Part shown: positions 1 through 64,000 of the stretch, one piece after another
Numbering within the stretch: the stretch's first letter is position 1
Layout of the letters: each line of letters starts with the position of its first letter
DNA from: Helicobacter sp. 13S00401-1
GTDB taxonomy: Bacteria > Campylobacterota > Campylobacteria > Campylobacterales > Helicobacteraceae
Direction: 5' to 3'
DNA: 64,000 bases
Assembly (NCBI RefSeq): GCF_002272925.1
Contig: NZ_MLAR01000003.1
Location: forward strand, 1-64,000
The notes under the pieces: generated by a model
The model's database searches: none
The model's input: only the letters and a program-made list of their open reading frames with translations
Told to the model about the DNA's origin: nothing
Made by a program: the position numbers and the translations under genes

Positions 1-1259
1 CTATAAGTGCTACTACAGTAGGAAGTACAACTAGTACTAATACTACTTTAGATTCTAATAGCAGTTTAGAAGAGTTAAATGCCGCCCTTGTGAAAGCACA
101 GGCTTTAGCAGATAAATATAATGAAGATTTAAAAACAGCAAAAGCTGACTACAATAATGCAGTTAGTGCATTTGGCACTGCAGCTAGCAATCTAAGTACT
201 GCTGGGCAAAATGAAACTAAGGCTATCTTAGATATAAACTCTGCAAATGGTCAAGTAAATAATGCAAACTCAAATATTTCTCAATATAGCTCTCTTGTTG
301 ATTTAGATAATAAAGCTATAGCGAGTATAACAAGTCAGATAAACACTACTAATAGTGGAATAACTAGTAATCAAAACACAATTAAAAATACAGATTTAAA
401 CTCCTTGCAAAGCACTGCACAAGCAAAACAAGCAGCACTTGCTCAGGCTCAAAGTGCACTAGATGCAGAAACGCCTACTTATAATAGCAAGCTAGCAGCT
501 GCATCTAAGTGGCAACAGCAAGCTGACTTCTATGGTAATAATGGAAGTGTTGGGAATGATCCAAATGATGCAGGCGCAATGATCGCTCAAAACTCAAATA
601 CTATAGCTAATAGAGATTTTGGTAATGAACAAACAATACACGCAAACTTACAAAATGCAGTTAAAGCAGCAAATCAAAATGTTCAAAATGCAGAATCTGC
701 CCTCTCTGCAGCACAAGCACAAGTAGCAAAGGCACAAGCTGATATAACTAATCTAACACAAACTCTTAATACTCAACAAAATACTTTAAAAACTCAAAAT
801 TCAAATTTACAACAACATAACACTAGCTTAGCAACAGCTAAAAGTAACTTACAAGCAGCTAATGAAGCACTAGCTAAGGCAACTGCTGCTAAAGCTGCAG
901 CCTTACAGCAACAAACAGACGCTACTAATGCTATGAATCAAGCCCAAAAGGATGAGACTGATGCAACCAATAGACAAAAGCTTGCTAATACTAATTTAGC
1001 CAATGCTAATAATTTGATCAACTATATACAAAGCTTAATCAATAACCGTAGGATAGTAGCTGCTAAGGAAGCACAAGACAGAGAAACAAGGCTTAAAAAC
1101 ACTCCTATCATCTTGCCTACTGCTAAGGTTGGTTTAATAGCATTTTTTGGAAAACATCAAGCCTTATCACTAGAGTATCAATACTACTTTAGAAATACAG
1201 TTCAAGGCATAGCAAGTAGTGATATCACACTTGATTATGCTTACTACTTTGGTAACTAA
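1..1259 (+). CDS. C-terminal part of a coiled-coil outer-membrane protein (Hop-like), cut by the window edge
   Basis: The reading frame is open from base 3, so the true start lies outside the window; the GTG at 90 is probably internal. About 330 visible residues are rich in Ala, Gln, Asn, Lys and Thr in heptad-like order, which predicts a long coiled coil or helical hairpin. The last ~50 residues switch to alternating aromatic/polar strands and end in an aromatic-rich Tyr-Tyr-Phe-Gly-Asn terminus, as in Helicobacter beta-barrel outer-membrane proteins. The likely reading is a barrel with a long helical insertion exposed at the surface, perhaps an adhesin. Assignment to the Hop family rests on the C-terminus only; the ligand is unknown. 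A hairpin terminator follows. Confidence 0.7.
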   Translation, partial: ISATTVGSTTSTNTTLDSNSSLEELNAALVKAQALADKYNEDLKTAKADYNNAVSAFGTAASNLSTAGQNETKAILDINSANGQVNNANSNISQYSSLVDLDNKAIASITSQINTTNSGITSNQNTIKNTDLNSLQSTAQAKQAALAQAQSALDAETPTYNSKLAAASKWQQQADFYGNNGSVGNDPNDAGAMIAQNSNTIANRDFGNEQTIHANLQNAVKAANQNVQNAESALSAAQAQVAKAQADITNLTQTLNTQQNTLKTQNSNLQQHNTSLATAKSNLQAANEALAKATAAKAAALQQQTDATNAMNQAQKDETDATNRQKLANTNLANANNLINYIQSLINNRRIVAAKEAQDRETRLKNTPIILPTAKVGLIAFFGKHQALSLEYQYYFRNTVQGIASSDITLDYAYYFGN

Positions 1260-1387
1260 GAGATAGATATAAAATATTTGGGTTTGGGTGGGTGGGATAA
1301 AAGTTTTAAAAGAACTAAAAGTAGCCATTTGTATGTTAAGGCTTACTTTTAAACTCTTAAAACTCTTTGCTTTTTTTAAGATCGCCT

Positions 1388-1447
1388 GGCTAGTAACTCT
1401 TTAAGTCTTTATTAGTGACAAAGACTTTAAGGCTACTAGCCTTTTTT
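1388..1447 (+). terminator. Rho-independent terminator of the outer-membrane protein gene
   Basis: GGCTAGTA at 1388 pairs with TACTAGCC ending at 1441. After an unpaired patch, AAGTCTTT (to 1410) pairs with AAAGACTT (from 1420). A run of six T follows the stem on the + strand. Confidence 0.8.
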
Positions 1448-1629
1448 ATTTATTAACAACTTATAAATTCTTAATAACACACCATCAAATATATACAAAA
1501 CATGTAAGTGGTAATGAGATAAATAAGGTTATAGAGTTATGGCAAGATTAATATATAAGTGAGAAGTTATGATGTACAGCAAGGGTAAAAAGTTTAAGCC
1601 CTAGTTTCTAAGATAAGGGCTTAGGTAGA

Positions 1630-1664
1630 AAAAAGATACAGAATCTTTTTAAGATTCTGTATCT
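1630..1664 (-). terminator. Rho-independent terminator of the N/S-oxide reductase gene
   Basis: A perfect 13-bp stem (1634-1646 with 1652-1664, five-base loop) lies about 20 bp past the stop codon. On the minus strand it is followed by a T-rich run. Confidence 0.8.
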
Positions 1665-1684
1665 AAAGGCTTAAAATAAAGATG

Positions 1685-4153
1685 TTAGATTTTCATCTTT
1701 TTAGGTTGTTTAAACACATCTACTGGGCTAGCTTTGCCTTTGTATTTTTCAATATTTACTAGGGCGGTGTTAGCACAGTTTGCATTAGCTAGTTTTGAAG
1801 TTGGTATATCAAGAGTTAGGATGTTTGGACAGCCATTTTTGCAAAGTGAGCCAATTTTCCCCGGTTTTACTGGGTCATACCAAACACCTTCACTTAGTCT
1901 AACTACTTTTCTAGAGATATCTTTAGTTACATAAGCACCTGCTAGTACTTCACCTCTTGCGTTAAATACTCTTACTAAGTCACCGTTTTTGATACCTTTT
2001 TCTTTAGCATCTTCTTCATTTATCCATATAGGTTCGCGTCCTGCTATAGCATAAACATCTCTTAACTTAGTTTGAGATAGCTGAGAGTGAAGTCTATAGC
2101 CACTGTGAGGACTTACCATGTGAAACTCTGCAGGTTTGTTTTTCATACCTAGCCACTCAGCTGGCTCAAACCATGAAGGATAAGGGCGGCAGTCATCGTA
2201 TTTAAAGCTAGCGATTTTTTCAGAGTAGATTTCTATCTTACCACTTGGTGTTCCTAGTGGATTTAAGATAGGATCTTCTATAAAGTTAGCGTACCTTACA
2301 AACTCTTCGCCTTCTTGAGATTCTTCAAACTGTACAGGCTTATTTTTCTCCCAAAACTCTTTAAACTCTGGCATAGGGATGTGTTGAGCCTTAGCTTGTT
2401 TTAAAGCGCCATTGTAAAACTCTTCTATCCAACCAAACTCATCTTTGCCATTACCAGTGAACTCATCATAAACGCCAAACTCTTTAGCTAGTGAGCTAAA
2501 TACATCATAGTCATCTACGCTTTCAAACTGTCTTTTTACAAGGGCTTTCATAGGAGTTATCATGATATTTGAAAAGTCCCCTACCATAGAGATGTCATTT
2601 CTTTCATACTCTGTAGTAACTGGCATAACTATATCTGCATATCTTGCAGTTGGGGTCCAGTAGGCTTCATTAACAACTACAGTATGAGGCTTTCTCCAAG
2701 CTTTCAAGTTGTTGTTAGTGTTTTGGTGATGAACTATAGGATTCCCCCCTACCCAGTAAATCATATCTATATCTGGATAAGTTACTTTGTGACCATTAGC
2801 ATCAATAGTCTTGCCCGGGTTTAAAAGAGCATCGGCAATACGCGCTACTGGGAAGGCTACTTTTGCTGAGTGGCCTGCTGTATTCATACCGCCAATAACT
2901 GCTGACTTTCTAGTAGGAACACCAGAGTTTGCATAGTGGTAAGCTAGACCAAAGCCTCCACCTGGAAGACCGATTTGCCCTATCATAGAAGCTAGAGTTA
3001 CCAGCATCCAGTGAGGTTGCTCACCGTGATGTGCTCTCTGCATAGACCAACCACTCATAAGCATAGTTCTATTTTCATAGAAAGTTTTAGCTAGATCTTT
3101 TATAACATCTACTTTTATACCTGAGATCTTAGATGCCCAAGCAGCATCTTTTACTACGCCATCAGTTTTACCTAACATGTAAGGTAAAAACTTATCAAAG
3201 CCTTCAGTATAGTTAGCTATAAAGTCTTTGTTGTACTTACCTGTTGTATACATAGTGTGCATGATACCAAGCATCAAAGGAACATCTGAGTGAGGAACTG
3301 GTGCTATCCACTCTGCATCTAGCAGCTTACAAGTTTCATTTCTAACTGGGTCTATGAAGATTATCTTTTTACCACTATTTTTAAGTTGTGCTAAGAAGTC
3401 TGCACCTAAGCCATCACTTACTGCAAAAGAGATTCTAAGAGTTAAAAGCGGGTTAGATCCCCATATAACTACTACTTTAGAATCACTTAAAACTAAAGGC
3501 CATACAGTTTGTTGCTCATAAACTTCTATGCTTCCTACAACATAAGGCATGATAACTTGAGATGCTCCAGTTGAGTAGTCTCCTGTTATACCGGAAAAAC
3601 CACCAGTCATCCCTAGGAATCTTTGAAGTAAAGCCCTGCAACTATGGACGTTACCACTGCTTTTCCAGCCATAACTTCCAGCAAAGATCCCTTCACTTCC
3701 TTTTTCTTTTCTAGTGCGTCTTATAGCATCAGCTATTAGCTTGATAGCTTTGTCATAGCTTACTCTAACCCACTCATCTCCGCCTCTAAGCTCAGGCTTT
3801 GGTGAGAGAGGATTTTCAAGATAAGATTTTCTTACCATAGGGTATCTAACTCTTGATTCTGTATAAACCATGTCTCCTATGTATTTTTGCATAGGGTTTT
3901 CCATCTTTCTTTCAACGCCAGATTCAGACTTAACTATCTTTCCGTCTTTAATGGTAACTTTTAACACGCCCCAGTGAGCACCTGTTATAACTTCACCATT
4001 TTGGACTAGCTCGCTAGTGAACTTTTTGCCTGCTACATTTGCCATCTTTTCTTTAGCACTTAAAGTGCCTCCAAAAAGACCTTGAGCCATAGGCACCATG
4101 GCAAATAATGCGCTTGCTTTTAAGACCGTACGTCTGCTGATTTTTTCTGTCAT
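1685..4153 (-). CDS. Molybdopterin N-/S-oxide reductase (TorA/BisC family), Tat-exported
   Basis: An 822-residue periplasmic enzyme of the DMSO reductase family, expected to reduce TMAO, DMSO or related oxides with electrons from a c-type cytochrome. The N-terminus has a twin-arginine signal (S-R-R-T-V-L-K at residues 6-12, then a hydrophobic stretch). The YGWKSSG segment near 161 and GDYSTGASQ near 191 fit the TorA/BisC branch, in which a Ser (here Ser194) is the molybdenum ligand. No N-terminal Fe-S cysteine motif is visible, as expected for this branch. The upstream gene on the same strand is a monohaem cytochrome c, the arrangement of Campylobacter jejuni Cj0264c/Cj0265c. The physiological substrate cannot be read from sequence. 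Confidence 0.88.
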   Translation of the reverse strand: MTEKISRRTVLKASALFAMVPMAQGLFGGTLSAKEKMANVAGKKFTSELVQNGEVITGAHWGVLKVTIKDGKIVKSESGVERKMENPMQKYIGDMVYTESRVRYPMVRKSYLENPLSPKPELRGGDEWVRVSYDKAIKLIADAIRRTRKEKGSEGIFAGSYGWKSSGNVHSCRALLQRFLGMTGGFSGITGDYSTGASQVIMPYVVGSIEVYEQQTVWPLVLSDSKVVVIWGSNPLLTLRISFAVSDGLGADFLAQLKNSGKKIIFIDPVRNETCKLLDAEWIAPVPHSDVPLMLGIMHTMYTTGKYNKDFIANYTEGFDKFLPYMLGKTDGVVKDAAWASKISGIKVDVIKDLAKTFYENRTMLMSGWSMQRAHHGEQPHWMLVTLASMIGQIGLPGGGFGLAYHYANSGVPTRKSAVIGGMNTAGHSAKVAFPVARIADALLNPGKTIDANGHKVTYPDIDMIYWVGGNPIVHHQNTNNNLKAWRKPHTVVVNEAYWTPTARYADIVMPVTTEYERNDISMVGDFSNIMITPMKALVKRQFESVDDYDVFSSLAKEFGVYDEFTGNGKDEFGWIEEFYNGALKQAKAQHIPMPEFKEFWEKNKPVQFEESQEGEEFVRYANFIEDPILNPLGTPSGKIEIYSEKIASFKYDDCRPYPSWFEPAEWLGMKNKPAEFHMVSPHSGYRLHSQLSQTKLRDVYAIAGREPIWINEEDAKEKGIKNGDLVRVFNARGEVLAGAYVTKDISRKVVRLSEGVWYDPVKPGKIGSLCKNGCPNILTLDIPTSKLANANCANTALVNIEKYKGKASPVDVFKQPKKMKI

Positions 4154-4285
4154 TGTTTCTCCTGTTGTTGAATTTAATAGATGTTGTGAATGCTTAAGGC
4201 TATCTTTCTTAAAAGATAGAGCCTTAAGATTGAAAACTTGCTTTATGTATGTCTTTTGATTGTAGTTTTGCTTTATGCGCTTAAC

Positions 4286-4882
4286 TTATTTTGTGTTAGT
4301 TCCTGGCATATCGCTAGCATTTTTTTGAAGGTATTGAACTAAAAGGTATTTGTCTTCTTTTGGGATACCAGTTCTTGGGAACATAGAATCTACAACACCT
4401 GGCCATTGATTAGCATTAAACTCTTTTGTAGCGTGTAAGCCGTGGCAAATTGAGCAGTTTTCACCATAAAGTGCTTTTGCTTTAGAGTATAAAGACTGAA
4501 CATCTTTAGAGAAGTTGCCACTATCAGTGTAAAGTTGAACTTCTACTTTATACCATTTTTTACCGCTTTCTTTATCATTAATCTCTTTTACTTTTTTAAC
4601 TTGGATATTTGCACTTTTTGCAAGACCAGCAACTAAGATTCTTCTATTGATTGCATAATAGATAGCATTATCTACACCCTCTTGAGAGTAACCTTCTATC
4701 TGTATAAGGTCTTTTTTACCTTCTTGCTTTATCATCTTAACTGCTGAAGTTGGGAGTAATCTACCAACTACTTTGTCGCTTCCTTTTTGATAAAGAGACT
4801 TAACTGTTGTAGGATACATAACATTATCCGCCGCAAACATCAGGCCTACTAAAGCTAAAAACACTAGGACTATTTTCTTCAT
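4286..4882 (-). CDS. Monohaem c-type cytochrome, electron donor to the adjacent reductase
   Basis: A 198-residue protein with a Sec signal peptide (MKKIVLVFLALVGLMFAA) and one haem-binding motif, C-S-I-C-H at 143-147. Met residues near the C-terminus could be the distal ligand. The ~120 residues before the haem domain are not a cytochrome fold I recognise, as in the C. jejuni Cj0265c-type protein. It lies 132 bp upstream of the N/S-oxide reductase on the same strand, so it most likely passes electrons from the quinol/cytochrome pool to it in the periplasm. Confidence 0.82.
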   Translation of the reverse strand: MKKIVLVFLALVGLMFAADNVMYPTTVKSLYQKGSDKVVGRLLPTSAVKMIKQEGKKDLIQIEGYSQEGVDNAIYYAINRRILVAGLAKSANIQVKKVKEINDKESGKKWYKVEVQLYTDSGNFSKDVQSLYSKAKALYGENCSICHGLHATKEFNANQWPGVVDSMFPRTGIPKEDKYLLVQYLQKNASDMPGTNTK

Positions 4883-5198
4883 TCCATCATTCCTTAAATT
4901 AAAGATATGCGTTAATTATAATGGCTTTTAGCTATAAAAGTATTCTAATAGTTAATTTTTCTACACAATTTTTAATTTTTATTCAAATTCAGTTAAATAT
5001 TTTTTACCAATAAAAACATTTTTTATCTACATACGTATCGTAATAGGCAAAAACCACTCTTTTGGTAAAAAATTTAGGTAAACATATAACTTACCTAAAT
5101 TGGCAAAAATGTATATGATTAGCTTTCTAGGGTTTGATAAAAACCCTAGTATCTAGGATAACTTAGTGGGAGAAGAAAAAAAATATTAAAAGAAAAAG
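4883..5198. other. Intergenic region with a probable terminator for msrP
   Basis: An AT-rich gap between msrP and the cytochrome gene, both leftward. A perfect 10-bp inverted repeat at 5072-5081 / 5091-5100, followed on the minus strand by a run of T, is a plausible terminator for msrP. A second perfect 9-bp hairpin at 5127-5149 has no T-tract. The promoter of the cytochrome-reductase pair should lie in the part next to 4883, but I cannot place it with confidence. Confidence 0.45.
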
Positions 5199-6215
5199 CT
5201 AAAAGTTTTTAGTTAAATCCATGCCTTTATACATCATGGCAACTTCTTCACCATAACCATTAAACATCTTAGTAGGTATGCGCTCATTAAAGAAGCTATC
5301 ACCTATATAATTTTCAGTAGCTTGAGACCATCTAGGATGTGGCACATTTGGATTAACATTAGCATAGAATCCATACTCATCACTAGCTAAACTAACCCAC
5401 ATAGTACTAGGAAGTTTATCTACAAAAGAGATTCTAACTATGCTTTTTATAGACTTAAAGCCATACTTCCAAGGCACTATCAATCTTAATGGAGCACCAT
5501 TTTGAGGCAAGAGAGCTTTACCATAAAGTCCTATAGCCATTAAAGTTAAGTCATTATAAGCTTCATCTAGTCTTAAGCCTTCAGTATAAGGAAACTTTAT
5601 CCCACCAGCTATACCTGGGGACTTTACAGCTGGCATATCAGGGTCTACTATAGTTTCAAAGTGAACATACTTTGCACTACTTAAAGGCTTAACTACAGCT
5701 AGCAAGTCTTTAAGTCTAAAACCCATATAAGGCAGGTTCATACTCCATGCTTCAACACATCTAAAGTGATAGTTTCTTTCAACTAAAGGCATCTTAGCAA
5801 CTATGGTTTCTAGGCTAAGTTTTACTGGCTTTTCTACTAAGCCATCTATAACAACACTCCAAGGATCAAGTTTAGCTTTACTAAAAACTTCTTTAGCAGC
5901 AGCACTTGAAGAAGGATCTTCTTTTTGCACTCCAAACTCATAGTAGTTATTATAAGTTTCAGCCTTTCTTTCAGGGGTTAAGGAAGGTGGAGTTAGTGCT
6001 GAGACTGGGAAGTGTGGGTCTTTTGAATATATAAACTTTCTTTTTATAAAGTCGCTTTTTTCAGCAGTAGATGCTGCATATAAGGAGCTAGTTAGTGGTA
6101 CTAGCAAACCACCAACTGCTAAGGCTTTCATTATGCTTTCTCGTCTCTCATAGTTTTCTATACTTGTTAGATCGCTATCTTTAATATCATAGCTTTTTGG
6201 TCTTTTTATCAACAT
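5199..6215 (-). CDS. msrP: MsrP, periplasmic methionine-sulfoxide reductase catalytic subunit
   Basis: A 338-residue member of the YedY/MsrP family of molybdopterin enzymes that repair oxidised methionines in periplasmic proteins. A twin-arginine segment (Y-E-R-R-E-S-I-M-K-A at 22-31) precedes a hydrophobic stretch. The molybdenum-ligand cysteine is Cys153 in FRCVEAWSM. The start is supported by an AAAGGA ribosome site upstream of the ATG. The usual membrane partner MsrQ (a haem-binding YedZ protein) is not next to it or elsewhere in this window. It shares its strand with an N/S-oxide reductase and a glycosidase, all Tat-exported. Confidence 0.9.
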   Translation of the reverse strand: MLIKRPKSYDIKDSDLTSIENYERRESIMKALAVGGLLVPLTSSLYAASTAEKSDFIKRKFIYSKDPHFPVSALTPPSLTPERKAETYNNYYEFGVQKEDPSSSAAAKEVFSKAKLDPWSVVIDGLVEKPVKLSLETIVAKMPLVERNYHFRCVEAWSMNLPYMGFRLKDLLAVVKPLSSAKYVHFETIVDPDMPAVKSPGIAGGIKFPYTEGLRLDEAYNDLTLMAIGLYGKALLPQNGAPLRLIVPWKYGFKSIKSIVRISFVDKLPSTMWVSLASDEYGFYANVNPNVPHPRWSQATENYIGDSFFNERIPTKMFNGYGEEVAMMYKGMDLTKNF

Positions 6216-6423
6216 AACTTATCCTTTCCCTATAAATGTGAAATGCAGTCATTCTAAAGCAAAAGTAACTATGATGGTAAATAAAATATAAAAAGTAAAA
6301 TTAATCTTGTATATACCTAAACTTTAATAGAATCTAGTGTTATAAAATGTAAACATAAATCATAAAAGTTAACTTTTACTTTATTAAATACTTTTTACAT
6401 AAGCAAAAGCACCTAGCCTATGC

Positions 6424-8055
6424 TCATATATCTTTAAAACTTATGAAACTTATAGCATAAGGAAGTATAGAGATTCTGCCTGCTTTTAAAGGGCTGCCTT
6501 TTAGCTCTAGAAGCTTGTCATCTTTAAGTCCTAAAGGCACACCATTAAGGCTAACTTGACCATTTTGCATAGTTTTATAAGGGTCATTTGAGTGATAAGG
6601 ACTAGGGGCTAGGACATAAATCTCACCAGCTTTTTTAAAATCAAAAGTATGAATCCTTTCAGTTGGGTTTATAATCATCATCACCCTGCCTTGTGTAGTG
6701 CCTTTAAGACTATGAGCATAGATTCTAAGGCTAGGCTCTTTTATATCTACTTCATAAACTTTTTCTCCCATAAGCTTTTGCCAAAGAAGGGCAGCATAGT
6801 AGTTTGGACGTGGCTCATAAGTCTCATAGTCAAGCAGTCCATACTCACTAGCACACAAAGTATTATGCATAACTACCTTTACTCCAGCCTTTGCTAGGCT
6901 TCCTAGTTGATTTAAGAATCTAAAAGTATCATAAAAAGTACTAGCCCATGGATTCCCACCACAAGCACTATCAGCTGTCTCTGTGACCCAAAGAGGGGCT
7001 TTTGGCATAAACTCATCCCTAAGCTTGCTATAAAATCTAGCCACATGCTCACTCTTATCTAGCCAAGTAAAACTTAAGGCGTCTTTTAAAGACGTGCCTC
7101 CTTCTTTACCCTCTCCTACACAACGCATCGAAGCTGCACCATAGTAGTGATAAGAAAAAGCATCAAACTTAGGATTTGGCTTAGCACTTAATAAATCTTT
7201 GCTACTAAGCTCACTCATATTAGCAGGAAGTGCGCCACCCTCACCCACACAGCCTGGCCCTAAAGTTATCATCCTAGGAAGATTAGCTTTAACAAACTTA
7301 GTAAATACTGCTATATCATTAGCAAAAGATTGTGCATTATAGCCCTTAGGAGCGCCACTTACGCTTAATAAATTAGGCTCGTTAAAAAACTCAGCTGCTG
7401 CTATCTTACCACCTAGCTTTTTAGTGTAGTTTGCTATCTTGATAGCTTCTTTAGGCGTCCAGATTCCATCTTTATCCCTAGTACCAGAGCTTATAGCAAA
7501 AGAAGTAACTAGCTTAGAGTTAGTTGCTTTAATAAAGTCTATAACTCCTTTCCACTCCTTTCTTGTTAGAACGTTTTCAAAACCTTTTGGAGGGCTTTTT
7601 AGTTTAGGTTTATCATCATCTTGAAAATAGATTGTATTAGCCCAGGTTCCACTAACTCTTACGTAAGTTTTCCCTAGGCTACTAGCTAGCATGCGCAACT
7701 TTTCATTTTGCAAATCTAGGGGCTTTAAGGCCTTATAAAGATTAGAGTTATCATGACTTAAGTTTGTGCTTGTGATCTTAGAATCTAGATCTTTATAAGG
7801 TGCCCAAAACTTCCCGCCAACTATCTCTACCATCTCTATGTTATAAGAAAGATATCTTTTATCCACACTTGTTAGATACTTAAAAGTTGCAGGATCTATG
7901 CTAAAAGCTTTTTTAGAATCCCAACCCTTAAAACTTTCTTCTAAAGTATTATCACTAGCTAAAAGAGAGCTTCCTAAAAAAGTCTTTGCTAAAGGGGCAA
8001 AGGCTAGCAGGGTAGAAGCCTTTAAAACACCTCGTCTATTAATCTTTTCTTTCAT
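6424..8055 (-). CDS. Tat-exported GH79 glycoside hydrolase, heparanase-like
   Basis: A 543-residue protein starting at the ATG at 8055 (AAGGAG site five bases upstream); an in-frame ATG at 8106 would place 17 residues before the Tat signal and is unlikely. The twin-arginine signal is I-N-R-R-G-V-L-K. The body matches the heparanase pattern over its whole length: acid/base Glu226 in FFNEPN, an HYYG motif near 303, nucleophile Glu359 in [12 protein letters not shown], then the conserved region ending in Pro-x-Tyr-Tyr near 417, and a C-terminal beta domain with L-N-G near 503. GH79 enzymes cut beta-glucuronides in heparan sulfate, hyaluronan or arabinogalactan. The substrate here is unknown, but host glycosaminoglycan is the obvious candidate. 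Confidence 0.8.
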
Positions 8056-8165
8056 GCTTACTCCTTTTAAAAGACATAATTTATAAAGCCCATTGTAAAA
8101 ACACATTCACTAACTTTAGTAAAATAAGCCAAAACTTACAAGGCAACTTTAAAGGATGTAAAAAA

Positions 8166-9266
8166 ATGGATTCTTATGAATACGGCGAGCTTTTAAAAGG
8201 GTTAAGCACTAAATGTGCAAATATAGAAAAGATAGTAAACCCAACAAACCTAAAAAAAAGACTAGAGGAAATAGAATCTAGATCAAGCAAGGAAGACTTT
8301 TGGGAAGATGCTACCCTTGCTTCAAAACTTTTAAAAGAAAAACAAAGACTAAGTCTTTTGCTAAATGCTTATAATCTTGCTACTACTAATTTACAAGATG
8401 CAAGTGAGCTTTATGAGTTATCCTTAAGCAGTGAAGATAATGATACTTTAGAGCTTTTATATATAGATAGTGAGAATCTTACTAACACCATAAAAGACTT
8501 AGAGATAAAAGTTATGCTTAGTGATGAACTAGATTCTATGAATGCCATCTTTACCATACAGCCTGGAGCTGGCGGGACTGAAAGCATGGACTGGTGTTTG
8601 ATGCTTTATAGGATGTATGTAAGATGGGCGCAGCGTCGTGGATTTAAGCTAGAGCTTTTAGACTATCAAGAAGGCGAAGAAGCCGGTCTTAAAGGAGCAA
8701 GTTTTATCATAAGAGGGGAGAACGCTTATGGCTATGCCAAAGTAGAATCTGGCGTGCATAGACTAGTTAGGATATCTCCTTTTGATTCTAATGCTAAGCG
8801 TCACACTTCCTTTGCAAGTGTGCAAGTAAGCCCTGAGCTAGATGATAATATAGATATAGAGATCTTAGATAAAGATATAAGGATAGATACTTATAGGGCA
8901 AGTGGTGCAGGTGGTCAGCATGTTAATAAAACTGAGTCTGCTATAAGGATAACCCACCTTAAAACTGGCATAGTAGTGCAGTGTCAAAATGACAGATCTC
9001 AGCACAAAAACAAAGCCACTGCCTTAAAAATGCTAACTTCAAAACTCTACGCACTAGAAAAGCAAAAAAACGTTGATAGAGCTAATAGTAATGATAAAAG
9101 CGAGATGGGCTTTGGCTATCAAATAAGAAGCTATGTCTTAGCACCCTATCAGCAAGTAAAAGATGTAAGAAGCAATCTTGCTTACTCTAACACCCAGGCC
9201 ATACTTGATGGAGAAATAGATTCTATAATCGAAGGCGTTTTAGTAAGTCTTAATCAAGCCAAATAA
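8166..9266 (+). CDS. prfB: Peptide chain release factor 2
   Basis: A 366-residue class I release factor. The stop-codon tripeptide Ser-Pro-Phe at 204-206 is the RF2 signature (UGA/UAA), and the universal GGQ that triggers peptide release is at 249-251. The gene is one continuous frame, without the in-frame TGA and programmed frameshift that regulate prfB in E. coli. An AAGGA ribosome site precedes the ATG. It is the first of a rightward run. Confidence 0.97.
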
Positions 9267-9329
9267 TAGTAAGTAAAGTAAATCATGTTAGAATTAAGCG
9301 CCTAAAACTCCACTTAAAAAGACCTTATA

Positions 9330-10763
9330 ATGAGAGATAATTTAAACGATATGGACACTTTGAAAGAAAAGTGTGCCGTAACTGGGATCTATAACTCAAA
9401 CCATGCTGCTAACCTTGCTTACTACACACTTTTTGCCATGCAACATAGAGGTCAAGAAGCAAGTGGTATAAGTGTAAGTAACGGTCATGATATAGCAACT
9501 TTTAAAGATAGCGGTTTAGTGACTGAAGTTTTTAAAAAAGATACCTTAAAAGCCCTAACTGGTTTTAGTGCCATAGGACATAATCGCTACTCAACAGCAG
9601 GAGATAACTCTCTTGCAGATTCCCAACCTCTTTTTGCAAGATATAACTTAGGTGAGTTTTCCATAGCCCATAATGGCAATATAACTAATGCCTTAGAACT
9701 TAGAGAGATGCTAACTCGTGAGGGCGCTATCTTTCAAAGTCAGCTAGATACTGAAGTCATACTCCACCTTATAGCAAGAAGCAAGCAAGATAACCTAACA
9801 GCTAGAATCATGGAAGCTATAAAGATGCTTAAAGGTGCATTTGCTTTAGTGTTTATAAGTCGCTCTAAAATGTTTGCTTTGCGAGATAGATTTGGTCTTA
9901 GGCCACTTTCACTAGCCCAGCTTGATAATGAAGATGGGACAAAAGGCTACGTAGTAGCTAGTGAGACTTGTGCTTTTGATCTAATAAATGCAAAGTTTAT
10001 AAGAGATGTAAAACCTGGAGAGCTTTTAATCTTTGAAAGAAATAAGATGGAAGCAATACACGAGGCTAGATTTGTAAGTACTATGTTTGATGAAAGCACT
10101 CCAAGTAAGCCTTGCATCTTTGAATATGTCTACTTTTCAAGACCTGATAGTTTAGTGTTTGGAAGAAGCGTTTATGAGGTACGAAAGGCTTTAGGAAGAG
10201 AGCTTGCAAGAGAGCATAAGATAGAGGCTGATATGGTAGTGCCTGTGCCAGATAGCGGTATAGCAGCTGCCCTAGGCTATAGTATAGAATCTAAGATTCC
10301 TTTTGAGTTAGGTTTGATTAGAAACCACTATGTAGGCAGGACTTTTATAGAGCCAACTCAGTCCTTGCGTGAACTTAAAGTAAGACTAAAACTAAACCCT
10401 ATAAAAGAAATCATAAAAGATAAAAAAGTGATAGTTATAGATGACTCTTTAGTTCGTGGGACTACTTCAAAAGCTATAGTTAGACTTTTAAGAAATGCTG
10501 GAGCTAAAGAAGTACATCTTTTAATAGCTGCTCCTCAAACTATAAGTCCATGCTACTACGGCGTAGATACGCCTAATAAAGAAGAACTAATCTGTGCTAA
10601 TAAAAGCTTAGAAGAAGTAAAAGAATACCTTCACGCTGATAGCCTAGGCTTTTTAAGCTTAGAGGGTATGGAAGAAGCACTTAGCGGTATTAAAGAAGCT
10701 AAACCTAGTGAGTGCAAGAGTGAGTTTTGCAAAGCCTGCTTTGATGGAATCTATATAGAGTAA
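9330..10763 (+). CDS. purF: Amidophosphoribosyltransferase (first step of purine synthesis)
   Basis: A 477-residue enzyme that makes 5-phosphoribosylamine from PRPP and glutamine. The catalytic N-terminal cysteine is Cys15 (EKCAVTGIY), so a 14-residue propeptide must be removed, as in the Bacillus-type enzyme. The glutaminase domain continues with MQHRGQEASGI and GHNRYSTAG. The PRPP loop is VIVIDDSLVRGTTS near 368-381. H. pylori lacks de novo purine synthesis, so the gene helps exclude that species. It lies 63 bp after prfB. Confidence 0.95.
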   Translation: MRDNLNDMDTLKEKCAVTGIYNSNHAANLAYYTLFAMQHRGQEASGISVSNGHDIATFKDSGLVTEVFKKDTLKALTGFSAIGHNRYSTAGDNSLADSQPLFARYNLGEFSIAHNGNITNALELREMLTREGAIFQSQLDTEVILHLIARSKQDNLTARIMEAIKMLKGAFALVFISRSKMFALRDRFGLRPLSLAQLDNEDGTKGYVVASETCAFDLINAKFIRDVKPGELLIFERNKMEAIHEARFVSTMFDESTPSKPCIFEYVYFSRPDSLVFGRSVYEVRKALGRELAREHKIEADMVVPVPDSGIAAALGYSIESKIPFELGLIRNHYVGRTFIEPTQSLRELKVRLKLNPIKEIIKDKKVIVIDDSLVRGTTSKAIVRLLRNAGAKEVHLLIAAPQTISPCYYGVDTPNKEELICANKSLEEVKEYLHADSLGFLSLEGMEEALSGIKEAKPSECKSEFCKACFDGIYIE

Positions 10764-10828
10764 AAGATTACTATAATGATACTTACTATGATAGAATCTA
10801 AGGGTAAGAAAATTAAACAAGGCTATAT

Positions 10829-11902
10829 GTGAGTTTTTATAAAAAGATCAGACCATATATATTTAAACTAGACCCAGAACGCGCTCACACATTAGTGGAA
10901 AAAACGCTAGCTGGTGTTAGCTACGCTCCCTTGATAGAAAATATGCTCGCTTCAAGTTTTTGTAAGTACCATGCTAATCTTGATAATGAAATACTAGGTA
11001 TGAGATTTTATAATCCCATAGGACTAGCACCAGGCTTTGATAAAAACGCTACCATGGTTAGAGGTCTAGCAGCGCTAGGATTTTCTCACCTAGAGCTTGG
11101 AACCATCACTCATAACCCACAAGATGGAAACCCAAAACCTAGACTTTTTAGACATGTAGAATCTAACTCCTTACAAAATGCCATGGGTTTTAATAACATA
11201 GGCACAAGAGCAGTTATAAGAAACTTACAAAAAGTATATCCCTTTTGTATACCACTAGGCATAAACTTAGGAAAGAACAAAAACATAGCCCTTGCAGATG
11301 CGCTAACTGCTTATGAGCTAGCACTAAAAGCTACAAAAGACTATGGAGACTACTTTATTTTTAATGTCTCTTCACCTAATACTGTAGGCTTAAGAAACTT
11401 ACAAGATGTAAATTTTGTAAATGAGCTTTTTGATATGGCAAAAAGTATCACTACTAAGCCAACTTTTTTAAAAATAGCTCCTGATATGGACTTAGATTCC
11501 ATGCTTGAAGTTTGCAAAAGTGCTTTAAATGCCTCAGCAAGCGGACTAATAGCTACTAATACAACTATAGACTACTCACTAGTTTCTAGTCCAAAACTAA
11601 AAGATGGAGAGCCTTTTGGGGGCCTAAGTGGCAAGATTTTAAAAACTAAAAGTAATGAAGTTTTAAAAGAGTTAGGCAAAGCCTTTTTTAAAGAAGGTAT
11701 CATAGTCTCAGTAGGTGGGATAAGCACTGCTAGTGATATTTTAGAAAGACTTAAAAATGGCGCATCATTAGTTCAGATTCTAACTAGTATAATATATGAA
11801 GGTCCTGGAGTGATGAAAAGACTAAATGGTGAGCTTTCTAAGCTTTTAAGCGAAGAAGGCTTTTCTAATATAAAAGATGTTATTGGGATTAATGTAAGAT
11901 GA
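10829..11902 (+). CDS. pyrD: Dihydroorotate dehydrogenase (quinone), class 2
   Basis: A 357-residue FMN enzyme that oxidises dihydroorotate to orotate and passes electrons to quinone at the inner membrane. It has the class 2 N-terminal extension with Pro-Glu-x-Ala-His, the GLAPGFDKNA segment and the ISTASD/phosphate-binding end. The start is GTG at 10829; the overlapping ATG at 10827 runs straight into TGA. Its stop overlaps the next start (ATGA), suggesting translational coupling through to the SDR gene. The order matches HP1011-HP1015. Confidence 0.94.
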   Translation: MSFYKKIRPYIFKLDPERAHTLVEKTLAGVSYAPLIENMLASSFCKYHANLDNEILGMRFYNPIGLAPGFDKNATMVRGLAALGFSHLELGTITHNPQDGNPKPRLFRHVESNSLQNAMGFNNIGTRAVIRNLQKVYPFCIPLGINLGKNKNIALADALTAYELALKATKDYGDYFIFNVSSPNTVGLRNLQDVNFVNELFDMAKSITTKPTFLKIAPDMDLDSMLEVCKSALNASASGLIATNTTIDYSLVSSPKLKDGEPFGGLSGKILKTKSNEVLKELGKAFFKEGIIVSVGGISTASDILERLKNGASLVQILTSIIYEGPGVMKRLNGELSKLLSEEGFSNIKDVIGINVR

Positions 11903-13269
11903 GATTTGTAATTATGATAGGAGTTTTAATGAGTGCTCTAAGTGCGGCAGTAAGCCTACCTTACCAGGTAGAAACACTACAATCAAATGGACTAAATATA
12001 GTCGTAGTGCCTTTAAGAAATGGCTCTAATGTCATAGAAACTGATGTTATCTATAATGTGGGCTCAGGTGATGAGACTATGGGTAAAAGTGGTATAGCCC
12101 ACATGATAGAGCATATGAACTTTAAGTCTAGCAAGCATCTAAAAGCTGGTGAGTTTGACTCTATAGTAAAACGTATGGGTGGGGTTGATAACGCCTCTAC
12201 TGGTTTTGACTACACACGCTACTTTATAAAGTCAACTTCTAGTAACCTAGATACTTCTTTAAAGCTTTTTGCTGAACTAATGGGCAATCTTACTTTAAAA
12301 GATTCTGAGTTTCAAACTGAAAGAAAAGTAGTAGAGCAAGAAAGACTTTGGAGAACTGAAGATTCACCTATTGGCTATCTTTACTTTAGATTTTTTAATA
12401 CAGCCTTTGTTTATAGTCCCTACCACTGGACACCTATAGGATTTCATAGCGATATACTTAACTGGAATATAAAAGATCTAAAACACTTCCATAGCATCTA
12501 CTATCAACCAAAAAACGCAACTGTTTTAATAGTAGGCGATATAGATCCAAAAGTTGCTTTTGCAAAAACTAAAGAGTATTTTGGGAAAATACCTAATAAA
12601 AAAGAGATTCCAGCTTTCTATGAAAACGAACCAGATAGTGATGGAGAAAGGATAGTTAATATCCACAGATACACAGGCGGCTTAGAGTATCTCGCACTTG
12701 GTTATAGGACTTCTAAGATAAGTGATAAAAGAAGTGCAGAAGAAAAGTATAAAGATAAGGTTGTCTTAGATGTACTAGGCTATATACTAGGTGGGACTAA
12801 CTCATCTTTGCTAGATGAAAAGTTAAGCGATGAGTTAAAACTAACTAGTGATATAAGTAGCTTTAATATGAAGTTAAAGCATGGCGGTGTCTTTTTTATA
12901 ATAGCTACTATGAACAAAGATAAAAAAGCAGATGAAGCAAAAGATGAAATCTTAAAAGTCATACAAAACATAAAAGAAGGTAAGATCACTGAAGCTGACT
13001 TAGAAAAAGCTAGGGCTGCTATTAATGCAAACTTTGCATATAGCTTTGAAAGTAGTAGTAAACTAGCTGGTATATTTGCAAGTTTTATAGGTGGTGGCAA
13101 TAGTAAAGATGTAGATAGCTCTTTAAAACATCTTAAAAACTATATAAAAGACGTAAACTCTGTGAGTTTAAAAGACTTGCAAAGAGTAGCAAACTACTAC
13201 TTTGTAAGTAATAATCTAACAACACTCACTATGAGTCCAAACTCTACCCAAAACAAGGAAGATGAATGA
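11899..13269 (+). CDS. M16 family zinc peptidase, secreted
   Basis: A 456-residue insulinase/processing-peptidase-like protein (HP1012 / PqqL-YmxG type). It starts with a hydrophobic signal peptide (~18 residues). The inverted zinc motif H-x-x-E-H is His68-Glu71-His72, and a Glu in [14 protein letters not shown] about 75 residues later supplies the third ligand. The single unit is half the size of full insulinases, so it probably works as a dimer or with a second M16 protein. It overlaps pyrD and dapA by 4 bp each. The substrate is unknown. Confidence 0.88.
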
Positions 13270-14150
13270 TAACTGGCGCTATGAGTGCTCTTGTCACACC
13301 ACTGAAAAACGACAAGATAGACACGCAAACTTATGAAAAACTAATCATAAGACAGATGAGATATGGTATGGATGCTTGCGTGCCAGTTGGAACAACTGGA
13401 GAAAGTGCTACTTTAAGCCATAAAGAACACATGGAGTGTATAGAGATAGCAGTTGCAACTTGTAAGGCATATAATAAAGCACATGGAACTAACGTAAAAG
13501 TGCTAGCTGGTGCTGGGAGTAATAGCACTAAAGAAGCTATAGACCTAGCTAAGTTTGCACAAAAGTGTGGTGCAGATGGAATCTTATGTGTTACTCCCTA
13601 CTATAATAAACCAACTCAAGAAGGCTTATATCTCCACTATAAAGCTATAGCTGAAAGTATAGAACTCCCTCTACTACTTTATAACGTTCCCGGGAGAACA
13701 GGGGTTAATATAGAAGTAGATACTGTAGTAAGACTTTCAAAAGTTAAAAACATCTTTGGTATAAAAGAAGCTGGTGGCTCTATAGAAAAAGTCATGATTA
13801 TGAGGATAAAGATGCCAGAATTTATAATCATGAGTGGAGATGATATGTTAAATCTTCCCATACTACTTCAAGGTGGTCAAGGTGTTATCTCAGTTACTGG
13901 AAACTTGCTTCCTAAAGAGATATCAGACCTAACTAAGCTAGATTTGAAGCAGGCTTCAGCTATAAATAATAAGCTTTATGATATAAATAAAGCTTTATTT
14001 TATGAAAGTAATCCAATTCCTATAAAAGCAGCTATGCATTTAAGTGGATTAATGCCTACCCTAGAGTACCGACTTCCACTGTGCAATCCTAGTGTTGAAT
14101 GCTTAAGGGTACTAGAACAAACTTTAAAAGAATATGAGGTACAACTATGA
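13266..14150 (+). CDS. dapA: 4-hydroxy-tetrahydrodipicolinate synthase
   Basis: A 294-residue TIM-barrel enzyme that condenses pyruvate with aspartate semialdehyde for lysine and diaminopimelate (peptidoglycan) synthesis. VGTTGE at 41-46, Tyr139 in LLLYNVPGR and the Schiff-base lysine Lys167 in GIKEAGG are all present. Length is typical. It is coupled by 4-bp overlaps to the peptidase gene before it and the SDR gene after it. Confidence 0.96.
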
Positions 14151-14944
14151 CAGAAGACGGCACTAAGAACTATATGAGAGGGAAAACATTAGTTATCAGT
14201 GGGGCTACTCGCGGGATCGGCAAGGCTATACTTTACAAGTTCGCTGAAAATGGCGTTAATGTAGCCTTCACCTACAACAAACATGAAGAAGAGGCAAAAA
14301 AGATAGCTAGTGAATTAGAATCTAAATACAAAATAAAAGCGAGATTCTATCCACTAAATGTTTTAGAACCTGAGCAGTACATAAAGCTTTTTGAAGAGAT
14401 AGATAAAGACTTTGATAGAGTAGACTTTTTTATCTCTAATGCAATCATTTATGGAAAAAGTGTAGCAGGCGGCTTTGCACCTTTTATGCGTTTAAAGCCA
14501 AAAGGACTTAACAACATCTATACAGCTACAGTTTTAGCCTTTGTAGTAGGTGCCCAAGAAGCAACAAAACGTATGAAACTTGTAGGTGGTGGCTCTATAG
14601 TTACTCTTAGTTCAACTGGGAATTTAGTCTATATGCCAAACTATGCAGGTCATGGTAACTCAAAAAATGCGGTTGAAACTATGGTTAAATACGCTGCAAC
14701 TGAGTTAGGTGAGCTTGGTATAAGAGTAAATGCAGTTAGTGGTGGACCTATAGATACAGATGCCCTAAGAGCTTTCCCAGACTATGAAGTTATAAAAGAA
14801 AAAGTGGAAGAACAAAGCCCGCTAAATCGCATGGGTACACCTGAAGACTTAGCAGGAGCAGCATTTTTCTTATGTGATAAAACTCAGTCTGGCTGGATGA
14901 CTGGACAAACTATAGTTGTTGATGGCGGCACAACTTTTAAATAA
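14147..14944 (+). CDS. Short-chain reductase resembling enoyl-ACP reductase FabL
   Basis: A 265-residue Rossmann protein with [10 protein letters not shown] near 18 for NADP binding. The catalytic pair is Tyr166-x6-Lys173, the spacing used by enoyl-ACP reductases rather than the Tyr-x3-Lys of classical SDRs. [18 protein letters not shown] and the closing VVDGG recall Bacillus FabL (enoyl reductase III). The H. pylori homologue HP1014 is annotated as a 7-alpha-hydroxysteroid dehydrogenase, which the Tyr-x6-Lys spacing does not favour. A role in fatty-acid elongation is likely but not proven. Confidence 0.7.
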
Positions 14945-16145
14945 GGTCTACGCCTTACAAAATGCATTTTTAGACTGTTATGCATTTTTATTTCGCTTTA
15001 AGTTCTACAACTTTTACAAAGACGTTAAAGAAAGCATTGACGATGAGTTGTTAGTAGAACTACCTATACACCCTCCTTTAAACAAGCAAAAAGACTTAAA
15101 AGCACCACTTGATAGTCTTAAGCCCATCCCTACTTATAATGATCTTTTTGTATTTACTAAAGATAAGCAACCCTTTAACAAAACAACTAGAAGTTTTTTA
15201 ATACTTTGTAATATTCTTGCGAATAAACTTTTTTCTAAATCTTTTACCAAACACATAGCCTTTATAAGAATAAATGACTTAAAGATATTAAAAGCACAAG
15301 TAAGCAAAAAAGACTTAAACTGTGAGTATAAAGGTAACTTTAAAAGCTTAGCACTTTATAAGGCTTATGAAGTTGATAAAGACTTTGCTTATGAACACTT
15401 AGATATAAAAATATTTGACAAGATAGGTGAAAACTATATCTGCCATCTTAACTACACCTTACCTGGCCACATACAAAATTTACAAGATAGCTATAAAGAT
15501 AAGATGTATTTTATAAACCCTATCTTTATGTTTTCTCATCTTGGAAGCTTGCATACTGCCTTTAATAACTGCTCTATAATCATACAAGACAGTCTTCAGT
15601 TCTTAGTGCTTGGCTACACGCAAGGCTGTCTTAGCTTTGCAGACACTGCTAAAAGAGAAAAGACTATCAAACAAAACGACCTAGCCTACTTGCTAACAAA
15701 GATACAAAGACACTACCCCCAAACTTACTACTTTGATCTAATAGATGTCCCTGGAATCTTAAAAGCCTTTAGATCAGTTGAAGAATTACTTAACTTAGAA
15801 AAAGAAGACGTCTTAAAACTACTTAGCTTTTATCAAGCAAGAAATGGCTATGGCTACTATAGATTCCAAAAGCCTTTTATCACAAGACATAAAAACTTTA
15901 ATATAAAAACTGCTTTAAAAAGTCTTATAGCAGCAAGTGTAGTACTTTTTGCCCTCCCCTTTATAGAGTTAGCTACAAGCAAACCTAAAGTAGCAAGTCT
16001 TATCTCTCAAGAAGAGATAGATACTAAATATAAAAAGCTTTTAAAAGCTAGCTTTGATAAAAACTATAAGCCAGTATATATGCAAGCTTATGAAAAAATG
16101 AAGACAGAAAAAACCCAATCTATAAATATAGATAATAAGTTTTAA
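14922..16145 (+). CDS. Conserved Helicobacter protein with one C-terminal membrane segment (HP1015-like)
   Basis: About 407 residues from the ATG at 14922 (a TTG at 14916 is also in frame); the start overlaps the SDR gene by over 20 bp. No known domain is recognised. The mid region is mixed alpha/beta with many aromatic residues. One hydrophobic stretch near residue 345 (LIAASVVLFALPFIEL) is followed by a Lys-rich tail, suggesting a single-pass membrane protein with most of its mass N-terminal. Its position after pyrD-M16-dapA-SDR matches HP1015. Function unknown. Confidence 0.75.
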   Translation: MAAQLLNKVYALQNAFLDCYAFLFRFKFYNFYKDVKESIDDELLVELPIHPPLNKQKDLKAPLDSLKPIPTYNDLFVFTKDKQPFNKTTRSFLILCNILANKLFSKSFTKHIAFIRINDLKILKAQVSKKDLNCEYKGNFKSLALYKAYEVDKDFAYEHLDIKIFDKIGENYICHLNYTLPGHIQNLQDSYKDKMYFINPIFMFSHLGSLHTAFNNCSIIIQDSLQFLVLGYTQGCLSFADTAKREKTIKQNDLAYLLTKIQRHYPQTYYFDLIDVPGILKAFRSVEELLNLEKEDVLKLLSFYQARNGYGYYRFQKPFITRHKNFNIKTALKSLIAASVVLFALPFIELATSKPKVASLISQEEIDTKYKKLLKASFDKNYKPVYMQAYEKMKTEKTQSINIDNKF

Positions 16146-16228
16146 TCTACACTAGCTTTTAAAAAGCAAAACTTTTATACAATCTGATATTATTCACAAG
16201 CTAAAAATATATCCAAAGGAAAAAGACT

Positions 16229-16507
16229 ATGGAACAAGATGACAAACAAACTAAGCTCTATCAAGAGCTACTAAGTCAAAATGACGATTTGCAAGATGAG
16301 ATAAGAGATCTAGAAGCACAAATCTTTGATCTATTACAAGTTAGCCTTCACTTTGCTGGTGTAAAAAAAGACTACATGCAAGAAGCTTTAGAGGGATATA
16401 TGGAGCTTTTAGGCGAGGAAAAAGATGATGCAGAGTACTCAGTCCATGAGATAATAGCCCTTATAAAAAAGATGAAAGCAAAAAGCCCTCACTTTTTTAA
16501 TAAGTAA
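16229..16507 (+). CDS. Small acidic coiled-coil protein
   Basis: A 92-residue protein with a good AAAGGA ribosome site. The first ~40 residues are rich in Glu, Asp, Gln and Leu in heptad order; the rest looks helical and soluble. No signal peptide and no recognised family. It is the last gene of the rightward run and converges on tilS. Function unknown. Confidence 0.65.
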   Translation: MEQDDKQTKLYQELLSQNDDLQDEIRDLEAQIFDLLQVSLHFAGVKKDYMQEALEGYMELLGEEKDDAEYSVHEIIALIKKMKAKSPHFFNK

Positions 16508-16550
16508 TAACTTAAGCCTAAACATACTTAAAAAAGATTCCAAAAAGTGC

Positions 16551-17552
16551 TTATGCGCCATAAAGAAAGAAAACTATAGGTCTTATCTTAGCTGGTAGGC
16601 CTTCCCTCCTGCACTTATCTTTAAACGCCTTAGGCAAGATAACTTTAGTATCTAAACTCTTAGCAAGATAGATAAAGTGAGTATTTGAAGCTACTATAAA
16701 GTGATTAGCCAAGATGATATCTTTTTTAGATTCTAGTGCCTCTTTTAAAAGCCTTCTTTGAGCAGAACTCATCTGATAGCCAAAAGCCTTTAAAAGACTA
16801 TCAAGCAAAACTACATTTACATGTAAGCTACTAGACTTAAAGTAGCTTAGCCCCCTATCCTTACATACTAAGGGCTTAGGATAAAGTAGTTTAGATTCCA
16901 TACCCAAAAGATTAAGACTTTGTTTTATCTGATCTTTTGCTAGATTTAAAAAAGGCGTAGCAAAGTTATGTCTATAAAAGTTACGTAAATATTCATCTTT
17001 AAGGTTGCTTTCATCTAGAAAATGCTTAATATCTTGAGCGCTTAAAAACTCGCTTATCTCATCTTTACTAGTATCTAATAAAGGTCTTGCTATATAAATT
17101 AACTTAGCCTTATCTTTACTTTCTATCTCCCTAGATTCATAAGCACTAAAACCACTTAAGCCCTTCAAACCTAAGGCACGACTTAGTCCCATAAAAAGCC
17201 ACTCTAATCTGTCATTTAACTGGTGGGCTAAGATTAGATTTAAATAGCCTTGCTTAAACATAAGAGAGTAAAAAAACTCATATCTAATCTTTCTAGCATT
17301 AGCTTCAAAGTTAGATTCTATGCTTTTAGCCTTATACACAAAGCATTTTTTTTTATAAGTCTTAGCCAAGCTTTGTGCATAGGCTACTTCAAGTTTAGAA
17401 GCTTCCCTAAGACCATAATCAACTATGGCTATATCAAAGTCTATGTCTTCATTTAAAAGCAAAAAAAACAAGGCACTAGAATCTAGCCCGCCAGAAAAAG
17501 CTAAAAGATTTTTAGCTCCCCTAAGCTTACTAACAACACTTTGTTCTAGCAC
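16551..17552 (-). CDS. tilS: tRNA(Ile)-lysidine synthetase
   Basis: A 333-residue PP-loop ATPase; SGGLDSS at 20-26 binds ATP. HQLNDRLEWLFMGLSRALG near 110-128 is the family's second conserved block. It converts C34 of the CAU-anticodon tRNA-Ile2 to lysidine so that it reads AUA; a tRNA that looks like that substrate is at 32040 in this window. The protein is short, as in other epsilonproteobacteria. It overlaps the MATE gene by 7 bp. Confidence 0.92.
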   Translation of the reverse strand: MLEQSVVSKLRGAKNLLAFSGGLDSSALFFLLLNEDIDFDIAIVDYGLREASKLEVAYAQSLAKTYKKKCFVYKAKSIESNFEANARKIRYEFFYSLMFKQGYLNLILAHQLNDRLEWLFMGLSRALGLKGLSGFSAYESREIESKDKAKLIYIARPLLDTSKDEISEFLSAQDIKHFLDESNLKDEYLRNFYRHNFATPFLNLAKDQIKQSLNLLGMESKLLYPKPLVCKDRGLSYFKSSSLHVNVVLLDSLLKAFGYQMSSAQRRLLKEALESKKDIILANHFIVASNTHFIYLAKSLDTKVILPKAFKDKCRREGLPAKIRPIVFFLYGA

Positions 17553-18931
17553 TTTTTATCCTCTAGCAAGCTTATTTTTTTAACCTTGCCTTTTAGTAAA
17601 ACACCTCTTTTAAACTCATAAACCAAAACACCAACTGTCACTATCAAACTTAGAATCTGTGCTATAACATTGCTATACCAGATTCCATAAAGGCCAAAAA
17701 ACTTAGCAAAAATAGGGATGATGATGGCTGCAAAAACTAGCGTATAAGAAAAAGTGACTACTATAGAGCTATAAACCCTCTGAGTTGCTTGAAGGAAGAC
17801 TGCTATGAAAAGATTAAAAGCTAGGAATATGTAGCCTATAAAGTAGATATGCATAGCGTGCAAACCTTCACTTCTTAAAGCATCATCTTGCAAGAAAAGC
17901 CTTACTAAAAGAGGGCTAAAAAGAAAAACTACTATATAGATAAAGATAGATATACTAATGGCAGCTTTTATACCAAAGATAAGTATCTTTCTTAGTCTTA
18001 TAAACTCTCTAGCCCCGTAATTAAAGCTAATGATAGGCTGCAAGCCTTGAGAGATAGCAAAAACTAGCGTAAAGTAGATAAAGCCAGTATATAAAGTAGC
18101 CCCATAAAGTGCTACGCCTATACTACCTGCAACTATGAGTAAGAAGTAGTTATAAAGCCACATAGTAAAGCTAGCACTAAACTCGCTAATAGCTTGTGGA
18201 AAGCCGTATTTCAATGCCCTTAAAACCATACGGAATCTAAAAGCTTTGATAAAGTAAACTTCCCCTCTCCTTAAGATAAAGTGGCTTAATAAAATAGCAC
18301 TGCCTATAAGATGTCCTATGATAGTAGCGTAAGCTGAGCCTACTATACCTGTGTTTAGGATGTATAAAAAGTAGTAGTTCAAAATGATATTAAAAACTGC
18401 ACCAGTTATCATGGCAATCATACCAAGCCGTGGCCGCTTGTCATTTATAACGCTAATATCAAGCATAGGATGAAGCATCAAAGCAAAGAGGCCTAAAAAG
18501 ATGACTTTTAAGTACTCAACACTTAGATGAAAGGTTATAGAATCTAAGTTTGGAGCTAAGACAGCAACTATCTTACCAGTTAAAAGATAGCAAACACCTC
18601 CAACTATTAAAGATAAAACAAAAAGAAAATAAAAGTTAGTGTTAAATATCATGCGTGATATCTGAGGCTTTTTCTTGCCTAGAAAAAAGCTAGTTAAGGC
18701 TGAAGTCCCAAAGGCAAACATTATAGATATGCCTATGATTAAAGGGAAAAAAGGCCACGCAACACCTATAGCTGCTATGCCTTTATCACCTAGCCTATGG
18801 CTTACAAAGTAGCCATCAAAAACTGAGTAGCTAGACATTGCTAGCATGGTAAAGGTTATAGGTACAAAGTAGTGTAAAAAAAGCTTAAATATGGAATCTT
18901 TTGTTAAGTTTGGTTGCTTTAAAGAGCGCAT
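17546..18931 (-). CDS. MATE-family multidrug/cation exporter
   Basis: A 461-residue polytopic inner-membrane protein with about 12 hydrophobic segments in two related halves, typical for MATE exporters that use H+ or Na+ gradients. ISFNYGA near 300 and the N-terminal FDGYFVSHRLGDKGIAAIG are family patterns. The substrate is not predictable. It overlaps tilS by 7 bp, so the two are likely co-transcribed. Confidence 0.85.
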   Translation of the reverse strand: MRSLKQPNLTKDSIFKLFLHYFVPITFTMLAMSSYSVFDGYFVSHRLGDKGIAAIGVAWPFFPLIIGISIMFAFGTSALTSFFLGKKKPQISRMIFNTNFYFLFVLSLIVGGVCYLLTGKIVAVLAPNLDSITFHLSVEYLKVIFLGLFALMLHPMLDISVINDKRPRLGMIAMITGAVFNIILNYYFLYILNTGIVGSAYATIIGHLIGSAILLSHFILRRGEVYFIKAFRFRMVLRALKYGFPQAISEFSASFTMWLYNYFLLIVAGSIGVALYGATLYTGFIYFTLVFAISQGLQPIISFNYGAREFIRLRKILIFGIKAAISISIFIYIVVFLFSPLLVRLFLQDDALRSEGLHAMHIYFIGYIFLAFNLFIAVFLQATQRVYSSIVVTFSYTLVFAAIIIPIFAKFFGLYGIWYSNVIAQILSLIVTVGVLVYEFKRGVLLKGKVKKISLLEDKKC

Positions 18932-18968
18932 ATTTAAGTTTTAGTACCTATAGACTTTATTACTAGGG

Positions 18969-19697
18969 TTAGTGTTTTTTAGTTTTAAAAACTATGTATC
19001 TAAAGATGATAAATATCCATCTCACTATGCCATAAAGCACATAAAGGCTCATTAACACTGTTAAGGTAACAACTGGCTGTACAAATATAAGGGCAAGCAA
19101 AATAATGACTATGATAAAAGACTTCAAGTCCCACTTAAACTTTTTAAAGCTTGGATAGCGAATATTACTTACCATTAAAATAGCGCATATAAAAGCTAGT
19201 ATTAAAAGTATGTAGCCATGAGTTTCAAAAAGACTGCCTTTAAAAAAGCCATAGTCTCCATGATTATCAAAAAGTATCCAAAGCACTAAAGTTGCAGCAG
19301 CACCAGGTATAGGCAAGCCCACAAAAGAGTTAGGCTCACTACCAGTAGATATGTTAAATCTAGCTAATCTCACAGCACCAAGTACTGTAAAAAGAGCGCT
19401 TATTGCTATACCATATCTTCCATAAAAGTCACCCACATAAAAGTATAAAACCATAGCAGGGGCCACACCAAAGGCTACTACATCAGCTAAGGAATCAAAC
19501 TCAACTCCAAACTTACTAGCTGTATTAGTAAGTCTTGCCACCCTTCCATCAAGTCCATCTAAGACCATGGAAAGTAAGATAAACCAACAAGCATGCACAA
19601 AGTTTTGATTATGTGCGAGTATGATTGCAAAAACTGCGAAAAATATACTAGCTGCTGTGAAAAGATTAGGCAGTACGTAAAGTGGATTGATCTTCAT
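18969..19697 (-). CDS. pssA: CDP-diacylglycerol-serine O-phosphatidyltransferase
   Basis: A 242-residue membrane protein with the CDP-alcohol phosphatidyltransferase signature DGLDGRVAR...G...D...D at 47-72. It makes phosphatidylserine, the precursor of phosphatidylethanolamine. Its start overlaps the Psd-like gene by 32 bp, so the two steps of PE synthesis are probably coupled. The gene order ftsH / Psd-like / pssA matches HP1069-HP1071. Confidence 0.93.
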   Translation of the reverse strand: MKINPLYVLPNLFTAASIFFAVFAIILAHNQNFVHACWFILLSMVLDGLDGRVARLTNTASKFGVEFDSLADVVAFGVAPAMVLYFYVGDFYGRYGIAISALFTVLGAVRLARFNISTGSEPNSFVGLPIPGAAATLVLWILFDNHGDYGFFKGSLFETHGYILLILAFICAILMVSNIRYPSFKKFKWDLKSFIIVIILLALIFVQPVVTLTVLMSLYVLYGIVRWIFIIFRYIVFKTKKH

Positions 19698-20313
19698 TGC
19701 TATCCTTTTTATGATCTTGTTTTAATAAAGGACTTACGCCCCCTTTTAAACTATCTCCTATAGCTACTGCTAAAGTTTCTTTACTATCAAGTCTTATAAC
19801 TAATGAGCCAAGGTTTAAAAACCCTATCTTGTCCAAAAAGTTTGGATTATCCCTAGTTATAGTTAGGTTTGCAGACTTAAAAAATACCGGATATATACTT
19901 ATCTCCATAGATCTTACACAAGAACTAGCAAAGTAGTTAGCTTTTAGTGTAGTTGTACTATTAAGTATAGGTCTAATATTTTCATCTCCATAAAACAAAC
20001 TAAACCCGTGAACTTGACTTACCTTAGTATCACTTAAGTCAAAAGGAGCATAGATTCTAGAGCTATTTTTAGTTTTTATATAAATAGTATGAAAACTAGA
20101 ATCTGTTTTTATATCTTTTATAATGCCATTAATAGGGGCTATAATATTTTCAGGTTGTGAAGGTAGTATAACCCTTGTACTAAAAAGCTTAAGCCAGATT
20201 AGCAAACATATAAAGATAATTATTGATATGGTATAAAGGCTTAAAAACAAAAAGACAAAAAGCAAGACTAGTATGACAAGAGCGCCTGCTTTCCCCTCTT
20301 TTTCTAAAAACAT
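19666..20313 (-). CDS. Phosphatidylserine decarboxylase-related membrane protein
   Basis: 215 residues: two hydrophobic N-terminal segments (10-40), then a compact domain with APINGII near 59, IYAPFDLSDTKV near 87 and LNLGSLV near 167. This pattern fits the short, archaeal-type Psd. The self-cleavage Gly-Ser dipeptide would be Gly169-Ser170, although the classical L-G-S-T is absent. Next to pssA it would turn phosphatidylserine into PE. H. pylori has a separate psd gene elsewhere, so this may be a divergent or accessory form. Confidence 0.65.
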   Translation of the reverse strand: MFLEKEGKAGALVILVLLFVFLFLSLYTISIIIFICLLIWLKLFSTRVILPSQPENIIAPINGIIKDIKTDSSFHTIYIKTKNSSRIYAPFDLSDTKVSQVHGFSLFYGDENIRPILNSTTTLKANYFASSCVRSMEISIYPVFFKSANLTITRDNPNFLDKIGFLNLGSLVIRLDSKETLAVAIGDSLKGGVSPLLKQDHKKDSNEDQSTLRTA

Positions 20314-20476
20314 ATCTTCTCCTTGAGAACGACTTTCTAGCTTTTTAAGTAGGTGCTTAAGAAAGGGTAACTTTACATTTTATCTTGTAAAGCTAGCTTT
20401 TTTCTTAAAACAACTACTAAATCTTATAACTACTTTATATGAAATCACCTAACTATGTACATCATATCTTAGTTAC

Positions 20477-22378
20477 TCAATCTTCCCTTGCTATAAGTCT
20501 ACTTTTTTCAACGCCCTTTTCAGTTTCGAAGTTATAAATTATCTCTCTAACTCTAGCGCCATCTATAACTTCTTTATCAAAAAGTTCTTTTACCATGATT
20601 TCAACAGCGTCTCTGTAGTCTTCTAAAGTCTGTTTTACAAACTTATAGCGCTCATCCAAAGTGCCTCTTACGAAGTCATCTATAGCCTGGGCAGTTTGCT
20701 CGCTAAACTCGCGTGCTTGCCCCATACCGCCACCTAAGAAAGCATTTCTTGGTTTTTCTAACACCATAAGCCCACTTACATCAGTCATACCGTAGTAGCT
20801 TATCATTGCCTTTAAGATATCAGTTGCACGCTCTAAATCGTTACTTGCACCAGTTGAGATTTCTTTTAAGAAAACCTCTTCAGCAGCACGCCCACCTAAT
20901 AAAACATCAACCTTAGCTATAAGTTCATGTTTTTGGAGCAAATATTTGTTTTCATCTGGAGTATTTAGCGTGTAACCAAGGGCTGCCATACCGCGAGGGA
21001 TGATAGAGACCTTATTAACCCTGTCACTTCCTTCAGTCATTTCTGAGATTACTGCGTGTCCACTTTCATGATAAGCAACTATCTTTTTCTCTTTAGGTGA
21101 GATTCTACGAGACTTTTTCTCTAAGCCGGCTATGCTTCTTTCTACTGCTTCTTTAAGCTGGGCTTGATTAACCTCTTTTTGGTTAGAGCGTCCAGCTAAA
21201 AGGGCAGCTTCATTAATGATATTTGCTAAGTCAGCTCCTGCAAGCCCTGCTGTAAGCTTAGCTATCTCTTGTAAGTCTACATCACGTCCTAAAGTTACAT
21301 CTTTAATGTGCACTTTTAAGATCTCTACCCTTCCATTAAAATCAGGCTTATCAACTAGCACTTGCCTATCAAAACGTCCTGGTCTAAGAAGGGCTGGGTC
21401 TAGTACTTCAGGGCGGTTAGTTGCAGCTAGCACTATAACAGGGGCAACATCAGAGTTAAACCCATCCATCTCAGCTAAAAGTTGGTTTAGTGTTTGTTCT
21501 CTTTCATCATTACCTCCTACCATACTTCCTGCAGCACGACTTTTACCTATAGCATCTATCTCATCTATAAATATAATGCTAGGTGCATCTTTCTTAGCCA
21601 TCTCAAAAAGATCTCTAACCCTGCTTGCACCAAGCCCTACAAACATCTCTATAAAGCTACTTCCACTCATAGAGAAAAATGGAACGCTTGCCTCACCTGC
21701 AACAGCTTTAGCTAAAAGCGTCTTACCAGTTCCTGGAGGGCCTACTAAAAGCACTCCTCGTGGGATCTTTGCTCCAAGGCGTGAGTACCTATCAGGGTAT
21801 TTTAAAAAGTCCACTACTTCAACAACTTCTTCTTTTGCCTCTTTGTTTCCTGCCATGTCATCAAATCTAACATTAGGCCTCTCACCACTTACTAGCTTTT
21901 TAGAGCTTCCCATACCAAAGATTCCGCCACCCATAGACTTTTGCATACGACTTGCCATAAAAAGCCAAAAAGCTATGATGATAAACACAGGAAGCAACCA
22001 ACCTAAAATCTCAGTGAAGAAATTAGATTCATTGTAACCACTATATTTGATATGCTTAGAATCTAAAAGTGGAACAAGAGTTGAGTCTTGAACTCTTCTA
22101 GTGGTATAAAGCATCTTAACGCCTGATTCTTCGCCTTTTGCTCTAATAGTAGTCTGACCGATTTGGACAGAATCTATCTTTCCTGCCTCTACAAGGTTTT
22201 TAAACTCAGAATAATCGATATTTCTACTAACAGCATTTCCACCTCCAAAGCCACTAAAAATACCGCCACCTTCGCCTGGTGTAAAAATCTTAAAAAGAAT
22301 GACTAATACTATAACTAGTACGATAAACACCAATAATGGGTTTTTATTCATAGGTTTCTTTTCATTTGGACCATTCAT
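20477..22378 (-). CDS. ftsH: Membrane-bound ATP-dependent zinc protease FtsH
   Basis: 633 residues. Two N-terminal membrane segments (about 13-31 and 125-143) flank a periplasmic loop. The AAA domain has Walker A GPPGTGKT at 213-220, Walker B IIFIDEID, and the second region of homology ending in RPGRFDRQV. The protease zinc motif is HESGH near 436. It degrades damaged membrane proteins and selected regulators as a hexamer. Confidence 0.97.
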
Positions 22379-22411
22379 CTAATACCTTTTATCTAGTTTT
22401 TGTTTATTATA

Positions 22412-23224
22412 TTATCTTTTAACAAGTTTTAAACATGCCCATTCATCCTTGCAGACTTGACTTTCAAGCCTGAAGTCTGAAAAACTTTCTACTACATCTT
22501 TTTGCCTTCCATCTAAGATTCCAGATAGTATTAAAATGGAATCTTTTTTAGTTATCTCTGAAAAAGCATTTTTCAAAAGCAAAATCACATCTGTGACTAT
22601 ATTTGCTACGACTACATCATATACTCTAAAAGATAATTTTTCTCCTTTAGTGATGCTTCCTTGGAATAAATTGTGTAAATTTTCACCATTTTTATGAAAA
22701 TTAAGCCTAGTTTGATTAAGTGCTTCACCATCAGTATCGCAAGCTTCTACTTTTGCACCAAGTTTAGTGGCTATAAGACTTAAGATCCCACTCCCACAAC
22801 CTACATCCATTAAAGTTTTATCCTTTAAGTCAAGTTTTGCTAACTCTTCTATACACATAAAAGTAGTAGCATGATGCCCACTTCCAAAACTTAAAGAAGG
22901 ATCTAATACTATCTCAGTTAAGTTCTTATCAGCTAAGGGCTTTTTAAAACTAGGTCTTATATAAAAACCACCTACGCTTATAGGCTCTATACTATCTTCA
23001 TACTCTTTTATCCAGTCTATATTTTTACTTTCATAGATAGCATACTCAAAACTATCTTTCTTTTGAAAGTCAGTTTGTGCTTCTTTTTCATAGTCTTTTA
23101 ATATAGATTCTATCTCTTTTAGACTTTTTGAAGTCCTCCAGATAATAGTGTGTTTTTTAAGCTCTTTAGGGTTACCTTTTAGTGTACTTGCCTTAAGCTT
23201 TCCTTTTATCTCATAAACTAGCAT
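22412..23224 (-). CDS. prmA: Ribosomal protein L11 methyltransferase, lacking the usual N-terminus
   Basis: A 270-residue SAM methyltransferase. DPSLSFGSGHHATT, DVGCGSGILSL and VVANIVTDVI are clear PrmA blocks. The start (AAAGGATATAAAAAG before the ATG) gives a protein that begins in the middle of the usual substrate-recognition domain; in PrmA a Tyr-Tyr-Glu strand should come first. That missing strand appears to be encoded separately at 24236-24410, beyond an intervening outer-membrane protein gene. Together the pieces total 328 residues, close to my recollection of the H. pylori PrmA length. Whether both pieces assemble is unknown. Confidence 0.85.
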   Translation of the reverse strand: MLVYEIKGKLKASTLKGNPKELKKHTIIWRTSKSLKEIESILKDYEKEAQTDFQKKDSFEYAIYESKNIDWIKEYEDSIEPISVGGFYIRPSFKKPLADKNLTEIVLDPSLSFGSGHHATTFMCIEELAKLDLKDKTLMDVGCGSGILSLIATKLGAKVEACDTDGEALNQTRLNFHKNGENLHNLFQGSITKGEKLSFRVYDVVVANIVTDVILLLKNAFSEITKKDSILILSGILDGRQKDVVESFSDFRLESQVCKDEWACLKLVKR

Positions 23225-23239
23225 CTTTTTATATCCTTT

Positions 23240-24214
23240 TTAAAGTGCTTTTGTATAACCCTCACTACCTAGTGCTATAGTAGCTGGCTTTTTTAACGTA
23301 TGGCTAAAAGATAGACTAACTCCTAGCAAAAAGTTACTGCCTATATCTTTTATATATCGCCCTTTTAGCATATAAACTCTTAAAAACGGCGAAATACTTA
23401 GATTCCCAAAAAGTATGGAATCTAAACTCACATCAGCACTTAGTTGATACTTAGGGTTAAAACTAGGTGCGGCTGTATTTAAGATGTAGTCTTTAAAACT
23501 TAGATTTGCTAGTAAGTTTACTTTTTCATTTAGTTTATACTTTAAATTAAAGCCAGTCCTCCAACCAAAACCTTCATATGCAAGAGAGGCTGTAAAGTTT
23601 TGCTCGCCAAAAAGTGATAAATAAATATTATCTATATACTTTCCTTCAAACAGCTTAACCCCACCACTTAAATTTAAAATCCTTATACGACCAGTTGGAG
23701 TACTAGGCGTAAACTCAGTTTGAAACCCTAGCCTTGCAAAAGGACCTATCTCAGCTCTATCAAAAAAAAGATTAGCCTTCCATATCCTTTGAGTATAGTC
23801 ACTTGATAAGACTATATTATCCCTAGTCTCATTCATGATGCTAGTTTTAGCCTGGCGTAAAAAAGTCACTCCATACTCAGTCTTAAGAGAGTTAAATATC
23901 ACAAAATACCTAGCATGATAGTCAACATTAAATTTAGAGTACTCTTGAACTACTAGCTGAGAAAAACCTGTAAGATTAGTATCTCTAAAAGAGACATAAG
24001 ATCTTTGATTATTTAAAGAGGTCTGAGAAAAGTTAAGAGAGACCTTTTCAAGTTTTAACTCCCAGCCTTTTTCATAAGAGGTCTTTTGTGGTTTACTAGC
24101 AACATCTGTATTTATAGAATCTGTTTTAGTAGCATCTTTAGCTTCACTAGCATTTAAAAAAACACTACTACATAACATGAAGGTCATGCTAGATATAAAA
24201 GATAGCTTTTTCAA
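23240..24214 (-). CDS. Predicted outer-membrane beta-barrel protein
   Basis: 324 residues from a TTG start (MKKLSFISSMTFMLCSSVFLNA is a good Sec signal); a downstream ATG would shorten the signal. After a Lys/Thr-rich linker the protein consists of alternating amphipathic strands with turns, as in a barrel. The closing residues are less typical of a barrel end. No family is recognised. It lies between prmA and a short gene that looks like the missing prmA N-terminus, so it may be an insertion into that locus. No clear ribosome site precedes the TTG. Confidence 0.6.
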   Translation of the reverse strand: MKKLSFISSMTFMLCSSVFLNASEAKDATKTDSINTDVASKPQKTSYEKGWELKLEKVSLNFSQTSLNNQRSYVSFRDTNLTGFSQLVVQEYSKFNVDYHARYFVIFNSLKTEYGVTFLRQAKTSIMNETRDNIVLSSDYTQRIWKANLFFDRAEIGPFARLGFQTEFTPSTPTGRIRILNLSGGVKLFEGKYIDNIYLSLFGEQNFTASLAYEGFGWRTGFNLKYKLNEKVNLLANLSFKDYILNTAAPSFNPKYQLSADVSLDSILFGNLSISPFLRVYMLKGRYIKDIGSNFLLGVSLSFSHTLKKPATIALGSEGYTKAL

Positions 24215-24235
24215 GGGATGGATTTACTATATGCT

Positions 24236-24410
24236 AAGGTAGCTTTAAGATGTTATCTTCTAAAAACTCTATACCTTCAGTCTCAGAAAGCCCCATACCA
24301 AAAAACTCTAACACCTCTAAGTCATCACTAGTTATAACTACTTCATAGTAGATATCATCTTTAAGATCTGTGCTTACGCACTCTTGTGTAGTATCTTGTG
24401 CTGCTTGCAT
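24236..24410 (-). CDS. 57-residue protein resembling the N-terminal segment of PrmA
   Basis: It starts at the ATG at 24410 and stops with TAG. After 21 polar residues it reads YYEVVITSDDLEVLEFF, then GMGLSETEGIEFLEDN. The opening Tyr-Tyr-Glu strand followed by helix and Gly/Glu-rich turn is how PrmA proteins begin, and that piece is missing from the prmA gene at 22412-23224. An extended -10 (TGTTATAAT) stands just upstream, so it is probably expressed. It could be a detached domain, a pseudogene fragment, or an unrelated small protein. Confidence 0.5.
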
Positions 24411-24435
24411 ATATAGTCTTTCTTATTGTTTTTGA

Positions 24436-24452
24436 ATCGTAGGATTATAACA
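24436..24452 (-). promoter_or_regulatory. Promoter of the small PrmA-like gene
   Basis: TGT-TATAAT on the minus strand (TATAAT at 24449-24444) is a perfect extended -10. It lies about 35 bp upstream of the ATG at 24410. No good -35 is visible, as is usual for Helicobacter sigma-80 promoters. Confidence 0.6.
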
Positions 24453-24532
24453 GTTATTATCATTATGAGGTTAGTGTTTAAAGCTAGACTTATTTAAAAA
24501 ACTCCAAAAAATCTAGCTTTAAAAGATCTTAT

Positions 24533-24739
24533 TTAGGACTTGCCTTCTTTTGCATCCATATCACTTAGTATATTATAGCCCTTAGCCCAGTTAGTTCTAT
24601 CAAACTCAGTAAAAGTTATATAGATACTATCACGTGGCTTTCCTGCTACTTCATAAATCACATCTGAGATACCTTTAGCTATCTCCCTTCTTTGCTCTAT
24701 GTTTATCTTACCAGCTAGTTTTACATCAATATAGGGCAT
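24533..24739 (-). CDS. 4-oxalocrotonate tautomerase family enzyme
   Basis: A 68-residue protein starting Met-Pro-Tyr-Ile; Pro2, exposed after Met removal, is the catalytic base of this superfamily. A conserved Arg (near 36-40, KPRDSIYITFTE) fits the active site. It resembles H. pylori HP0924 (DmpI type). The physiological substrate of the Helicobacter enzymes is not established. It lies just upstream of, and on the same strand as, nothing obviously aromatic-degrading. Confidence 0.85.
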   Translation of the reverse strand: MPYIDVKLAGKINIEQRREIAKGISDVIYEVAGKPRDSIYITFTEFDRTNWAKGYNILSDMDAKEGKS

Positions 24740-24755
24740 CTTTTTCCTTTTTAAA

Positions 24756-26270
24756 TTAGAATGTATACATAACTTGCCATCTTAAGATATTAAAGCTTAA
24801 ATCACCAACAGCAAACTTCCAGTAGCCAATCAAAGCAAGATTTTTAGTAAAGTTATATCTATAAGTTGGCCCTATTTCAAAGTAGTGAACCTTAAAGCCA
24901 CTAGTTACAGTTGGGTTTATAGCACTTCCAGAAGCTACCCCTTTTGCAGTAAGTGTTCTATGCATATCACCTGCTGCTCCACTCATACTTCCACTCCTTG
25001 AAGCCTTGCTAAGTACTACATAGTTGTTAGTATCTATAAAGGTTACGTTAAAGCCTAGATTTAACTTTCCATACTGACCATTAATAGTTGCATAGCCTAG
25101 ATTTAGATAGCTTCCTTTTAAAGCTCCTGCTCCTGTTATACCAAAACCGTTTCTTTCAGCACCATCAAAGGTATTCCATATCTGCCCACCTAGTTTTAAG
25201 CCACCAGTGTTATCTATAAGTGCTCCATAACCATCTCCAAAGGTTCCAGCACCACCTACATTTACATCAAAGCTAAACTTAGATTCTGGTGGGGCGTACT
25301 TATAGGTTGCATTAATGTTATAAACGCCTCTATGTTTAGCTATGTCTTTAGCAGAATATGGGCTATTTATAGCGCCACTTTCTTGAAGGAACTTAGACTT
25401 TGAAAGATAGTGAAAGTCATTTTGCATGCCTGTAGCTGCTATCTGACCTAGGATAGTGAAGCTATTAGTATCATTTAGACGATAGGTATAGCTAGTATCA
25501 GCAAAGATCATATAGTTAAAAAGCTTTTCTCCATAGGTATACCAAAGTCTATACTTAAAGTCTCCAGTTTCTTTACTTAAGCCTATGCTTACTAAGTCAT
25601 TACCTATACCTGCACCTATAGAGTTATTAAATGTACCACTAAGTATGCCAGCATTAGCCCCACCTCCTACATATTTATGATTGTTGCCACCTTGATAGCT
25701 AAAAGATCTTATATATATATCATCACTCATCCAACTATCTTGCCAAAGAAAGGTTATATTAGCCCAGTCCACACTAGTGTTTTTAGCATAAACTCCTATA
25801 CCTCTATCTAAGTTTACATCATTCATAGGAGTTAGAGGGTTCATAACCCCTGCCCTAAGAAGAGTTTTCCAAGAAGATATATTTTTAGTTACATAAAAGT
25901 TAGATATGTTAAAGACATCAGACCCACCCATATCAGTCCTAAAACCTCTAGAGCCTTGAATCTCATCATTAGTATAATTATTATCTGGTGTAGAGCTACC
26001 TATAGAAAAGAATAATCCAGCACTAACGCTCCATCCATCAACCTCACCTGTAGTTACAGTAGGCTTAAGTCTTAGCTGGTATCTTTGGCCATTGCCATCT
26101 TTACCATTTACAACAGCCCAACGCATAAATCCAAATCCATCTATAGTAGAGTTTTGCAAAGCATCCATCAAGTTAGTTTTGGCCTGTAATGACCCAAATG
26201 AACCTATAGTTCCTAATATCAACATAGAATATACAGAAGTTTTAAGTGCAGTTTTAGTCTTCTTTTTCAT
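24756..26270 (-). CDS. Porin of the major outer-membrane protein (MOMP) type
   Basis: About 504 residues from the ATG at 26270, which has an AGGAAA site five bases upstream; an in-frame start at 26306 only adds 12 residues before the signal peptide. Signal peptide to about residue 32 (ending LQAK), then N-M-DALQNSTIDGFGFMRW, which resembles the start of mature Campylobacter MOMP. Many amphipathic strands follow, and the C-terminus is ILRWQVMYTF with the terminal Phe required for barrel assembly. It probably forms a general diffusion channel. Confidence 0.75.
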   Translation of the reverse strand: MKKKTKTALKTSVYSMLILGTIGSFGSLQAKTNLMDALQNSTIDGFGFMRWAVVNGKDGNGQRYQLRLKPTVTTGEVDGWSVSAGLFFSIGSSTPDNNYTNDEIQGSRGFRTDMGGSDVFNISNFYVTKNISSWKTLLRAGVMNPLTPMNDVNLDRGIGVYAKNTSVDWANITFLWQDSWMSDDIYIRSFSYQGGNNHKYVGGGANAGILSGTFNNSIGAGIGNDLVSIGLSKETGDFKYRLWYTYGEKLFNYMIFADTSYTYRLNDTNSFTILGQIAATGMQNDFHYLSKSKFLQESGAINSPYSAKDIAKHRGVYNINATYKYAPPESKFSFDVNVGGAGTFGDGYGALIDNTGGLKLGGQIWNTFDGAERNGFGITGAGALKGSYLNLGYATINGQYGKLNLGFNVTFIDTNNYVVLSKASRSGSMSGAAGDMHRTLTAKGVASGSAINPTVTSGFKVHYFEIGPTYRYNFTKNLALIGYWKFAVGDLSFNILRWQVMYTF

Positions 26271-26662
26271 CACGTTTCCTTTTTGTTGAGTTTTTAGCTT
26301 ACGCATTTTAAAAGCTTTTTATATACTACACAAAAGCACAAAAAATTCAATAATAAAAGTTGACAATGTATACATAATGCATACAATATAAGAATACTTG
26401 TTACACTTTTTTACAAAAAAAATATTTTTTTACAAAAAGTAGCGTCTTTCTAACTTTAAAACTCTAAAAAATATCCTTCATTAAACTTTTATCATCTAAG
26501 TTAAACTTAGTAAAACTTCTTAGTCCATCTAGGCCTTACGTAAACATAAAATCACCACTAACACCCTAGCCTTACTTAAATCACTCACAAAAAGTAAAGA
26601 AAAATTATCTTAAAAAGTTATACTTGTAGACACTGTAAAAAATTCCAACAAGCAAAGGATAG
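26271..26662. other. Divergent intergenic region with an operator-like dyad
   Basis: The region separates the leftward porin gene from the rightward ene-reductase gene and must hold both promoters. At 26367-26385 there is a near-perfect 9-bp inverted repeat with a one-base centre (TGTATACAT-A-ATGCATACA), a shape expected for a dimeric repressor. A perfect 15-bp palindrome (CTAAGTT-A-AACTTAG) lies at 26496-26510. I see no ORF or RNA gene. Confidence 0.45.
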
Positions 26663-27673
26663 ATGATGGATATAAATCTCTTCTCGCCATTTAAGATTAA
26701 AGACTTAGAAATAAAAAATAGGATAGTACTCCCACCTATGTGTCAGTATAGCGCTGATCACGGCAGAGTTAATAGCTGGCATGAAACCCACTATAAAACC
26801 CGTGCTATTGGTCAAACTGGACTTATCATAATGGAAGCAGCTTGCGTATCAAAAGATAGCGGGATAACTGAAAGAGACTTAGGACTTTATGAAGATAGTC
26901 AAGTTGAACCTTTAAAAAAGCTAGCATTGCAAGTAAAAGCACTAGGCTCAGTTATAGGTATACAGATAAATCACGCCGGTAGAAAAAGCAACCTAGATGG
27001 CATCACCCCAAAAGGACCTTGCAACTCACGCTTTAGTAATGACTACAAAGCACCTATCGCCCTAAACAAAGAAGAAATAGCAAATATAGTTAAAGACTTT
27101 GGAAGTGCTGCTAAAAGGGCTGAGCTTGCTGGTCTTGATTTAATAGAAATCCATGGAGCCCATGGCTATCTAATAAGCAGTTTTCTTTCCCCACTTAGCA
27201 ATACTAGGGAAGATGAGTATGGTAAAGATAGGGCGCTATTTTTAAAAGAAGTTTTAGAAGAAGTTAGATCTCAAGCTAAAAATATAACCATAGGCCTTAG
27301 AATCTCAGCCTATGACTACAACGACAAGGGTAACAAACCTGAAGACTTTTTAACTTATCTAAAACCTATAAAAGAAAAACTAGACTTTTTAGATGTAAGC
27401 ACTGGTGGAGTTAGCGAAGAGCCTATAAAAACTTATGATGGTTATCAGATAGAACCAGCAAGATTCTTAAAAGAAAAACTAGGGCTTATTACCTTTGGAG
27501 GTGGACTAGTTACTAATGCTAAGTTTGCAAACAGATTAGTAAAAAATGGCCTAATAGATGCTGTTTATATAGGAAGACATATGCTTTTAGATCCTTACTT
27601 CCCTATCAAAGCTGCAAACACACTAGGAGTTAATATAGACATACCAAGTCAATATGATAGAGGGCTTATCTAA
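26663..27673 (+). CDS. NADPH-dependent ene-reductase (old yellow enzyme, YqjM/NamA type)
   Basis: A 336-residue FMN barrel enzyme. PPMCQYSA near 24-31 carries the redox-tuning Cys typical of the YqjM subgroup, and EIHGAHGYLISSFLSP near 163 has the His-x-x-His that binds substrates. It reduces activated C=C bonds in the cytoplasm; natural substrates are unclear, and protection against electrophiles is a common view. Two ATGs in a row make the start uncertain by one residue. It may be co-transcribed with the acetyltransferase gene five bases further on. Confidence 0.88.
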   Translation: MMDINLFSPFKIKDLEIKNRIVLPPMCQYSADHGRVNSWHETHYKTRAIGQTGLIIMEAACVSKDSGITERDLGLYEDSQVEPLKKLALQVKALGSVIGIQINHAGRKSNLDGITPKGPCNSRFSNDYKAPIALNKEEIANIVKDFGSAAKRAELAGLDLIEIHGAHGYLISSFLSPLSNTREDEYGKDRALFLKEVLEEVRSQAKNITIGLRISAYDYNDKGNKPEDFLTYLKPIKEKLDFLDVSTGGVSEEPIKTYDGYQIEPARFLKEKLGLITFGGGLVTNAKFANRLVKNGLIDAVYIGRHMLLDPYFPIKAANTLGVNIDIPSQYDRGLI

Positions 27674-27678
27674 CTTTA

Positions 27679-28305
27679 ATGGCAAGGTTTGGACAAGATA
27701 TCATAGACTTACTAAGAGGTAAGAAAAAACTAAAAAGTAACGTAAAAATCTATGGCTTAGGCAATGAAGTAATAGCCCCAAAAGATTCTAAGCTCTACAT
27801 AGAAGTTTATGGTGATAACAACCAAGTCTTTATCCCAAATCCAAGCACAGAAGAAGGTGGTAGAAGCTTTACTGGTAGAGTGCAAGTTGGAACTCCTGAC
27901 TGCTTAGTTAAAAACTGCATAGTTAGGGTTGGAAAAAAAACTGGTGCTTTTAGAGTAGAAGTCTTGCTTTTAGAAGATGAAAGCGAAGTGATTATAGGTA
28001 GTGACTGCATGCTTTCAAGTGGAGTTAGCCTAACTTGCACTGATACTCACTCCATACTTGATAAAGAAGGAAACTTACTAAATAAAGGCAAGTTTATAAG
28101 ACTAGGTGATCACGTATGGGTTGGGGCTGATGTAAAAATACTTAAAAATGTAACTATAGCTAGTGGTTGCGTGGTTGGCACTAGAAGTTTAGTAAGTAAA
28201 GAGTTTAAGATTCCAAACTGTGTTATAGCTGGAGTGCCTGCAAAGGTAGTAAAAACTGATATAAGATGGGATGTAAAACGTCCTAACTTATATATAAAAA
28301 ACTAG
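27679..28305 (+). CDS. Left-handed beta-helix O-acetyltransferase
   Basis: A 208-residue protein with hexapeptide repeats ([LIV]-G-x4), most clearly VIIGSDCMLSSGVSLTCTD, FIRLGDHVWVGADVKIL and the C-terminal CVIAGVPAKVVK. This is the WbbJ/LacA/CysE acetyltransferase pattern, using acetyl-CoA in the cytoplasm. Members of this size commonly acetylate sugars of surface glycans. It sits five bases after the ene-reductase; no glycan genes are adjacent, so the acceptor is unknown. Confidence 0.8.
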   Translation: MARFGQDIIDLLRGKKKLKSNVKIYGLGNEVIAPKDSKLYIEVYGDNNQVFIPNPSTEEGGRSFTGRVQVGTPDCLVKNCIVRVGKKTGAFRVEVLLLEDESEVIIGSDCMLSSGVSLTCTDTHSILDKEGNLLNKGKFIRLGDHVWVGADVKILKNVTIASGCVVGTRSLVSKEFKIPNCVIAGVPAKVVKTDIRWDVKRPNLYIKN

Positions 28306-28317
28306 AATCTAATCTTA

Positions 28318-28342
28318 AGACTTTAAGACTTTCTTAAAGTCT
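28318..28342. terminator. Hairpin at the convergent end of the acetyltransferase and mqnD genes
   Basis: A perfect 11-bp inverted repeat (28318-28328 with 28332-28342, 3-base loop) overlaps the last codons of mqnD. It has no clear T-tract on either side. Its position between converging genes suggests a bidirectional stop, but the evidence is the stem alone. Confidence 0.4.
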
Positions 28343-29192
28343 CATACTCCCTGGGTATCAAAAACTTATTAACATCAACTTGTTCTTTATAAAATCCATG
28401 CTTATATCCTATCTCATAAAGCTTATTTATAGCCCTTAGTTGAAGCTCACTTAAAGTACATGAGTTTTCATTAGCATAGAGGTTTAAGTAAGTATCTAAG
28501 TCTTTTTCACTAACTCTAACTAGATTTTGTGCTATTAGCATCTTTGAAAGAAGTGGTTTAAAGTGGAGGGCAACTTTTACAGCCTTAGTTAAAGCATCTT
28601 CTAAGACTATGGCTTTATTAAGCGGGATACTTCGCCTTAGCGCCATACCACCTAGTGGCAAAGGAAGATCACTACCTGTTAACTCCTGCCATATATCCCA
28701 GATAAAGCGTTCAACTTCAAGACGAGTTTCATCAAAAGTTAGTATAGATTCATGGATTAGCACGCCTGCATCTACTTGGCCACTTAAAACTGCTTCTTCT
28801 ATATCTAAAAAGTTTAGATAAATAATGCGCGCTTTTGGATAGGCTATCTTAAAAAGGAGGGCATTAGTAGTATTAGCCCCAGAAAGAGCCACTTTAAAGT
28901 TAGACTTTAAACTACTTCCTTTACGCTTTATCATCTTAGGGCCATAGCCCTCACCAAAACTAACTCCAGTTCTTAAAAGTGCATAATCTTGCTTGATGTG
29001 TGGATAAAGACTAAAAGAGATAGCACTTATATCATAAGTAGATTCTAAGGCTGCAACATTTAGACTTTCTATATCAAGGGCCTTGCTTTCTAGTTTATAA
29101 GGGCAACTAACCCAGCCAAAGTTCAAAGCATAATACATAAATACATCATCAGCATCAGGGCTATGGGCTACAGAGTAGGCATTATCTTGCAT
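28323..29192 (-). CDS. mqnD: 1,4-dihydroxy-6-naphthoate synthase of the futalosine menaquinone pathway
   Basis: About 289 residues from the ATG at 29192; an upstream in-frame ATG at 29243 would add 17 residues and neither has a strong ribosome site. AHSPDADDVFMYYALNFGWV at the N-terminus and SFGEGYGPKMI are the MqnA/MqnD fold's ligand-binding segments. MqnD converts cyclic dehypoxanthine futalosine to dihydroxynaphthoate. Helicobacter and Campylobacter make menaquinone only by this pathway. Closely related MqnA is the alternative, but the SPDADD start favours MqnD. Confidence 0.8.
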   Translation of the reverse strand: MQDNAYSVAHSPDADDVFMYYALNFGWVSCPYKLESKALDIESLNVAALESTYDISAISFSLYPHIKQDYALLRTGVSFGEGYGPKMIKRKGSSLKSNFKVALSGANTTNALLFKIAYPKARIIYLNFLDIEEAVLSGQVDAGVLIHESILTFDETRLEVERFIWDIWQELTGSDLPLPLGGMALRRSIPLNKAIVLEDALTKAVKVALHFKPLLSKMLIAQNLVRVSEKDLDTYLNLYANENSCTLSELQLRAINKLYEIGYKHGFYKEQVDVNKFLIPREYETLRKS

Positions 29193-30127
29193 GGAAGTCT
29201 CACTTTTATATTTATAAGTGGGGTTTAGTGTAGCATAAAACAAAGTGAAAAGTTTGAAAAGCTAATACTTCAACTTTAATATATCTTCTATGTTAAATAG
29301 GCCTTTAGTGATAGTGTTTTTAAGGAAGCTTTAATTCTAAATGTGACAGTTTTTATTTAAGCATTAGAGTTGATGAAAGACTGTCACGTTGTGCGTGTAC
29401 GCACTCCTAGCATCAAGTTAAGCCAAAGCCTACGAAAGCGTAAGCTTCCTTGAAACAGGTTTAGTTGCGTAAGCAACTAGGGCTTTCTTTTAAGGAATGT
29501 CTTTTTTTGGCGTGAGCCAAACACTATTGACCAAATATCTATTCCAACACTTTCTTTTTCTATATTTTCTTATGCATATGTTTTTCTTTAACCAAAAAGG
29601 GGTTTAACCCCTCCCCGCTCCCCTTAACCCCGAAAAAGGTACTTTTTCGGCAATCAAGGGGAGAGCCTCGCTAATTCCGTTTCTAGCAAAAAAATGGCGT
29701 TCGCACTTCTGCTTACTTGTTTCCATTTTTTTGCACCACGAAACGGGCGAGCTAACGGGCACATTTTATAGAAGTACCTTGTATTTCTATAATTATGTTG
29801 TTATTGCGATGGAGTAATTCTCCTATATATAGCCTTTCGTTTTTACGTAGTAAAAACAAGCGTGCGGGGGATTGGGGGTTAGGGAAGGGGGATAAGGGGA
29901 CCGCCTCGCAATTAGGCCCCCTTGTCCCCCTTGCCAAAAGACAAAGATTTCTTAAAAGTAAATTCTGGAATTAAAAGGCTTAAGTGCTATGCATAAAATT
30001 GCCACTGGGCGTTTTACACACCCTTCACAATGACAGATTGCAAAGATTGTAAAAAATAGTAAAACTGCTTATGCCATACAATGCAATATTTATTAAAAAC
30101 TAAAAAAGCATAGGTTAAATCCTAGGC
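29193..30127. other. Long non-coding region with hairpin train and repeat copy 1
   Basis: About 900 bp without a credible gene. The first part (29340-29525) is a chain of short perfect hairpins: 29343-29350/29380-29387; palindrome 29391-29404; 29431-29442; TAGTTGC-GTAA-GCAACTA at 29462-29479; TTTGGC-GTGA-GCCAAA at 29506-29521. Two have GNRA-type loops. The second part is the repeat listed separately. A 61-codon leftward frame at 29752-29937 has no ribosome site and is probably chance. Confidence 0.6.
29575..30056 (+). repeat. Non-coding structured repeat, copy 1
   Basis: About 480 bp that recurs, inverted and diverged, at about 60650-61170. Shared blocks include GGGTTTAACCCCTCC, ATTCCGTTTCTAGCAAAA, GAGCTAACGGGCACATTTTA, AAACAAGCGTGCGGGGGA, TTAAGTGCTATGCA and AATGACAGATTG. 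It contains a perfect 9-bp hairpin (29630-29638/29642-29650). It also has a long hairpin in which 29677-29683 pairs with 29740-29746 and 29686-29697 pairs with 29723-29734. No ORF is conserved between the copies, so DNA or RNA structure is the shared feature. Confidence 0.75.
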
Positions 30128-31597
30128 TTAAGCTCTTAGTTTAGATTCTAACTTGCCTATATTTTTTATAAGTTTTAGTGGATTAAAAGAGTAGGCATTT
30201 TTAGTTTTAGACGCTAGGGCGTGGGCTAAACTTGCAGTAAGGCTTGCATCTTTTATACTATAACCTTGAGCTAGCAAGCCTCCAACTAACCCACTTAATA
30301 CATCCCCACTTCCACCTTTTGCAAGACTTGCATGTCCTAGTGGATTAATATAAAGCATGCCTTCATTAGCGATTATGCTATTAGTCCCTTTTAATATAAA
30401 TCCAACATGAGGATACTCTTTAGTTAAGCTACTAGCTACTTTGTGCATATTTTCAAGTAGTTTTTCTAAACTACTAAAAGGAGACTTAAGCATAGAAAAA
30501 AGCTCTTTTGGATGAGGTGTTAAAACTATACTAGCATCCTTATAAGTATCTAGTATCTTCCATAAACTAGGTAGATAAAGCATATCAGCATCAAGCACTA
30601 CTTTTAAGCCCTTATCTAGTGCGCCTTTTAATAAGGCTTCATGCTTTAAGGTATTACTCCTGCCTAAACCTGGACCTAGCACAAGTACATTTGCATGAGG
30701 TGGAAGAGTTTGAGAGTACATAAGGGTTGGAAAAGAGCCACTTGCATCATAACCAAGTGTACTAACCAAAGCAGCTCCCATAGTAAGTGCAGCCTTAGCA
30801 CTTAAAAGACTAGCTCCTTTAAACTCACCACTTACAACACAGACGTGACCAAAACTACCTTTATTAACATTTTGTATCTTCCTTGAAGGGAGTTTTAAGT
30901 CACTCTTTTCTAAAACAAAGTAAGGTGACTTGCTTTCATACTTTTCTCTTTTAAGGCCTAAAGGCGCTACTTTTATCTTACCTACATAGTCTTTTGACTT
31001 GCTTTCATATAAGTTTAAACTAAGAGCTCCCATAGCTATAGTTAGGTTTACTTTTAAAGCTTGTTCACTTCCTAGCATGGAAGGACAGTCACAAGCTATC
31101 TTGTAAGCTACTTTTTTATTAAACTCTAGGGCAAAGTTAGAGATAGTTGTTTGGGACTCTTCTAAGGTTAAAGCAGTTTTTATATCTAGTTTAGAATCTT
31201 TAGCTTCATTTAGATTCCTTGGCTTAAAGCCTGTGCCAAAGATACAGTCTACTAAGATATCAGCTTCTATAAAACTATCTACATGCTTAAGCCCTAGCTT
31301 TTTTGTCCTTTCGTTTTGAAGGATACAAAGCTTAGACTTTGGTGCTAAAAGATTATAGATATAAATATCAAGTGAACTTATAGAATCTAATATCCTAGCA
31401 CTAGCTAAACCATCAGCGCCATTATCCCCACTGCCTATACAAAAAAGCACACTTTTTAGCCCTCTTTTAAGGGCTTGTTTTTTTATAGCCTTTGCGAGGC
31501 TTAAACTAGCATTTTCCATCAAGACTTGATTATCTATACCATAGCTATTAACAGCATTAGCATCTAAGATAGTCTTGCTTTCAAAAAGAGGTTTCAT
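30128..31597 (-). CDS. nnr: Bifunctional NAD(P)HX epimerase / ADP-dependent dehydratase
   Basis: 489 residues in two domains. The N-terminal epimerase (YjeF-N) has GSGDNGADGLASAR near 55. The C-terminal dehydratase (ribokinase-like) has VLVLGPGLGRS and GHASLAKGGSGDVLSGLVGG near 430-449 with the catalytic Asp. Together they repair hydrated NADH and NADPH. The gene abuts msrB without a gap, so two repair enzymes are probably co-expressed. Confidence 0.93.
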   Translation of the reverse strand: MKPLFESKTILDANAVNSYGIDNQVLMENASLSLAKAIKKQALKRGLKSVLFCIGSGDNGADGLASARILDSISSLDIYIYNLLAPKSKLCILQNERTKKLGLKHVDSFIEADILVDCIFGTGFKPRNLNEAKDSKLDIKTALTLEESQTTISNFALEFNKKVAYKIACDCPSMLGSEQALKVNLTIAMGALSLNLYESKSKDYVGKIKVAPLGLKREKYESKSPYFVLEKSDLKLPSRKIQNVNKGSFGHVCVVSGEFKGASLLSAKAALTMGAALVSTLGYDASGSFPTLMYSQTLPPHANVLVLGPGLGRSNTLKHEALLKGALDKGLKVVLDADMLYLPSLWKILDTYKDASIVLTPHPKELFSMLKSPFSSLEKLLENMHKVASSLTKEYPHVGFILKGTNSIIANEGMLYINPLGHASLAKGGSGDVLSGLVGGLLAQGYSIKDASLTASLAHALASKTKNAYSFNPLKLIKNIGKLESKLRA

Positions 31598-31969
31598 CTA
31601 CTTATCTCTTTTGACAAACTTAATAGAAACTGAGTTAACACAGTGTCTTTTGTTGGTATCTGTAAAACCTTCGCCCTTAAAGACGTGTCCTAAGTGACCC
31701 CCACAGCTTTTGCATAATATCTCAGTCCTTTTACCATCAGCATCCTTTACATACTCTAAAGAATCCACCATCTCATCATCAAAACTTGGCCAACCACAGC
31801 CTGAACTAAACTTAGTCTTGCTATCAAAAAGCTTAACCCCACATCTTTTACATACATAGATTCCATCTTCATAAAAGTTGTTATACTCCCCTGAAAAAGG
31901 CTTTTCTGTACCCTTATGAAGTATCACTCTTTTTTCTTCTTCGCTTAGTTTATCATCTAGATTTTGCAT
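31598..31969 (-). CDS. msrB: Methionine-R-sulfoxide reductase, free-standing MsrB
   Basis: A 123-residue cytoplasmic repair enzyme. The catalytic Cys is in NKRHCVNSVSIKF near residue 110. GCGWPSFDD and two Cys-x-x-Cys pairs (CKRCG, CKSCG) mark the zinc-binding form. A ribosome site AAAGGATG precedes the ATG. In H. pylori MsrB is fused to MsrA, so the stand-alone protein is a difference from that species. The matching periplasmic repair enzyme MsrP is at 5199-6215. Confidence 0.93.
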   Translation of the reverse strand: MQNLDDKLSEEEKRVILHKGTEKPFSGEYNNFYEDGIYVCKRCGVKLFDSKTKFSSGCGWPSFDDEMVDSLEYVKDADGKRTEILCKSCGGHLGHVFKGEGFTDTNKRHCVNSVSIKFVKRDK

Positions 31970-32010
31970 ATTACATCCTTTAAAAATTGAATTTAAAAAA
32001 AAATTAAGTT

Positions 32011-32032
32011 TAAGTTGTTATAATCATCACTT
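32011..32032 (+). promoter_or_regulatory. Promoter of the tRNA-Ile2/Met gene
   Basis: TTGT-TATAAT with the TATAAT at 32019-32024 is an extended -10 some 15 bp before the mature tRNA end at 32040. No -35 is obvious. Confidence 0.65.
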
Positions 32033-32039
32033 TTAAATC

Positions 32040-32116
32040 GGACCCTTAGCTCAGCTGGTTAGAGCGCTCGGCTCATAACCGATCGGTCGTAGGTTCAAGT
32101 CCTACAGGGTCCACCA
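32040..32116 (+). tRNA. tRNA with CAT anticodon, probably tRNA-Ile2 (lysidine-modified)
   Basis: The 77-nt cloverleaf has acceptor GGACCCT pairing with AGGGTCC, a D arm TTAGCTCAG, anticodon loop CTCATAA, T arm GGTTCAAGTCC and an encoded CCA. CAT anticodons occur in initiator Met, elongator Met and Ile2 tRNAs. The CCCTTAGCTCAG start and the AGGG acceptor half are like E. coli tRNA-Ile2 rather than elongator Met, so I favour Ile2. That tRNA is the substrate of TilS, encoded at 16551-17552. Annotation programs would usually label it tRNA-Met. Confidence 0.85.
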
Positions 32117-32146
32117 CCTTTTTATTTCCTTGAAATTTTACTCTTT

Positions 32147-33124
32147 TCACTTTCGTGTTTTATTTAATCTACTTAATTTTTCTTCTTTACTTAAACTTGA
32201 TGTATTTTCTAAACTTGTAGCTGCATCTAACTCACGCTCATGAAGCATCTCTACTTTTAACTCTAAGTTTTTCTCTTTTTGTGCTTCTAGTTTTTTATCT
32301 AACTCTTTTTGTTTTTCTCTTTCAGCCATAAGTTTTAACTTAACATCTAGCTTTCTACAAAACCTCATCGCTATTAAAAAGATAAGCCATGAGACATAAA
32401 CCCAAAGCATCAAAAACATCACTACTGATAAGGAGCCATAAATCGTGCTATAAAACTTGTTATAAGACATATAGTAGAAAAATACTAGCTTTGATATAAA
32501 CCAGATGGTTGCGCCAAGCAAGCTTGAGATAGCAAGAGCTGAGAAAGTTAAATGACTATTAGCTGAGATTCTAAAAAGTATGCCAAATAAAACCCAAGTA
32601 GCTATAAAAGGAAAGATCTGCCATAAGTCCTTAAAAAGACTTTCTTTATAAAAGAGGCTTCCAAAGTAAACTGAGAGTGCAAACATTAAAGGGATAAGCG
32701 TTAAAAAAAGCCAGTAGGTTATAAATGAATCAAATATACTTCGCTTCTTAGAGTGAAAGATCCTAGCACTTATATCATCATAACTTCTAAAAAAAACAAA
32801 AGATGAGATTAGTGCTACTAAAAAGCCTACTATACCTAGCTCTTTTCCATTAGTTAGAAACTTATTGACTATAACTGTTACATCTTCTAAGTTTGAAGGT
32901 AAGACATTTTCTAAGAGAGTATGGAGTAAGAGATGAATCTTGTTTTTAAAAAAAGGTACACCTTGTAAAAAAGATATGGTTACTAGTAGTATGGGAACAA
33001 GTGAAAAGATACTATAAAAACTAAGACTTGAGGCATAGTGAAAGATCTTTTCATTAGAAGTGAAATCAAGGTACTTAAACTTTACAACCTCTATGAAGTT
33101 AGAGATTTTCTGCCTTAACTTCAT
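32147..33124 (-). CDS. YihY/BrkB-family inner-membrane protein
   Basis: 325 residues with about six hydrophobic segments between 20 and 255, and the family motif around YSIFSLVPILL near 36. The C-terminal ~65 residues are a charged coiled coil (Lys/Glu/Leu-rich), which is longer than in many homologues. The family was once called ribonuclease BN by mistake; its true role (transport or envelope function) is unsettled. It lies one base after the PAP2 gene. Confidence 0.8.
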   Translation of the reverse strand: MKLRQKISNFIEVVKFKYLDFTSNEKIFHYASSLSFYSIFSLVPILLVTISFLQGVPFFKNKIHLLLHTLLENVLPSNLEDVTVIVNKFLTNGKELGIVGFLVALISSFVFFRSYDDISARIFHSKKRSIFDSFITYWLFLTLIPLMFALSVYFGSLFYKESLFKDLWQIFPFIATWVLFGILFRISANSHLTFSALAISSLLGATIWFISKLVFFYYMSYNKFYSTIYGSLSVVMFLMLWVYVSWLIFLIAMRFCRKLDVKLKLMAEREKQKELDKKLEAQKEKNLELKVEMLHERELDAATSLENTSSLSKEEKLSRLNKTRK

Positions 33125-33125
33125 G

Positions 33126-33647
33126 TCACGCTTCTAGTCTTATAACTTTTTTACTATAAATCTTACCTATGTAGTATCCAACTAAAAACCCTAGCAAGGC
33201 ACCAACTAAGACTTGAGTAAGTGTATGTCTATTAACATAAAGTCTACTACAACATACTAGTGCGCAAACTACACTTACTAAAAAACCAGCCTTATAGCCT
33301 TGCGTTGCACTAACAAAGCCTGCCCCTATAAAAGAGCCAGTTGAGTGCCCACTTGGGAATCCATCATAATCCCCTGGCACATCTGGCCTTTCTGAAATAG
33401 TAGCCATATTTGGGTTATACATACTTACTATGCCAAAGAAATTTTTTATACTTCGCATGATTAAAAAAGCTATAGCTGTCGCAAAAACTAAACCTAGTGC
33501 TGGTTTATAAGCCCTAACCCACAAAAGAAAGATGAAAACATAAAGTGGCATATACTGAAAAGTATCTCCATAAAGCCTAAAGCTACCAAAAATTATGATA
33601 GCAAAAGTAACTATAAAGCTTAAAACTAAAGCAAAACTTTCTTTCAT
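33126..33647 (-). CDS. PAP2-type membrane phosphatase
   Basis: 173 residues with five to six membrane segments. The PAP2 motifs are R-P near 89, F-P-S-G-H near 97 and S-R-x5-H near 134. The usual Asp four residues after the last His is replaced by Gln (HTLTQVLVG), which may weaken activity. Such proteins dephosphorylate undecaprenyl-PP, lipid A or phosphatidylglycerol phosphate at the periplasmic side; the substrate cannot be chosen here. It overlaps pnp by 4 bp. Confidence 0.75.
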   Translation of the reverse strand: MKESFALVLSFIVTFAIIIFGSFRLYGDTFQYMPLYVFIFLLWVRAYKPALGLVFATAIAFLIMRSIKNFFGIVSMYNPNMATISERPDVPGDYDGFPSGHSTGSFIGAGFVSATQGYKAGFLVSVVCALVCCSRLYVNRHTLTQVLVGALLGFLVGYYIGKIYSKKVIRLEA

Positions 33648-35734
33648 CCTTTAAGTCCTAGTTCGATTTGAGATTTAGCATTTATATTAACTATGATGCA
33701 TTCTAGTGTTTGGCCTTGAGTTATAACACTCATATCTTGTATCTTTTTAGAAGGTAGTAAGCCATCAGTCCCACTACCATTAATCTCTAAAAAGATTCCA
33801 AAGTCTTTTATATTTTTAACAACACCATTTACAACCTGTCCTACTTTAAAACTAGGCTTTTCTTTATAGATGATGCTTTGTATATACTCTTTTGCTTCAC
33901 CTAAACTAGTCTTATTGCTAGATGTTATAACTACCATAGAGTTATCTTTATCTATATCTATGCTTATATTAAAGCGAGAGATTATCTCTCTTATAGTCTT
34001 ACCACCTTGACCTATTATGTCTACTATCTTATTTGGCGGAACGTTGAAGCGTTCAACACTAGGCAAAATATTAAGATTAGGAGTTATAACTACAGATTCC
34101 ATAAGACCTAAGATGTGATCTAGCCCAAGTCTTGCTTGGCTTAAAGCAGCATCTAAAACTTCTAAGCTTAGGCCAGTAGTTTTTATATCAAGTTGTAAGG
34201 CACTAAACCCTAACCTTGTACCAGTTACTTTAAAGTCCATATCACCATAGTGATCTTCTAGCCCTAAGATATCACTTAAAATAACAAAGTTTTTAAACCC
34301 ATCATCATGAACTAGCCCCATGGCTATGCCAGCTACTTTGTTTTGCATCTTTACATTAGCCCCTAGCAAAGAAAGAGTGGCCCCACACACACTAGCCATA
34401 GAGCTTGAGCCATTAGATTCTAAGATCTCACTTACTATCCTTATGATGTAATAGTCTTCTAAGATATTAGATTCTATAGCTTTAAGCGCTAAATTACCAT
34501 GGCCTAACTCTCTTCTTGAAGTGCCAAATATAGGCATAGCTTCTCCTACACTAAAAGGAGGAAAGTTGTAATGTAACATCACTCTTTTTTTAGCTAGCTG
34601 ACTTAGACTTTCTTGAGTTTGGGCATCATTTTCAGATCCTAGAGTTACGCTTACTAGGGCTTGGGTTTGACCCCTTGTAAAAAGAGTGCTTCCATGAACG
34701 CAAGGCAAGATATTACTCTTAATATCTATGTTTCTTATCTGGGTAAACTCCCTCCCATCTGCTCTAAGTCCATCTTTTAGTACTAACTCGCGAAAGGCTT
34801 CATGAAGCAAAGCTTCTATATAAGGCTTGGTATCAAACTCATACTTTTCTGTACTATCTTTTATAAAGCTACTCATAACTGTACTTCTTTCACTTTTTGA
34901 AAGCGTTTGAAGCATATCTTTTAAAGTAGTAAAGCAGTTAGTTTTTAAGCTTTCAAGTTTATCTTTATCTAAACCTTTAGATTCTAAGACTAGCTTTTTG
35001 TTACCCTTATCTTTAAAGGCTTTTTTATAGATGGCTGAGTTTTTTTCTATCTCTTCTTTTGCAATACTAAGTGCACTTAAAAGCTCTTCTTTTTCTATCT
35101 CTTCTATAAGCTTAACTCCATCACTTTTAATAACTTTTGGAGTTTGCATCTCTATCATAAGTAAGTCAGAATCTACTCCACTTACAAAAAGATCTAGGCT
35201 TGAGCCGCTTAAAGATTCCATACTTGTTGCTACATTAAGCCTTGCATCAACTGGAAGACTAGGAAGTCTTACTATCCTTATTGCATTAAGAATGCTATCT
35301 CTTTTTAAAGGTATAGATGAAAGGTAAAGACAAAGGCTGGCTACATTTAGTGCATCTTTACTTAAATCAGTCTTTCCATCATAAGAAAAAACCATAACTG
35401 TCACTTGCACGCCGTATCTAAACTCTGGGGAAAAAAGTGGTCTAAGGCTTCTATCTATAAGCCTTGAAGTTAAAACTTCACCTTCGCTAGGCTTACCCTC
35501 TTTTTTATTAAAGCCTTGAGGGATACGCCCTATGGCATAGCTTTTTTCTATATACTGAACACTTAAAGGTAAAAAATCTAAATTTGCATCAGTTTCTAAA
35601 TCTATACAAATAGTAGCAAGGATAACACTTTCTCCAATCTGTTGCATCAAAGAAAAGTCGCTTGACTTTGCATAAGTGTTAAGAGTGTAGGTTTCTACTA
35701 CTCCGCTAGCGTTTGTAACTGAAATCATTTCCAT
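33644..35734 (-). CDS. pnp: Polynucleotide phosphorylase
   Basis: A 696-residue 3'-5' exoribonuclease: two RNase PH domains (the second with LRADGREFTQIRNI near 322 and FTRGQTQALVSVTLGS) joined by a helical linker, then KH (VDIIGQGGKTIREI near 578) and S1 (GVVKNIKDFGIFLEI) domains. It degrades mRNA in the cytoplasm. The product belongs to a leftward run with the PAP2 and BrkB genes after it and trpCF 15 bp before it. Confidence 0.96.
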   Translation of the reverse strand: MEMISVTNASGVVETYTLNTYAKSSDFSLMQQIGESVILATICIDLETDANLDFLPLSVQYIEKSYAIGRIPQGFNKKEGKPSEGEVLTSRLIDRSLRPLFSPEFRYGVQVTVMVFSYDGKTDLSKDALNVASLCLYLSSIPLKRDSILNAIRIVRLPSLPVDARLNVATSMESLSGSSLDLFVSGVDSDLLMIEMQTPKVIKSDGVKLIEEIEKEELLSALSIAKEEIEKNSAIYKKAFKDKGNKKLVLESKGLDKDKLESLKTNCFTTLKDMLQTLSKSERSTVMSSFIKDSTEKYEFDTKPYIEALLHEAFRELVLKDGLRADGREFTQIRNIDIKSNILPCVHGSTLFTRGQTQALVSVTLGSENDAQTQESLSQLAKKRVMLHYNFPPFSVGEAMPIFGTSRRELGHGNLALKAIESNILEDYYIIRIVSEILESNGSSSMASVCGATLSLLGANVKMQNKVAGIAMGLVHDDGFKNFVILSDILGLEDHYGDMDFKVTGTRLGFSALQLDIKTTGLSLEVLDAALSQARLGLDHILGLMESVVITPNLNILPSVERFNVPPNKIVDIIGQGGKTIREIISRFNISIDIDKDNSMVVITSSNKTSLGEAKEYIQSIIYKEKPSFKVGQVVNGVVKNIKDFGIFLEINGSGTDGLLPSKKIQDMSVITQGQTLECIIVNINAKSQIELGLKG

Positions 35735-35748
35735 TTAGTGCCTTTGTG

Positions 35749-37194
35749 TTATTTCTTGCAATTGCAAGCATTTAGTTTATTAAAAAAAGATTCTAGTTTT
35801 TGAGTATCTTTTATACCTTTTGCTTTTTCTAAGGAAGAGCAAAGATCTATTAGCTTTGGGCTTAGACTTAAAAAAGATTCTAAGTTGTCTTCACTCACCC
35901 CACCAGCTATAGCTAAGTTATCAAAACCTTCTATAGAATCTAAATCAGCCTCTAGTCCTTCACCATGGCTACTATCTAGTAGATTTAAAAGACTGTCTTT
36001 AGAATCTACATTTTTAACTGCCTTATAGTAGCAAAAAGTAGCCTCTTTTAAATCTAAACCAAAATATAATCCTCCCTCTAAGTCTTCAACCCCATGAAGC
36101 TGCAAACAATCAATTAGATTCTTTTTTATTAACTCTAGCCCTAGTTTTAGGCTTTCTTTATCAGCTACTACACCGATTTTAAGTGCATCTTTTACATTTT
36201 CATAAGCATTAATCTCTTCTAAAAACTTTGCTTCTACAAAGCGAGGACTACTTTTAACTAGCACAAAGCCTAATAAATGGGCATGTTTTGAAGCACTTAG
36301 TGCAAAGCTAACTTCATTTATACCACATACTTTTATAAGTGGAGGCTTTTTGGTTACAAACATATTAACCAGCTTGTAAAAAAAATCCCTCTGAGACCCA
36401 GCCTTAAAGCTTGCTATCAAGTTTATAAGCCTAGAAAAAAGCATCTGTCTTCTATTAGGCGCATTTAAGGCTTGCATAAGATAGCTTCCAACCAAAAAGC
36501 CTTCAAACCTAACACTTCCTACTATAAAAGCATCATAACTATTATCTATCCCACTTTCAAATATCACTGGAATCTCACTAGGGACTTTTTGGCGAAGTAT
36601 GAAGGCATTAAGCTTATTAATCTTTAATGTATCTAGGTTTCTAGAGTTTATACCTAAGATTCCATAGTCTATATCAAGCTTTAAGGCAAGCTGTAATTCT
36701 TTTTCATCATGAACTTCAACTAAAGGAGTAAGGTTAAATTTAAGACAGGTATTAAATAAAAGCTCTAATTTTTTAAAGTCATCCATAAAAAGATTAACGA
36801 TTAAAAGCACCATATCAGCACCAGCAAGATAACTAACTTCTACTTCTTCAGGCTCTAGTATAAAGTCTTTTCTTAAAACGCAGATCTCTGGTAAGGCCTT
36901 TTTTACTTCCATTAAGTCATTTAAACTTCCACCAAAATAGTCTTCTTCACAAAGCACTGAGATGGCATTTGCCCCACAGTCCTTATAGGCTTCAGCTAAA
37001 AGTGCGGGATGTTTTATATCTCTTAAGCTCCCTAAAGATGGGGACTTTCTTTTTACTTCGGCTATAAAAAGGGGAAAGGTTGGTTTTATGATAGGATGGG
37101 TGCGACTATAAGGTATGACATGACCTAGTGTAAAGCCTTTTTTGGCTAACCTTTGCCTTTTTGCATTGCATATATCTAATAAAACTTTAGTCAT
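35749..37194 (-). CDS. trpC: Fused indole-3-glycerol phosphate synthase / phosphoribosylanthranilate isomerase
   Basis: A 481-residue protein for two consecutive steps of tryptophan synthesis. The TrpC half (1 to ~255) has FIAEVKRKSPSLG near 42, VLRKDFILEPEEV and GINSRNL. The TrpF half (from ~290) has PLIKVCGINE and LQLHGVEDLEGG. The same fusion occurs in H. pylori and in enterobacteria. No other trp gene is present in the window, so trpCF is detached from a trp operon here. It overlaps the next gene upstream by 4 bp. Confidence 0.93.
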   Translation of the reverse strand: MTKVLLDICNAKRQRLAKKGFTLGHVIPYSRTHPIIKPTFPLFIAEVKRKSPSLGSLRDIKHPALLAEAYKDCGANAISVLCEEDYFGGSLNDLMEVKKALPEICVLRKDFILEPEEVEVSYLAGADMVLLIVNLFMDDFKKLELLFNTCLKFNLTPLVEVHDEKELQLALKLDIDYGILGINSRNLDTLKINKLNAFILRQKVPSEIPVIFESGIDNSYDAFIVGSVRFEGFLVGSYLMQALNAPNRRQMLFSRLINLIASFKAGSQRDFFYKLVNMFVTKKPPLIKVCGINEVSFALSASKHAHLLGFVLVKSSPRFVEAKFLEEINAYENVKDALKIGVVADKESLKLGLELIKKNLIDCLQLHGVEDLEGGLYFGLDLKEATFCYYKAVKNVDSKDSLLNLLDSSHGEGLEADLDSIEGFDNLAIAGGVSEDNLESFLSLSPKLIDLCSSLEKAKGIKDTQKLESFFNKLNACNCKK

Positions 37195-38150
37195 GAAGTT
37201 ATCCTTATATCCCTTTTAATAACTATTGCATAAAAAGTCATTATAAAATAATAGCTTATAACTAAAGTGGCAAGATATAAAAGGAAGTAGCTAAATGTTG
37301 TTAGAAATATATTACTAGGCTGAAAGTGGTGTAGTTTTACAGCACAAATAGCAAGCAAACCTATAGGAAAAGATGTCCTCCATAAAGCAAACTTAAAAGG
37401 GCTTATAAGCATTTTTATAATTCGCGGGCTTAAAGCTACAAATATAAAAAAGGCTGAGTAAAATAATCCATAAGATATATAATTAATCTCCATCATAGGC
37501 TCTAAGGCTATAAATATTACACAAAATGGTGCAGCTATGATTGCTAGGCTTCCATTATATTTTGCTTCCATGTGCGCCATAGAAACGTTTATATACATGA
37601 TTCTAATAATTAAAATACTAATAATTGGCACGGCAAAAACTACACCTATACCTATACTTATCAAAGATAGATTGTTAAAAAAAGGAGTCTCAAAAAAAGG
37701 TAAGGCAGCAGAGATATTTAACATACCAACAAGTGGTACTACAACCCCTCCTGTAAGGTGCTTAAAAGTATGTCTAGTATTAAACCACATAAGTGCTATA
37801 TAAGTAGTAAAGATAAAGATAGTAACTATACCTACTATCCATATGTAATAACTTAGCTTTGGAGCTATGCCATGAAGTAAGCTAGGCAATAAAAGACAAG
37901 CTATGCAAAAAGTGGAATAAAATGGTTTTTGTGCCTTATCCATGAACTCTACTTGCATAGTCTTAAAGTACTCAACCTTAGTAAACTTTAGTATAAAAAC
38001 TATACATCCAAAGATAAAAGTTACAACTGCTAAAAAAGCATAAACTTCTGCTACATAAGAGTGGATACTTACAGTCCATGCTATGCTTAAAGCAGCCATG
38101 CCCATAACTGAGCCAAATATATCTATTGGTAAATACTGCAATGTCTTCAT
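37191..38150 (-). CDS. SLAC1/TehA-family membrane transporter
   Basis: About 319 residues from the ATG at 38150, chosen because a GGAG ribosome site lies seven bases upstream; an in-frame start at 38177 would add nine residues. Around ten hydrophobic segments are visible, starting with the FGSVMGMAALSIAW pattern typical of the tellurite-resistance/dicarboxylate/SLAC1 anion channel family. It probably conducts small anions. It overlaps trpCF by 4 bp, with no obvious functional link. Confidence 0.75.
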   Translation of the reverse strand: MKTLQYLPIDIFGSVMGMAALSIAWTVSIHSYVAEVYAFLAVVTFIFGCIVFILKFTKVEYFKTMQVEFMDKAQKPFYSTFCIACLLLPSLLHGIAPKLSYYIWIVGIVTIFIFTTYIALMWFNTRHTFKHLTGGVVVPLVGMLNISAALPFFETPFFNNLSLISIGIGVVFAVPIISILIIRIMYINVSMAHMEAKYNGSLAIIAAPFCVIFIALEPMMEINYISYGLFYSAFFIFVALSPRIIKMLISPFKFALWRTSFPIGLLAICAVKLHHFQPSNIFLTTFSYFLLYLATLVISYYFIMTFYAIVIKRDIRITS

Positions 38151-38288
38151 GAGATTAGCTCCATTTAATAAAAACAAATCTTAAAGCTGATGCAAATAGC
38201 GAGTGCAAATTATAATACTTTGTATTAGGCTTACAATTTCTATAAAATAATAGAAACTTTTTACAAACACTAACTAAAAGAGAATCAA

Positions 38289-39674
38289 GTGAACACATCA
38301 AAACTACTAAACACAAGTGCTATCTTACTAACCACCTTAAGTTATGCTTTTGGTATGGATACTAACCCTTCACAAAACACTAATCAAACCCTAGAGAAAA
38401 AAACTCCTAAAGAGCTAGAAAGTAAAAAAAGCCTAAAAACTACTTTTTTAAGTAGTGATAACTTTAGTTTTAAAGCTGGCGCTGAAGTCTTTAGTAAAAC
38501 CAGTTTTAATAATAGCGCCATAGATGAAGCTAAACAAGTATATCCAACTCCTAGCTATGCTTCCATCTTGGCAAATCTTGGAATCTATTATGAAAAAGAT
38601 GGCTTTAAGCTTGGTCTTGGAGGTGTAGCTGGGGGATTGCTTTATGATTCCACACGTGCTACTTTAGGCTTTATTAATGCAGAAGGCTATAACTATATAG
38701 GCTTTTATGCGGGTTACTCTGGCTTAGGTGTACCTAATATTACTAATACTAGAGATTTTATAATTTATGATGCATATCTAGAATATGAAAACAAATATAT
38801 AGATGCCACTTTAGGACGCTTTTTTAAAGAAAACACATGGTTTGGAGGCTATGCTCAAGGTATCAATCTAGCCTTTAACTTAGGAAAAGGCCAAAAGATA
38901 ACACTTTTTGGTACAGATTCTATGTCTATATGGGGAAGTGGGTGGCTTTATGACTTTTCACGCCTTTATATCCCAACTGGAGTTTTAAATCTAGAGTATG
39001 AACTAAAAAGAGACTTTTATAACTTTAAGCTTTATGCCTACTATGGGATAGAAGACTATGTAGCACCTGGTGCTAGTTTAGATCTACTTTTTGGAGATTC
39101 CAAAGTGGCTTATCTAACTAAGATAGTAGCTGCCTTGCCAATTTATGATAGCAGTATTAATAAATGGGGAGTTATGCAGTTTTTTGGAAGCACAAGTGGA
39201 GTAACTGGAAGTGTGTTTTTAAGACAAGATGTGATCTTTAATGAAAAATACACCTTAGGTCTTGGGCTTTATAAAAACTTTGGTAATGCAAATGCTAGAT
39301 TTGGTACTTATGGGAATCCTATGAATATAGATATATGGGATAACTCAGTTTTAGTCTATGGCAGATCTTTAAACGCTGCGGTAAATCCAGATGTATTTAA
39401 CCTACTGCTTTATACAAACTTTGAAATAGGCAAATACCTTGATATAAAGCTCGATGGGCGTTATAGCACTAGTCCTATGGCAGATGAATACTCTTTAATA
39501 CTAGGACTTGATATCTTTTTAACTAGTCACATTACTTACTCTTTAAAAGCTAACTACTATACTAATATCACTCATGCTGGCTTTGATGTATTAACTGGCT
39601 TAGCAAGAAAGGATGCCCCAGGTGTAATTAGTGATAGAAGCTATGTGATGAATACCATTAAGTTTGAGTACTAA
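38289..39674 (+). CDS. Hof-family outer-membrane porin
   Basis: 461 residues from a GTG start, with a signal peptide (about 22 residues, ending YAFG) and a Lys/Glu/Asn linker, then some 18 predicted amphipathic strands. DAYLEYENKYIDATLGRFF near 160-180 and SMSIWGSGWLYDFSRLY resemble the Helicobacter Hof proteins. The C-terminus is IKFEY with the terminal aromatic needed for barrel insertion. It is the only rightward gene between 28.3 and 47 kb, so it is a lone transcription unit. Confidence 0.7.
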   Translation: MNTSKLLNTSAILLTTLSYAFGMDTNPSQNTNQTLEKKTPKELESKKSLKTTFLSSDNFSFKAGAEVFSKTSFNNSAIDEAKQVYPTPSYASILANLGIYYEKDGFKLGLGGVAGGLLYDSTRATLGFINAEGYNYIGFYAGYSGLGVPNITNTRDFIIYDAYLEYENKYIDATLGRFFKENTWFGGYAQGINLAFNLGKGQKITLFGTDSMSIWGSGWLYDFSRLYIPTGVLNLEYELKRDFYNFKLYAYYGIEDYVAPGASLDLLFGDSKVAYLTKIVAALPIYDSSINKWGVMQFFGSTSGVTGSVFLRQDVIFNEKYTLGLGLYKNFGNANARFGTYGNPMNIDIWDNSVLVYGRSLNAAVNPDVFNLLLYTNFEIGKYLDIKLDGRYSTSPMADEYSLILGLDIFLTSHITYSLKANYYTNITHAGFDVLTGLARKDAPGVISDRSYVMNTIKFEY

Positions 39675-40022
39675 AAAGCTTAATATTGAAAAATTTATAG
39701 AATCTAATAAAGATTCTATAAATAGCCTAAAGTATTAATGTAACTTATCAAGACAACGCAATGTCTATTATGTTGCGTTTAGTGGGTGTAGGATATATAT
39801 AAAAGATGTTTTATCAAATGAGATAAATCTAGTAGTGGGTTTCTTTGAGATGCTAACTTTATAGATGTACTAGAAAAAGAAGCTTTTTAAAGCACAAAAA
39901 CCTATAAGTCTATAAAGCTTTTAAGTCTTATGAAAAAAGCCTTGCTTAATCCAAAAAATGCTCTTTCAAAGTTAAAAAGACTACTAAGAAAGTAAGTTTA
40001 CTTATCCCTACTTTTGCCTTAA
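39675..40022. other. Convergent intergenic region with hairpins
   Basis: A perfect 12-bp stem (39694-39705 with 39711-39722, loop of five) follows the porin gene. It is built from the common word AGAATCT and its complement, and is followed on the minus strand by TTTT, so it may stop leftward transcripts. A second dyad, AACGCAA-N11-TTGCGTT, lies near 39755-39780. A 21-codon frame at 39930-39995 (+) has no ribosome site. I see no other gene. Confidence 0.45.
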
Positions 40023-40397
40023 CTACTCTTTATGCTTTTGGGCTTTTCTTGCTTTTTCTCTAGCTTCCCTTTTTTCTAAGGCTTCATTTTGCAATCTTAT
40101 AGCCTCTTTATACTTAGGCTGTTCTTGTAAGGAATCCATATCTTTTTTTAATCTTTTATAGGCTTTATATACATTTAAGATAGCTGCTGCCACGCCATAG
40201 GCTAGGCCTATGACTATAAACCACTTCCAACCAGTTAGCTTATAGATTCCATAGCCTATACCTAGTCCTATAAGCACAGCTACTACCATAGATATGCCTA
40301 GGCTTGCATTATAAGCGTTACTTACTAAGGAGTACCACTTAGTATCTTCCATACTGGCATTTTTAGAATCAGGTATCTTAGTATCCTTAGAAGACAC
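40023..40397 (-). CDS. AtpZ/AtpI-like small membrane protein
   Basis: 124 residues with two hydrophobic segments (about 33-52 and 57-76) separated by a short basic turn with a glycine-rich first helix (IGLGIGYGIYKLTG), as in AtpZ/AtpI accessory proteins of ATP synthase. The N- and C-terminal tails are charged and likely cytoplasmic. It follows hemL by 11 bp on the same strand; a similar neighbour is found next to hemL in other epsilonproteobacteria. Link to ATP synthase is by resemblance only. Confidence 0.65.
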   Translation of the reverse strand: MSSKDTKIPDSKNASMEDTKWYSLVSNAYNASLGISMVVAVLIGLGIGYGIYKLTGWKWFIVIGLAYGVAAAILNVYKAYKRLKKDMDSLQEQPKYKEAIRLQNEALEKREAREKARKAQKHKE

Positions 40398-40408
40398 GCT
40401 TACTTCCT

Positions 40409-41725
40409 TTATGCATCATGCTTTATCTCTTGTAAGGCTTCAGCTGACTTAAGTATAACTTCATCCATCATAGCCTCATCCATAGGTGCACAAATAAAGC
40501 TAGTTTCAAACTGACTAGGTGCAAAGTACACACCCTTATCAAGCATCTTTGCGTGCCATCTTGCATAAAGCTCTGTATCTGACTTGCAAGCTTTAGTAAA
40601 GTTAGTTACAGGATGCTCATTAAAGAAAAAGCCTAGCATCGACCCTCTAACTTCAGTCTGCAAACTAAAGCCATGCTTGCTAGCACCTTCTTTTAATCCT
40701 TTAGTAAGCCTATGTGCTAAGCTTTCAAGCCTTTTATAAAGGCCTTTATCTTCTTTTATAAGATGCAAGCTCATAAGACCAGCACTCACTGCTAGTGGAT
40801 TCCCACTTAAAGTACCTGCTTGATAGACCCCACCATTTGGACTAAGCAGCTTCATTATATGATCGCCTCCTCCAAAGGCAGCTAGAGGCAGTCCTCCACC
40901 TATAACTTTGCCATAGGTGCATAAGTCGCCTTCTACCCCATAGTACTCATAACTACCAGTTAAGCTTGCCCTAAAGCCACTCATAACTTCATCTAAGATT
41001 AAAACTATGTTATTTTTAGTGCAAAGCTCACGCACTTCTAATAAGAACTCTTTGTTTGCCGGCACTAAGCCCATATTCCCCGCTATGGGCTCTATGATAA
41101 CGCATCCTATATCTTTGCTTAAATCTAGGGCTGCTTTAAAAGATTCTATAGAGTTATATTCAGCTACTAAAGTATGTTTAGCTAAGTCCTCTGGAACTCC
41201 TAGTGAGCTAGTAGCACCAAAAGTTGCTAGCCCACTTCCAGCTTTAACTAAGAGGCTATCACTATGTCCATGATAGCAACCGCTAAACTTCACTATGTCA
41301 TTTTTCCCACTATAAGCACGCGCTAGTCTTATAGCACTCATAGTAGCTTCAGTGCCAGAGTTTACAAAGCGTACTTTTTCTATCCCAGGCAAAAGTGAAA
41401 CTAACTGCTTTGCTAGTTCAGTTTCCATCTCAGTTGGCGCACCAAAACTAAAGCCATTTTGCATAACTTCACTAACACACCTTATAACTTCATGATTTGC
41501 ATGCCCTAAGATTAAAGGCCCATAGCTTTGCACAAAGTCTAAATAAACATTATCATCTTCATCCACCAAGTAAGCGCCCTCGCCTTTTTTTATAAACCTA
41601 GGAGTACCACCTACTGCACCAAAAGCACGCACTGGAGAGTTAACACCACCGGGGATTACTTGCTTGGCTTCATTGAAGTCATTTATACTATGAGTTATAT
41701 GCTTTTTAGAAAAGTCTTTATGCAC
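40409..41725 (-). CDS. hemL: Glutamate-1-semialdehyde 2,1-aminomutase
   Basis: A 438-residue PLP enzyme of haem synthesis that forms 5-aminolevulinate. [14 protein letters not shown] near the N-terminus, [15 protein letters not shown] near 125 and the PLP-lysine motif [17 protein letters not shown] near 270 identify it. Typical length. It shares its end base with the dehydrogenase gene upstream, so the two are likely coupled. Confidence 0.96.
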
Positions 41726-42672
41726 TACTTACCTCCTAAATAAGTTTTGATATTAGCTACAACTGAAGCTATTAAAGTCTTTTTAGAATCTTCATAAGCC
41801 CAGGCTACATGAGGGGTTAGTAAAAGCTTGTTTTTATCTTTTGAAGTAAAAAGCTCATTAAACACATGGTTTTTTTCCATAGGCTCTTTTTCTAATACAT
41901 CAGCACCAAAGAAAATATTCCTTTTTTTAAGCTCGCTTGCAAGATCTTTTTCATTAACTATCCCACCTCGCCCTAGATTTAAAAGGATAGCTCCTTCTTT
42001 TAGTAAAGCTAACTCATCTTTAGCTATAAGATTCCTTGTAGTCTCATTTAGTGGGGCGTGTACTGAGATGATATCACTAGTGCTTAGTAAGTCTTTTAAG
42101 GTTTTGTTAGGATAGCTAGCATGGGTATTTTTACCACTAGTTGAGTAGTGACTTACCTTAGCTCCAAAAGTAGTGGCAATCTTAGCTACTTCTTGCCCTA
42201 TACTTCCTAGCCCTATAATCCCCCACTCTTTATTATTAATATCTTGCAAAGGAAAATCTAAGTTACAAAAGATCTCACTTTCTTCCCACTGTTTGCTTGC
42301 AACATACTGAGTATAGTACTGAATCTGCCCTAAAAGCCCTAAAGCTAGCATCAAAGTGTGTTGGGCTACTGACTTAGTAGAGTAGCCTTTTACGTTTTTT
42401 ACCTCTATACCTAGCTCTTTACAAGCTTCTAAGTCTATATTATCTGTTCCAGTGGCTGAAATACAAATTAACTTAAGATTAGGAAGCTTAGTTAAAACAT
42501 CCTTTCTTAGTGCTACTTTATTAGTTATAACTATCTCTGCATCTTTGCATCTTGAGAGTATCTCATCATTACTACTTACATCATAAAAGATGGTTTCACA
42601 ACCTGCTATATTAAATAAACTTTTATCAAACTCCCCTAAGGTTAAAGCATCAAGCATTACTAACTTTTTCAT
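41725..42672 (-). CDS. D-2-hydroxyacid dehydrogenase
   Basis: About 315 residues from the ATG at 42672, which has an AAGGA ribosome site; an in-frame start at 42729 is less likely. The NAD domain has [13 protein letters not shown] near 150. The catalytic set is Arg (in LGRGGIVNE), Glu (LEKEP) and His (LTPHVAW). Family members reduce glyoxylate, hydroxypyruvate or other 2-keto acids. A glycerate-type dehydrogenase is a reasonable guess. It differs from SerA (61586-63196), having no C-terminal regulatory domains. Confidence 0.85.
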
Positions 42673-42740
42673 TATAGATGTCCTTTTTATAGATTTGATC
42701 TTGGAATCTATTTTACCTATATATTCCAATTATCCATATA

Positions 42741-42757
42741 TGTATAAAAAAGATTCT
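42741..42757 (-). promoter_or_regulatory. Putative promoter of the hydroxyacid dehydrogenase-hemL unit
   Basis: On the minus strand AGAATCT (42757-42751) is followed by TTTT and TATACA (42746-42741), a -10-like hexamer about 70 bp upstream of the start at 42672. The same AGAATCT-TTTT-TATA arrangement precedes both permease genes. Confidence 0.4.
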
Positions 42758-42829
42758 ATATTGCTAGCATAAGAGTGCCCTAGCCTTTTTTTATAAAGGC
42801 AAAGGCAGCTAAAAAAAGAAGTTTAAGAT

Positions 42830-44269
42830 CTAAGAGGTAGGCTCTCCTTTAGACTTTTTTCTTTTATGCTGTAAGTAGTAGCCAAGATAGCAAATAAGTG
42901 TAAAAACTACAGTCCCATAGATCGCATATCTTTGTTCAGCATCATACATAGAGCCTACGATAGAAGCTGCGCATAAAACTAGGGCGATTATTGGCGTGTA
43001 AGGCATAAAAGGTGTTTTATAAGGAAGAGAGTTGATATCTCCTCCACTTCTTACAAAGTGACGTCTAAAGTTAAGTTGGGATAAACTTATAGCCATCCAA
43101 GTAACTATGGCAGTAAAGCCGCTTATATTAATTAAGAGTTTAAATATAGTCTCAGGTTCATAGACCTTTGATAAAAGCGCTATAACACCACCCACCATAG
43201 AAACTATAACTGAGACTACTGGTATACCTCTTTTGTTTACATAAGCAAAGATTGGCGGTATAGTCTTTTTCTCTCCTAAAGCATAAAGCATCCTAGCACT
43301 CGCATAAAGCCCAGAGTTACTAACTGAAAATATAGCCATGATAATTACAAAGTTCATGATATCTGCAGAATATGGAATCCCTATATCACTAAGTACTGTT
43401 ACAAAAGGGCTTTGAGAAGATGAGGCTTCTTTAGTAGGAAGCAAGGTAGCTATTACAAAAATAGAGCCTACAAAAAAGACTACTAGTCTCCATAAAGTAG
43501 CATTAATAGCTGCAGGCATAGCTTTTTGGGGATTCTTAGTTTCTCCTACTGCTACACCTATAACTTCAGTCCCAGAAAAAGCAAAGTTAACAGCTAAGAT
43601 AACTACTAAAACTGCACTTATACCATGGGGAAAAACTCCATCTTTATAAAAGTTTACAAAGGTATAGCTAAAACTAAAATCATGAGTTACAAACCTATGC
43701 ACTATGGCTACTACGCCTATGATTAAAAAGATGATAACTACAGCTACCTTTATGGATGAAAAGATAAACTCTCCTTCTCCAAAGATTTTAACTGTATAGA
43801 TATTTAGTGCAAAGATGATTATCCCAAAGATAAGTGCAAACACCCATACATCTATATTAGGAAACCACCTCTGCATCAAAAATCCTACTGCTGTAAACTC
43901 GCCCCCTAAGGCTGCAACCCATGTAAGCCAGTAAAGCCATGCTACAACATAACCAGTGCTTGGACTTATGAATCTATGTGCATACTCACCAAAGCTAGAA
44001 GTATGGGGGAGATAAGAGCTTAACTCACCAAGAGATAGCATAACTGCATAGATGATAATAGCACCTAAACAGTAGGCTATGATAGTTCCTATTGGTCCTG
44101 CTTGATAGAGGTTTTCACCACTTGCTACAAAAAGCCCTGTGCCTATAACACCACCAAAGGCTATCATCATTAAGTGGCGTTTTGTAAGGCTTCTTTTAAA
44201 AGTATCATCTGCTTTAAAGTCTTGAATCTTTTGATGTGAGTAAGCTTTCTTCCTCTGGTCCTTCTCCAT
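42830..44269 (-). CDS. Amino-acid permease (APC superfamily), tandem copy 1
   Basis: 479 residues with about 12 membrane segments. GVIGTGLFVASGENLYQAGP near 40 is the substrate-binding signature of the amino-acid transporter family, and FAFSGTEVIGVAVGETKNPQKAMP near 230 is its second hallmark. By family it imports amino acids such as lysine, proline or S-containing types with H+; specificity is not readable. It is a clear paralogue of the gene at 44353-45804, with high identity through most of its length. The two genes have similar promoters. Confidence 0.9.
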   Translation of the reverse strand: MEKDQRKKAYSHQKIQDFKADDTFKRSLTKRHLMMIAFGGVIGTGLFVASGENLYQAGPIGTIIAYCLGAIIIYAVMLSLGELSSYLPHTSSFGEYAHRFISPSTGYVVAWLYWLTWVAALGGEFTAVGFLMQRWFPNIDVWVFALIFGIIIFALNIYTVKIFGEGEFIFSSIKVAVVIIFLIIGVVAIVHRFVTHDFSFSYTFVNFYKDGVFPHGISAVLVVILAVNFAFSGTEVIGVAVGETKNPQKAMPAAINATLWRLVVFFVGSIFVIATLLPTKEASSSQSPFVTVLSDIGIPYSADIMNFVIIMAIFSVSNSGLYASARMLYALGEKKTIPPIFAYVNKRGIPVVSVIVSMVGGVIALLSKVYEPETIFKLLINISGFTAIVTWMAISLSQLNFRRHFVRSGGDINSLPYKTPFMPYTPIIALVLCAASIVGSMYDAEQRYAIYGTVVFTLICYLGYYLQHKRKKSKGEPTS

Positions 44270-44300
44270 TACCTGCCTTTAAAAGTTCAAATTGGGTTAC

Positions 44301-44319
44301 ATTATATAGAAAAGATTCT
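44301..44319 (-). promoter_or_regulatory. Promoter of amino-acid permease copy 1
   Basis: TATATAAT on the minus strand (TATAAT at 44306-44301) lies about 30 bp before the start codon. AGAATCT (44319-44313) stands six bases upstream, the same spacing as at the other permease. Confidence 0.6.
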
Positions 44320-44352
44320 AAAAAAGTTAGAAACTTAGCCTAAGCCTTAAAT

Positions 44353-45804
44353 CTAATCCCTTCTTTTTTTGCCTAGTTTATGCTGCAAGAAATAGCCTAT
44401 AAGACAAACTATACTAAAGACTATAGTTGCATAGATAGCATATCTTTGATCTTTGTCATAAAGTGAGCCAAGTATGGCTGCTAAACATAGCACTATGGCA
44501 ATTATTGGCGTATAAGGCATAAAAGGTGTCTTATAAGGTAAAGACTTTATATCCCCTCCTTCTTTTACAAACCTACGTCTAAAGTTAAACTGAGAAAAAC
44601 TTATAGCCATCCACGAGATTAAAGTAGCAAAACCACTAACATTAATCAAAAGTATAAATACACTCTCTGGTTCATACACTTTAGTTAAAAGTGCTAAAAG
44701 TCCTCCTATCATAGAAAATATTACTGCATAAATTGGTATGCCACGCTTAGTCATCTTGCCAAAAAAAGCAGGGATAGTCTTTTTCTTACTTAGAGTATAA
44801 AGCATCCTTGAGCTTGCATAAAGCCCAGAGTTAGCCACTGAAAAAATAGCCATGATAATAACAAAGTTCATGATATCAGCAGCATAAGGTATGCCACTAT
44901 CATTTAACACACTTACAAAAGGGCTTTTAGTAACTGCGGCTTCATTAGAAGGAAGCAAGGTTGCTATAATAAAAACTGATCCTATAAAAAACACGCCTAG
45001 TCGCCATATAGTTGCATTAATAGCTGAAGGCATAGTCTTTTGAGGATTCTTAGTCTCGCCAATTGCAACACCTACTACTTCAGTTCCTGAAAAAGCAAAA
45101 GTTACTGCCAAAATCACCAGTAAAACTGCACTTATGCCATGAGGAAAGATTCCATCTTTATAAAAGTTTGAAAACGTTATAGCAAAGCTAAAGTCAGTAA
45201 CTATAAGCTTATGCACTATAGCAACTACACCTATGATAAGAAAGCAAATAACAGCTAAAACTTTTATAAAAGAAAATATAAACTCACCTTCTGCAAAAAG
45301 TTTTACTGTGAAAATATTTAGCAAAAAGATAACTATCCCAAAGATAAGTGCAAACACCCATACATCTATATGAGGAAACCACCTCTGCATCAAAAAGCCT
45401 ATAGCTGTAAACTCACTACCAACTGCTACTATCCAGTTAAGCCAGTAAAGCCATACTACAACATAACCAACACTAGGCGAGATATAGTTATGGGCGTACT
45501 CACCAAAACTAGCACTATTAGGAAAATAAGAACTAAGTTCACCTAAAGAAAGCATAACCATATAGATGATAAGAGCACCAACAGCATAGGATATAAGCGC
45601 GCCTAAAGGGCCTGCTTGAGAGAGATTTTCCCCACTTGCTACAAAAAGCCCTGTGCCTATAACGCCACCAAAGGCTATCATCATTAAGTGGCGTTTTGTA
45701 AGCTTTCTTTGTAAGTTAGCATCTCCTAGCTGGCTAGTTTGAGATAGATCTTGAAGGTCTTTTGTGTCTGTGTGTTTTTTATCTGCAGCAGTATTGCTTT
45801 TCAA
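44353..45804 (-). CDS. Amino-acid permease (APC superfamily), tandem copy 2
   Basis: 483 residues, 12 predicted membrane segments, and the same signatures as its neighbour (GVIGTGLFVASGENLSQAGP; FAFSGTEVVGVAIGETKNPQKTMP). The N-terminal ~35 residues are hydrophilic and differ from copy 1. Most differences are conservative and lie in loops, so the pair arose by duplication and may differ in specificity or regulation. Each gene has its own promoter and they are separated by about 80 bp. Confidence 0.9.
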   Translation of the reverse strand: MKSNTAADKKHTDTKDLQDLSQTSQLGDANLQRKLTKRHLMMIAFGGVIGTGLFVASGENLSQAGPLGALISYAVGALIIYMVMLSLGELSSYFPNSASFGEYAHNYISPSVGYVVVWLYWLNWIVAVGSEFTAIGFLMQRWFPHIDVWVFALIFGIVIFLLNIFTVKLFAEGEFIFSFIKVLAVICFLIIGVVAIVHKLIVTDFSFAITFSNFYKDGIFPHGISAVLLVILAVTFAFSGTEVVGVAIGETKNPQKTMPSAINATIWRLGVFFIGSVFIIATLLPSNEAAVTKSPFVSVLNDSGIPYAADIMNFVIIMAIFSVANSGLYASSRMLYTLSKKKTIPAFFGKMTKRGIPIYAVIFSMIGGLLALLTKVYEPESVFILLINVSGFATLISWMAISFSQFNFRRRFVKEGGDIKSLPYKTPFMPYTPIIAIVLCLAAILGSLYDKDQRYAIYATIVFSIVCLIGYFLQHKLGKKRRD

Positions 45805-45851
45805 CTTCTACCCTTAAATTAAGCTATAAATATCATATGTAACAAAAAACG

Positions 45852-45870
45852 ATTATATAAAAAAGATTCT
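45852..45870 (-). promoter_or_regulatory. Promoter of amino-acid permease copy 2
   Basis: TATATAAT (TATAAT at 45857-45852, minus strand) about 45 bp before the start codon, with AGAATCT (45870-45864) six bases upstream of the -10. Confidence 0.6.
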
Positions 45871-45901
45871 AAAATGGATAATCTTAAAGCTAGCACAAAG
45901 T

Positions 45902-46957
45902 TTAAAGCAGCCTATTATTAAGACTTGGAATCTTACAAACTTCATAAGTTTTAAAAGTAGCTATACGTCCTTTTGCAGTTCTTTCTAAAAAGCCATTAGC
46001 TAGCAAATAAGGCTCTATAACATCTTCTATAGTTCCTTCATCTTCACTCATAAAAGCAGCAATAGCACTTAGGCCTATAGGTCTATTTTGCGCATTAGCC
46101 AAAAGTGTTAGATATTTTAAATCTAACTCATCAAACCCTAGCTCATTAACCCCTAGCTCATCTAAGGCATGGCGAGAAAGCTCATAGTCTATGTGATCTT
46201 TTTCTGCAACATCAGCATAGTCTCTTATACGCCTAAGTAGCCTTAAGGCAATCCTAGGAGTTCCACGAGATCTTTTTGCTATCTCACTAGCTGCTTTAGA
46301 ATCTATATTTTTATTAAGCTTAAGGCTTGCTTTTTGGATGATAAGGCTTAGTTCATCTTGGTTATAAAACTGCATCCTAAAATTCATACCAAATCTATCT
46401 CTAAGCGGGTTAGAAAGCATACCAGCCCTTGTAGTAGCTCCTATTAAAGTAAAGGGGGCTAGATCTATCTTTATAGTTTGGGCTGCTGGCCCACTACCTA
46501 TGATGATATCTAATCTATAATCTTCCATAGCTGGATAAAGTATCTCTTCTATAGCCGGGCTTAAGCGGTGAATCTCATCTATAAAAAGTATATCGCCTTC
46601 TTGCAAGTTAGTCATGATAGCAGCCAAATCCCCTGACTTTTCTATCATAGGGGCAGCACTTACTTTTATGTTTGCATTCATCTCATTAGCCACTATATAG
46701 CTAAGAGTAGTTTTACCAAGACCTGGAGGACCAAAAAAAAGGATGTGATCTAAGCACTCAGTTTTTTTACTTCCTTCTTTTTGTCCTTTTTGATGTCTTT
46801 TTTTAGCAGCACTAATTGATATCTGAAGATTTTTTTTAATCTGCTCTTGACCTATGAAGTCATCCCATAGACTAGGACGAAGTGTACTTTCTTGCTCGCT
46901 TTCTAGTTTTGTGCTTTCTATTAGCTCATTTCTATCTATGATGGAAAGCTTTTCCAT
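45902..46957 (-). CDS. ruvB: Holliday junction branch-migration helicase RuvB
   Basis: About 351 residues from the ATG at 46957, chosen for its GGAGAGAAG site; an in-frame start at 47011 adds a cysteine-rich stretch unlike Ruv[13 protein letters not shown] near 26, Walker [13 protein letters not shown] near 74, Walker B IDEIHRL and [16 protein letters not shown] are present, followed by the winged-helix domain. It drives RuvA-bound Holliday junctions in recombination repair. Confidence 0.96.
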
Positions 46958-47063
46958 ATCTTCTCTCCTTAGGCAGACTATCTTTGCCCCAACATTATAG
47001 CAGTCGCTCAATTAAGGTTATTTTAAAAGTTTATCTGATATATTTTTAATCTTTTTTCTAAAT

Positions 47064-47154
47064 GGACAGGTGGGTGAGTTGGCTTAAACCACATCCCTGC
47101 TAAGGATGCGTAGTCGCAAGATTACCGAGGGTTCGAATCCCTCCTTGTCCGCCA
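47064..47154 (+). tRNA. tRNA-Ser (GCT)
   Basis: A 91-nt cloverleaf with a long variable arm. Acceptor GGACAGG pairs with CTTGTCC (one G-T), discriminator G and encoded CCA. The anticodon stem-loop CATCC-CTGCTAA-GGATG gives GCT, reading AGC/AGT serine codons. Phage remnants begin directly downstream, so the 3' end may have served as an attachment site. Confidence 0.93.
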
Positions 47155-47249
47155 CTATAAAATCCCCTCTAAACTTAATCTAATCTTAAAAATCATACTT
47201 AGTCACTCTTAACTATTTTCATATCATCTCTTTTTTTCTTGCTTTTTCT

Positions 47250-47921
47250 CTTCAAGAGAAAAAACCATAAAGCCACTCTACCTGCAGCTCCAAAAATTGC
47301 TCTTATTACTTCTAATGTAGAAACCCTAGTAAGATAGTAAATGACTTAGCTAATGAAGGTAACTACACAGGCTCTATGCAAAAAGAATTTGAAGCAGTTA
47401 GTGCTACTACTGCTAACTCATTACAATTAATGCGCAATGCCTTTGCAAGAGTAGGTAATACACTAGGCTCTACCTTACTACCTATAATAAGTGGTGTATC
47501 TAAGCTAATAGCTAGCATGGTTAGTGGTTTTGGTGCATTGCTTGAAAGTTCTAGTTTTGTAAGATATGGACTTATAGCTCTAGGTGGGGCATTTGCATTA
47601 CTTAAGATAAAAGCACTAGCAGCAAGATTAGGAAGTTTTGTTTTAACTAGCGCCTTACATCCTTTAAGATTTACCCTATTAAAGATGCTTCCTGCTTCAT
47701 ATATAGCTAGTATAGGAGATAAACTAGGACTTAGTACTACAGTAGAGCTAAGTAAAACTAAGGCCCCGCCAAAAGCAGCTGAACTACAAAACTTAGCAAT
47801 CAGTAAACCTGCTACAACTACTTCTACTAACTCTAGTGTTACTAATGCTAATACTATAACTATAGTTACAGGAGCTAATCCTAAAGAAGTAGTAAGAGCT
47901 GTAGCTACTTATAGTGATTAA
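47250..47921 (+). pseudogene. Remnant of a phage tail tape-measure protein
   Basis: The frame from 47316 to the stop at 47921 reads KIVNDLANEGNYTGSMQKEF and then TTANSLQLMRNAFARVGNTL, a hydrophobic helix near the middle (YGLIALGGAFALL) and a Thr/Asn-rich tail. This resembles the C-terminal part of tape-measure proteins. Just upstream, in another frame (up to the stop near 47337), lies ATLPAAPKIALITSNVETLV, which looks like the preceding part of the same protein, so a frameshift or small deletion has broken the gene. No other phage structural gene is intact here. Confidence 0.6.
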
Positions 47922-47927
47922 TAAAAT

Positions 47928-48245
47928 TTAAGAAAAAACTTTTCCAAGTATGTACACAATAAGGGGAATACTTATAATAAATAGACAAATGCATTGCGCT
48001 GACCTAAGTGCCAGCCTTCCTGTCCTTGTGCCAACATCATTAAAGTCTTTCCATTGTAAAGGAGCGTTTTTATCTATAGGCATTTTTCTTTTTAGTTTTT
48101 GTTTTTTAGCGTAGTCATCTAAGCTTTTTTCAAAGGAATTATAACCATTAGCTATTTTCTCACCACCACCGTTTACAAAGAAAGCAAGTAGCTTAAAGAC
48201 ACCAGTAATCATAAAAACGCCTATAATAAATGTTAGTATTATCAT
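47928..48245 (-). CDS. Small two-helix membrane protein
   Basis: 105 residues with an AAGGAG ribosome site eight bases before the ATG. One hydrophobic segment is at the N-terminus (1-24) and one near the C-terminus (about 85-102), with a basic cytoplasmic-type loop between. No family is recognised. It lies inside the phage-remnant/toxin-antitoxin zone and converges on the tape-measure remnant, so it could be an accessory or phage-derived protein. Function unknown. Confidence 0.6.
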   Translation of the reverse strand: MIILTFIIGVFMITGVFKLLAFFVNGGGEKIANGYNSFEKSLDDYAKKQKLKRKMPIDKNAPLQWKDFNDVGTRTGRLALRSAQCICLFIISIPLIVYILGKVFS

Positions 48246-48384
48246 TAAGCTTACTCCTTTAATCTTTTACATATCTAGTCTAGCAAAAAATTAATTGATT
48301 TTCAACGTCTTAGTGTAGTTTCTCTCTTTTTCTTTTAGTTCTAAATAACTATGACTTTTTACTTTTACTAAAACATAAACTGCA

Positions 48385-48525
48385 GTGTTTGCCTTAAAGT
48401 CTTTTAAAGGTTTAAAGGTTGCAACATCTAAACTAGTATATGTTATAGATAACTTCACAAAAGAGCTTAAAGACCCTAAAGAGCATGAGACAAAGGCTGA
48501 AGCAGTAAACACTTACCTTATTTAA
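48385..48525 (+). pseudogene. Short coding remnant upstream of the first toxin-antitoxin pair
   Basis: A frame of about 46 codons reads VATSKLVYVIDNFTKELKDP and ends AEAVNTYLI. It has no start signal and looks like the C-terminal end of a lost protein, probably phage. The opposite-strand frame of 73 codons at 48291-48512 is its shadow. Only the codon pattern supports this call. Confidence 0.35.
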
Positions 48526-48547
48526 GGATAAGGAATTAGAAGTCCTT

Positions 48548-48746
48548 CATGCTAATGCACATTCTCAATTAGTTATAATTTAATATCAAGCCTACAAGGA
48601 GCCTAAAATGACAGCTAAAGAAAGATTAGAATTAGAAAATTCGCAAGCTTATAAAGACTATAAAGAAGATTTTTTAAAAAGATATCCCACAAAAGAAAGC
48701 TATTACACAGCCTTAAGTGAAGATCTTAAGGCTTATAAAGAAGGCA
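48548..48746 (+). repeat. Direct repeat A, copy 1 (promoter and antitoxin 5' half)
   Basis: 199 bp identical, as far as I can read, to 49201-49399. The repeat covers the shared upstream/ribosome region (CAAGGAGCC before the ATG) and the first ~46 codons of the antitoxin. Identity stops abruptly after AAGGCA. A second identical block (66 bp) occurs inside the toxin genes at 48939 and 49595. Confidence 0.9.
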
Positions 48747-48838
48747 GGCTTGAAACTTTTCCTATAGAAGGTTTAGCAGAAGAGATAATGAAAGAAGTGG
48801 AGGAAGAGTGTGAAAATAAGGCACACAAGACAGTATAA
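48608..48838 (+). CDS. Putative antitoxin, copy 1
   Basis: 76 residues, charged and mostly helical, with a strong AAGGAG site. It precedes and overlaps a RelE/ParE-type toxin by 29 bp, the usual antitoxin-first order. No classical DNA-binding motif is obvious, so the antitoxin family is not recognised. Residues 1-46 are identical to the second copy; residues 47-76 are quite different, and this is the part expected to wrap around the toxin. Confidence 0.7.
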   Translation: MTAKERLELENSQAYKDYKEDFLKRYPTKESYYTALSEDLKAYKEGRLETFPIEGLAEEIMKEVEEECENKAHKTV

Positions 48839-49088
48839 AAAAGAGTTAAAAGAGCTTTATAGATACATCTATCTTTCTAGCCCACAAAATGCAAAAAATA
48901 TCATCGAAGAAATAGACACAAAAACTAAAAAACTAGCTACAGCTCCCTACATAGGACGCATAGCCAGTTATGATAACAATATACGAGAGCTAATCCATAA
49001 AGGCTATATGATTCCTTATAGTGTAGAAAAAGAAACTGTAGTGATACTAGGCATCTATGGGGCTAATAAGTGGAGTGTAGAAGTGTGA
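48810..49088 (+). CDS. RelE/ParE-family toxin, copy 1
   Basis: 92 residues from a GTG start preceded by GGAGGAAG. The C-terminal half carries the ParE/RelE pattern (PYIGR, IRELIHKGYMIPYSV, VVILGIYGANKW). The N-terminal half is basic and helical. Whether it targets gyrase (ParE) or ribosome-bound mRNA (RelE) cannot be told. Its C-terminal half is nearly identical to copy 2 while residues 1-40 differ strongly. Confidence 0.75.
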   Translation: MKIRHTRQYKKELKELYRYIYLSSPQNAKNIIEEIDTKTKKLATAPYIGRIASYDNNIRELIHKGYMIPYSVEKETVVILGIYGANKWSVEV

Positions 49089-49200
49089 GCTCTCCTAGAG
49101 ATTATCTAATAAAACGTTTTTGTGAAGGTTTTAAGCTTAAGCCTAGATAAAATCTTTTAGAAATGTTCTCCTTACTAGTAATAAAGAGTTAGAAGCCCTT

Positions 49201-49399
49201 CATGCTAATGCACATTCTCAATTAGTTATAATTTAATATCAAGCCTACAAGGAGCCTAAAATGACAGCTAAAGAAAGATTAGAATTAGAAAATTCGCAAG
49301 CTTATAAAGACTATAAAGAAGATTTTTTAAAAAGATATCCCACAAAAGAAAGCTATTACACAGCCTTAAGTGAAGATCTTAAGGCTTATAAAGAAGGCA
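49201..49399 (+). repeat. Direct repeat A, copy 2
   Basis: Identical to 48548-48746 at an offset of 653 bp. It carries the upstream region and the antitoxin 5' half of the second pair. The offset between the later toxin blocks is 656 bp, so the diverged middle parts have nearly the same length. Confidence 0.9.
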
Positions 49400-49494
49400 A
49401 ACTTGAAACTTATACACTAGAAGAAGTCTTTGATGGTATAGAAAAAATGTTTGAAAGGCTAGATGGTGAGAGTAATATTTCATCAAAGATTTAA
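49261..49494 (+). CDS. Putative antitoxin, copy 2
   Basis: 77 residues; residues 1-46 identical to copy 1, then a different C-terminus (from TYTLEEVFDG on). It overlaps the second toxin by 32 bp. The upstream and ribosome sequences are the same as for copy 1, so both pairs should be expressed and autoregulated alike if the conserved half binds DNA. Confidence 0.7.
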   Translation: MTAKERLELENSQAYKDYKEDFLKRYPTKESYYTALSEDLKAYKEGKLETYTLEEVFDGIEKMFERLDGESNISSKI

Positions 49495-49744
49495 TAAGGA
49501 ATTAGAGACTATCTTAATATATATTTATGGCTATAGCCCGCAAAATTCTAAGAATCTAAATTTAGAGATAAAAACTAAGATTAAAACACTAACCACAGCT
49601 CCCTACATAGGACGCATAGCCAGTTATGATAACAATATACGAGAGCTAATCCATAAAGGTTACGTTATCCCTTACAATGTAGATAAAGAAACTGTAGTGA
49701 TACTAGGAATTTATGGGGCTAATAAGTGGAGTGTAGAAGTGTGA
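49463..49744 (+). CDS. RelE/ParE-family toxin, copy 2
   Basis: 93 residues (ATG at 49463; GTG at 49466 is also possible). From about residue 43 on it is nearly identical to copy 1 (TAPYIGRIASYDNNIRELIH and the last 20 residues). Residues 1-42 share only scattered positions. The downstream ~70 bp also match copy 1, including a short frame YLIKRFCEGFKLKPR that is not a complete gene. Confidence 0.75.
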   Translation: MVRVIFHQRFNKELETILIYIYGYSPQNSKNLNLEIKTKIKTLTTAPYIGRIASYDNNIRELIHKGYVIPYNVDKETVVILGIYGANKWSVEV

Positions 49745-49873
49745 GCTCTCTAGAGAATACTTAATAAAACGTTTTTGTGAAGGCTTTAAGCTTAAACCTA
49801 GATACAACCTATCAAATAGGACATAAACCTTACTTAAGGCTTACATCCCATAAAGATTTAAGGCTTTAAACAA

Positions 49874-50209
49874 CTACTTAGGAAGTTTACTATGCTCTAA
49901 AAGTGGGCGTCTTAAAGAGGTTGCAACTTGCGGATAGTTTTTAGCTAAGTAAGTTAGTATCAAGTCTTCTGTTTTGGGGTCAAGATCCCAAAGGCCCTGT
50001 GTTTTTTGCATCCAAACTATAGTTTCTTTCCACTCTTGTCTAGTACCTTTACCCTCTATGATAAAAGCAGCGGAGTGACAAACTGTGCAGTTTTGCTTAA
50101 CTTCCGTAAGTCCCTTATCGACCTTTAATCCAGTCTCAGGGTCTATCTTTTGTGCTAGTAAAAAAGAAGAGCAAGCCACTATAAGAAGTAAGGGTTTTAT
50201 CCATTTCAT
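49874..50209 (-). CDS. sorB: Sulfite:cytochrome c oxidoreductase cytochrome subunit SorB
   Basis: 111 residues with a Sec signal (MKWIKPLLLIVACSSFLLAQ) and one haem motif, C-T-V-C-H at 41-45. W-D-L-D near 82 and the closing helix fit the small c-type cytochromes paired with sulfite oxidases. It starts 12 bp after sorA and matches the pair Cj0005c/Cj0004c in C. jejuni. It accepts electrons from sulfite oxidation in the periplasm. Confidence 0.85.
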   Translation of the reverse strand: MKWIKPLLLIVACSSFLLAQKIDPETGLKVDKGLTEVKQNCTVCHSAAFIIEGKGTRQEWKETIVWMQKTQGLWDLDPKTEDLILTYLAKNYPQVATSLRRPLLEHSKLPK

Positions 50210-50221
50210 AATCCCTCCCTC

Positions 50222-51535
50222 CTAAACAACTCTAACTGCTATGCGGTGGCAAGAGTTATTATTATATCCGCCTGGATTCCATGCTCCTAAAACCATAGGT
50301 TGAGATTTGCCCTTGCTATCAGTAGCCCTTGCCCATACTTCATAGTAGCCTTTTGTTGGGAACTTCACACTTGCTTCCCACTCTTGCCATGCTAGATGGT
50401 TGATAGGTTTTTTAAGCTTTGCTTTATGCCAAGTAGCACCATAGTCAATTGAAACATGCATTTGAGACACGCTTAGATCACCTGCCCACGCCTTACCCCT
50501 TAGGGCTAGTGCCTTATCTAGAGGAGCATGCACGCCAGAAAGTGGGAAGGTTATAAGTGACTTAACAGCCATAGATTCTAAGATACACATATCGTTAGGA
50601 TCTACTTTTTCACCTGGGGCAACAGGTGTGCATGGTATGCGGTAAGATCCTCCCCCCATTTTTGGTCCATCATGGACTTTATTTCTTACAACAACTCTAA
50701 CTAGCCATTTACCCGCTACAGAAGCCGGCCACCCGCCTATTGCAAGTCTTAAAGGATAGCCATTCATATAAGGTATATCTTGCCCTTCATACTGCCAAGC
50801 TATCAAAGTTTCATCTTCTAAGGCTTTGTGCATAGGAACGCCACGAGAGATAGGCACTTCGCCATTTCCTGAAAGGCTAGTATCGGCCCCATAGTAGCCT
50901 ATATAAACAGCATCTTTTTTAATCCCGCAAGATTCTAAAACATCTTTTAAACGAACACCTGTCCATCTACCACAGCCTACCGCTCCTACATGCCACTGGT
51001 TTCCTCTAGTTGCTGGGACTACATCAAAGCGATTATTCCCCCCACACTCAAGAGTTAGGGCGTAAGTGTAGTGTTTAAATCTCTTTTTAAGCTCATCTAG
51101 CTTAAAAGTTGTTGGTCTTTCACAAGACTCTCCTTCTATGCGAAGCTCCCACTTGCTTAAGTCTATATCTTTCATCGCTGGTGGGATGCCATTATTACGT
51201 ATAAAAAAGTGCTCTGGCTTAGTAAAAGGATCATCTAAAAACTGTGGCAAGGTCTCTGCATTAATAGGCTTATCGTTTAGATAAACTAAGCCATCTTTAC
51301 CCTTAACGCTAAAAGGATGCAGCTCATTTGCCAAAAGGGCTGGCATTAGACCTCCTGGCATCTTATCTGCAAAAGGTATGCTTGCTCCAACCACAGAGGC
51401 CATAGCTATAAGTGAACTCTTCTTTAAAAAACCTCTCCTTGTAAGGGGGTCAACCTCTCTTCCAAAAATATCTAAGTCTGCTTTTATAGGATCTTTAGCA
51501 TAAGCCTCATGTATCCCTTTTGTTTTTTTCTTCAT
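50222..51535 (-). CDS. sorA: Sulfite oxidase catalytic subunit SorA, Tat-exported
   Basis: 437 residues. Twin-arginine signal T-R-R-G-F-L-K-K near 31. ALTLECGGNNR has the molybdenum-ligand Cys, and AVGCGRWTGVRLKDVL, AIGGWPASVAGKWLV and the C-terminal dimerisation domain with WNPGGYNNNSCHRIAV are typical of the sulfite oxidase family. It oxidises sulfite to sulfate and passes electrons to SorB, allowing sulfite respiration and detoxification. Confidence 0.9.
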   Translation of the reverse strand: MKKKTKGIHEAYAKDPIKADLDIFGREVDPLTRRGFLKKSSLIAMASVVGASIPFADKMPGGLMPALLANELHPFSVKGKDGLVYLNDKPINAETLPQFLDDPFTKPEHFFIRNNGIPPAMKDIDLSKWELRIEGESCERPTTFKLDELKKRFKHYTYALTLECGGNNRFDVVPATRGNQWHVGAVGCGRWTGVRLKDVLESCGIKKDAVYIGYYGADTSLSGNGEVPISRGVPMHKALEDETLIAWQYEGQDIPYMNGYPLRLAIGGWPASVAGKWLVRVVVRNKVHDGPKMGGGSYRIPCTPVAPGEKVDPNDMCILESMAVKSLITFPLSGVHAPLDKALALRGKAWAGDLSVSQMHVSIDYGATWHKAKLKKPINHLAWQEWEASVKFPTKGYYEVWARATDSKGKSQPMVLGAWNPGGYNNNSCHRIAVRVV

Positions 51536-51854
51536 AGCTACTCCTTGTACTTAAAGCTTGTTACACATTCTCATTATTTTGTTAGATTTTGTCAAGCTTT
51601 TGTTAAGTTATACAGATAGAATCTTTATAAGTGTGTGTTTACAACACTTTAAACTGTAAAAATAAGAAATTTACCTACTAGCTAAAAATATAAAGCCATT
51701 TTTATACCCTGTAAGTTCTTATAAAACTAGAGTGCAAAAACTAAAGTATGCAAAGACTTTTTAGAATTCATATTTTGCTTTTTTGTCTTAAACTTACTAC
51801 ATAAAACTTCCTTAAAACAGCCTCATTGCAAGAGTACATTTTAAGGAGAAAAAC
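51536..51854. other. Divergent intergenic region, sorA / recombinase
   Basis: About 320 bp, AT-rich. The sorA side must hold its promoter. AGAATCT at 51618 is followed by TATAAG at 51626 on the + strand, a possible rightward -10 for the recombinase, though some 225 bp from its start. A ribosome site AAGGAG precedes the recombinase ATG. No repeat or RNA gene seen. Confidence 0.4.
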
Positions 51855-52397
51855 ATGAATATAGTAGAGCCTATAAAAAATAAGCTTGATTTACAAAGGA
51901 TAGAAGTAAGGCTTGCAAGAAGGAGTAAGCGAGACTTGCTGATGTTTGAGCTAGGGATAAATAGCGGTCTTAGAATCTCAGACATCTTAAATCTAAACAT
52001 AAAAGATGTACGCAACCAAACCCACATCCACATAGTAGAAAAAAAGACCAAAAAACTTAAAAGCTTCCCACTAAACAAAAAGCTTAAAGATCTTATAGAG
52101 CCTTATGTAGAAGATAAGAGTGATGATGAGCCTCTTTTTAAAACTAGGTTTAATCACAGGCTTGATAGATTCCAAGCTTATAAGATACTTAATGCAGTCT
52201 GTCAAAGTATAGGCTTAAGGTATAAAGTAGGGACTCACTCTTTAAGAAAAACCTTTGGTTATCACCACTATAAGCAGTTTAAAGATATAGCTCTTTTACA
52301 AAAGATCTTTAATCACTCTTCAACAAAAACCACTCTTAGATACATAGGCATAGAACAAGAAGAGATAGATAAAAGTTATAAAAACTTTGTGCTTTAA
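51855..52397 (+). CDS. Short tyrosine recombinase (catalytic domain only)
   Basis: 180 residues. The full catalytic set is visible: Arg in NSGLRISDIL (about 37), Lys in the TKKLKSFPL hairpin (~72), His-x-x-Arg in THSLRKTFGYHHY (~133-136), His in FNHSSTKTTLRY and the nucleophile Tyr in RYIGI (~173). The N-terminal core-binding domain of integrases and XerC/D is missing. The gene ends 56 bp before a 38-bp palindromic site; a related site lies 211 bp further on, just before the glycan operon. It is therefore the obvious candidate to act on those sites, in the manner of Fim- or Tsr-type invertases. Confidence 0.8.
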   Translation: MNIVEPIKNKLDLQRIEVRLARRSKRDLLMFELGINSGLRISDILNLNIKDVRNQTHIHIVEKKTKKLKSFPLNKKLKDLIEPYVEDKSDDEPLFKTRFNHRLDRFQAYKILNAVCQSIGLRYKVGTHSLRKTFGYHHYKQFKDIALLQKIFNHSSTKTTLRYIGIEQEEIDKSYKNFVL

Positions 52398-52452
52398 GAT
52401 AAATGGAATCTAAAAAGGCTGAAAGATTAAGCATAAATTTCTAAATGAAACA

Positions 52453-52490
52453 CAACAATACAACATAATGAGCATTGTGTAGTATTGTTG
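52453..52490 (+). repeat. Palindromic site 1, left boundary of a possible invertible segment
   Basis: Two 18-bp half sites (16 of 18 matching) around a 2-bp centre AG; core ACATAATGAGCATTGTGT. The reverse complement of site 2 matches site 1 at 23 of 27 positions around the core, including the whole centre AATGAGCATT. Because each site is itself a dyad, direct alignment scores equally in the arms; only the central AG/CT pair shows the inverted orientation. Confidence 0.7.
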
Positions 52491-52502
52491 ACACTTTTAG
52501 CT

Positions 52503-52518
52503 AAGAAAAATTATAGCA
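52503..52518 (-). promoter_or_regulatory. Strong extended -10 promoter inside the bracketed segment, pointing left
   Basis: TGC-TATAAT on the minus strand (TATAAT at 52515-52510) is a perfect extended -10. In the present orientation it would transcribe leftward through site 1 into the 3' end of the recombinase gene. If the segment were flipped about its centre (near 52577), the -10 would lie at about 52639-52644 and point at the glycan operon. Confidence 0.55.
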
Positions 52519-52616
52519 CAGATGCATTTTGTGATCGTATTTTTTTACTTTTTTAGCATATATTTTAATAATAACAGGCATTATCGAAGCAATCTTAACA
52601 TTTTATACATAAAACT

Positions 52617-52632
52617 TGTATATAAGTAACAT
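52617..52632 (+). promoter_or_regulatory. Weaker -10-like element pointing to the glycan operon
   Basis: TTGTA-TATAAG (TATAAG at 52621-52626) could give some rightward transcription in the present orientation, about 90 bp before the first start codon. It departs from TATAAT at the most conserved last base. Confidence 0.35.
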
Positions 52633-52663
52633 TTATCTATCCTAAAAAGCTATGTTTTTACAC

Positions 52664-52701
52664 AAAAAATACCACATAATGCTCATTGTGTGGTGGTCAA
52701 T
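52664..52701 (+). repeat. Palindromic site 2, right boundary of the possible invertible segment
   Basis: Core ACATAATGCTCATTGTGT, with 10 of 11 matching positions in the inner half sites around the centre CT. The outer arm is less symmetric than in site 1. It ends 21 bp upstream of the tagD-like start codon, leaving just room for the ribosome site. Confidence 0.7.
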
Positions 52702-52722
52702 ATTTGCTATTTTGGAGAAGAA

Positions 52723-53142
52723 ATGAAATTTGTAAGGGTTATCACCTATGGAACCTTTGATGTCCTTCACTATGGACATATACGGTTACTAAAAAGGGCA
52801 AGAGCATTGGGTGACTACTTAATAGTTGCGCTTTCAACTGATGAGTTTAATAAAGTAAAGCACAAAGAATCATTTTATACCTTTGAGCAAAGAAAGATGA
52901 TCTTAGAAGGTTGTAGATATGTAGATTTAGTGGTCCCAGAAAAAAGCTGGAGGCAAAAACAAAACGATATCAAAACTTACAAGGCAGATATTTTTGTAAT
53001 GGGTGATGACTGGGAAGGAGAATTTGATGCTTTAAAAAATATCTGCAAAGTTATCTACATCAAAAGAACTCCTGAAGTCTCTTCAACTACCACCAAAGAC
53101 TTTTTAAAGTCCACTAAAAAAGGGAAAAAATGCAAAAAATAA
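52723..53142 (+). CDS. Glycerol-3-phosphate cytidylyltransferase-like enzyme (TagD type)
   Basis: 139 residues from the ATG at 52723 (GGAGAAGAA site); a GTG at 52690 lies inside palindromic site 2 and is rejected. ITYGTFDVLHYGHIRLL with His16-x-x-His19 is the nucleotidyltransferase signature, and RTPEVSSTT near 115 corresponds to the R-T-x-G-I-S-T-T CTP site of TagD (Gly is Val here). It should make CDP-glycerol from CTP and glycerol 3-phosphate. It is the first gene of a seven-gene overlapping operon ending in glycan transferases. Confidence 0.82.
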   Translation: MKFVRVITYGTFDVLHYGHIRLLKRARALGDYLIVALSTDEFNKVKHKESFYTFEQRKMILEGCRYVDLVVPEKSWRQKQNDIKTYKADIFVMGDDWEGEFDALKNICKVIYIKRTPEVSSTTTKDFLKSTKKGKKCKK

Positions 53143-54638
53143 TCATCCAAGCTGGTGGTAAAGGCACAAGACTAGAAGGTCTTACTAGAAACAAACCTAA
53201 GTGCTTAGTTCCTATTGATAATCTTCCTCTTATCTTTTATACATTTAAAAAGTTCCCTGATGCTTTATTTTTAATAATAGCTGACTACAAGATAGATGTT
53301 TTAGAAAGATATTTAAGCGTTTTTGCAAAAGACTATAAACATAAGATTATAAAAGCTAGTGAAAAAGGCACAGCTAGTGGCATAAAAGATGCCCTTACAC
53401 ACTTTGAAGAAGATGAACAAGTAAGCATCATCTGGTGTGATTTAATACTTCCTACTAGCTTTAAACTTCCTTCTACTAAAAATAACTTTATAGGTATAGC
53501 TAAAGACTTTGAGTGTAGATGGTCTTTTGAAGATTCTAAGTTTATAAAAAAAGCAAGTAGTGAACATGGTGTGGCTGGTCTTTTTATATTTACTTCTAAA
53601 AGCTTACTAAAAGATATACCAGAAAGTGGAGCACTAGTGCCCTACCTTAGTACTACTAACATAAAGTTTAAAGAGTTGCCACTTAATGGCGCTAAAGAGA
53701 TAGGAACCATGATATCTTATATGGATAACAACAAACAAGCTAGTAGAAGATGGAGGCCATTTAATTCCTTAAAGTTTAAAGGAAACCTAGTTATAAAAGA
53801 AGGCATAAATGATCAAGGCAAAAAGATAGCTAAAAATGAAGTAGCTTGGTATAAATTTGTTAAAAAACATAGCTTTGAATATATACCAGAGATTTATAAG
53901 TATGAGCCTTTAGAGATGAGATTAATACAAGGGCAAAATATCTATGAGTATGACTGTTTAACTAAAACTCAAAAAAAAGAGATTCTAACTAAGATTATAA
54001 AAGCCCTAGATTGCCTACATAACCTAGTACCACCTATAAAAGTTAGCTTAGAAGATGTTAAGACTAACTATATAACTAAGACTTTTGAAAGACTAGAGAC
54101 TATAAAAGACTTAGTGCCTTTTGCAAGTAAAGAGTTTATAAGGATTAATCATAGATATTACAAAAATATCTTTTATGATAAAGATAAGTTAGAAAAGCTA
54201 TTAGATTCTATGAGTCCTATGGAGTTTAGGCTAATCCATGGAGACTGCACTTTTTCAAATATGATGTTTGATACTTTTAATATGCAAGTTACTCTATTAG
54301 ACCCAAGAGGCTACTTTGGGGAAACTCTACTTTATGGAGATGTAGACTATGACTGGGCTAAGCTTTACTACTCTTTAAAAGGTAACTATGATCAGTTTAA
54401 TCTTAAAAAGTTCACCCTTGATATAAAGCAAAGTGATATAGAACTAAACATCAAACCTAATAACTGGGAGGATATGGAAGAGTTTTTCTTTGATAGTATC
54501 CCTCATGTAAATAAGCAAAAGATTAAAACCCTCCATTCCATCATCTGGCTTTCTTTAACTACTTATGCTTGGGAGGACTATGACAGTATCTGTGGTGCTT
54601 TTTATAATGGCGTCTTGCAAGCAGGAGAGTTTCTATGA
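53130..54638 (+). CDS. Nucleotidyltransferase-kinase fusion for an activated glycan precursor
   Basis: 502 residues in two domains. The N-terminal ~220 are a sugar-nucleotide/LicC-type pyrophosphorylase (QAGGKGTRLEGLTRNKPKCL, with Lys and Asp in the catalytic loop). The C-terminal ~280 are an aminoglycoside/choline-kinase-like fold (IHGDCTFSNMM near 370, catalytic Asp, then LLDPRG with the metal-binding Asp). A choline or sugar kinase plus cytidylyl- or uridylyl-transferase would phosphorylate and then activate one small molecule. Campylobacter capsule loci have similar proteins. The substrate is unknown. Confidence 0.75.
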   Translation: MQKIIIQAGGKGTRLEGLTRNKPKCLVPIDNLPLIFYTFKKFPDALFLIIADYKIDVLERYLSVFAKDYKHKIIKASEKGTASGIKDALTHFEEDEQVSIIWCDLILPTSFKLPSTKNNFIGIAKDFECRWSFEDSKFIKKASSEHGVAGLFIFTSKSLLKDIPESGALVPYLSTTNIKFKELPLNGAKEIGTMISYMDNNKQASRRWRPFNSLKFKGNLVIKEGINDQGKKIAKNEVAWYKFVKKHSFEYIPEIYKYEPLEMRLIQGQNIYEYDCLTKTQKKEILTKIIKALDCLHNLVPPIKVSLEDVKTNYITKTFERLETIKDLVPFASKEFIRINHRYYKNIFYDKDKLEKLLDSMSPMEFRLIHGDCTFSNMMFDTFNMQVTLLDPRGYFGETLLYGDVDYDWAKLYYSLKGNYDQFNLKKFTLDIKQSDIELNIKPNNWEDMEEFFFDSIPHVNKQKIKTLHSIIWLSLTTYAWEDYDSICGAFYNGVLQAGEFL

Positions 54639-56032
54639 AGGACTTAAAAGCTAGTAATATAGAATCTAAAAACTTAAAATCTACTACCTACTTAACTCTT
54701 TCTTCTTTACCTAAAACTTGGATACTAGATATAGATGGAACCTTACTTAAACATAATGGCTATAAGACTAAAGAAGGGGATAGTTTACTACCTGGTGTAA
54801 AAGAGTTTTTTTCTAAGCTTAGCCCTAGTGATAAGATAGTTCTTTTAACAGCTAGAGAAGAAAGGTACGCACAAGACTTAAAAGAGTTTTTAAAAGTTAG
54901 TGATATAAGGTATGACTACTTACTTCACTCTATGCCCCTTGGAGAAAGAATCTTAGTTAATGACGCTAAGCCTAGTGGTTTAAAGTGTGCTTATGCGATT
55001 AATGTGATTAGAGATAAGGGACTAGATATAAAGATAGATGACTTAGAATCTAATACAGATTCTAACCTTGATCTAAACTCAGCTCTAAAAACTATAGACC
55101 TAGAGATAGAAGGCTTAAAGCTACTAAAAGAAAGTTTACAAGCTAGCACTAAAGATCTCACCTCACCTTTAACTAAGGCCTTAGATCTACTAGAAAACAC
55201 TAAAGGTAGGGTAGTTTTTACTGGTATAGGAAAGTCTGGGATCATAGCTAAAAAGATAGTCTCTTCCCTTGCATCAACTGGAACGCCCTCTTTTTTCATA
55301 CACCCAAGTGAGGCAAGCCATGGTGATCTTGGCATGCTAAAAGATGAAGACATCATAGTGGCTATGTCTAATAGCGGGGAATCTCAAGAGTTAATAGACA
55401 TACTAGAGTATGCTAAAACCTTTAAACACCACTTAATAGCTATCACCAAAAACAAAGATAGTTCACTAGGAAAAGCAGCTGATGTAGTCTTAAGTCTACC
55501 TAGTAGTAAAGAAGCCTGCCCTTTAAACCTAGCGCCTACTTCTTCAACCACTGCTGCTTTAGTCTTAGGGGATATACTAACTGTAAGACTTATGGAAAGA
55601 AAGAGAATTGATAGTTTTGAGTTTAACAAAAGACATCCTGGAGGCAAGCTAGGCTTTGCATTTTTAAAAGTCTCTTCCATCATGCACACAAAAGATTCCT
55701 TACCCTTGCTTCCACAAAGTGCTATTTTTAAAGACGCCCTTTTAGAGATGACACTAAAGCGTCTTGGTTGTGTAGGATTTATAGATACTAAAGGTTGCTT
55801 AGTTGGAATCTTAACTGATGGAGACTTGCGAAGGATACTAAATAGAGATAGTGTAGATAAAGATATAACAGAGCTTATGACTAAAGACCCCATAACTCTA
55901 GATAAAGATACTCTAGTTGCTAAGGCGCTAGAACTTATGGAGACCAAACACATAAGCAGTGCTTTTATACTAGAAGATAAAAAGCCTATAGGTGTTGTGC
56001 ATATCTATGACTGCTTAAAGTTTCAAGCATAA
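54635..56032 (+). CDS. HAD phosphatase fused to KpsF/KdsD-type arabinose-5-phosphate isomerase
   Basis: 465 residues in three parts. Residues 28-150 form a small HAD domain (WILDIDGTLL with Asp32 and Asp34; LLTAREERY). Residues ~165-320 are a SIS sugar-isomerase domain (GIGKSGIIAKKIVSSLASTG, SNSGESQELI). Two CBS repeats follow (TDGDLRR near 395). The last two parts are the KdsD/KpsF arrangement, which turns ribulose 5-phosphate into arabinose 5-phosphate for Kdo. The fused phosphatase suggests a variant product such as a dephosphorylated or activated pentose. It overlaps the preceding gene by 4 bp. Confidence 0.8.
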   Translation: MKDLKASNIESKNLKSTTYLTLSSLPKTWILDIDGTLLKHNGYKTKEGDSLLPGVKEFFSKLSPSDKIVLLTAREERYAQDLKEFLKVSDIRYDYLLHSMPLGERILVNDAKPSGLKCAYAINVIRDKGLDIKIDDLESNTDSNLDLNSALKTIDLEIEGLKLLKESLQASTKDLTSPLTKALDLLENTKGRVVFTGIGKSGIIAKKIVSSLASTGTPSFFIHPSEASHGDLGMLKDEDIIVAMSNSGESQELIDILEYAKTFKHHLIAITKNKDSSLGKAADVVLSLPSSKEACPLNLAPTSSTTAALVLGDILTVRLMERKRIDSFEFNKRHPGGKLGFAFLKVSSIMHTKDSLPLLPQSAIFKDALLEMTLKRLGCVGFIDTKGCLVGILTDGDLRRILNRDSVDKDITELMTKDPITLDKDTLVAKALELMETKHISSAFILEDKKPIGVVHIYDCLKFQA

Positions 56033-56045
56033 AGTGTAAATAAAT

Positions 56046-57263
56046 ATGAGTTTAAAACAAAAACTAAAAAGCTTTATGCTTCAAAATAAAGACTATATAA
56101 AACCGCTTTGCCATAACTTTATACTTAACTGGCACATAGATATAGGAGAAGATGACGCTTTGATAAAAACTTTTAAGATTTTTGGTATATCTATCTTTAG
56201 GCGTGTGATAAGCAAAAACTACATAAAAGACTATAGGGGAGCTAAACTAGTTAAAACCTTAGCCTTAGGTGAAGACTATAAAAAGAGCATGCTTGAAGAA
56301 TATGCCAGGCTTATAAAAAATGCTAGTTTAGATATAAAAAACTATAAGGCCATTTTTATCTTTAACTCTAATAGTGGGGAGATAAACCTCTTTTTAACCT
56401 ATGTCTTAAAGCCTCTTTTAAAGCGTTATAACCTAGATGGCTATAAAGACTTACTTTTTATAGCAACCAAAGACTACCACCTAGACATCATGGAATCTAT
56501 CTTCCCTCAAGTCCCCCGTCTACTAGCAAAAAACATAAAGCTTTTTTATGAAACGCTAAAGTATATAAACAAACAAGCATTTTTTACCATCTTCACTAGT
56601 GTGTATTTCTTAAAGGTTGAAGATAATATAGCCTTTAGTTCTACTTTTAAAACCCACTACTTTAAGCTTATGCTAAAAGAGCTAGACATAGATAAAAAAG
56701 ACTTGGTATTTCAAGGCTTTCTTCCACCACAAAACATAGAATCTAGCATGCTAGCTAAGATCAAAAAAACTAAGTTAAATCTAAAAAACTTTATCATCCT
56801 TGCCCCAGAGGCTATCTCTTGTAAACCTTATAAAAAAAGATTCTGGAAAAAGCTTATAAAAAGCTTGCAGGCTGCAGGCATAGATATCTTTGTAAATGCT
56901 GTAGAAAAAAGCACGCACTTTAAAGGAGTAAACTATAAACACTGCAAACTAGGCTTTGATGAAGTCTTTATGCTAGCTAAGCTTAGTTTAGGAGTAGTTT
57001 CTTTAAGAAGTGGTCTAGTAGAAAACTTGCTTCAAGCAAACGTGCCACTTTTTGCCCTCTACACTCGCTTTAAACACAAACCACCTTTTGGGATACTAGA
57101 TTCTAAAAAGATCTTGGCTGGCTTTAGTCTTAGAGTCCTTCCAAACATAAACCAAACCCTACTTTATGAGTTTGATATGGAAGAAGTCGTAGAAAACAAA
57201 TTAATAGAGCTAATAGTCTACATAGCAAGTCACAAAAAAGAAAAACTACAATGGCAGTCTTAA
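56046..57263 (+). CDS. GT-B-like glycosyltransferase, heptosyltransferase-related, copy 1
   Basis: 405 residues; the C-terminal half has the GT9-like pattern of a beta strand (FIILAPEA near 257), a helix ending KLIKSLQAAGIDIFVNA, and a donor-site segment LSLGVVSLRSGLVENLLQANVPLFALYT near 320. The N-terminal ~100 residues include a short motif (KTFKIFGISIFRR) also seen in the next protein. I recognise the fold by pattern only. It probably adds a sugar or polyol to the operon's glycan. Confidence 0.55.
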   Translation: MSLKQKLKSFMLQNKDYIKPLCHNFILNWHIDIGEDDALIKTFKIFGISIFRRVISKNYIKDYRGAKLVKTLALGEDYKKSMLEEYARLIKNASLDIKNYKAIFIFNSNSGEINLFLTYVLKPLLKRYNLDGYKDLLFIATKDYHLDIMESIFPQVPRLLAKNIKLFYETLKYINKQAFFTIFTSVYFLKVEDNIAFSSTFKTHYFKLMLKELDIDKKDLVFQGFLPPQNIESSMLAKIKKTKLNLKNFIILAPEAISCKPYKKRFWKKLIKSLQAAGIDIFVNAVEKSTHFKGVNYKHCKLGFDEVFMLAKLSLGVVSLRSGLVENLLQANVPLFALYTRFKHKPPFGILDSKKILAGFSLRVLPNINQTLLYEFDMEEVVENKLIELIVYIASHKKEKLQWQS

Positions 57264-58369
57264 AAAAAGTAAGTACTAAAACTACTACAAGCATCAAGCT
57301 TTTTGGCAAAACATTAGTTAGGAAAGAAAGACTACTCTCATCTACTTCACTTTATGTTTTAAATCTACTTATCTATAAAAAGCGTCTTAAACCTTATATC
57401 CATACATCCTATCTGCTAGGTGTAAAGATAGCTAGTAAGCAAATAGATTTAACTTCCTTGCTATCAAAACAAGCAAAAAATAAAGAGTTTATCTACATCT
57501 GCTTTCATAGTGGGGATTTTTACTACCTAGCAGTAACTATAAAACAAAACTTTGCTAAGTATAAAGATGTACTTATCTTAAGTAAGTTTGCCTACTTAAA
57601 GCAAGTTTTAGAGATGCTTGACTTTGAAGAAGCATGGATAGAATCTAACTTTTTAGTAGTAAAAGAGTTTTACCCCTCCCTTGCTTTGTGGTGCAAAAGT
57701 TCTAACACGCTAAAAAGTAAGGCTAGCTTGGATCATGAAAAAGGCTGGATGATTAATGAAAAAGTAGAGATCAAAGATAGAAACTATCCTCCTTTTTCAG
57801 ATTCTTTAGCTAAGTTTTTAGGTAAAAGTAGTTTTGATATTAGATTTAACTATGCATTTAAACTAACTCCTAGCCTATCAAGTAAAAAAGATATAAAAAC
57901 TAAGGCTATCTTACTTATCCCCCAAAGTCAGTTTAATGGAGACTTAAGCCTAGCTTTTTGTAGTGTCTTATTAGAAGGTCTTAAAGCACTAGGTTTTCAT
58001 GTATTTATAAACACAAAAAGCAAACTTTATGACTCCTTACTTGATGCTAGCACTACAAAGATCTTTTTAAACTATAAAGATACTTATGAGCTAGGCTTAA
58101 CCTGCAAGGCAGTTATAGCTATTAGATGTGGGCTGGTTGATTGCTTACAAAGTCTAGCTTTTAATAAAGTCTTATTTTTTATCATCTATAACCAAAAAAG
58201 CTATCCACACTATAAGTTTTTTAAAAACTTTTATGAGTGGTTTAAAGACGCCTATAGTCTTAATCATATCAATCAAACCACTATTTTTAATGAGTACTTT
58301 TATGAAAAAGACTACATACACCTTTTAAAAGACATACTAGAAAAACTAAAGGAGGATGGCGATGTATGA
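57251..58369 (+). CDS. GT-B-like glycosyltransferase, copy 2
   Basis: 372 residues and distantly related to the preceding protein: the N-terminal short motif (TSIKLFGKTLVRKE), a strand ILLIPQSQFNGDLSLA near 213, a helix ending ALGFHVFINT and CKAVIAIRCGLVDCLQSLAFN near 275. It overlaps its neighbours by 13 and 8 bp. The pair probably arose by ancient duplication and may add two successive residues. No donor can be assigned. Confidence 0.5.
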   Translation: MAVLKKVSTKTTTSIKLFGKTLVRKERLLSSTSLYVLNLLIYKKRLKPYIHTSYLLGVKIASKQIDLTSLLSKQAKNKEFIYICFHSGDFYYLAVTIKQNFAKYKDVLILSKFAYLKQVLEMLDFEEAWIESNFLVVKEFYPSLALWCKSSNTLKSKASLDHEKGWMINEKVEIKDRNYPPFSDSLAKFLGKSSFDIRFNYAFKLTPSLSSKKDIKTKAILLIPQSQFNGDLSLAFCSVLLEGLKALGFHVFINTKSKLYDSLLDASTTKIFLNYKDTYELGLTCKAVIAIRCGLVDCLQSLAFNKVLFFIIYNQKSYPHYKFFKNFYEWFKDAYSLNHINQTTIFNEYFYEKDYIHLLKDILEKLKEDGDV

Positions 58370-59345
58370 ACTATATAATTTTTTATTAAAAGTTTTTTCA
58401 AAACTATTTATACCTAGCATCAACGCAAGGTTAAGGTTTAGAAAAAGATTCTACAAAGTAACTCCACTTGAACGCTTAAAAAAAGACTTAGACATCAAAC
58501 TAGCTGCAACTTTTAGTGCCTTTTTTGATATAAGAGATATAAGGCCTGCAACTGGCAACTTACGCAAGGTTCAGCTTGGACTAAGTGCTTTGCTAAGTGA
58601 GTTTCACGAAGTATGCATGGATAATGACATCATATACTGGCTAGATTATGGCACCTTGCTTGGGGCTTATAGACATAAGGGCTTTATACCTTGGGATGAT
58701 GATATAGATGTAGGTATGATGCGAAGTGAGTTTTTAAAACTACAAAAAGCCTTACTTAACCACCCTCACTTTAAACTAACTGAATGGTTGCACATAGGAG
58801 GAGAAAGCATACAATGCAGAGTGGCAAAGTTTTGCTTTAAAAGAGATGACATCCACCTTTTTATAGATATCTTCCCCTATGACTTTTGTAACTGTTCTAA
58901 CTTAGCTAGCTTTTATGAAGGCTACAAACAAGATAAAGAAGCACTTAGGGCTAGTTTAAGAGGACTAAAACTACACTATAACTTTTGTGAGTGTAAGGAT
59001 GAAAAAGATTTAAAAGTTATTAATGAGACTTTTAAAAAGTATGGCGATAAGTATAGTTCATCTCTAACTTTAAAAGACGGCAGTGCGATAATTTATGGTA
59101 TAGAAAATCCAGTCAATGAAGCTACTAGAATTTTCACCAAACACACCATCTTCCCCCTCCAAACTTTAAACTTTGAAGGTTTTACTTATCTTGTGCCAAA
59201 TGATATAGATAAGTATCTAAGCGTAAACTTTGGCAACTACATGGCCTTACCTACTGACATAGGTATAGCTAAACACCCTCCTTATACAGAATCTGAACTA
59301 GAGATCATAGAAGAAATACTACACGCCGCCAAGGAGAGTAAATGA
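58362..59345 (+). CDS. LicD-family phosphotransferase
   Basis: About 327 residues from the ATG at 58362, which has GGAGG six bases upstream; the ATG at 58356 is too close to that site. The LicD signature is YWLDYGTLLGAYRHKGFIPW followed by DDDIDVG near 94-120. LicD proteins move phosphocholine, phosphoglycerol or phosphoribitol from a CDP donor to a glycan. With a TagD-type enzyme five genes upstream, CDP-glycerol is the likely donor here. Confidence 0.85.
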   Translation: MYELYNFLLKVFSKLFIPSINARLRFRKRFYKVTPLERLKKDLDIKLAATFSAFFDIRDIRPATGNLRKVQLGLSALLSEFHEVCMDNDIIYWLDYGTLLGAYRHKGFIPWDDDIDVGMMRSEFLKLQKALLNHPHFKLTEWLHIGGESIQCRVAKFCFKRDDIHLFIDIFPYDFCNCSNLASFYEGYKQDKEALRASLRGLKLHYNFCECKDEKDLKVINETFKKYGDKYSSSLTLKDGSAIIYGIENPVNEATRIFTKHTIFPLQTLNFEGFTYLVPNDIDKYLSVNFGNYMALPTDIGIAKHPPYTESELEIIEEILHAAKESK

Positions 59346-60451
59346 AAAAAGCTATAAAGGGTATATTTTGGGTGCTAGTTTATTTAGGCTTAGCCTTAAG
59401 AGTTTTTAAAAAAGCCCGTATAAATATAGCAAGGTGTCACGCCTTTCAAGTTAGGTTTAAAACTATCCCACTTGTACAGTATGAAAGATATGATAATGGC
59501 GATGTGATAAGGTCTTTTCCTTTTAGAAAAAAGCATGATAAAGATAAAGTAGTGTTTTATCTAAAATTTCATAATGATGTAAAAGGCCATGCTTTTTACT
59601 GCCTAGGTCACTGGATAAATATAGTTAATAAATATAAAGGTGACTACTATATAGTCTGTGATAAGCCTAGAGTAGAGCTTGATATCTTAAGAAAAGTAGT
59701 GTTTTATGATGGCAATATAAAGTTTATAACTAGTGATAAGTCTATACCAAAATATATTATCGAGAATGTAGCGACATCTAGATGGATAGGAGCTACTTAT
59801 GGACATCTGACAACTTTTTTACATGCTAAAAAGCATGGTATAAAAAGATTCTGGAATATAGATGCTGATGATACATCTTTTATGGAGTTGCCTTTAGTAG
59901 TGGCTAAGTCTTTAAAGAAGGTTGCAGACTATGCTAACAAGCATGATATAAGTTTGTTTTCACTAGATATGCATAGAACTAACCTAAAAGGCAAGCACTG
60001 GTCTTATGGGGTAACTTATGTGCGTAAGTATGATAAGTTTTTAAAACTTGTATATGAAAACAAAAGCATAGCATGGAGAAATAAGTACAAGCTTTATGAT
60101 GACCACTTTAATCTAGACTGGTTTACAACCTACCTAAGAGATAAAAAGGCTTTAAGTATAGAAACCTTCACTATAAATAATCTCTATTTTATGCACTGGG
60201 GGATGTCTCATATATTTAGAATCTTTCCCTACTTTATGTACGTAGTAAGAGATGGAATCTTAACCTACCCTATATTGCTAAAAGTATTTAATAATAAAAA
60301 ATATGGAGAAGTAAAGGTTTATAAAGATTGCATCAACTTAGATACAGGCATAAAAGAAAAAGACAGTCTGTGCTATATAAACAATCTCATAGCTATCATC
60401 CCACTTATACTAGAAGAAAGGATGAAGCATAAGACTAAAAGTGCTAAATAA
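59342..60451 (+). CDS. Putative GT-A glycosyltransferase, last gene of the glycan operon
   Basis: 369 residues. An N-terminal hydrophobic segment (about 6-18) may anchor it at the membrane. RFWNIDADDT near 169 carries an Asp-x-Asp-Asp that could bind the metal and nucleotide-sugar, and HWSYGVTYVRK and DDHFNLDWF further on look like an acceptor region. I do not recognise a specific family. It overlaps the LicD gene by 4 bp, so it belongs to the same operon. Confidence 0.5.
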   Translation: MKKAIKGIFWVLVYLGLALRVFKKARINIARCHAFQVRFKTIPLVQYERYDNGDVIRSFPFRKKHDKDKVVFYLKFHNDVKGHAFYCLGHWINIVNKYKGDYYIVCDKPRVELDILRKVVFYDGNIKFITSDKSIPKYIIENVATSRWIGATYGHLTTFLHAKKHGIKRFWNIDADDTSFMELPLVVAKSLKKVADYANKHDISLFSLDMHRTNLKGKHWSYGVTYVRKYDKFLKLVYENKSIAWRNKYKLYDDHFNLDWFTTYLRDKKALSIETFTINNLYFMHWGMSHIFRIFPYFMYVVRDGILTYPILLKVFNNKKYGEVKVYKDCINLDTGIKEKDSLCYINNLIAIIPLILEERMKHKTKSAK

Positions 60452-61585
60452 GACAGTTTAAACACATACTATTTACAAAAATATTAAAACAAAGCACAAC
60501 TTATCTACACGTTCTAGGGGCGTTCTAGTCACCCACCTAGAAATAGATCACTTTTAACTCCAAATAGTTTCAAGATATCATTTTAAAATAGCTCTAACTT
60601 TTCTGACATAACTCCAAAAACTATCATTTTATATAGGCAGTATTACTTTTTTTTTATAATCTTTACAATCTGTCATTGAAAAGAATGTGTAAAGTGCTCT
60701 GTAGCAATCTTGTGCATAGCACTTAAGTTTTTTTATTGCAGAATCTACTTTTATATAATCTTTGTCCTTTGACAAGAGGGATCAAGCGGCCCTATCTTGA
60801 ACTAGGCGGTTCTATTATCCCCCTAGTTTTTATTTTATAAATATTGCCCCCTAGTCCCCCGCACGCTTGTTTTTACTAATGCAAAAACAAAAGGCAAAGA
60901 TTGCCATGAAAGCATTAGCTTCTGTAAAAATAAAAAATTATATATATGTAACTATTCCATTAAAATGTGCCCGTTAGCTCGCTTTGTTTCGTAGTGCAAA
61001 AAAGCGGAAGCAAGTAAGCAGTAGTGCTTACGCCGTTTTTTTCGAGGAAACTTCGTTTTGCTAGAAACGGAATAAGCGAGACCCTCCCCTTATTTGCCGA
61101 AAAAACACTTTTTTCGTAGGTTTTGCGGGAGTGAGGAGGGGTTAAACCCTTTTTTTATTAAAAAACACAAAGAATAAACAGTAAGAAAAAAGAAAATGTT
61201 GGAATTAAAAATTTAGTCAATAGTGTAAAAAATTGGAACTGCCTATGAAAAATGATGATTTAAAGAATACCTTTGCTTAAAGCATTATATATGCACTTAA
61301 ACGCGGTGTATTATTAGCATTTATCTTTTAGTAGATTCTCCTAGTGGAAATTTCTACTTCTTATATTTCTAATTAGATTCATAACAGCTTCTGCTTTATG
61401 CGTGTTTTTAATGGCAATTTTACTTCCCTTCACACGTATGTGATTTTGTGTGTTGCGTTACTTTTTAAAGCAAAAAGTACTCATATATATCTCTAAACAT
61501 ATTCTTTTTACCCACGCAACTAAAAAGCTATTAGCACACCCTAAAGACTACTTTTGTAGACTTTAAAAGTGCGCTAGCTTTTTAA
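60452..61585. other. Long non-coding region with repeat copy 2
   Basis: About 1.1 kb after the glycan operon without a credible gene on either strand. Its middle is the inverted repeat listed next. The parts at 60452-60650 and 61200-61585 are AT-rich with short runs of T. I see no ORF, tRNA or obvious terminator for the operon. Confidence 0.6.
60650..61170 (-). repeat. Non-coding structured repeat, copy 2 (inverted)
   Basis: Reverse-complement relative of 29575-30056, by eye 60-70% identical with indels. The hairpin at 61098-61105/61109-61116 corresponds to 29631-29638/29642-29649, with the loop-closing pair changed from G-C to A-T on both sides. A perfect 7-bp hairpin (61014-61020/61025-61031) sits at the tip of the long hairpin whose arms include GTTTC near 60986 and GAAAC near 61064. 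The flanked interval is about 30.6 kb. Confidence 0.75.
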
Positions 61586-63196
61586 CTACATACAAGCGTA
61601 TCTAACGCTTATACACTCTGGTATATTAGAAAGCTCATTTAAAAGCTCTTTGCTGACTGCGTTATCAACTAAGATTAAAGCTAGGGCTTCTGAAGTAGGC
61701 TTACTAGATTCCATACTTCTTCCTAATCTAAAGTCAGCTATGTTAACTTTGTGCTTAGCTATAGTGTTACCTACACTTCCTATAACGCCTGGAACGTCAG
61801 TGTTTCTAAAGAGTATGATGTTGCCATTAGGCTCTAAGTCCATGCCAAAGCCATTAACATTGCTAAATCTTACTATGTTGTCTTCATAAACTGTGCCACT
61901 TACACTTATGCTTTCTTTTTGAGTATTAAGTGTTAAGACTAGCTTGTTTTTAAACTGATCTGCGCTTTGCTTATAAGTTGAAGCTACATTTATACTCCTA
62001 CTTTTTGCTACAAAGAGGGCATTCATATGGCTTACTTTTTCTGAAAGACTAGGTTTTAAAGTGCCAACTGTTGCAAAAAGTAGTAAGTTTTCAACATAAG
62101 GCTCTAAGTCAGCTCCACTTACTTCTAAGTTTATAGAGCTAAGTGCACCTTCAACTACTTGTGCTGCGAAGAATCCTAACTTTTGTGCTAACTCAAGATA
62201 GGCTTTTATAAACACTGGAACATCTTCTGCTAGTGTAGGGAGATTTAGCGCATTTGGATAGCCCGCACCTCTTACTGCACTCATAGCCGCGCTTGCTGCT
62301 TCTAGAGCTATCTTTTCTTGAGATTCTAAAGTATTAGCTCCGATGTGGGGAGTTACATAGACGTTAGGAAGGTCTAACAGCTTATTACTAGTTGCTGGCT
62401 CCTTATCAAAAACATCTATGCCTGCAAAGGCTATCTTGCCTGACTTTAAGCCTTCATAAAGTGCATCTTCATTATAAAGCCCGCCACGTGCGCAGTTTAT
62501 AAGTATGACACCATCTTTCATCTTAGCTATCTCTTCACTTGATATCATATTTTTAGTTTGGGCATTTTTAGGAGTGTGTATGGTTATGATGTCACACTTT
62601 AATATATCTTCAAAGTTTTGAGTGTACTCTACACCCATATCTAATGCTTTACTAGCTTTAATGTAAGGGTCATAAGCAAGCACATCCATCTCAAAAGCCT
62701 TAGCCCTCTTACCAACCCTTGAGCCTATGTTACCAAAGCCTATGATTCCGAGTTTTTTATCTTTTAGCTCTATACCATACCAATCTTCGCGCTTCCATAT
62801 ACGATCATGCTTTAACTGGTGGTTTGCACTAGGAAGTCGTCTAACTGCACAAAGCATATGAGTTAAGGTTAGCTCTACTGCAGCTATAGTGTTAGCTGTA
62901 GGAACATTCATAACTACGATTCCATAGTTTGAGCACTCATCTATATCTACGTTATCTACTCCAACACCTGCCCTTACTATAGCTTTAAGCTTAGTATTTT
63001 TAGCAGCATCTATAAACTTAGAATCTACATTAGTAGAGCTTCTAGTGATAACGCAGTTTGCATCACCTATGTGCTTTAAAAGCTCATCTTTAGGCATATC
63101 TGCTAGATAACTTACTTTAATATCTGGCTGAGACTTTAATAAATCTATACCTTTTTGATGTATGTGATCACAGACTATGATGTGGTACTCTTGCAT
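61586..63196 (-). CDS. serA: D-3-phosphoglycerate dehydrogenase
   Basis: 536 residues of the long, type I form: NAD domain with GIIGFGNIGSRVGKRA near 151, catalytic Arg (NCARGGLY), Glu (FDKEPA) and His (TPHIGANT), then the ASB domain and a C-terminal ACT domain (VPGVIGSVGNTIAKHKVNIADF near 473) for serine feedback. It starts serine synthesis from 3-phosphoglycerate. The order serA / small membrane protein / rpsA is that of HP0397-HP0399. Confidence 0.96.
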   Translation of the reverse strand: MQEYHIIVCDHIHQKGIDLLKSQPDIKVSYLADMPKDELLKHIGDANCVITRSSTNVDSKFIDAAKNTKLKAIVRAGVGVDNVDIDECSNYGIVVMNVPTANTIAAVELTLTHMLCAVRRLPSANHQLKHDRIWKREDWYGIELKDKKLGIIGFGNIGSRVGKRAKAFEMDVLAYDPYIKASKALDMGVEYTQNFEDILKCDIITIHTPKNAQTKNMISSEEIAKMKDGVILINCARGGLYNEDALYEGLKSGKIAFAGIDVFDKEPATSNKLLDLPNVYVTPHIGANTLESQEKIALEAASAAMSAVRGAGYPNALNLPTLAEDVPVFIKAYLELAQKLGFFAAQVVEGALSSINLEVSGADLEPYVENLLLFATVGTLKPSLSEKVSHMNALFVAKSRSINVASTYKQSADQFKNKLVLTLNTQKESISVSGTVYEDNIVRFSNVNGFGMDLEPNGNIILFRNTDVPGVIGSVGNTIAKHKVNIADFRLGRSMESSKPTSEALALILVDNAVSKELLNELSNIPECISVRYACM

Positions 63197-63218
63197 TGAC
63201 TATCCTTTACTTTATAGC

Positions 63219-63728
63219 TTATAGCTTTTGATTAATTTGATATTTAATGTTGTAATAGCGAAAATCTTTTAGCATGCTTTCTCTTAAAGCCGCATTTGGT
63301 ATAGATACCAACAAGGCAAGCTTATCGCCACTCTTATAATAGGAAAACTTTATGTGCTTAAGTCTTAAAATCTCATTTAAATAGAAAAATTTATACTCAT
63401 CTAAATTTTCTATCAAGATCTTAGTTGGGTCAACTTGCATCTCATCTGGTTTTTTAACACTTATGTTTATATTGATTACATTAATTGGAAATTGAAAATT
63501 AGAAGTTGATAAGTCAGATCTAGCTAACCACCCATGGGCATCACCTACATCTAACTTTGGTTCATTACTACTCTCTTGTACTTCTACACTAGCTTCTTGC
63601 TTACCTTGCAAGGCCAAAGTAGAATGTGTGGCTGTAGTAGTTGGGTTTAACTTTTCATAGAAGAGGTATAAAGTATACCCTCCTAGAAAAATGATGATTA
63701 CAAATAATCCTGTAACGATTTTATACAT
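63219..63728 (-). CDS. Small single-pass membrane protein (HP0398-like)
   Basis: 169 residues with one N-terminal membrane segment (4-26), a Ser/Thr/Gln-rich linker and a small C-terminal domain with mixed strands and helices, probably periplasmic. No domain is recognised. It lies between rpsA and serA (23 bp before serA), as HP0398 does in H. pylori, so it is an epsilonproteobacterial core gene of unknown role. Confidence 0.75.
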   Translation of the reverse strand: MYKIVTGLFVIIIFLGGYTLYLFYEKLNPTTTATHSTLALQGKQEASVEVQESSNEPKLDVGDAHGWLARSDLSTSNFQFPINVININISVKKPDEMQVDPTKILIENLDEYKFFYLNEILRLKHIKFSYYKSGDKLALLVSIPNAALRESMLKDFRYYNIKYQINQKL

Positions 63729-63732
63729 ATCA

Positions 63733-64000
63733 CTACTGTAGTTTACCTTTTAACAAGTCACCTAGTGAGTTCATCCTCTCGTTACCTGAACTGTACTCGC
63801 TTAACTCTTGTCTTTCTTTTTGTTTTTGAAGGCGTCTTACTGAAACTCTGATTCTATTAGCTTCTGTGTCAACGTGGGCTAAAACACCAGTTATCTCATC
63901 ACCAACTTTTATCTCTTCTTTTTTAAGAGGTGCTAAATCATCATTTCTTATAAGAGCATCTACATTTTCGTCTTTAATCTTTATGAATACACCAAAATCT
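63733..64000 (-). CDS. rpsA: C-terminal end of ribosomal protein S1, cut by the window edge
   Basis: The last ~88 codons of a leftward gene whose start lies beyond 64000. The translation includes FGVFIKIKDENVDALI, then KVGDEITGVLAHVDTEANRI, an S1/OB-fold repeat, then a charged tail ending LKGKLQ. With serA and the small membrane gene it reproduces the HP0397-HP0399 order. S1 helps recruit mRNA to the ribosome. Confidence 0.88.
   Translation of the reverse strand, partial: DFGVFIKIKDENVDALIRNDDLAPLKKEEIKVGDEITGVLAHVDTEANRIRVSVRRLQKQKERQELSEYSSGNERMNSLGDLLKGKLQ

Follow-up and report, generated by a model that had tools for sequence, protein, structure and literature searches.

The window, by which we mean the whole 64,000-nucleotide stretch of Helicobacter sp. 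13S00401-1 DNA analyzed here, belongs to a draft genome of 1.84 Mb in 59 contigs and carries on its minus strand a gene for a 543-residue GH79 protein (6424..8055; starting with Met at 8055 and ending with the stop at 6424, as shown by the open reading frame and its translation). An alternative in-frame ATG lies upstream at 8106 and would add 17 residues, and a plus-strand frame across 6424-8055 is ruled out by 34 stops. The genes that follow on the same strand code for the methionine-sulfoxide reductase catalytic subunit MsrP, immediately downstream (5199..6215; NCBIfam NF003767, 406.5 bits, cut-off 207), the C-terminal part of a TorC-like c-type cytochrome (4286..4882; TIGR02162, 122.3 bits, below the cut-off of 478.2) and, three genes downstream, a TorA/BisC-type S/N-oxide reductase (1685..4153; TIGR00509, 1078.3 bits, cut-off 1017.55), with a Tat leader similar to the one on the GH79 protein. 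Promoter and terminator scans gave promoter-like sites at chance level and were uninformative on operon structure. In the sister species a gene for an isochorismatase-like hydrolase with a Tat leader lies downstream of torA (L028:4085-4915), and the corresponding place in the window is taken by an outer-membrane-protein-like open reading frame on the opposite strand (90-1259). Elsewhere in the window, inspection by eye picked out an apparent surface polysaccharide gene cluster (52690-60451) with cytidylyltransferase-like (52690-53142) and LicD-like (58356-59345) genes, an apparent fusion of a HAD-type phosphatase and a sugar-phosphate isomerase with CBS repeats (54635-56032), an apparent TrpC-TrpF fusion protein (35749-37194), and a short open reading frame (47376-47921) that is similar to a segment of a phage tail tape-measure protein and may be left from a prophage.

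The protein is matched by the Pfam GH79 N-terminal domain PF03662 with 38.7 bits (8e-10; curated cut-off 23.1), and a sequence search of the PDB hit both human heparanase and leech hyaluronidase with E of about 2e-16 to 3e-16, values that place the relationship far beyond chance. A profile built from 22 sequences matched heparanase (1e-39), leech hyaluronidase (2e-34), BpHPSE (5e-8) and AcGH79 (3e-5). The AlphaFold model (mean pLDDT 84.4, pTM 0.86) displays the TIM barrel and C-terminal beta domain of solved GH79 structures; a fold search with it ranked human proheparanase and leech hyaluronidase at the top, followed by other GH79 enzymes including AcGH79 and BpHPSE, and its 33 best matches were GH79 entries throughout (E 9e-33 to 2e-20). 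Based on the agreement of the Pfam match, the PDB and profile searches, the model and its fold matches we consider the family assignment firm, and we are highly confident that the gene encodes a GH79 beta-glucuronidase. The placement in GH79, rather than in another glycoside hydrolase family, thus bears out the initial annotation, which had described the product as a heparanase-like GH79 enzyme; we regard the protein as a new member of a known family and treat its designation as a heparanase as hypothetical.

Residue conservation was counted over an alignment of 22 sequences, with heparanase as the reference for numbering. The NEPN motif (residues 225-228; 7372..7383, minus strand) is kept in 22/22 and contains the acid/base Glu226, with Asn225 and Glu226 aligned to heparanase Asn224 and Glu225, while the nucleophile Glu359 (codon 6979..6981, minus strand), likewise in all 22, aligns with heparanase Glu343 and sits inside [12 protein letters not shown]. 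The claim that both catalytic glutamates occupy heparanase contexts is upheld by these alignments, as is that of a His-Tyr-Tyr motif, found at residues 303-305 (7141..7149, minus strand), whose ends correspond to His296 and Tyr298 (His303 and Tyr305, 22/22). The core of the glucuronate site as a whole (Asn225, Glu226, His303, Tyr305, Glu359, Gly366 and Tyr405) is retained in every sequence. Its members thus include counterparts, in 22/22, of heparanase Asn224, Gly350, Tyr391 and both catalytic glutamates, a set reported to be absolutely conserved across several animal heparanases, BpHPSE and AcGH79 (PMC9500389). Sequence and model together support the presence of the GH79 fold, both catalytic glutamates and the predicted core of a glucuronate (-1) pocket.

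Glu74 (codon 7834..7836, minus strand), invariant in the 22 sequences, closes strand 69-74 in the model, and matching it to heparanase residue 62 draws on the N-terminal sequence of heparanase. It is likely the counterpart of that residue, which is Asp in the human enzyme and Glu in BpHPSE and AcGH79 (PMC9500389). An N-terminal alignment query aimed at AcGH79 matched nothing beyond heparanase and the enzyme of the leech. Strand 1 is followed by a long loop (residues 75-119; 7699..7833, minus strand) with an invariant GGxFWxPY motif in the alignment. This loop is presumably about 28 residues longer than its heparanase equivalent, a figure that draws partly on the heparanase numbering, and it may close the pocket. 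A second loop (residues 136-164) spans 28 residues from Gly136 to Thr164, with ends matched by eye, against pocket-closing loops of 40 residues in the exo-acting AcGH79 and 24 in the endo-acting BpHPSE (PMC9500389). We infer a pocket shaped for terminal glucuronate.

The contacts beyond the glucuronate site tell a different story. Heparan contacts of human heparanase include Gln270, Asn64, Gly389, Lys159, Arg272 and Arg303, and its Gln270-Lys280 region is of major importance in heparan binding (PMC6892829). In the bacterial sequences Gln270 is replaced by Glu (Glu272) and Gly389 by Ser (Ser403), both in 22/22, and the Helicobacter protein further has Gly274 for Arg272 and Ser233 for Lys231, such that the heparan contacts at the -2 and +1 sites, these four among them, are not reproduced. 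The counterpart of heparin-binding site 2 (residues 272-286; 7198..7242, minus strand) is mostly devoid of basic residues, reading [15 protein letters not shown] with a single one at its end, where heparanase has QPRRKTAKMLK. Arg303 has no confident alignment partner, with an invariant Arg311 nearby, and across the subfamily Gly349 is replaced by Cys (20/22) and Gln383 by Asn (22/22). The main motifs named in the initial annotation are present, but its statement that the protein follows animal heparanase closely goes too far, given 27% identity over 329 residues and differing contacts outside the glucuronate site; the heparan sulfate or hyaluronan substrate proposed with it finds no support, the heparan contacts being changed throughout the bacterial subfamily. 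The mature protein is basic (pI 9.1), which offers no argument against the binding of an acidic chain.

Residues 1-36 (7948..8055, minus strand), disordered and of low confidence in the model, form a leader of the TorA/BisC type with a twin-arginine motif, [14 protein letters not shown], and without a lipobox. It is identical to the TorA leader at 16/30 positions (z 16); the leaders of the two tortoise Helicobacter copies score z 9-16 when compared with nine leaders of TorA/BisC type from these genomes, and 0-9 when compared with other Tat leaders. The Pfam TAT_signal model gives it 15.1 bits, under the cut-off of 22.7, and the torA leader of the same genome likewise falls below at 18.1. The RR motif and the strong likeness to TorA/BisC leaders agree with the twin-arginine signal noticed at the outset, and export of the protein to the periplasm by the Tat route is very probable on these sequence features; the lack of a lipobox predicts a soluble periplasmic enzyme, a location which would favor small substrates able to pass the outer membrane. 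GH79 relatives with readable starts appeared by eye to have Sec-like or lipoprotein-like leaders, and the Helicobacter enzyme probably acquired its TorA/BisC-type leader once the gene had arrived. At the DNA level, a comparison of the leader with torA over a longer stretch scored 57 against a shuffled maximum of 38, the shuffles being simple ones that keep neither dinucleotides nor coding bias. We dropped a DNA-level trace of copying from torA, as a comparison over 105 bases does not favor any one donor, and the TorA-leader proposal consequently rests on protein likeness. Judged by leaders and open-frame lengths, Tat molybdoenzymes of the TorA/BisC type number at least four in the genome of the window (G000; L051, L054, L057 and L059) and about seven in the sister genome (G001; L052, L058, L061, L064, L066 and two more places).

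A GH79 match was detected in 3/121 Helicobacteraceae genomes, and among 399 sampled Campylobacterales genomes, a sample holding only part of the family's members, the window's own was the only one above the cut-off. The sole other genome examined of the window's genus, apparently that of Helicobacter sp. 11S02629-2, carries a 76% identical copy within a matching gene neighborhood. The third carrier (G110) belongs to another Helicobacteraceae genus, in which 1/5 genomes has the gene, and its copy lies in an unrelated locus and, by eye, has a Sec-type leader. In trees subject to long branches and differing composition, the tortoise Helicobacter copies group with Dyadobacter (support 100/99) and the third copy with the gene of the Salmonella plasmid pCFSAN017963_01 (100/100), to which it is 72% identical. 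Sequence comparison supports a horizontal gain by the Helicobacter lineage of tortoises, with Dyadobacter on the same branch. Trees, leaders and loci speak against a close shared ancestry of the three Helicobacteraceae copies, and the simplest reading is probably that of two separate acquisitions in the family. This suggests that Helicobacter lineages gained a glucuronidase at least twice, once with a leader of the respiratory-enzyme type. No phage record matched the gene, and we rejected a phage origin; we likewise set aside the idea that the gene of the Salmonella plasmid has spread through E. coli, as it had no match among the E. coli genomes. The plasmid, which is conjugative and comes from Salmonella enterica sv. 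Minnesota isolated from mango, carries its copy at L040:8896-10476 under the annotation hypothetical, surrounded by genes for recombinases, for a Tn3-family transposase and of group II introns. Near the copy of the third carrier, genes resembling Cas2, Cas1 and Cas9 were seen by eye (L027:11094-16447).

We then considered the loci of the relatives. A tblastn scan of genome contigs yielded 21 GH79 loci, of which those other than the Helicobacter one are distributed over Dyadobacter, Sphingomonas, Sphingobium, Novosphingobium, other Pseudomonadota, Rhodothermota and Acidobacteriota with 38-47% identity in segments, and the closest relatives, from Dyadobacter, sphingomonads, Rhodothermota, Acidobacteria and two plasmids, reach 40-49% across nearly the whole protein. 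In sphingomonads the neighbors of the gene encode a mandelate-racemase-family dehydratase and also a PfkB kinase, and at one locus (L016) genes for UxaC and for an MFS transporter are close by as well. Plasmid pNL2 of N. aromaticivorans carries, in this order, a mannitol dehydrogenase gene, uxaC, a GntR regulator gene, manD, the GH79 gene and a sugar kinase gene; among the papers searched, none treated ManD of Novosphingobium aromaticivorans in connection with glucuronate. Given this position inside glucuronate-catabolism operons, the sphingomonad enzyme probably supplies glucuronic acid for growth. In a single case, a Pseudomonas luteola plasmid, the gene comes after aromatic-catabolism genes, a context compatible with aromatic glucuronides. 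The neighbors of one Rhodothermota relative are a TIM-barrel sugar isomerase-like protein (below the cut-off) and an FGGY sugar kinase, and the scanned neighbors in Dyadobacter (L003), Acidobacteria (L007) and Sphingomonas (L004) gave no hint of glucuronate or aromatics. We found no characterized member of this bacterial GH79 subfamily, and the analysis points to it as an apparently unassayed group tied to sphingomonad glucuronate operons. A literature search on Helicobacter in connection with heparanase and GH79 gave a single review, whose subject is heparan sulfate proteoglycans.

Helicobacter lineages are regarded as largely asaccharolytic. UxaC was not found in the window's genome, the sister genome or the third carrier, and in the same three genomes there was no mandelate-racemase-family dehydratase or KDPG aldolase above the cut-off and no GH2 C-terminal domain; control genomes gave matches in each of these searches and in that for sulfatases. 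With the searched families absent, the released glucuronic acid is probably not used by the usual routes. Searches for a sulfatase gave four matches in the third carrier and none in the two tortoise-lineage genomes, which leaves the tortoise lineage without the usual partner enzymes for the breakdown of sulfated glycosaminoglycans. Both tortoise-lineage genomes have a fucose permease above its NCBIfam cut-off, consistent with the fucose loci reported in both strains (PMC6247508). The host of strain 13S00401-1 was a Central Asian tortoise and that of 11S02629-2 a spur-thighed tortoise (PMC5566214). The Helicobacter of chelonians have their nearest relatives among the enterohepatic species; herbivorous reptiles, tortoises especially, depend on fermentation in the hindgut and mostly show no apparent disease while carrying such bacteria, with septicemia in a pancake tortoise reported for one Helicobacter (PMC6530492). 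In light of that case host contact is possible; nothing links the GH79 gene to disease.

Bringing these strands together, we propose, on balance and with only modest confidence, that the protein is a retaining periplasmic beta-D-glucuronidase acting on small glucuronides and oligosaccharides; we lean about as slightly toward an enzyme that works chiefly in exo mode, on glucuronides that are small or stand at chain ends. Carried into the periplasm by its TorA/BisC-type twin-arginine leader, the enzyme would act mainly at the termini of small beta-glucuronides or of short oligosaccharides able to enter that compartment, candidates being plant phenolic glucuronides, glucuronate-capped plant oligosaccharides and host conjugates; Glu226 would protonate the leaving group and Glu359 attack, after which water would free glucuronic acid. 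As the cell lacks the searched glucuronate-breakdown families, its gain would probably be the freed aglycone, the leftover oligosaccharide or the uncapping itself rather than the eating of glucuronic acid. Several points weigh against this proposal: the second loop is intermediate in length between those of the exo and endo bacterial enzymes, the closest solved structures by both sequence and fold are the endo-acting heparanase and leech hyaluronidase, and a cell that lacks glucuronate catabolism has no obvious gain from the enzyme. Were the enzyme active on conjugates, it would represent a GH79 rather than a GH2 source of beta-glucuronidase in the gut of a herbivorous vertebrate.

Those same closest structures, together with the retained catalytic residues and the residence of the organism in an animal gut, are what would recommend an endo-beta-glucuronidase directed at host glycosaminoglycans, either heparan sulfate or hyaluronan. 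We judge this distinctly unlikely in view of the replacement of Lys231, Gln270, Arg272 and Gly389, the loss of most basic residues from heparin-binding site 2 and the absence of a sulfatase from both tortoise-lineage genomes; the missing heparan-binding residues make small plant or gut compounds a more likely substrate than host tissue. The host-directed role raised by the initial annotation is further weakened by the nearest relatives, mainly environmental bacteria and several of them with the gene in glucuronate operons, by a predicted periplasmic location without lipobox that does not favor long glycosaminoglycan chains, and by the association of the lineage with herbivorous reptiles mostly free of apparent disease (PMC6530492). 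A version in which the enzyme, with its respiratory-molybdoenzyme-type leader, cleaves glycosaminoglycans of the reptile host, or fragments of these, in the gut through contacts other than those of animal heparanase appears very improbable; if true, it would give a Helicobacter lineage a host-matrix activity. Some GH79 enzymes are said, to go by the title of a 2008 study by Konishi et al. cited in PMC9500389, to remove glucuronate from arabinogalactan-protein, and the enzyme might comparably debranch this or other plant glycans in the tortoise gut by removing glucuronate or 4-O-methyl-glucuronate caps. This is rather unlikely and not separable here from the small-glucuronide proposal, with which it overlaps: it draws on the herbivorous hosts (PMC6530492), the fucose permease and the Rhodothermota relative beside its isomerase-like protein and FGGY kinase, and it is weakened by the absence of GH2, the plant-glycan enzyme family searched, with no other such enzyme found. 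A role in trimming glycans of the cell's own envelope or capsule accords with the predicted location of the protein and with the surface polysaccharide cluster in the same window, but that cluster lies about 45 kb off and unlinked and the relatives appear catabolic, making this reading highly improbable. We thus retain the periplasmic, mainly exo-acting glucuronidase as the best explanation.

Set against the characterized enzymes, the Helicobacter protein has in common with human heparanase (HPSE; PDB 5la4, 5e8m) the fold, the acid/base and nucleophile glutamates and counterparts of His296, Tyr298, Gly350 and Tyr391, but departs from it in the changes Gln270->Glu, Arg272->Gly, Lys231->Ser, Gly349->Cys, Gln383->Asn and Gly389->Ser, in its bacterial export leader and in mostly missing the activation linker, with 50 residues between Gly136 and Phe186 against 90 in the proenzyme by the published numbering. 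Leech hyaluronidase (PDB 7eyo), the second-best fold match, is 21% identical in the structural alignment and has an RVxGTxAN segment similar to RVSGTWAN. The exo-acting beta-glucuronidase AcGH79 of Acidobacterium capsulatum (PDB 3vny) presents the same fold and, as we infer, the same Glu at the heparanase-62 position, but its sequence similarity is weak (profile E 3e-5) and its pocket loop longer, at 40 residues versus 28. The endo-acting BpHPSE of Burkholderia pseudomallei (PDB 5bwi, 7pr9) likewise shares the fold and the catalytic region (profile E 5e-8), yet only 15% identity in the structural alignment. The GH79 proteins encoded in Dyadobacter, sphingomonads, Rhodothermota and Acidobacteriota and on the two plasmids differ, where their starts could be read, in their Sec or lipoprotein leaders and, in the sphingomonads, in operons with glucuronate-catabolism families absent from Helicobacter, but they share with the Helicobacter enzyme the invariant motifs, GGxFWxPY included.
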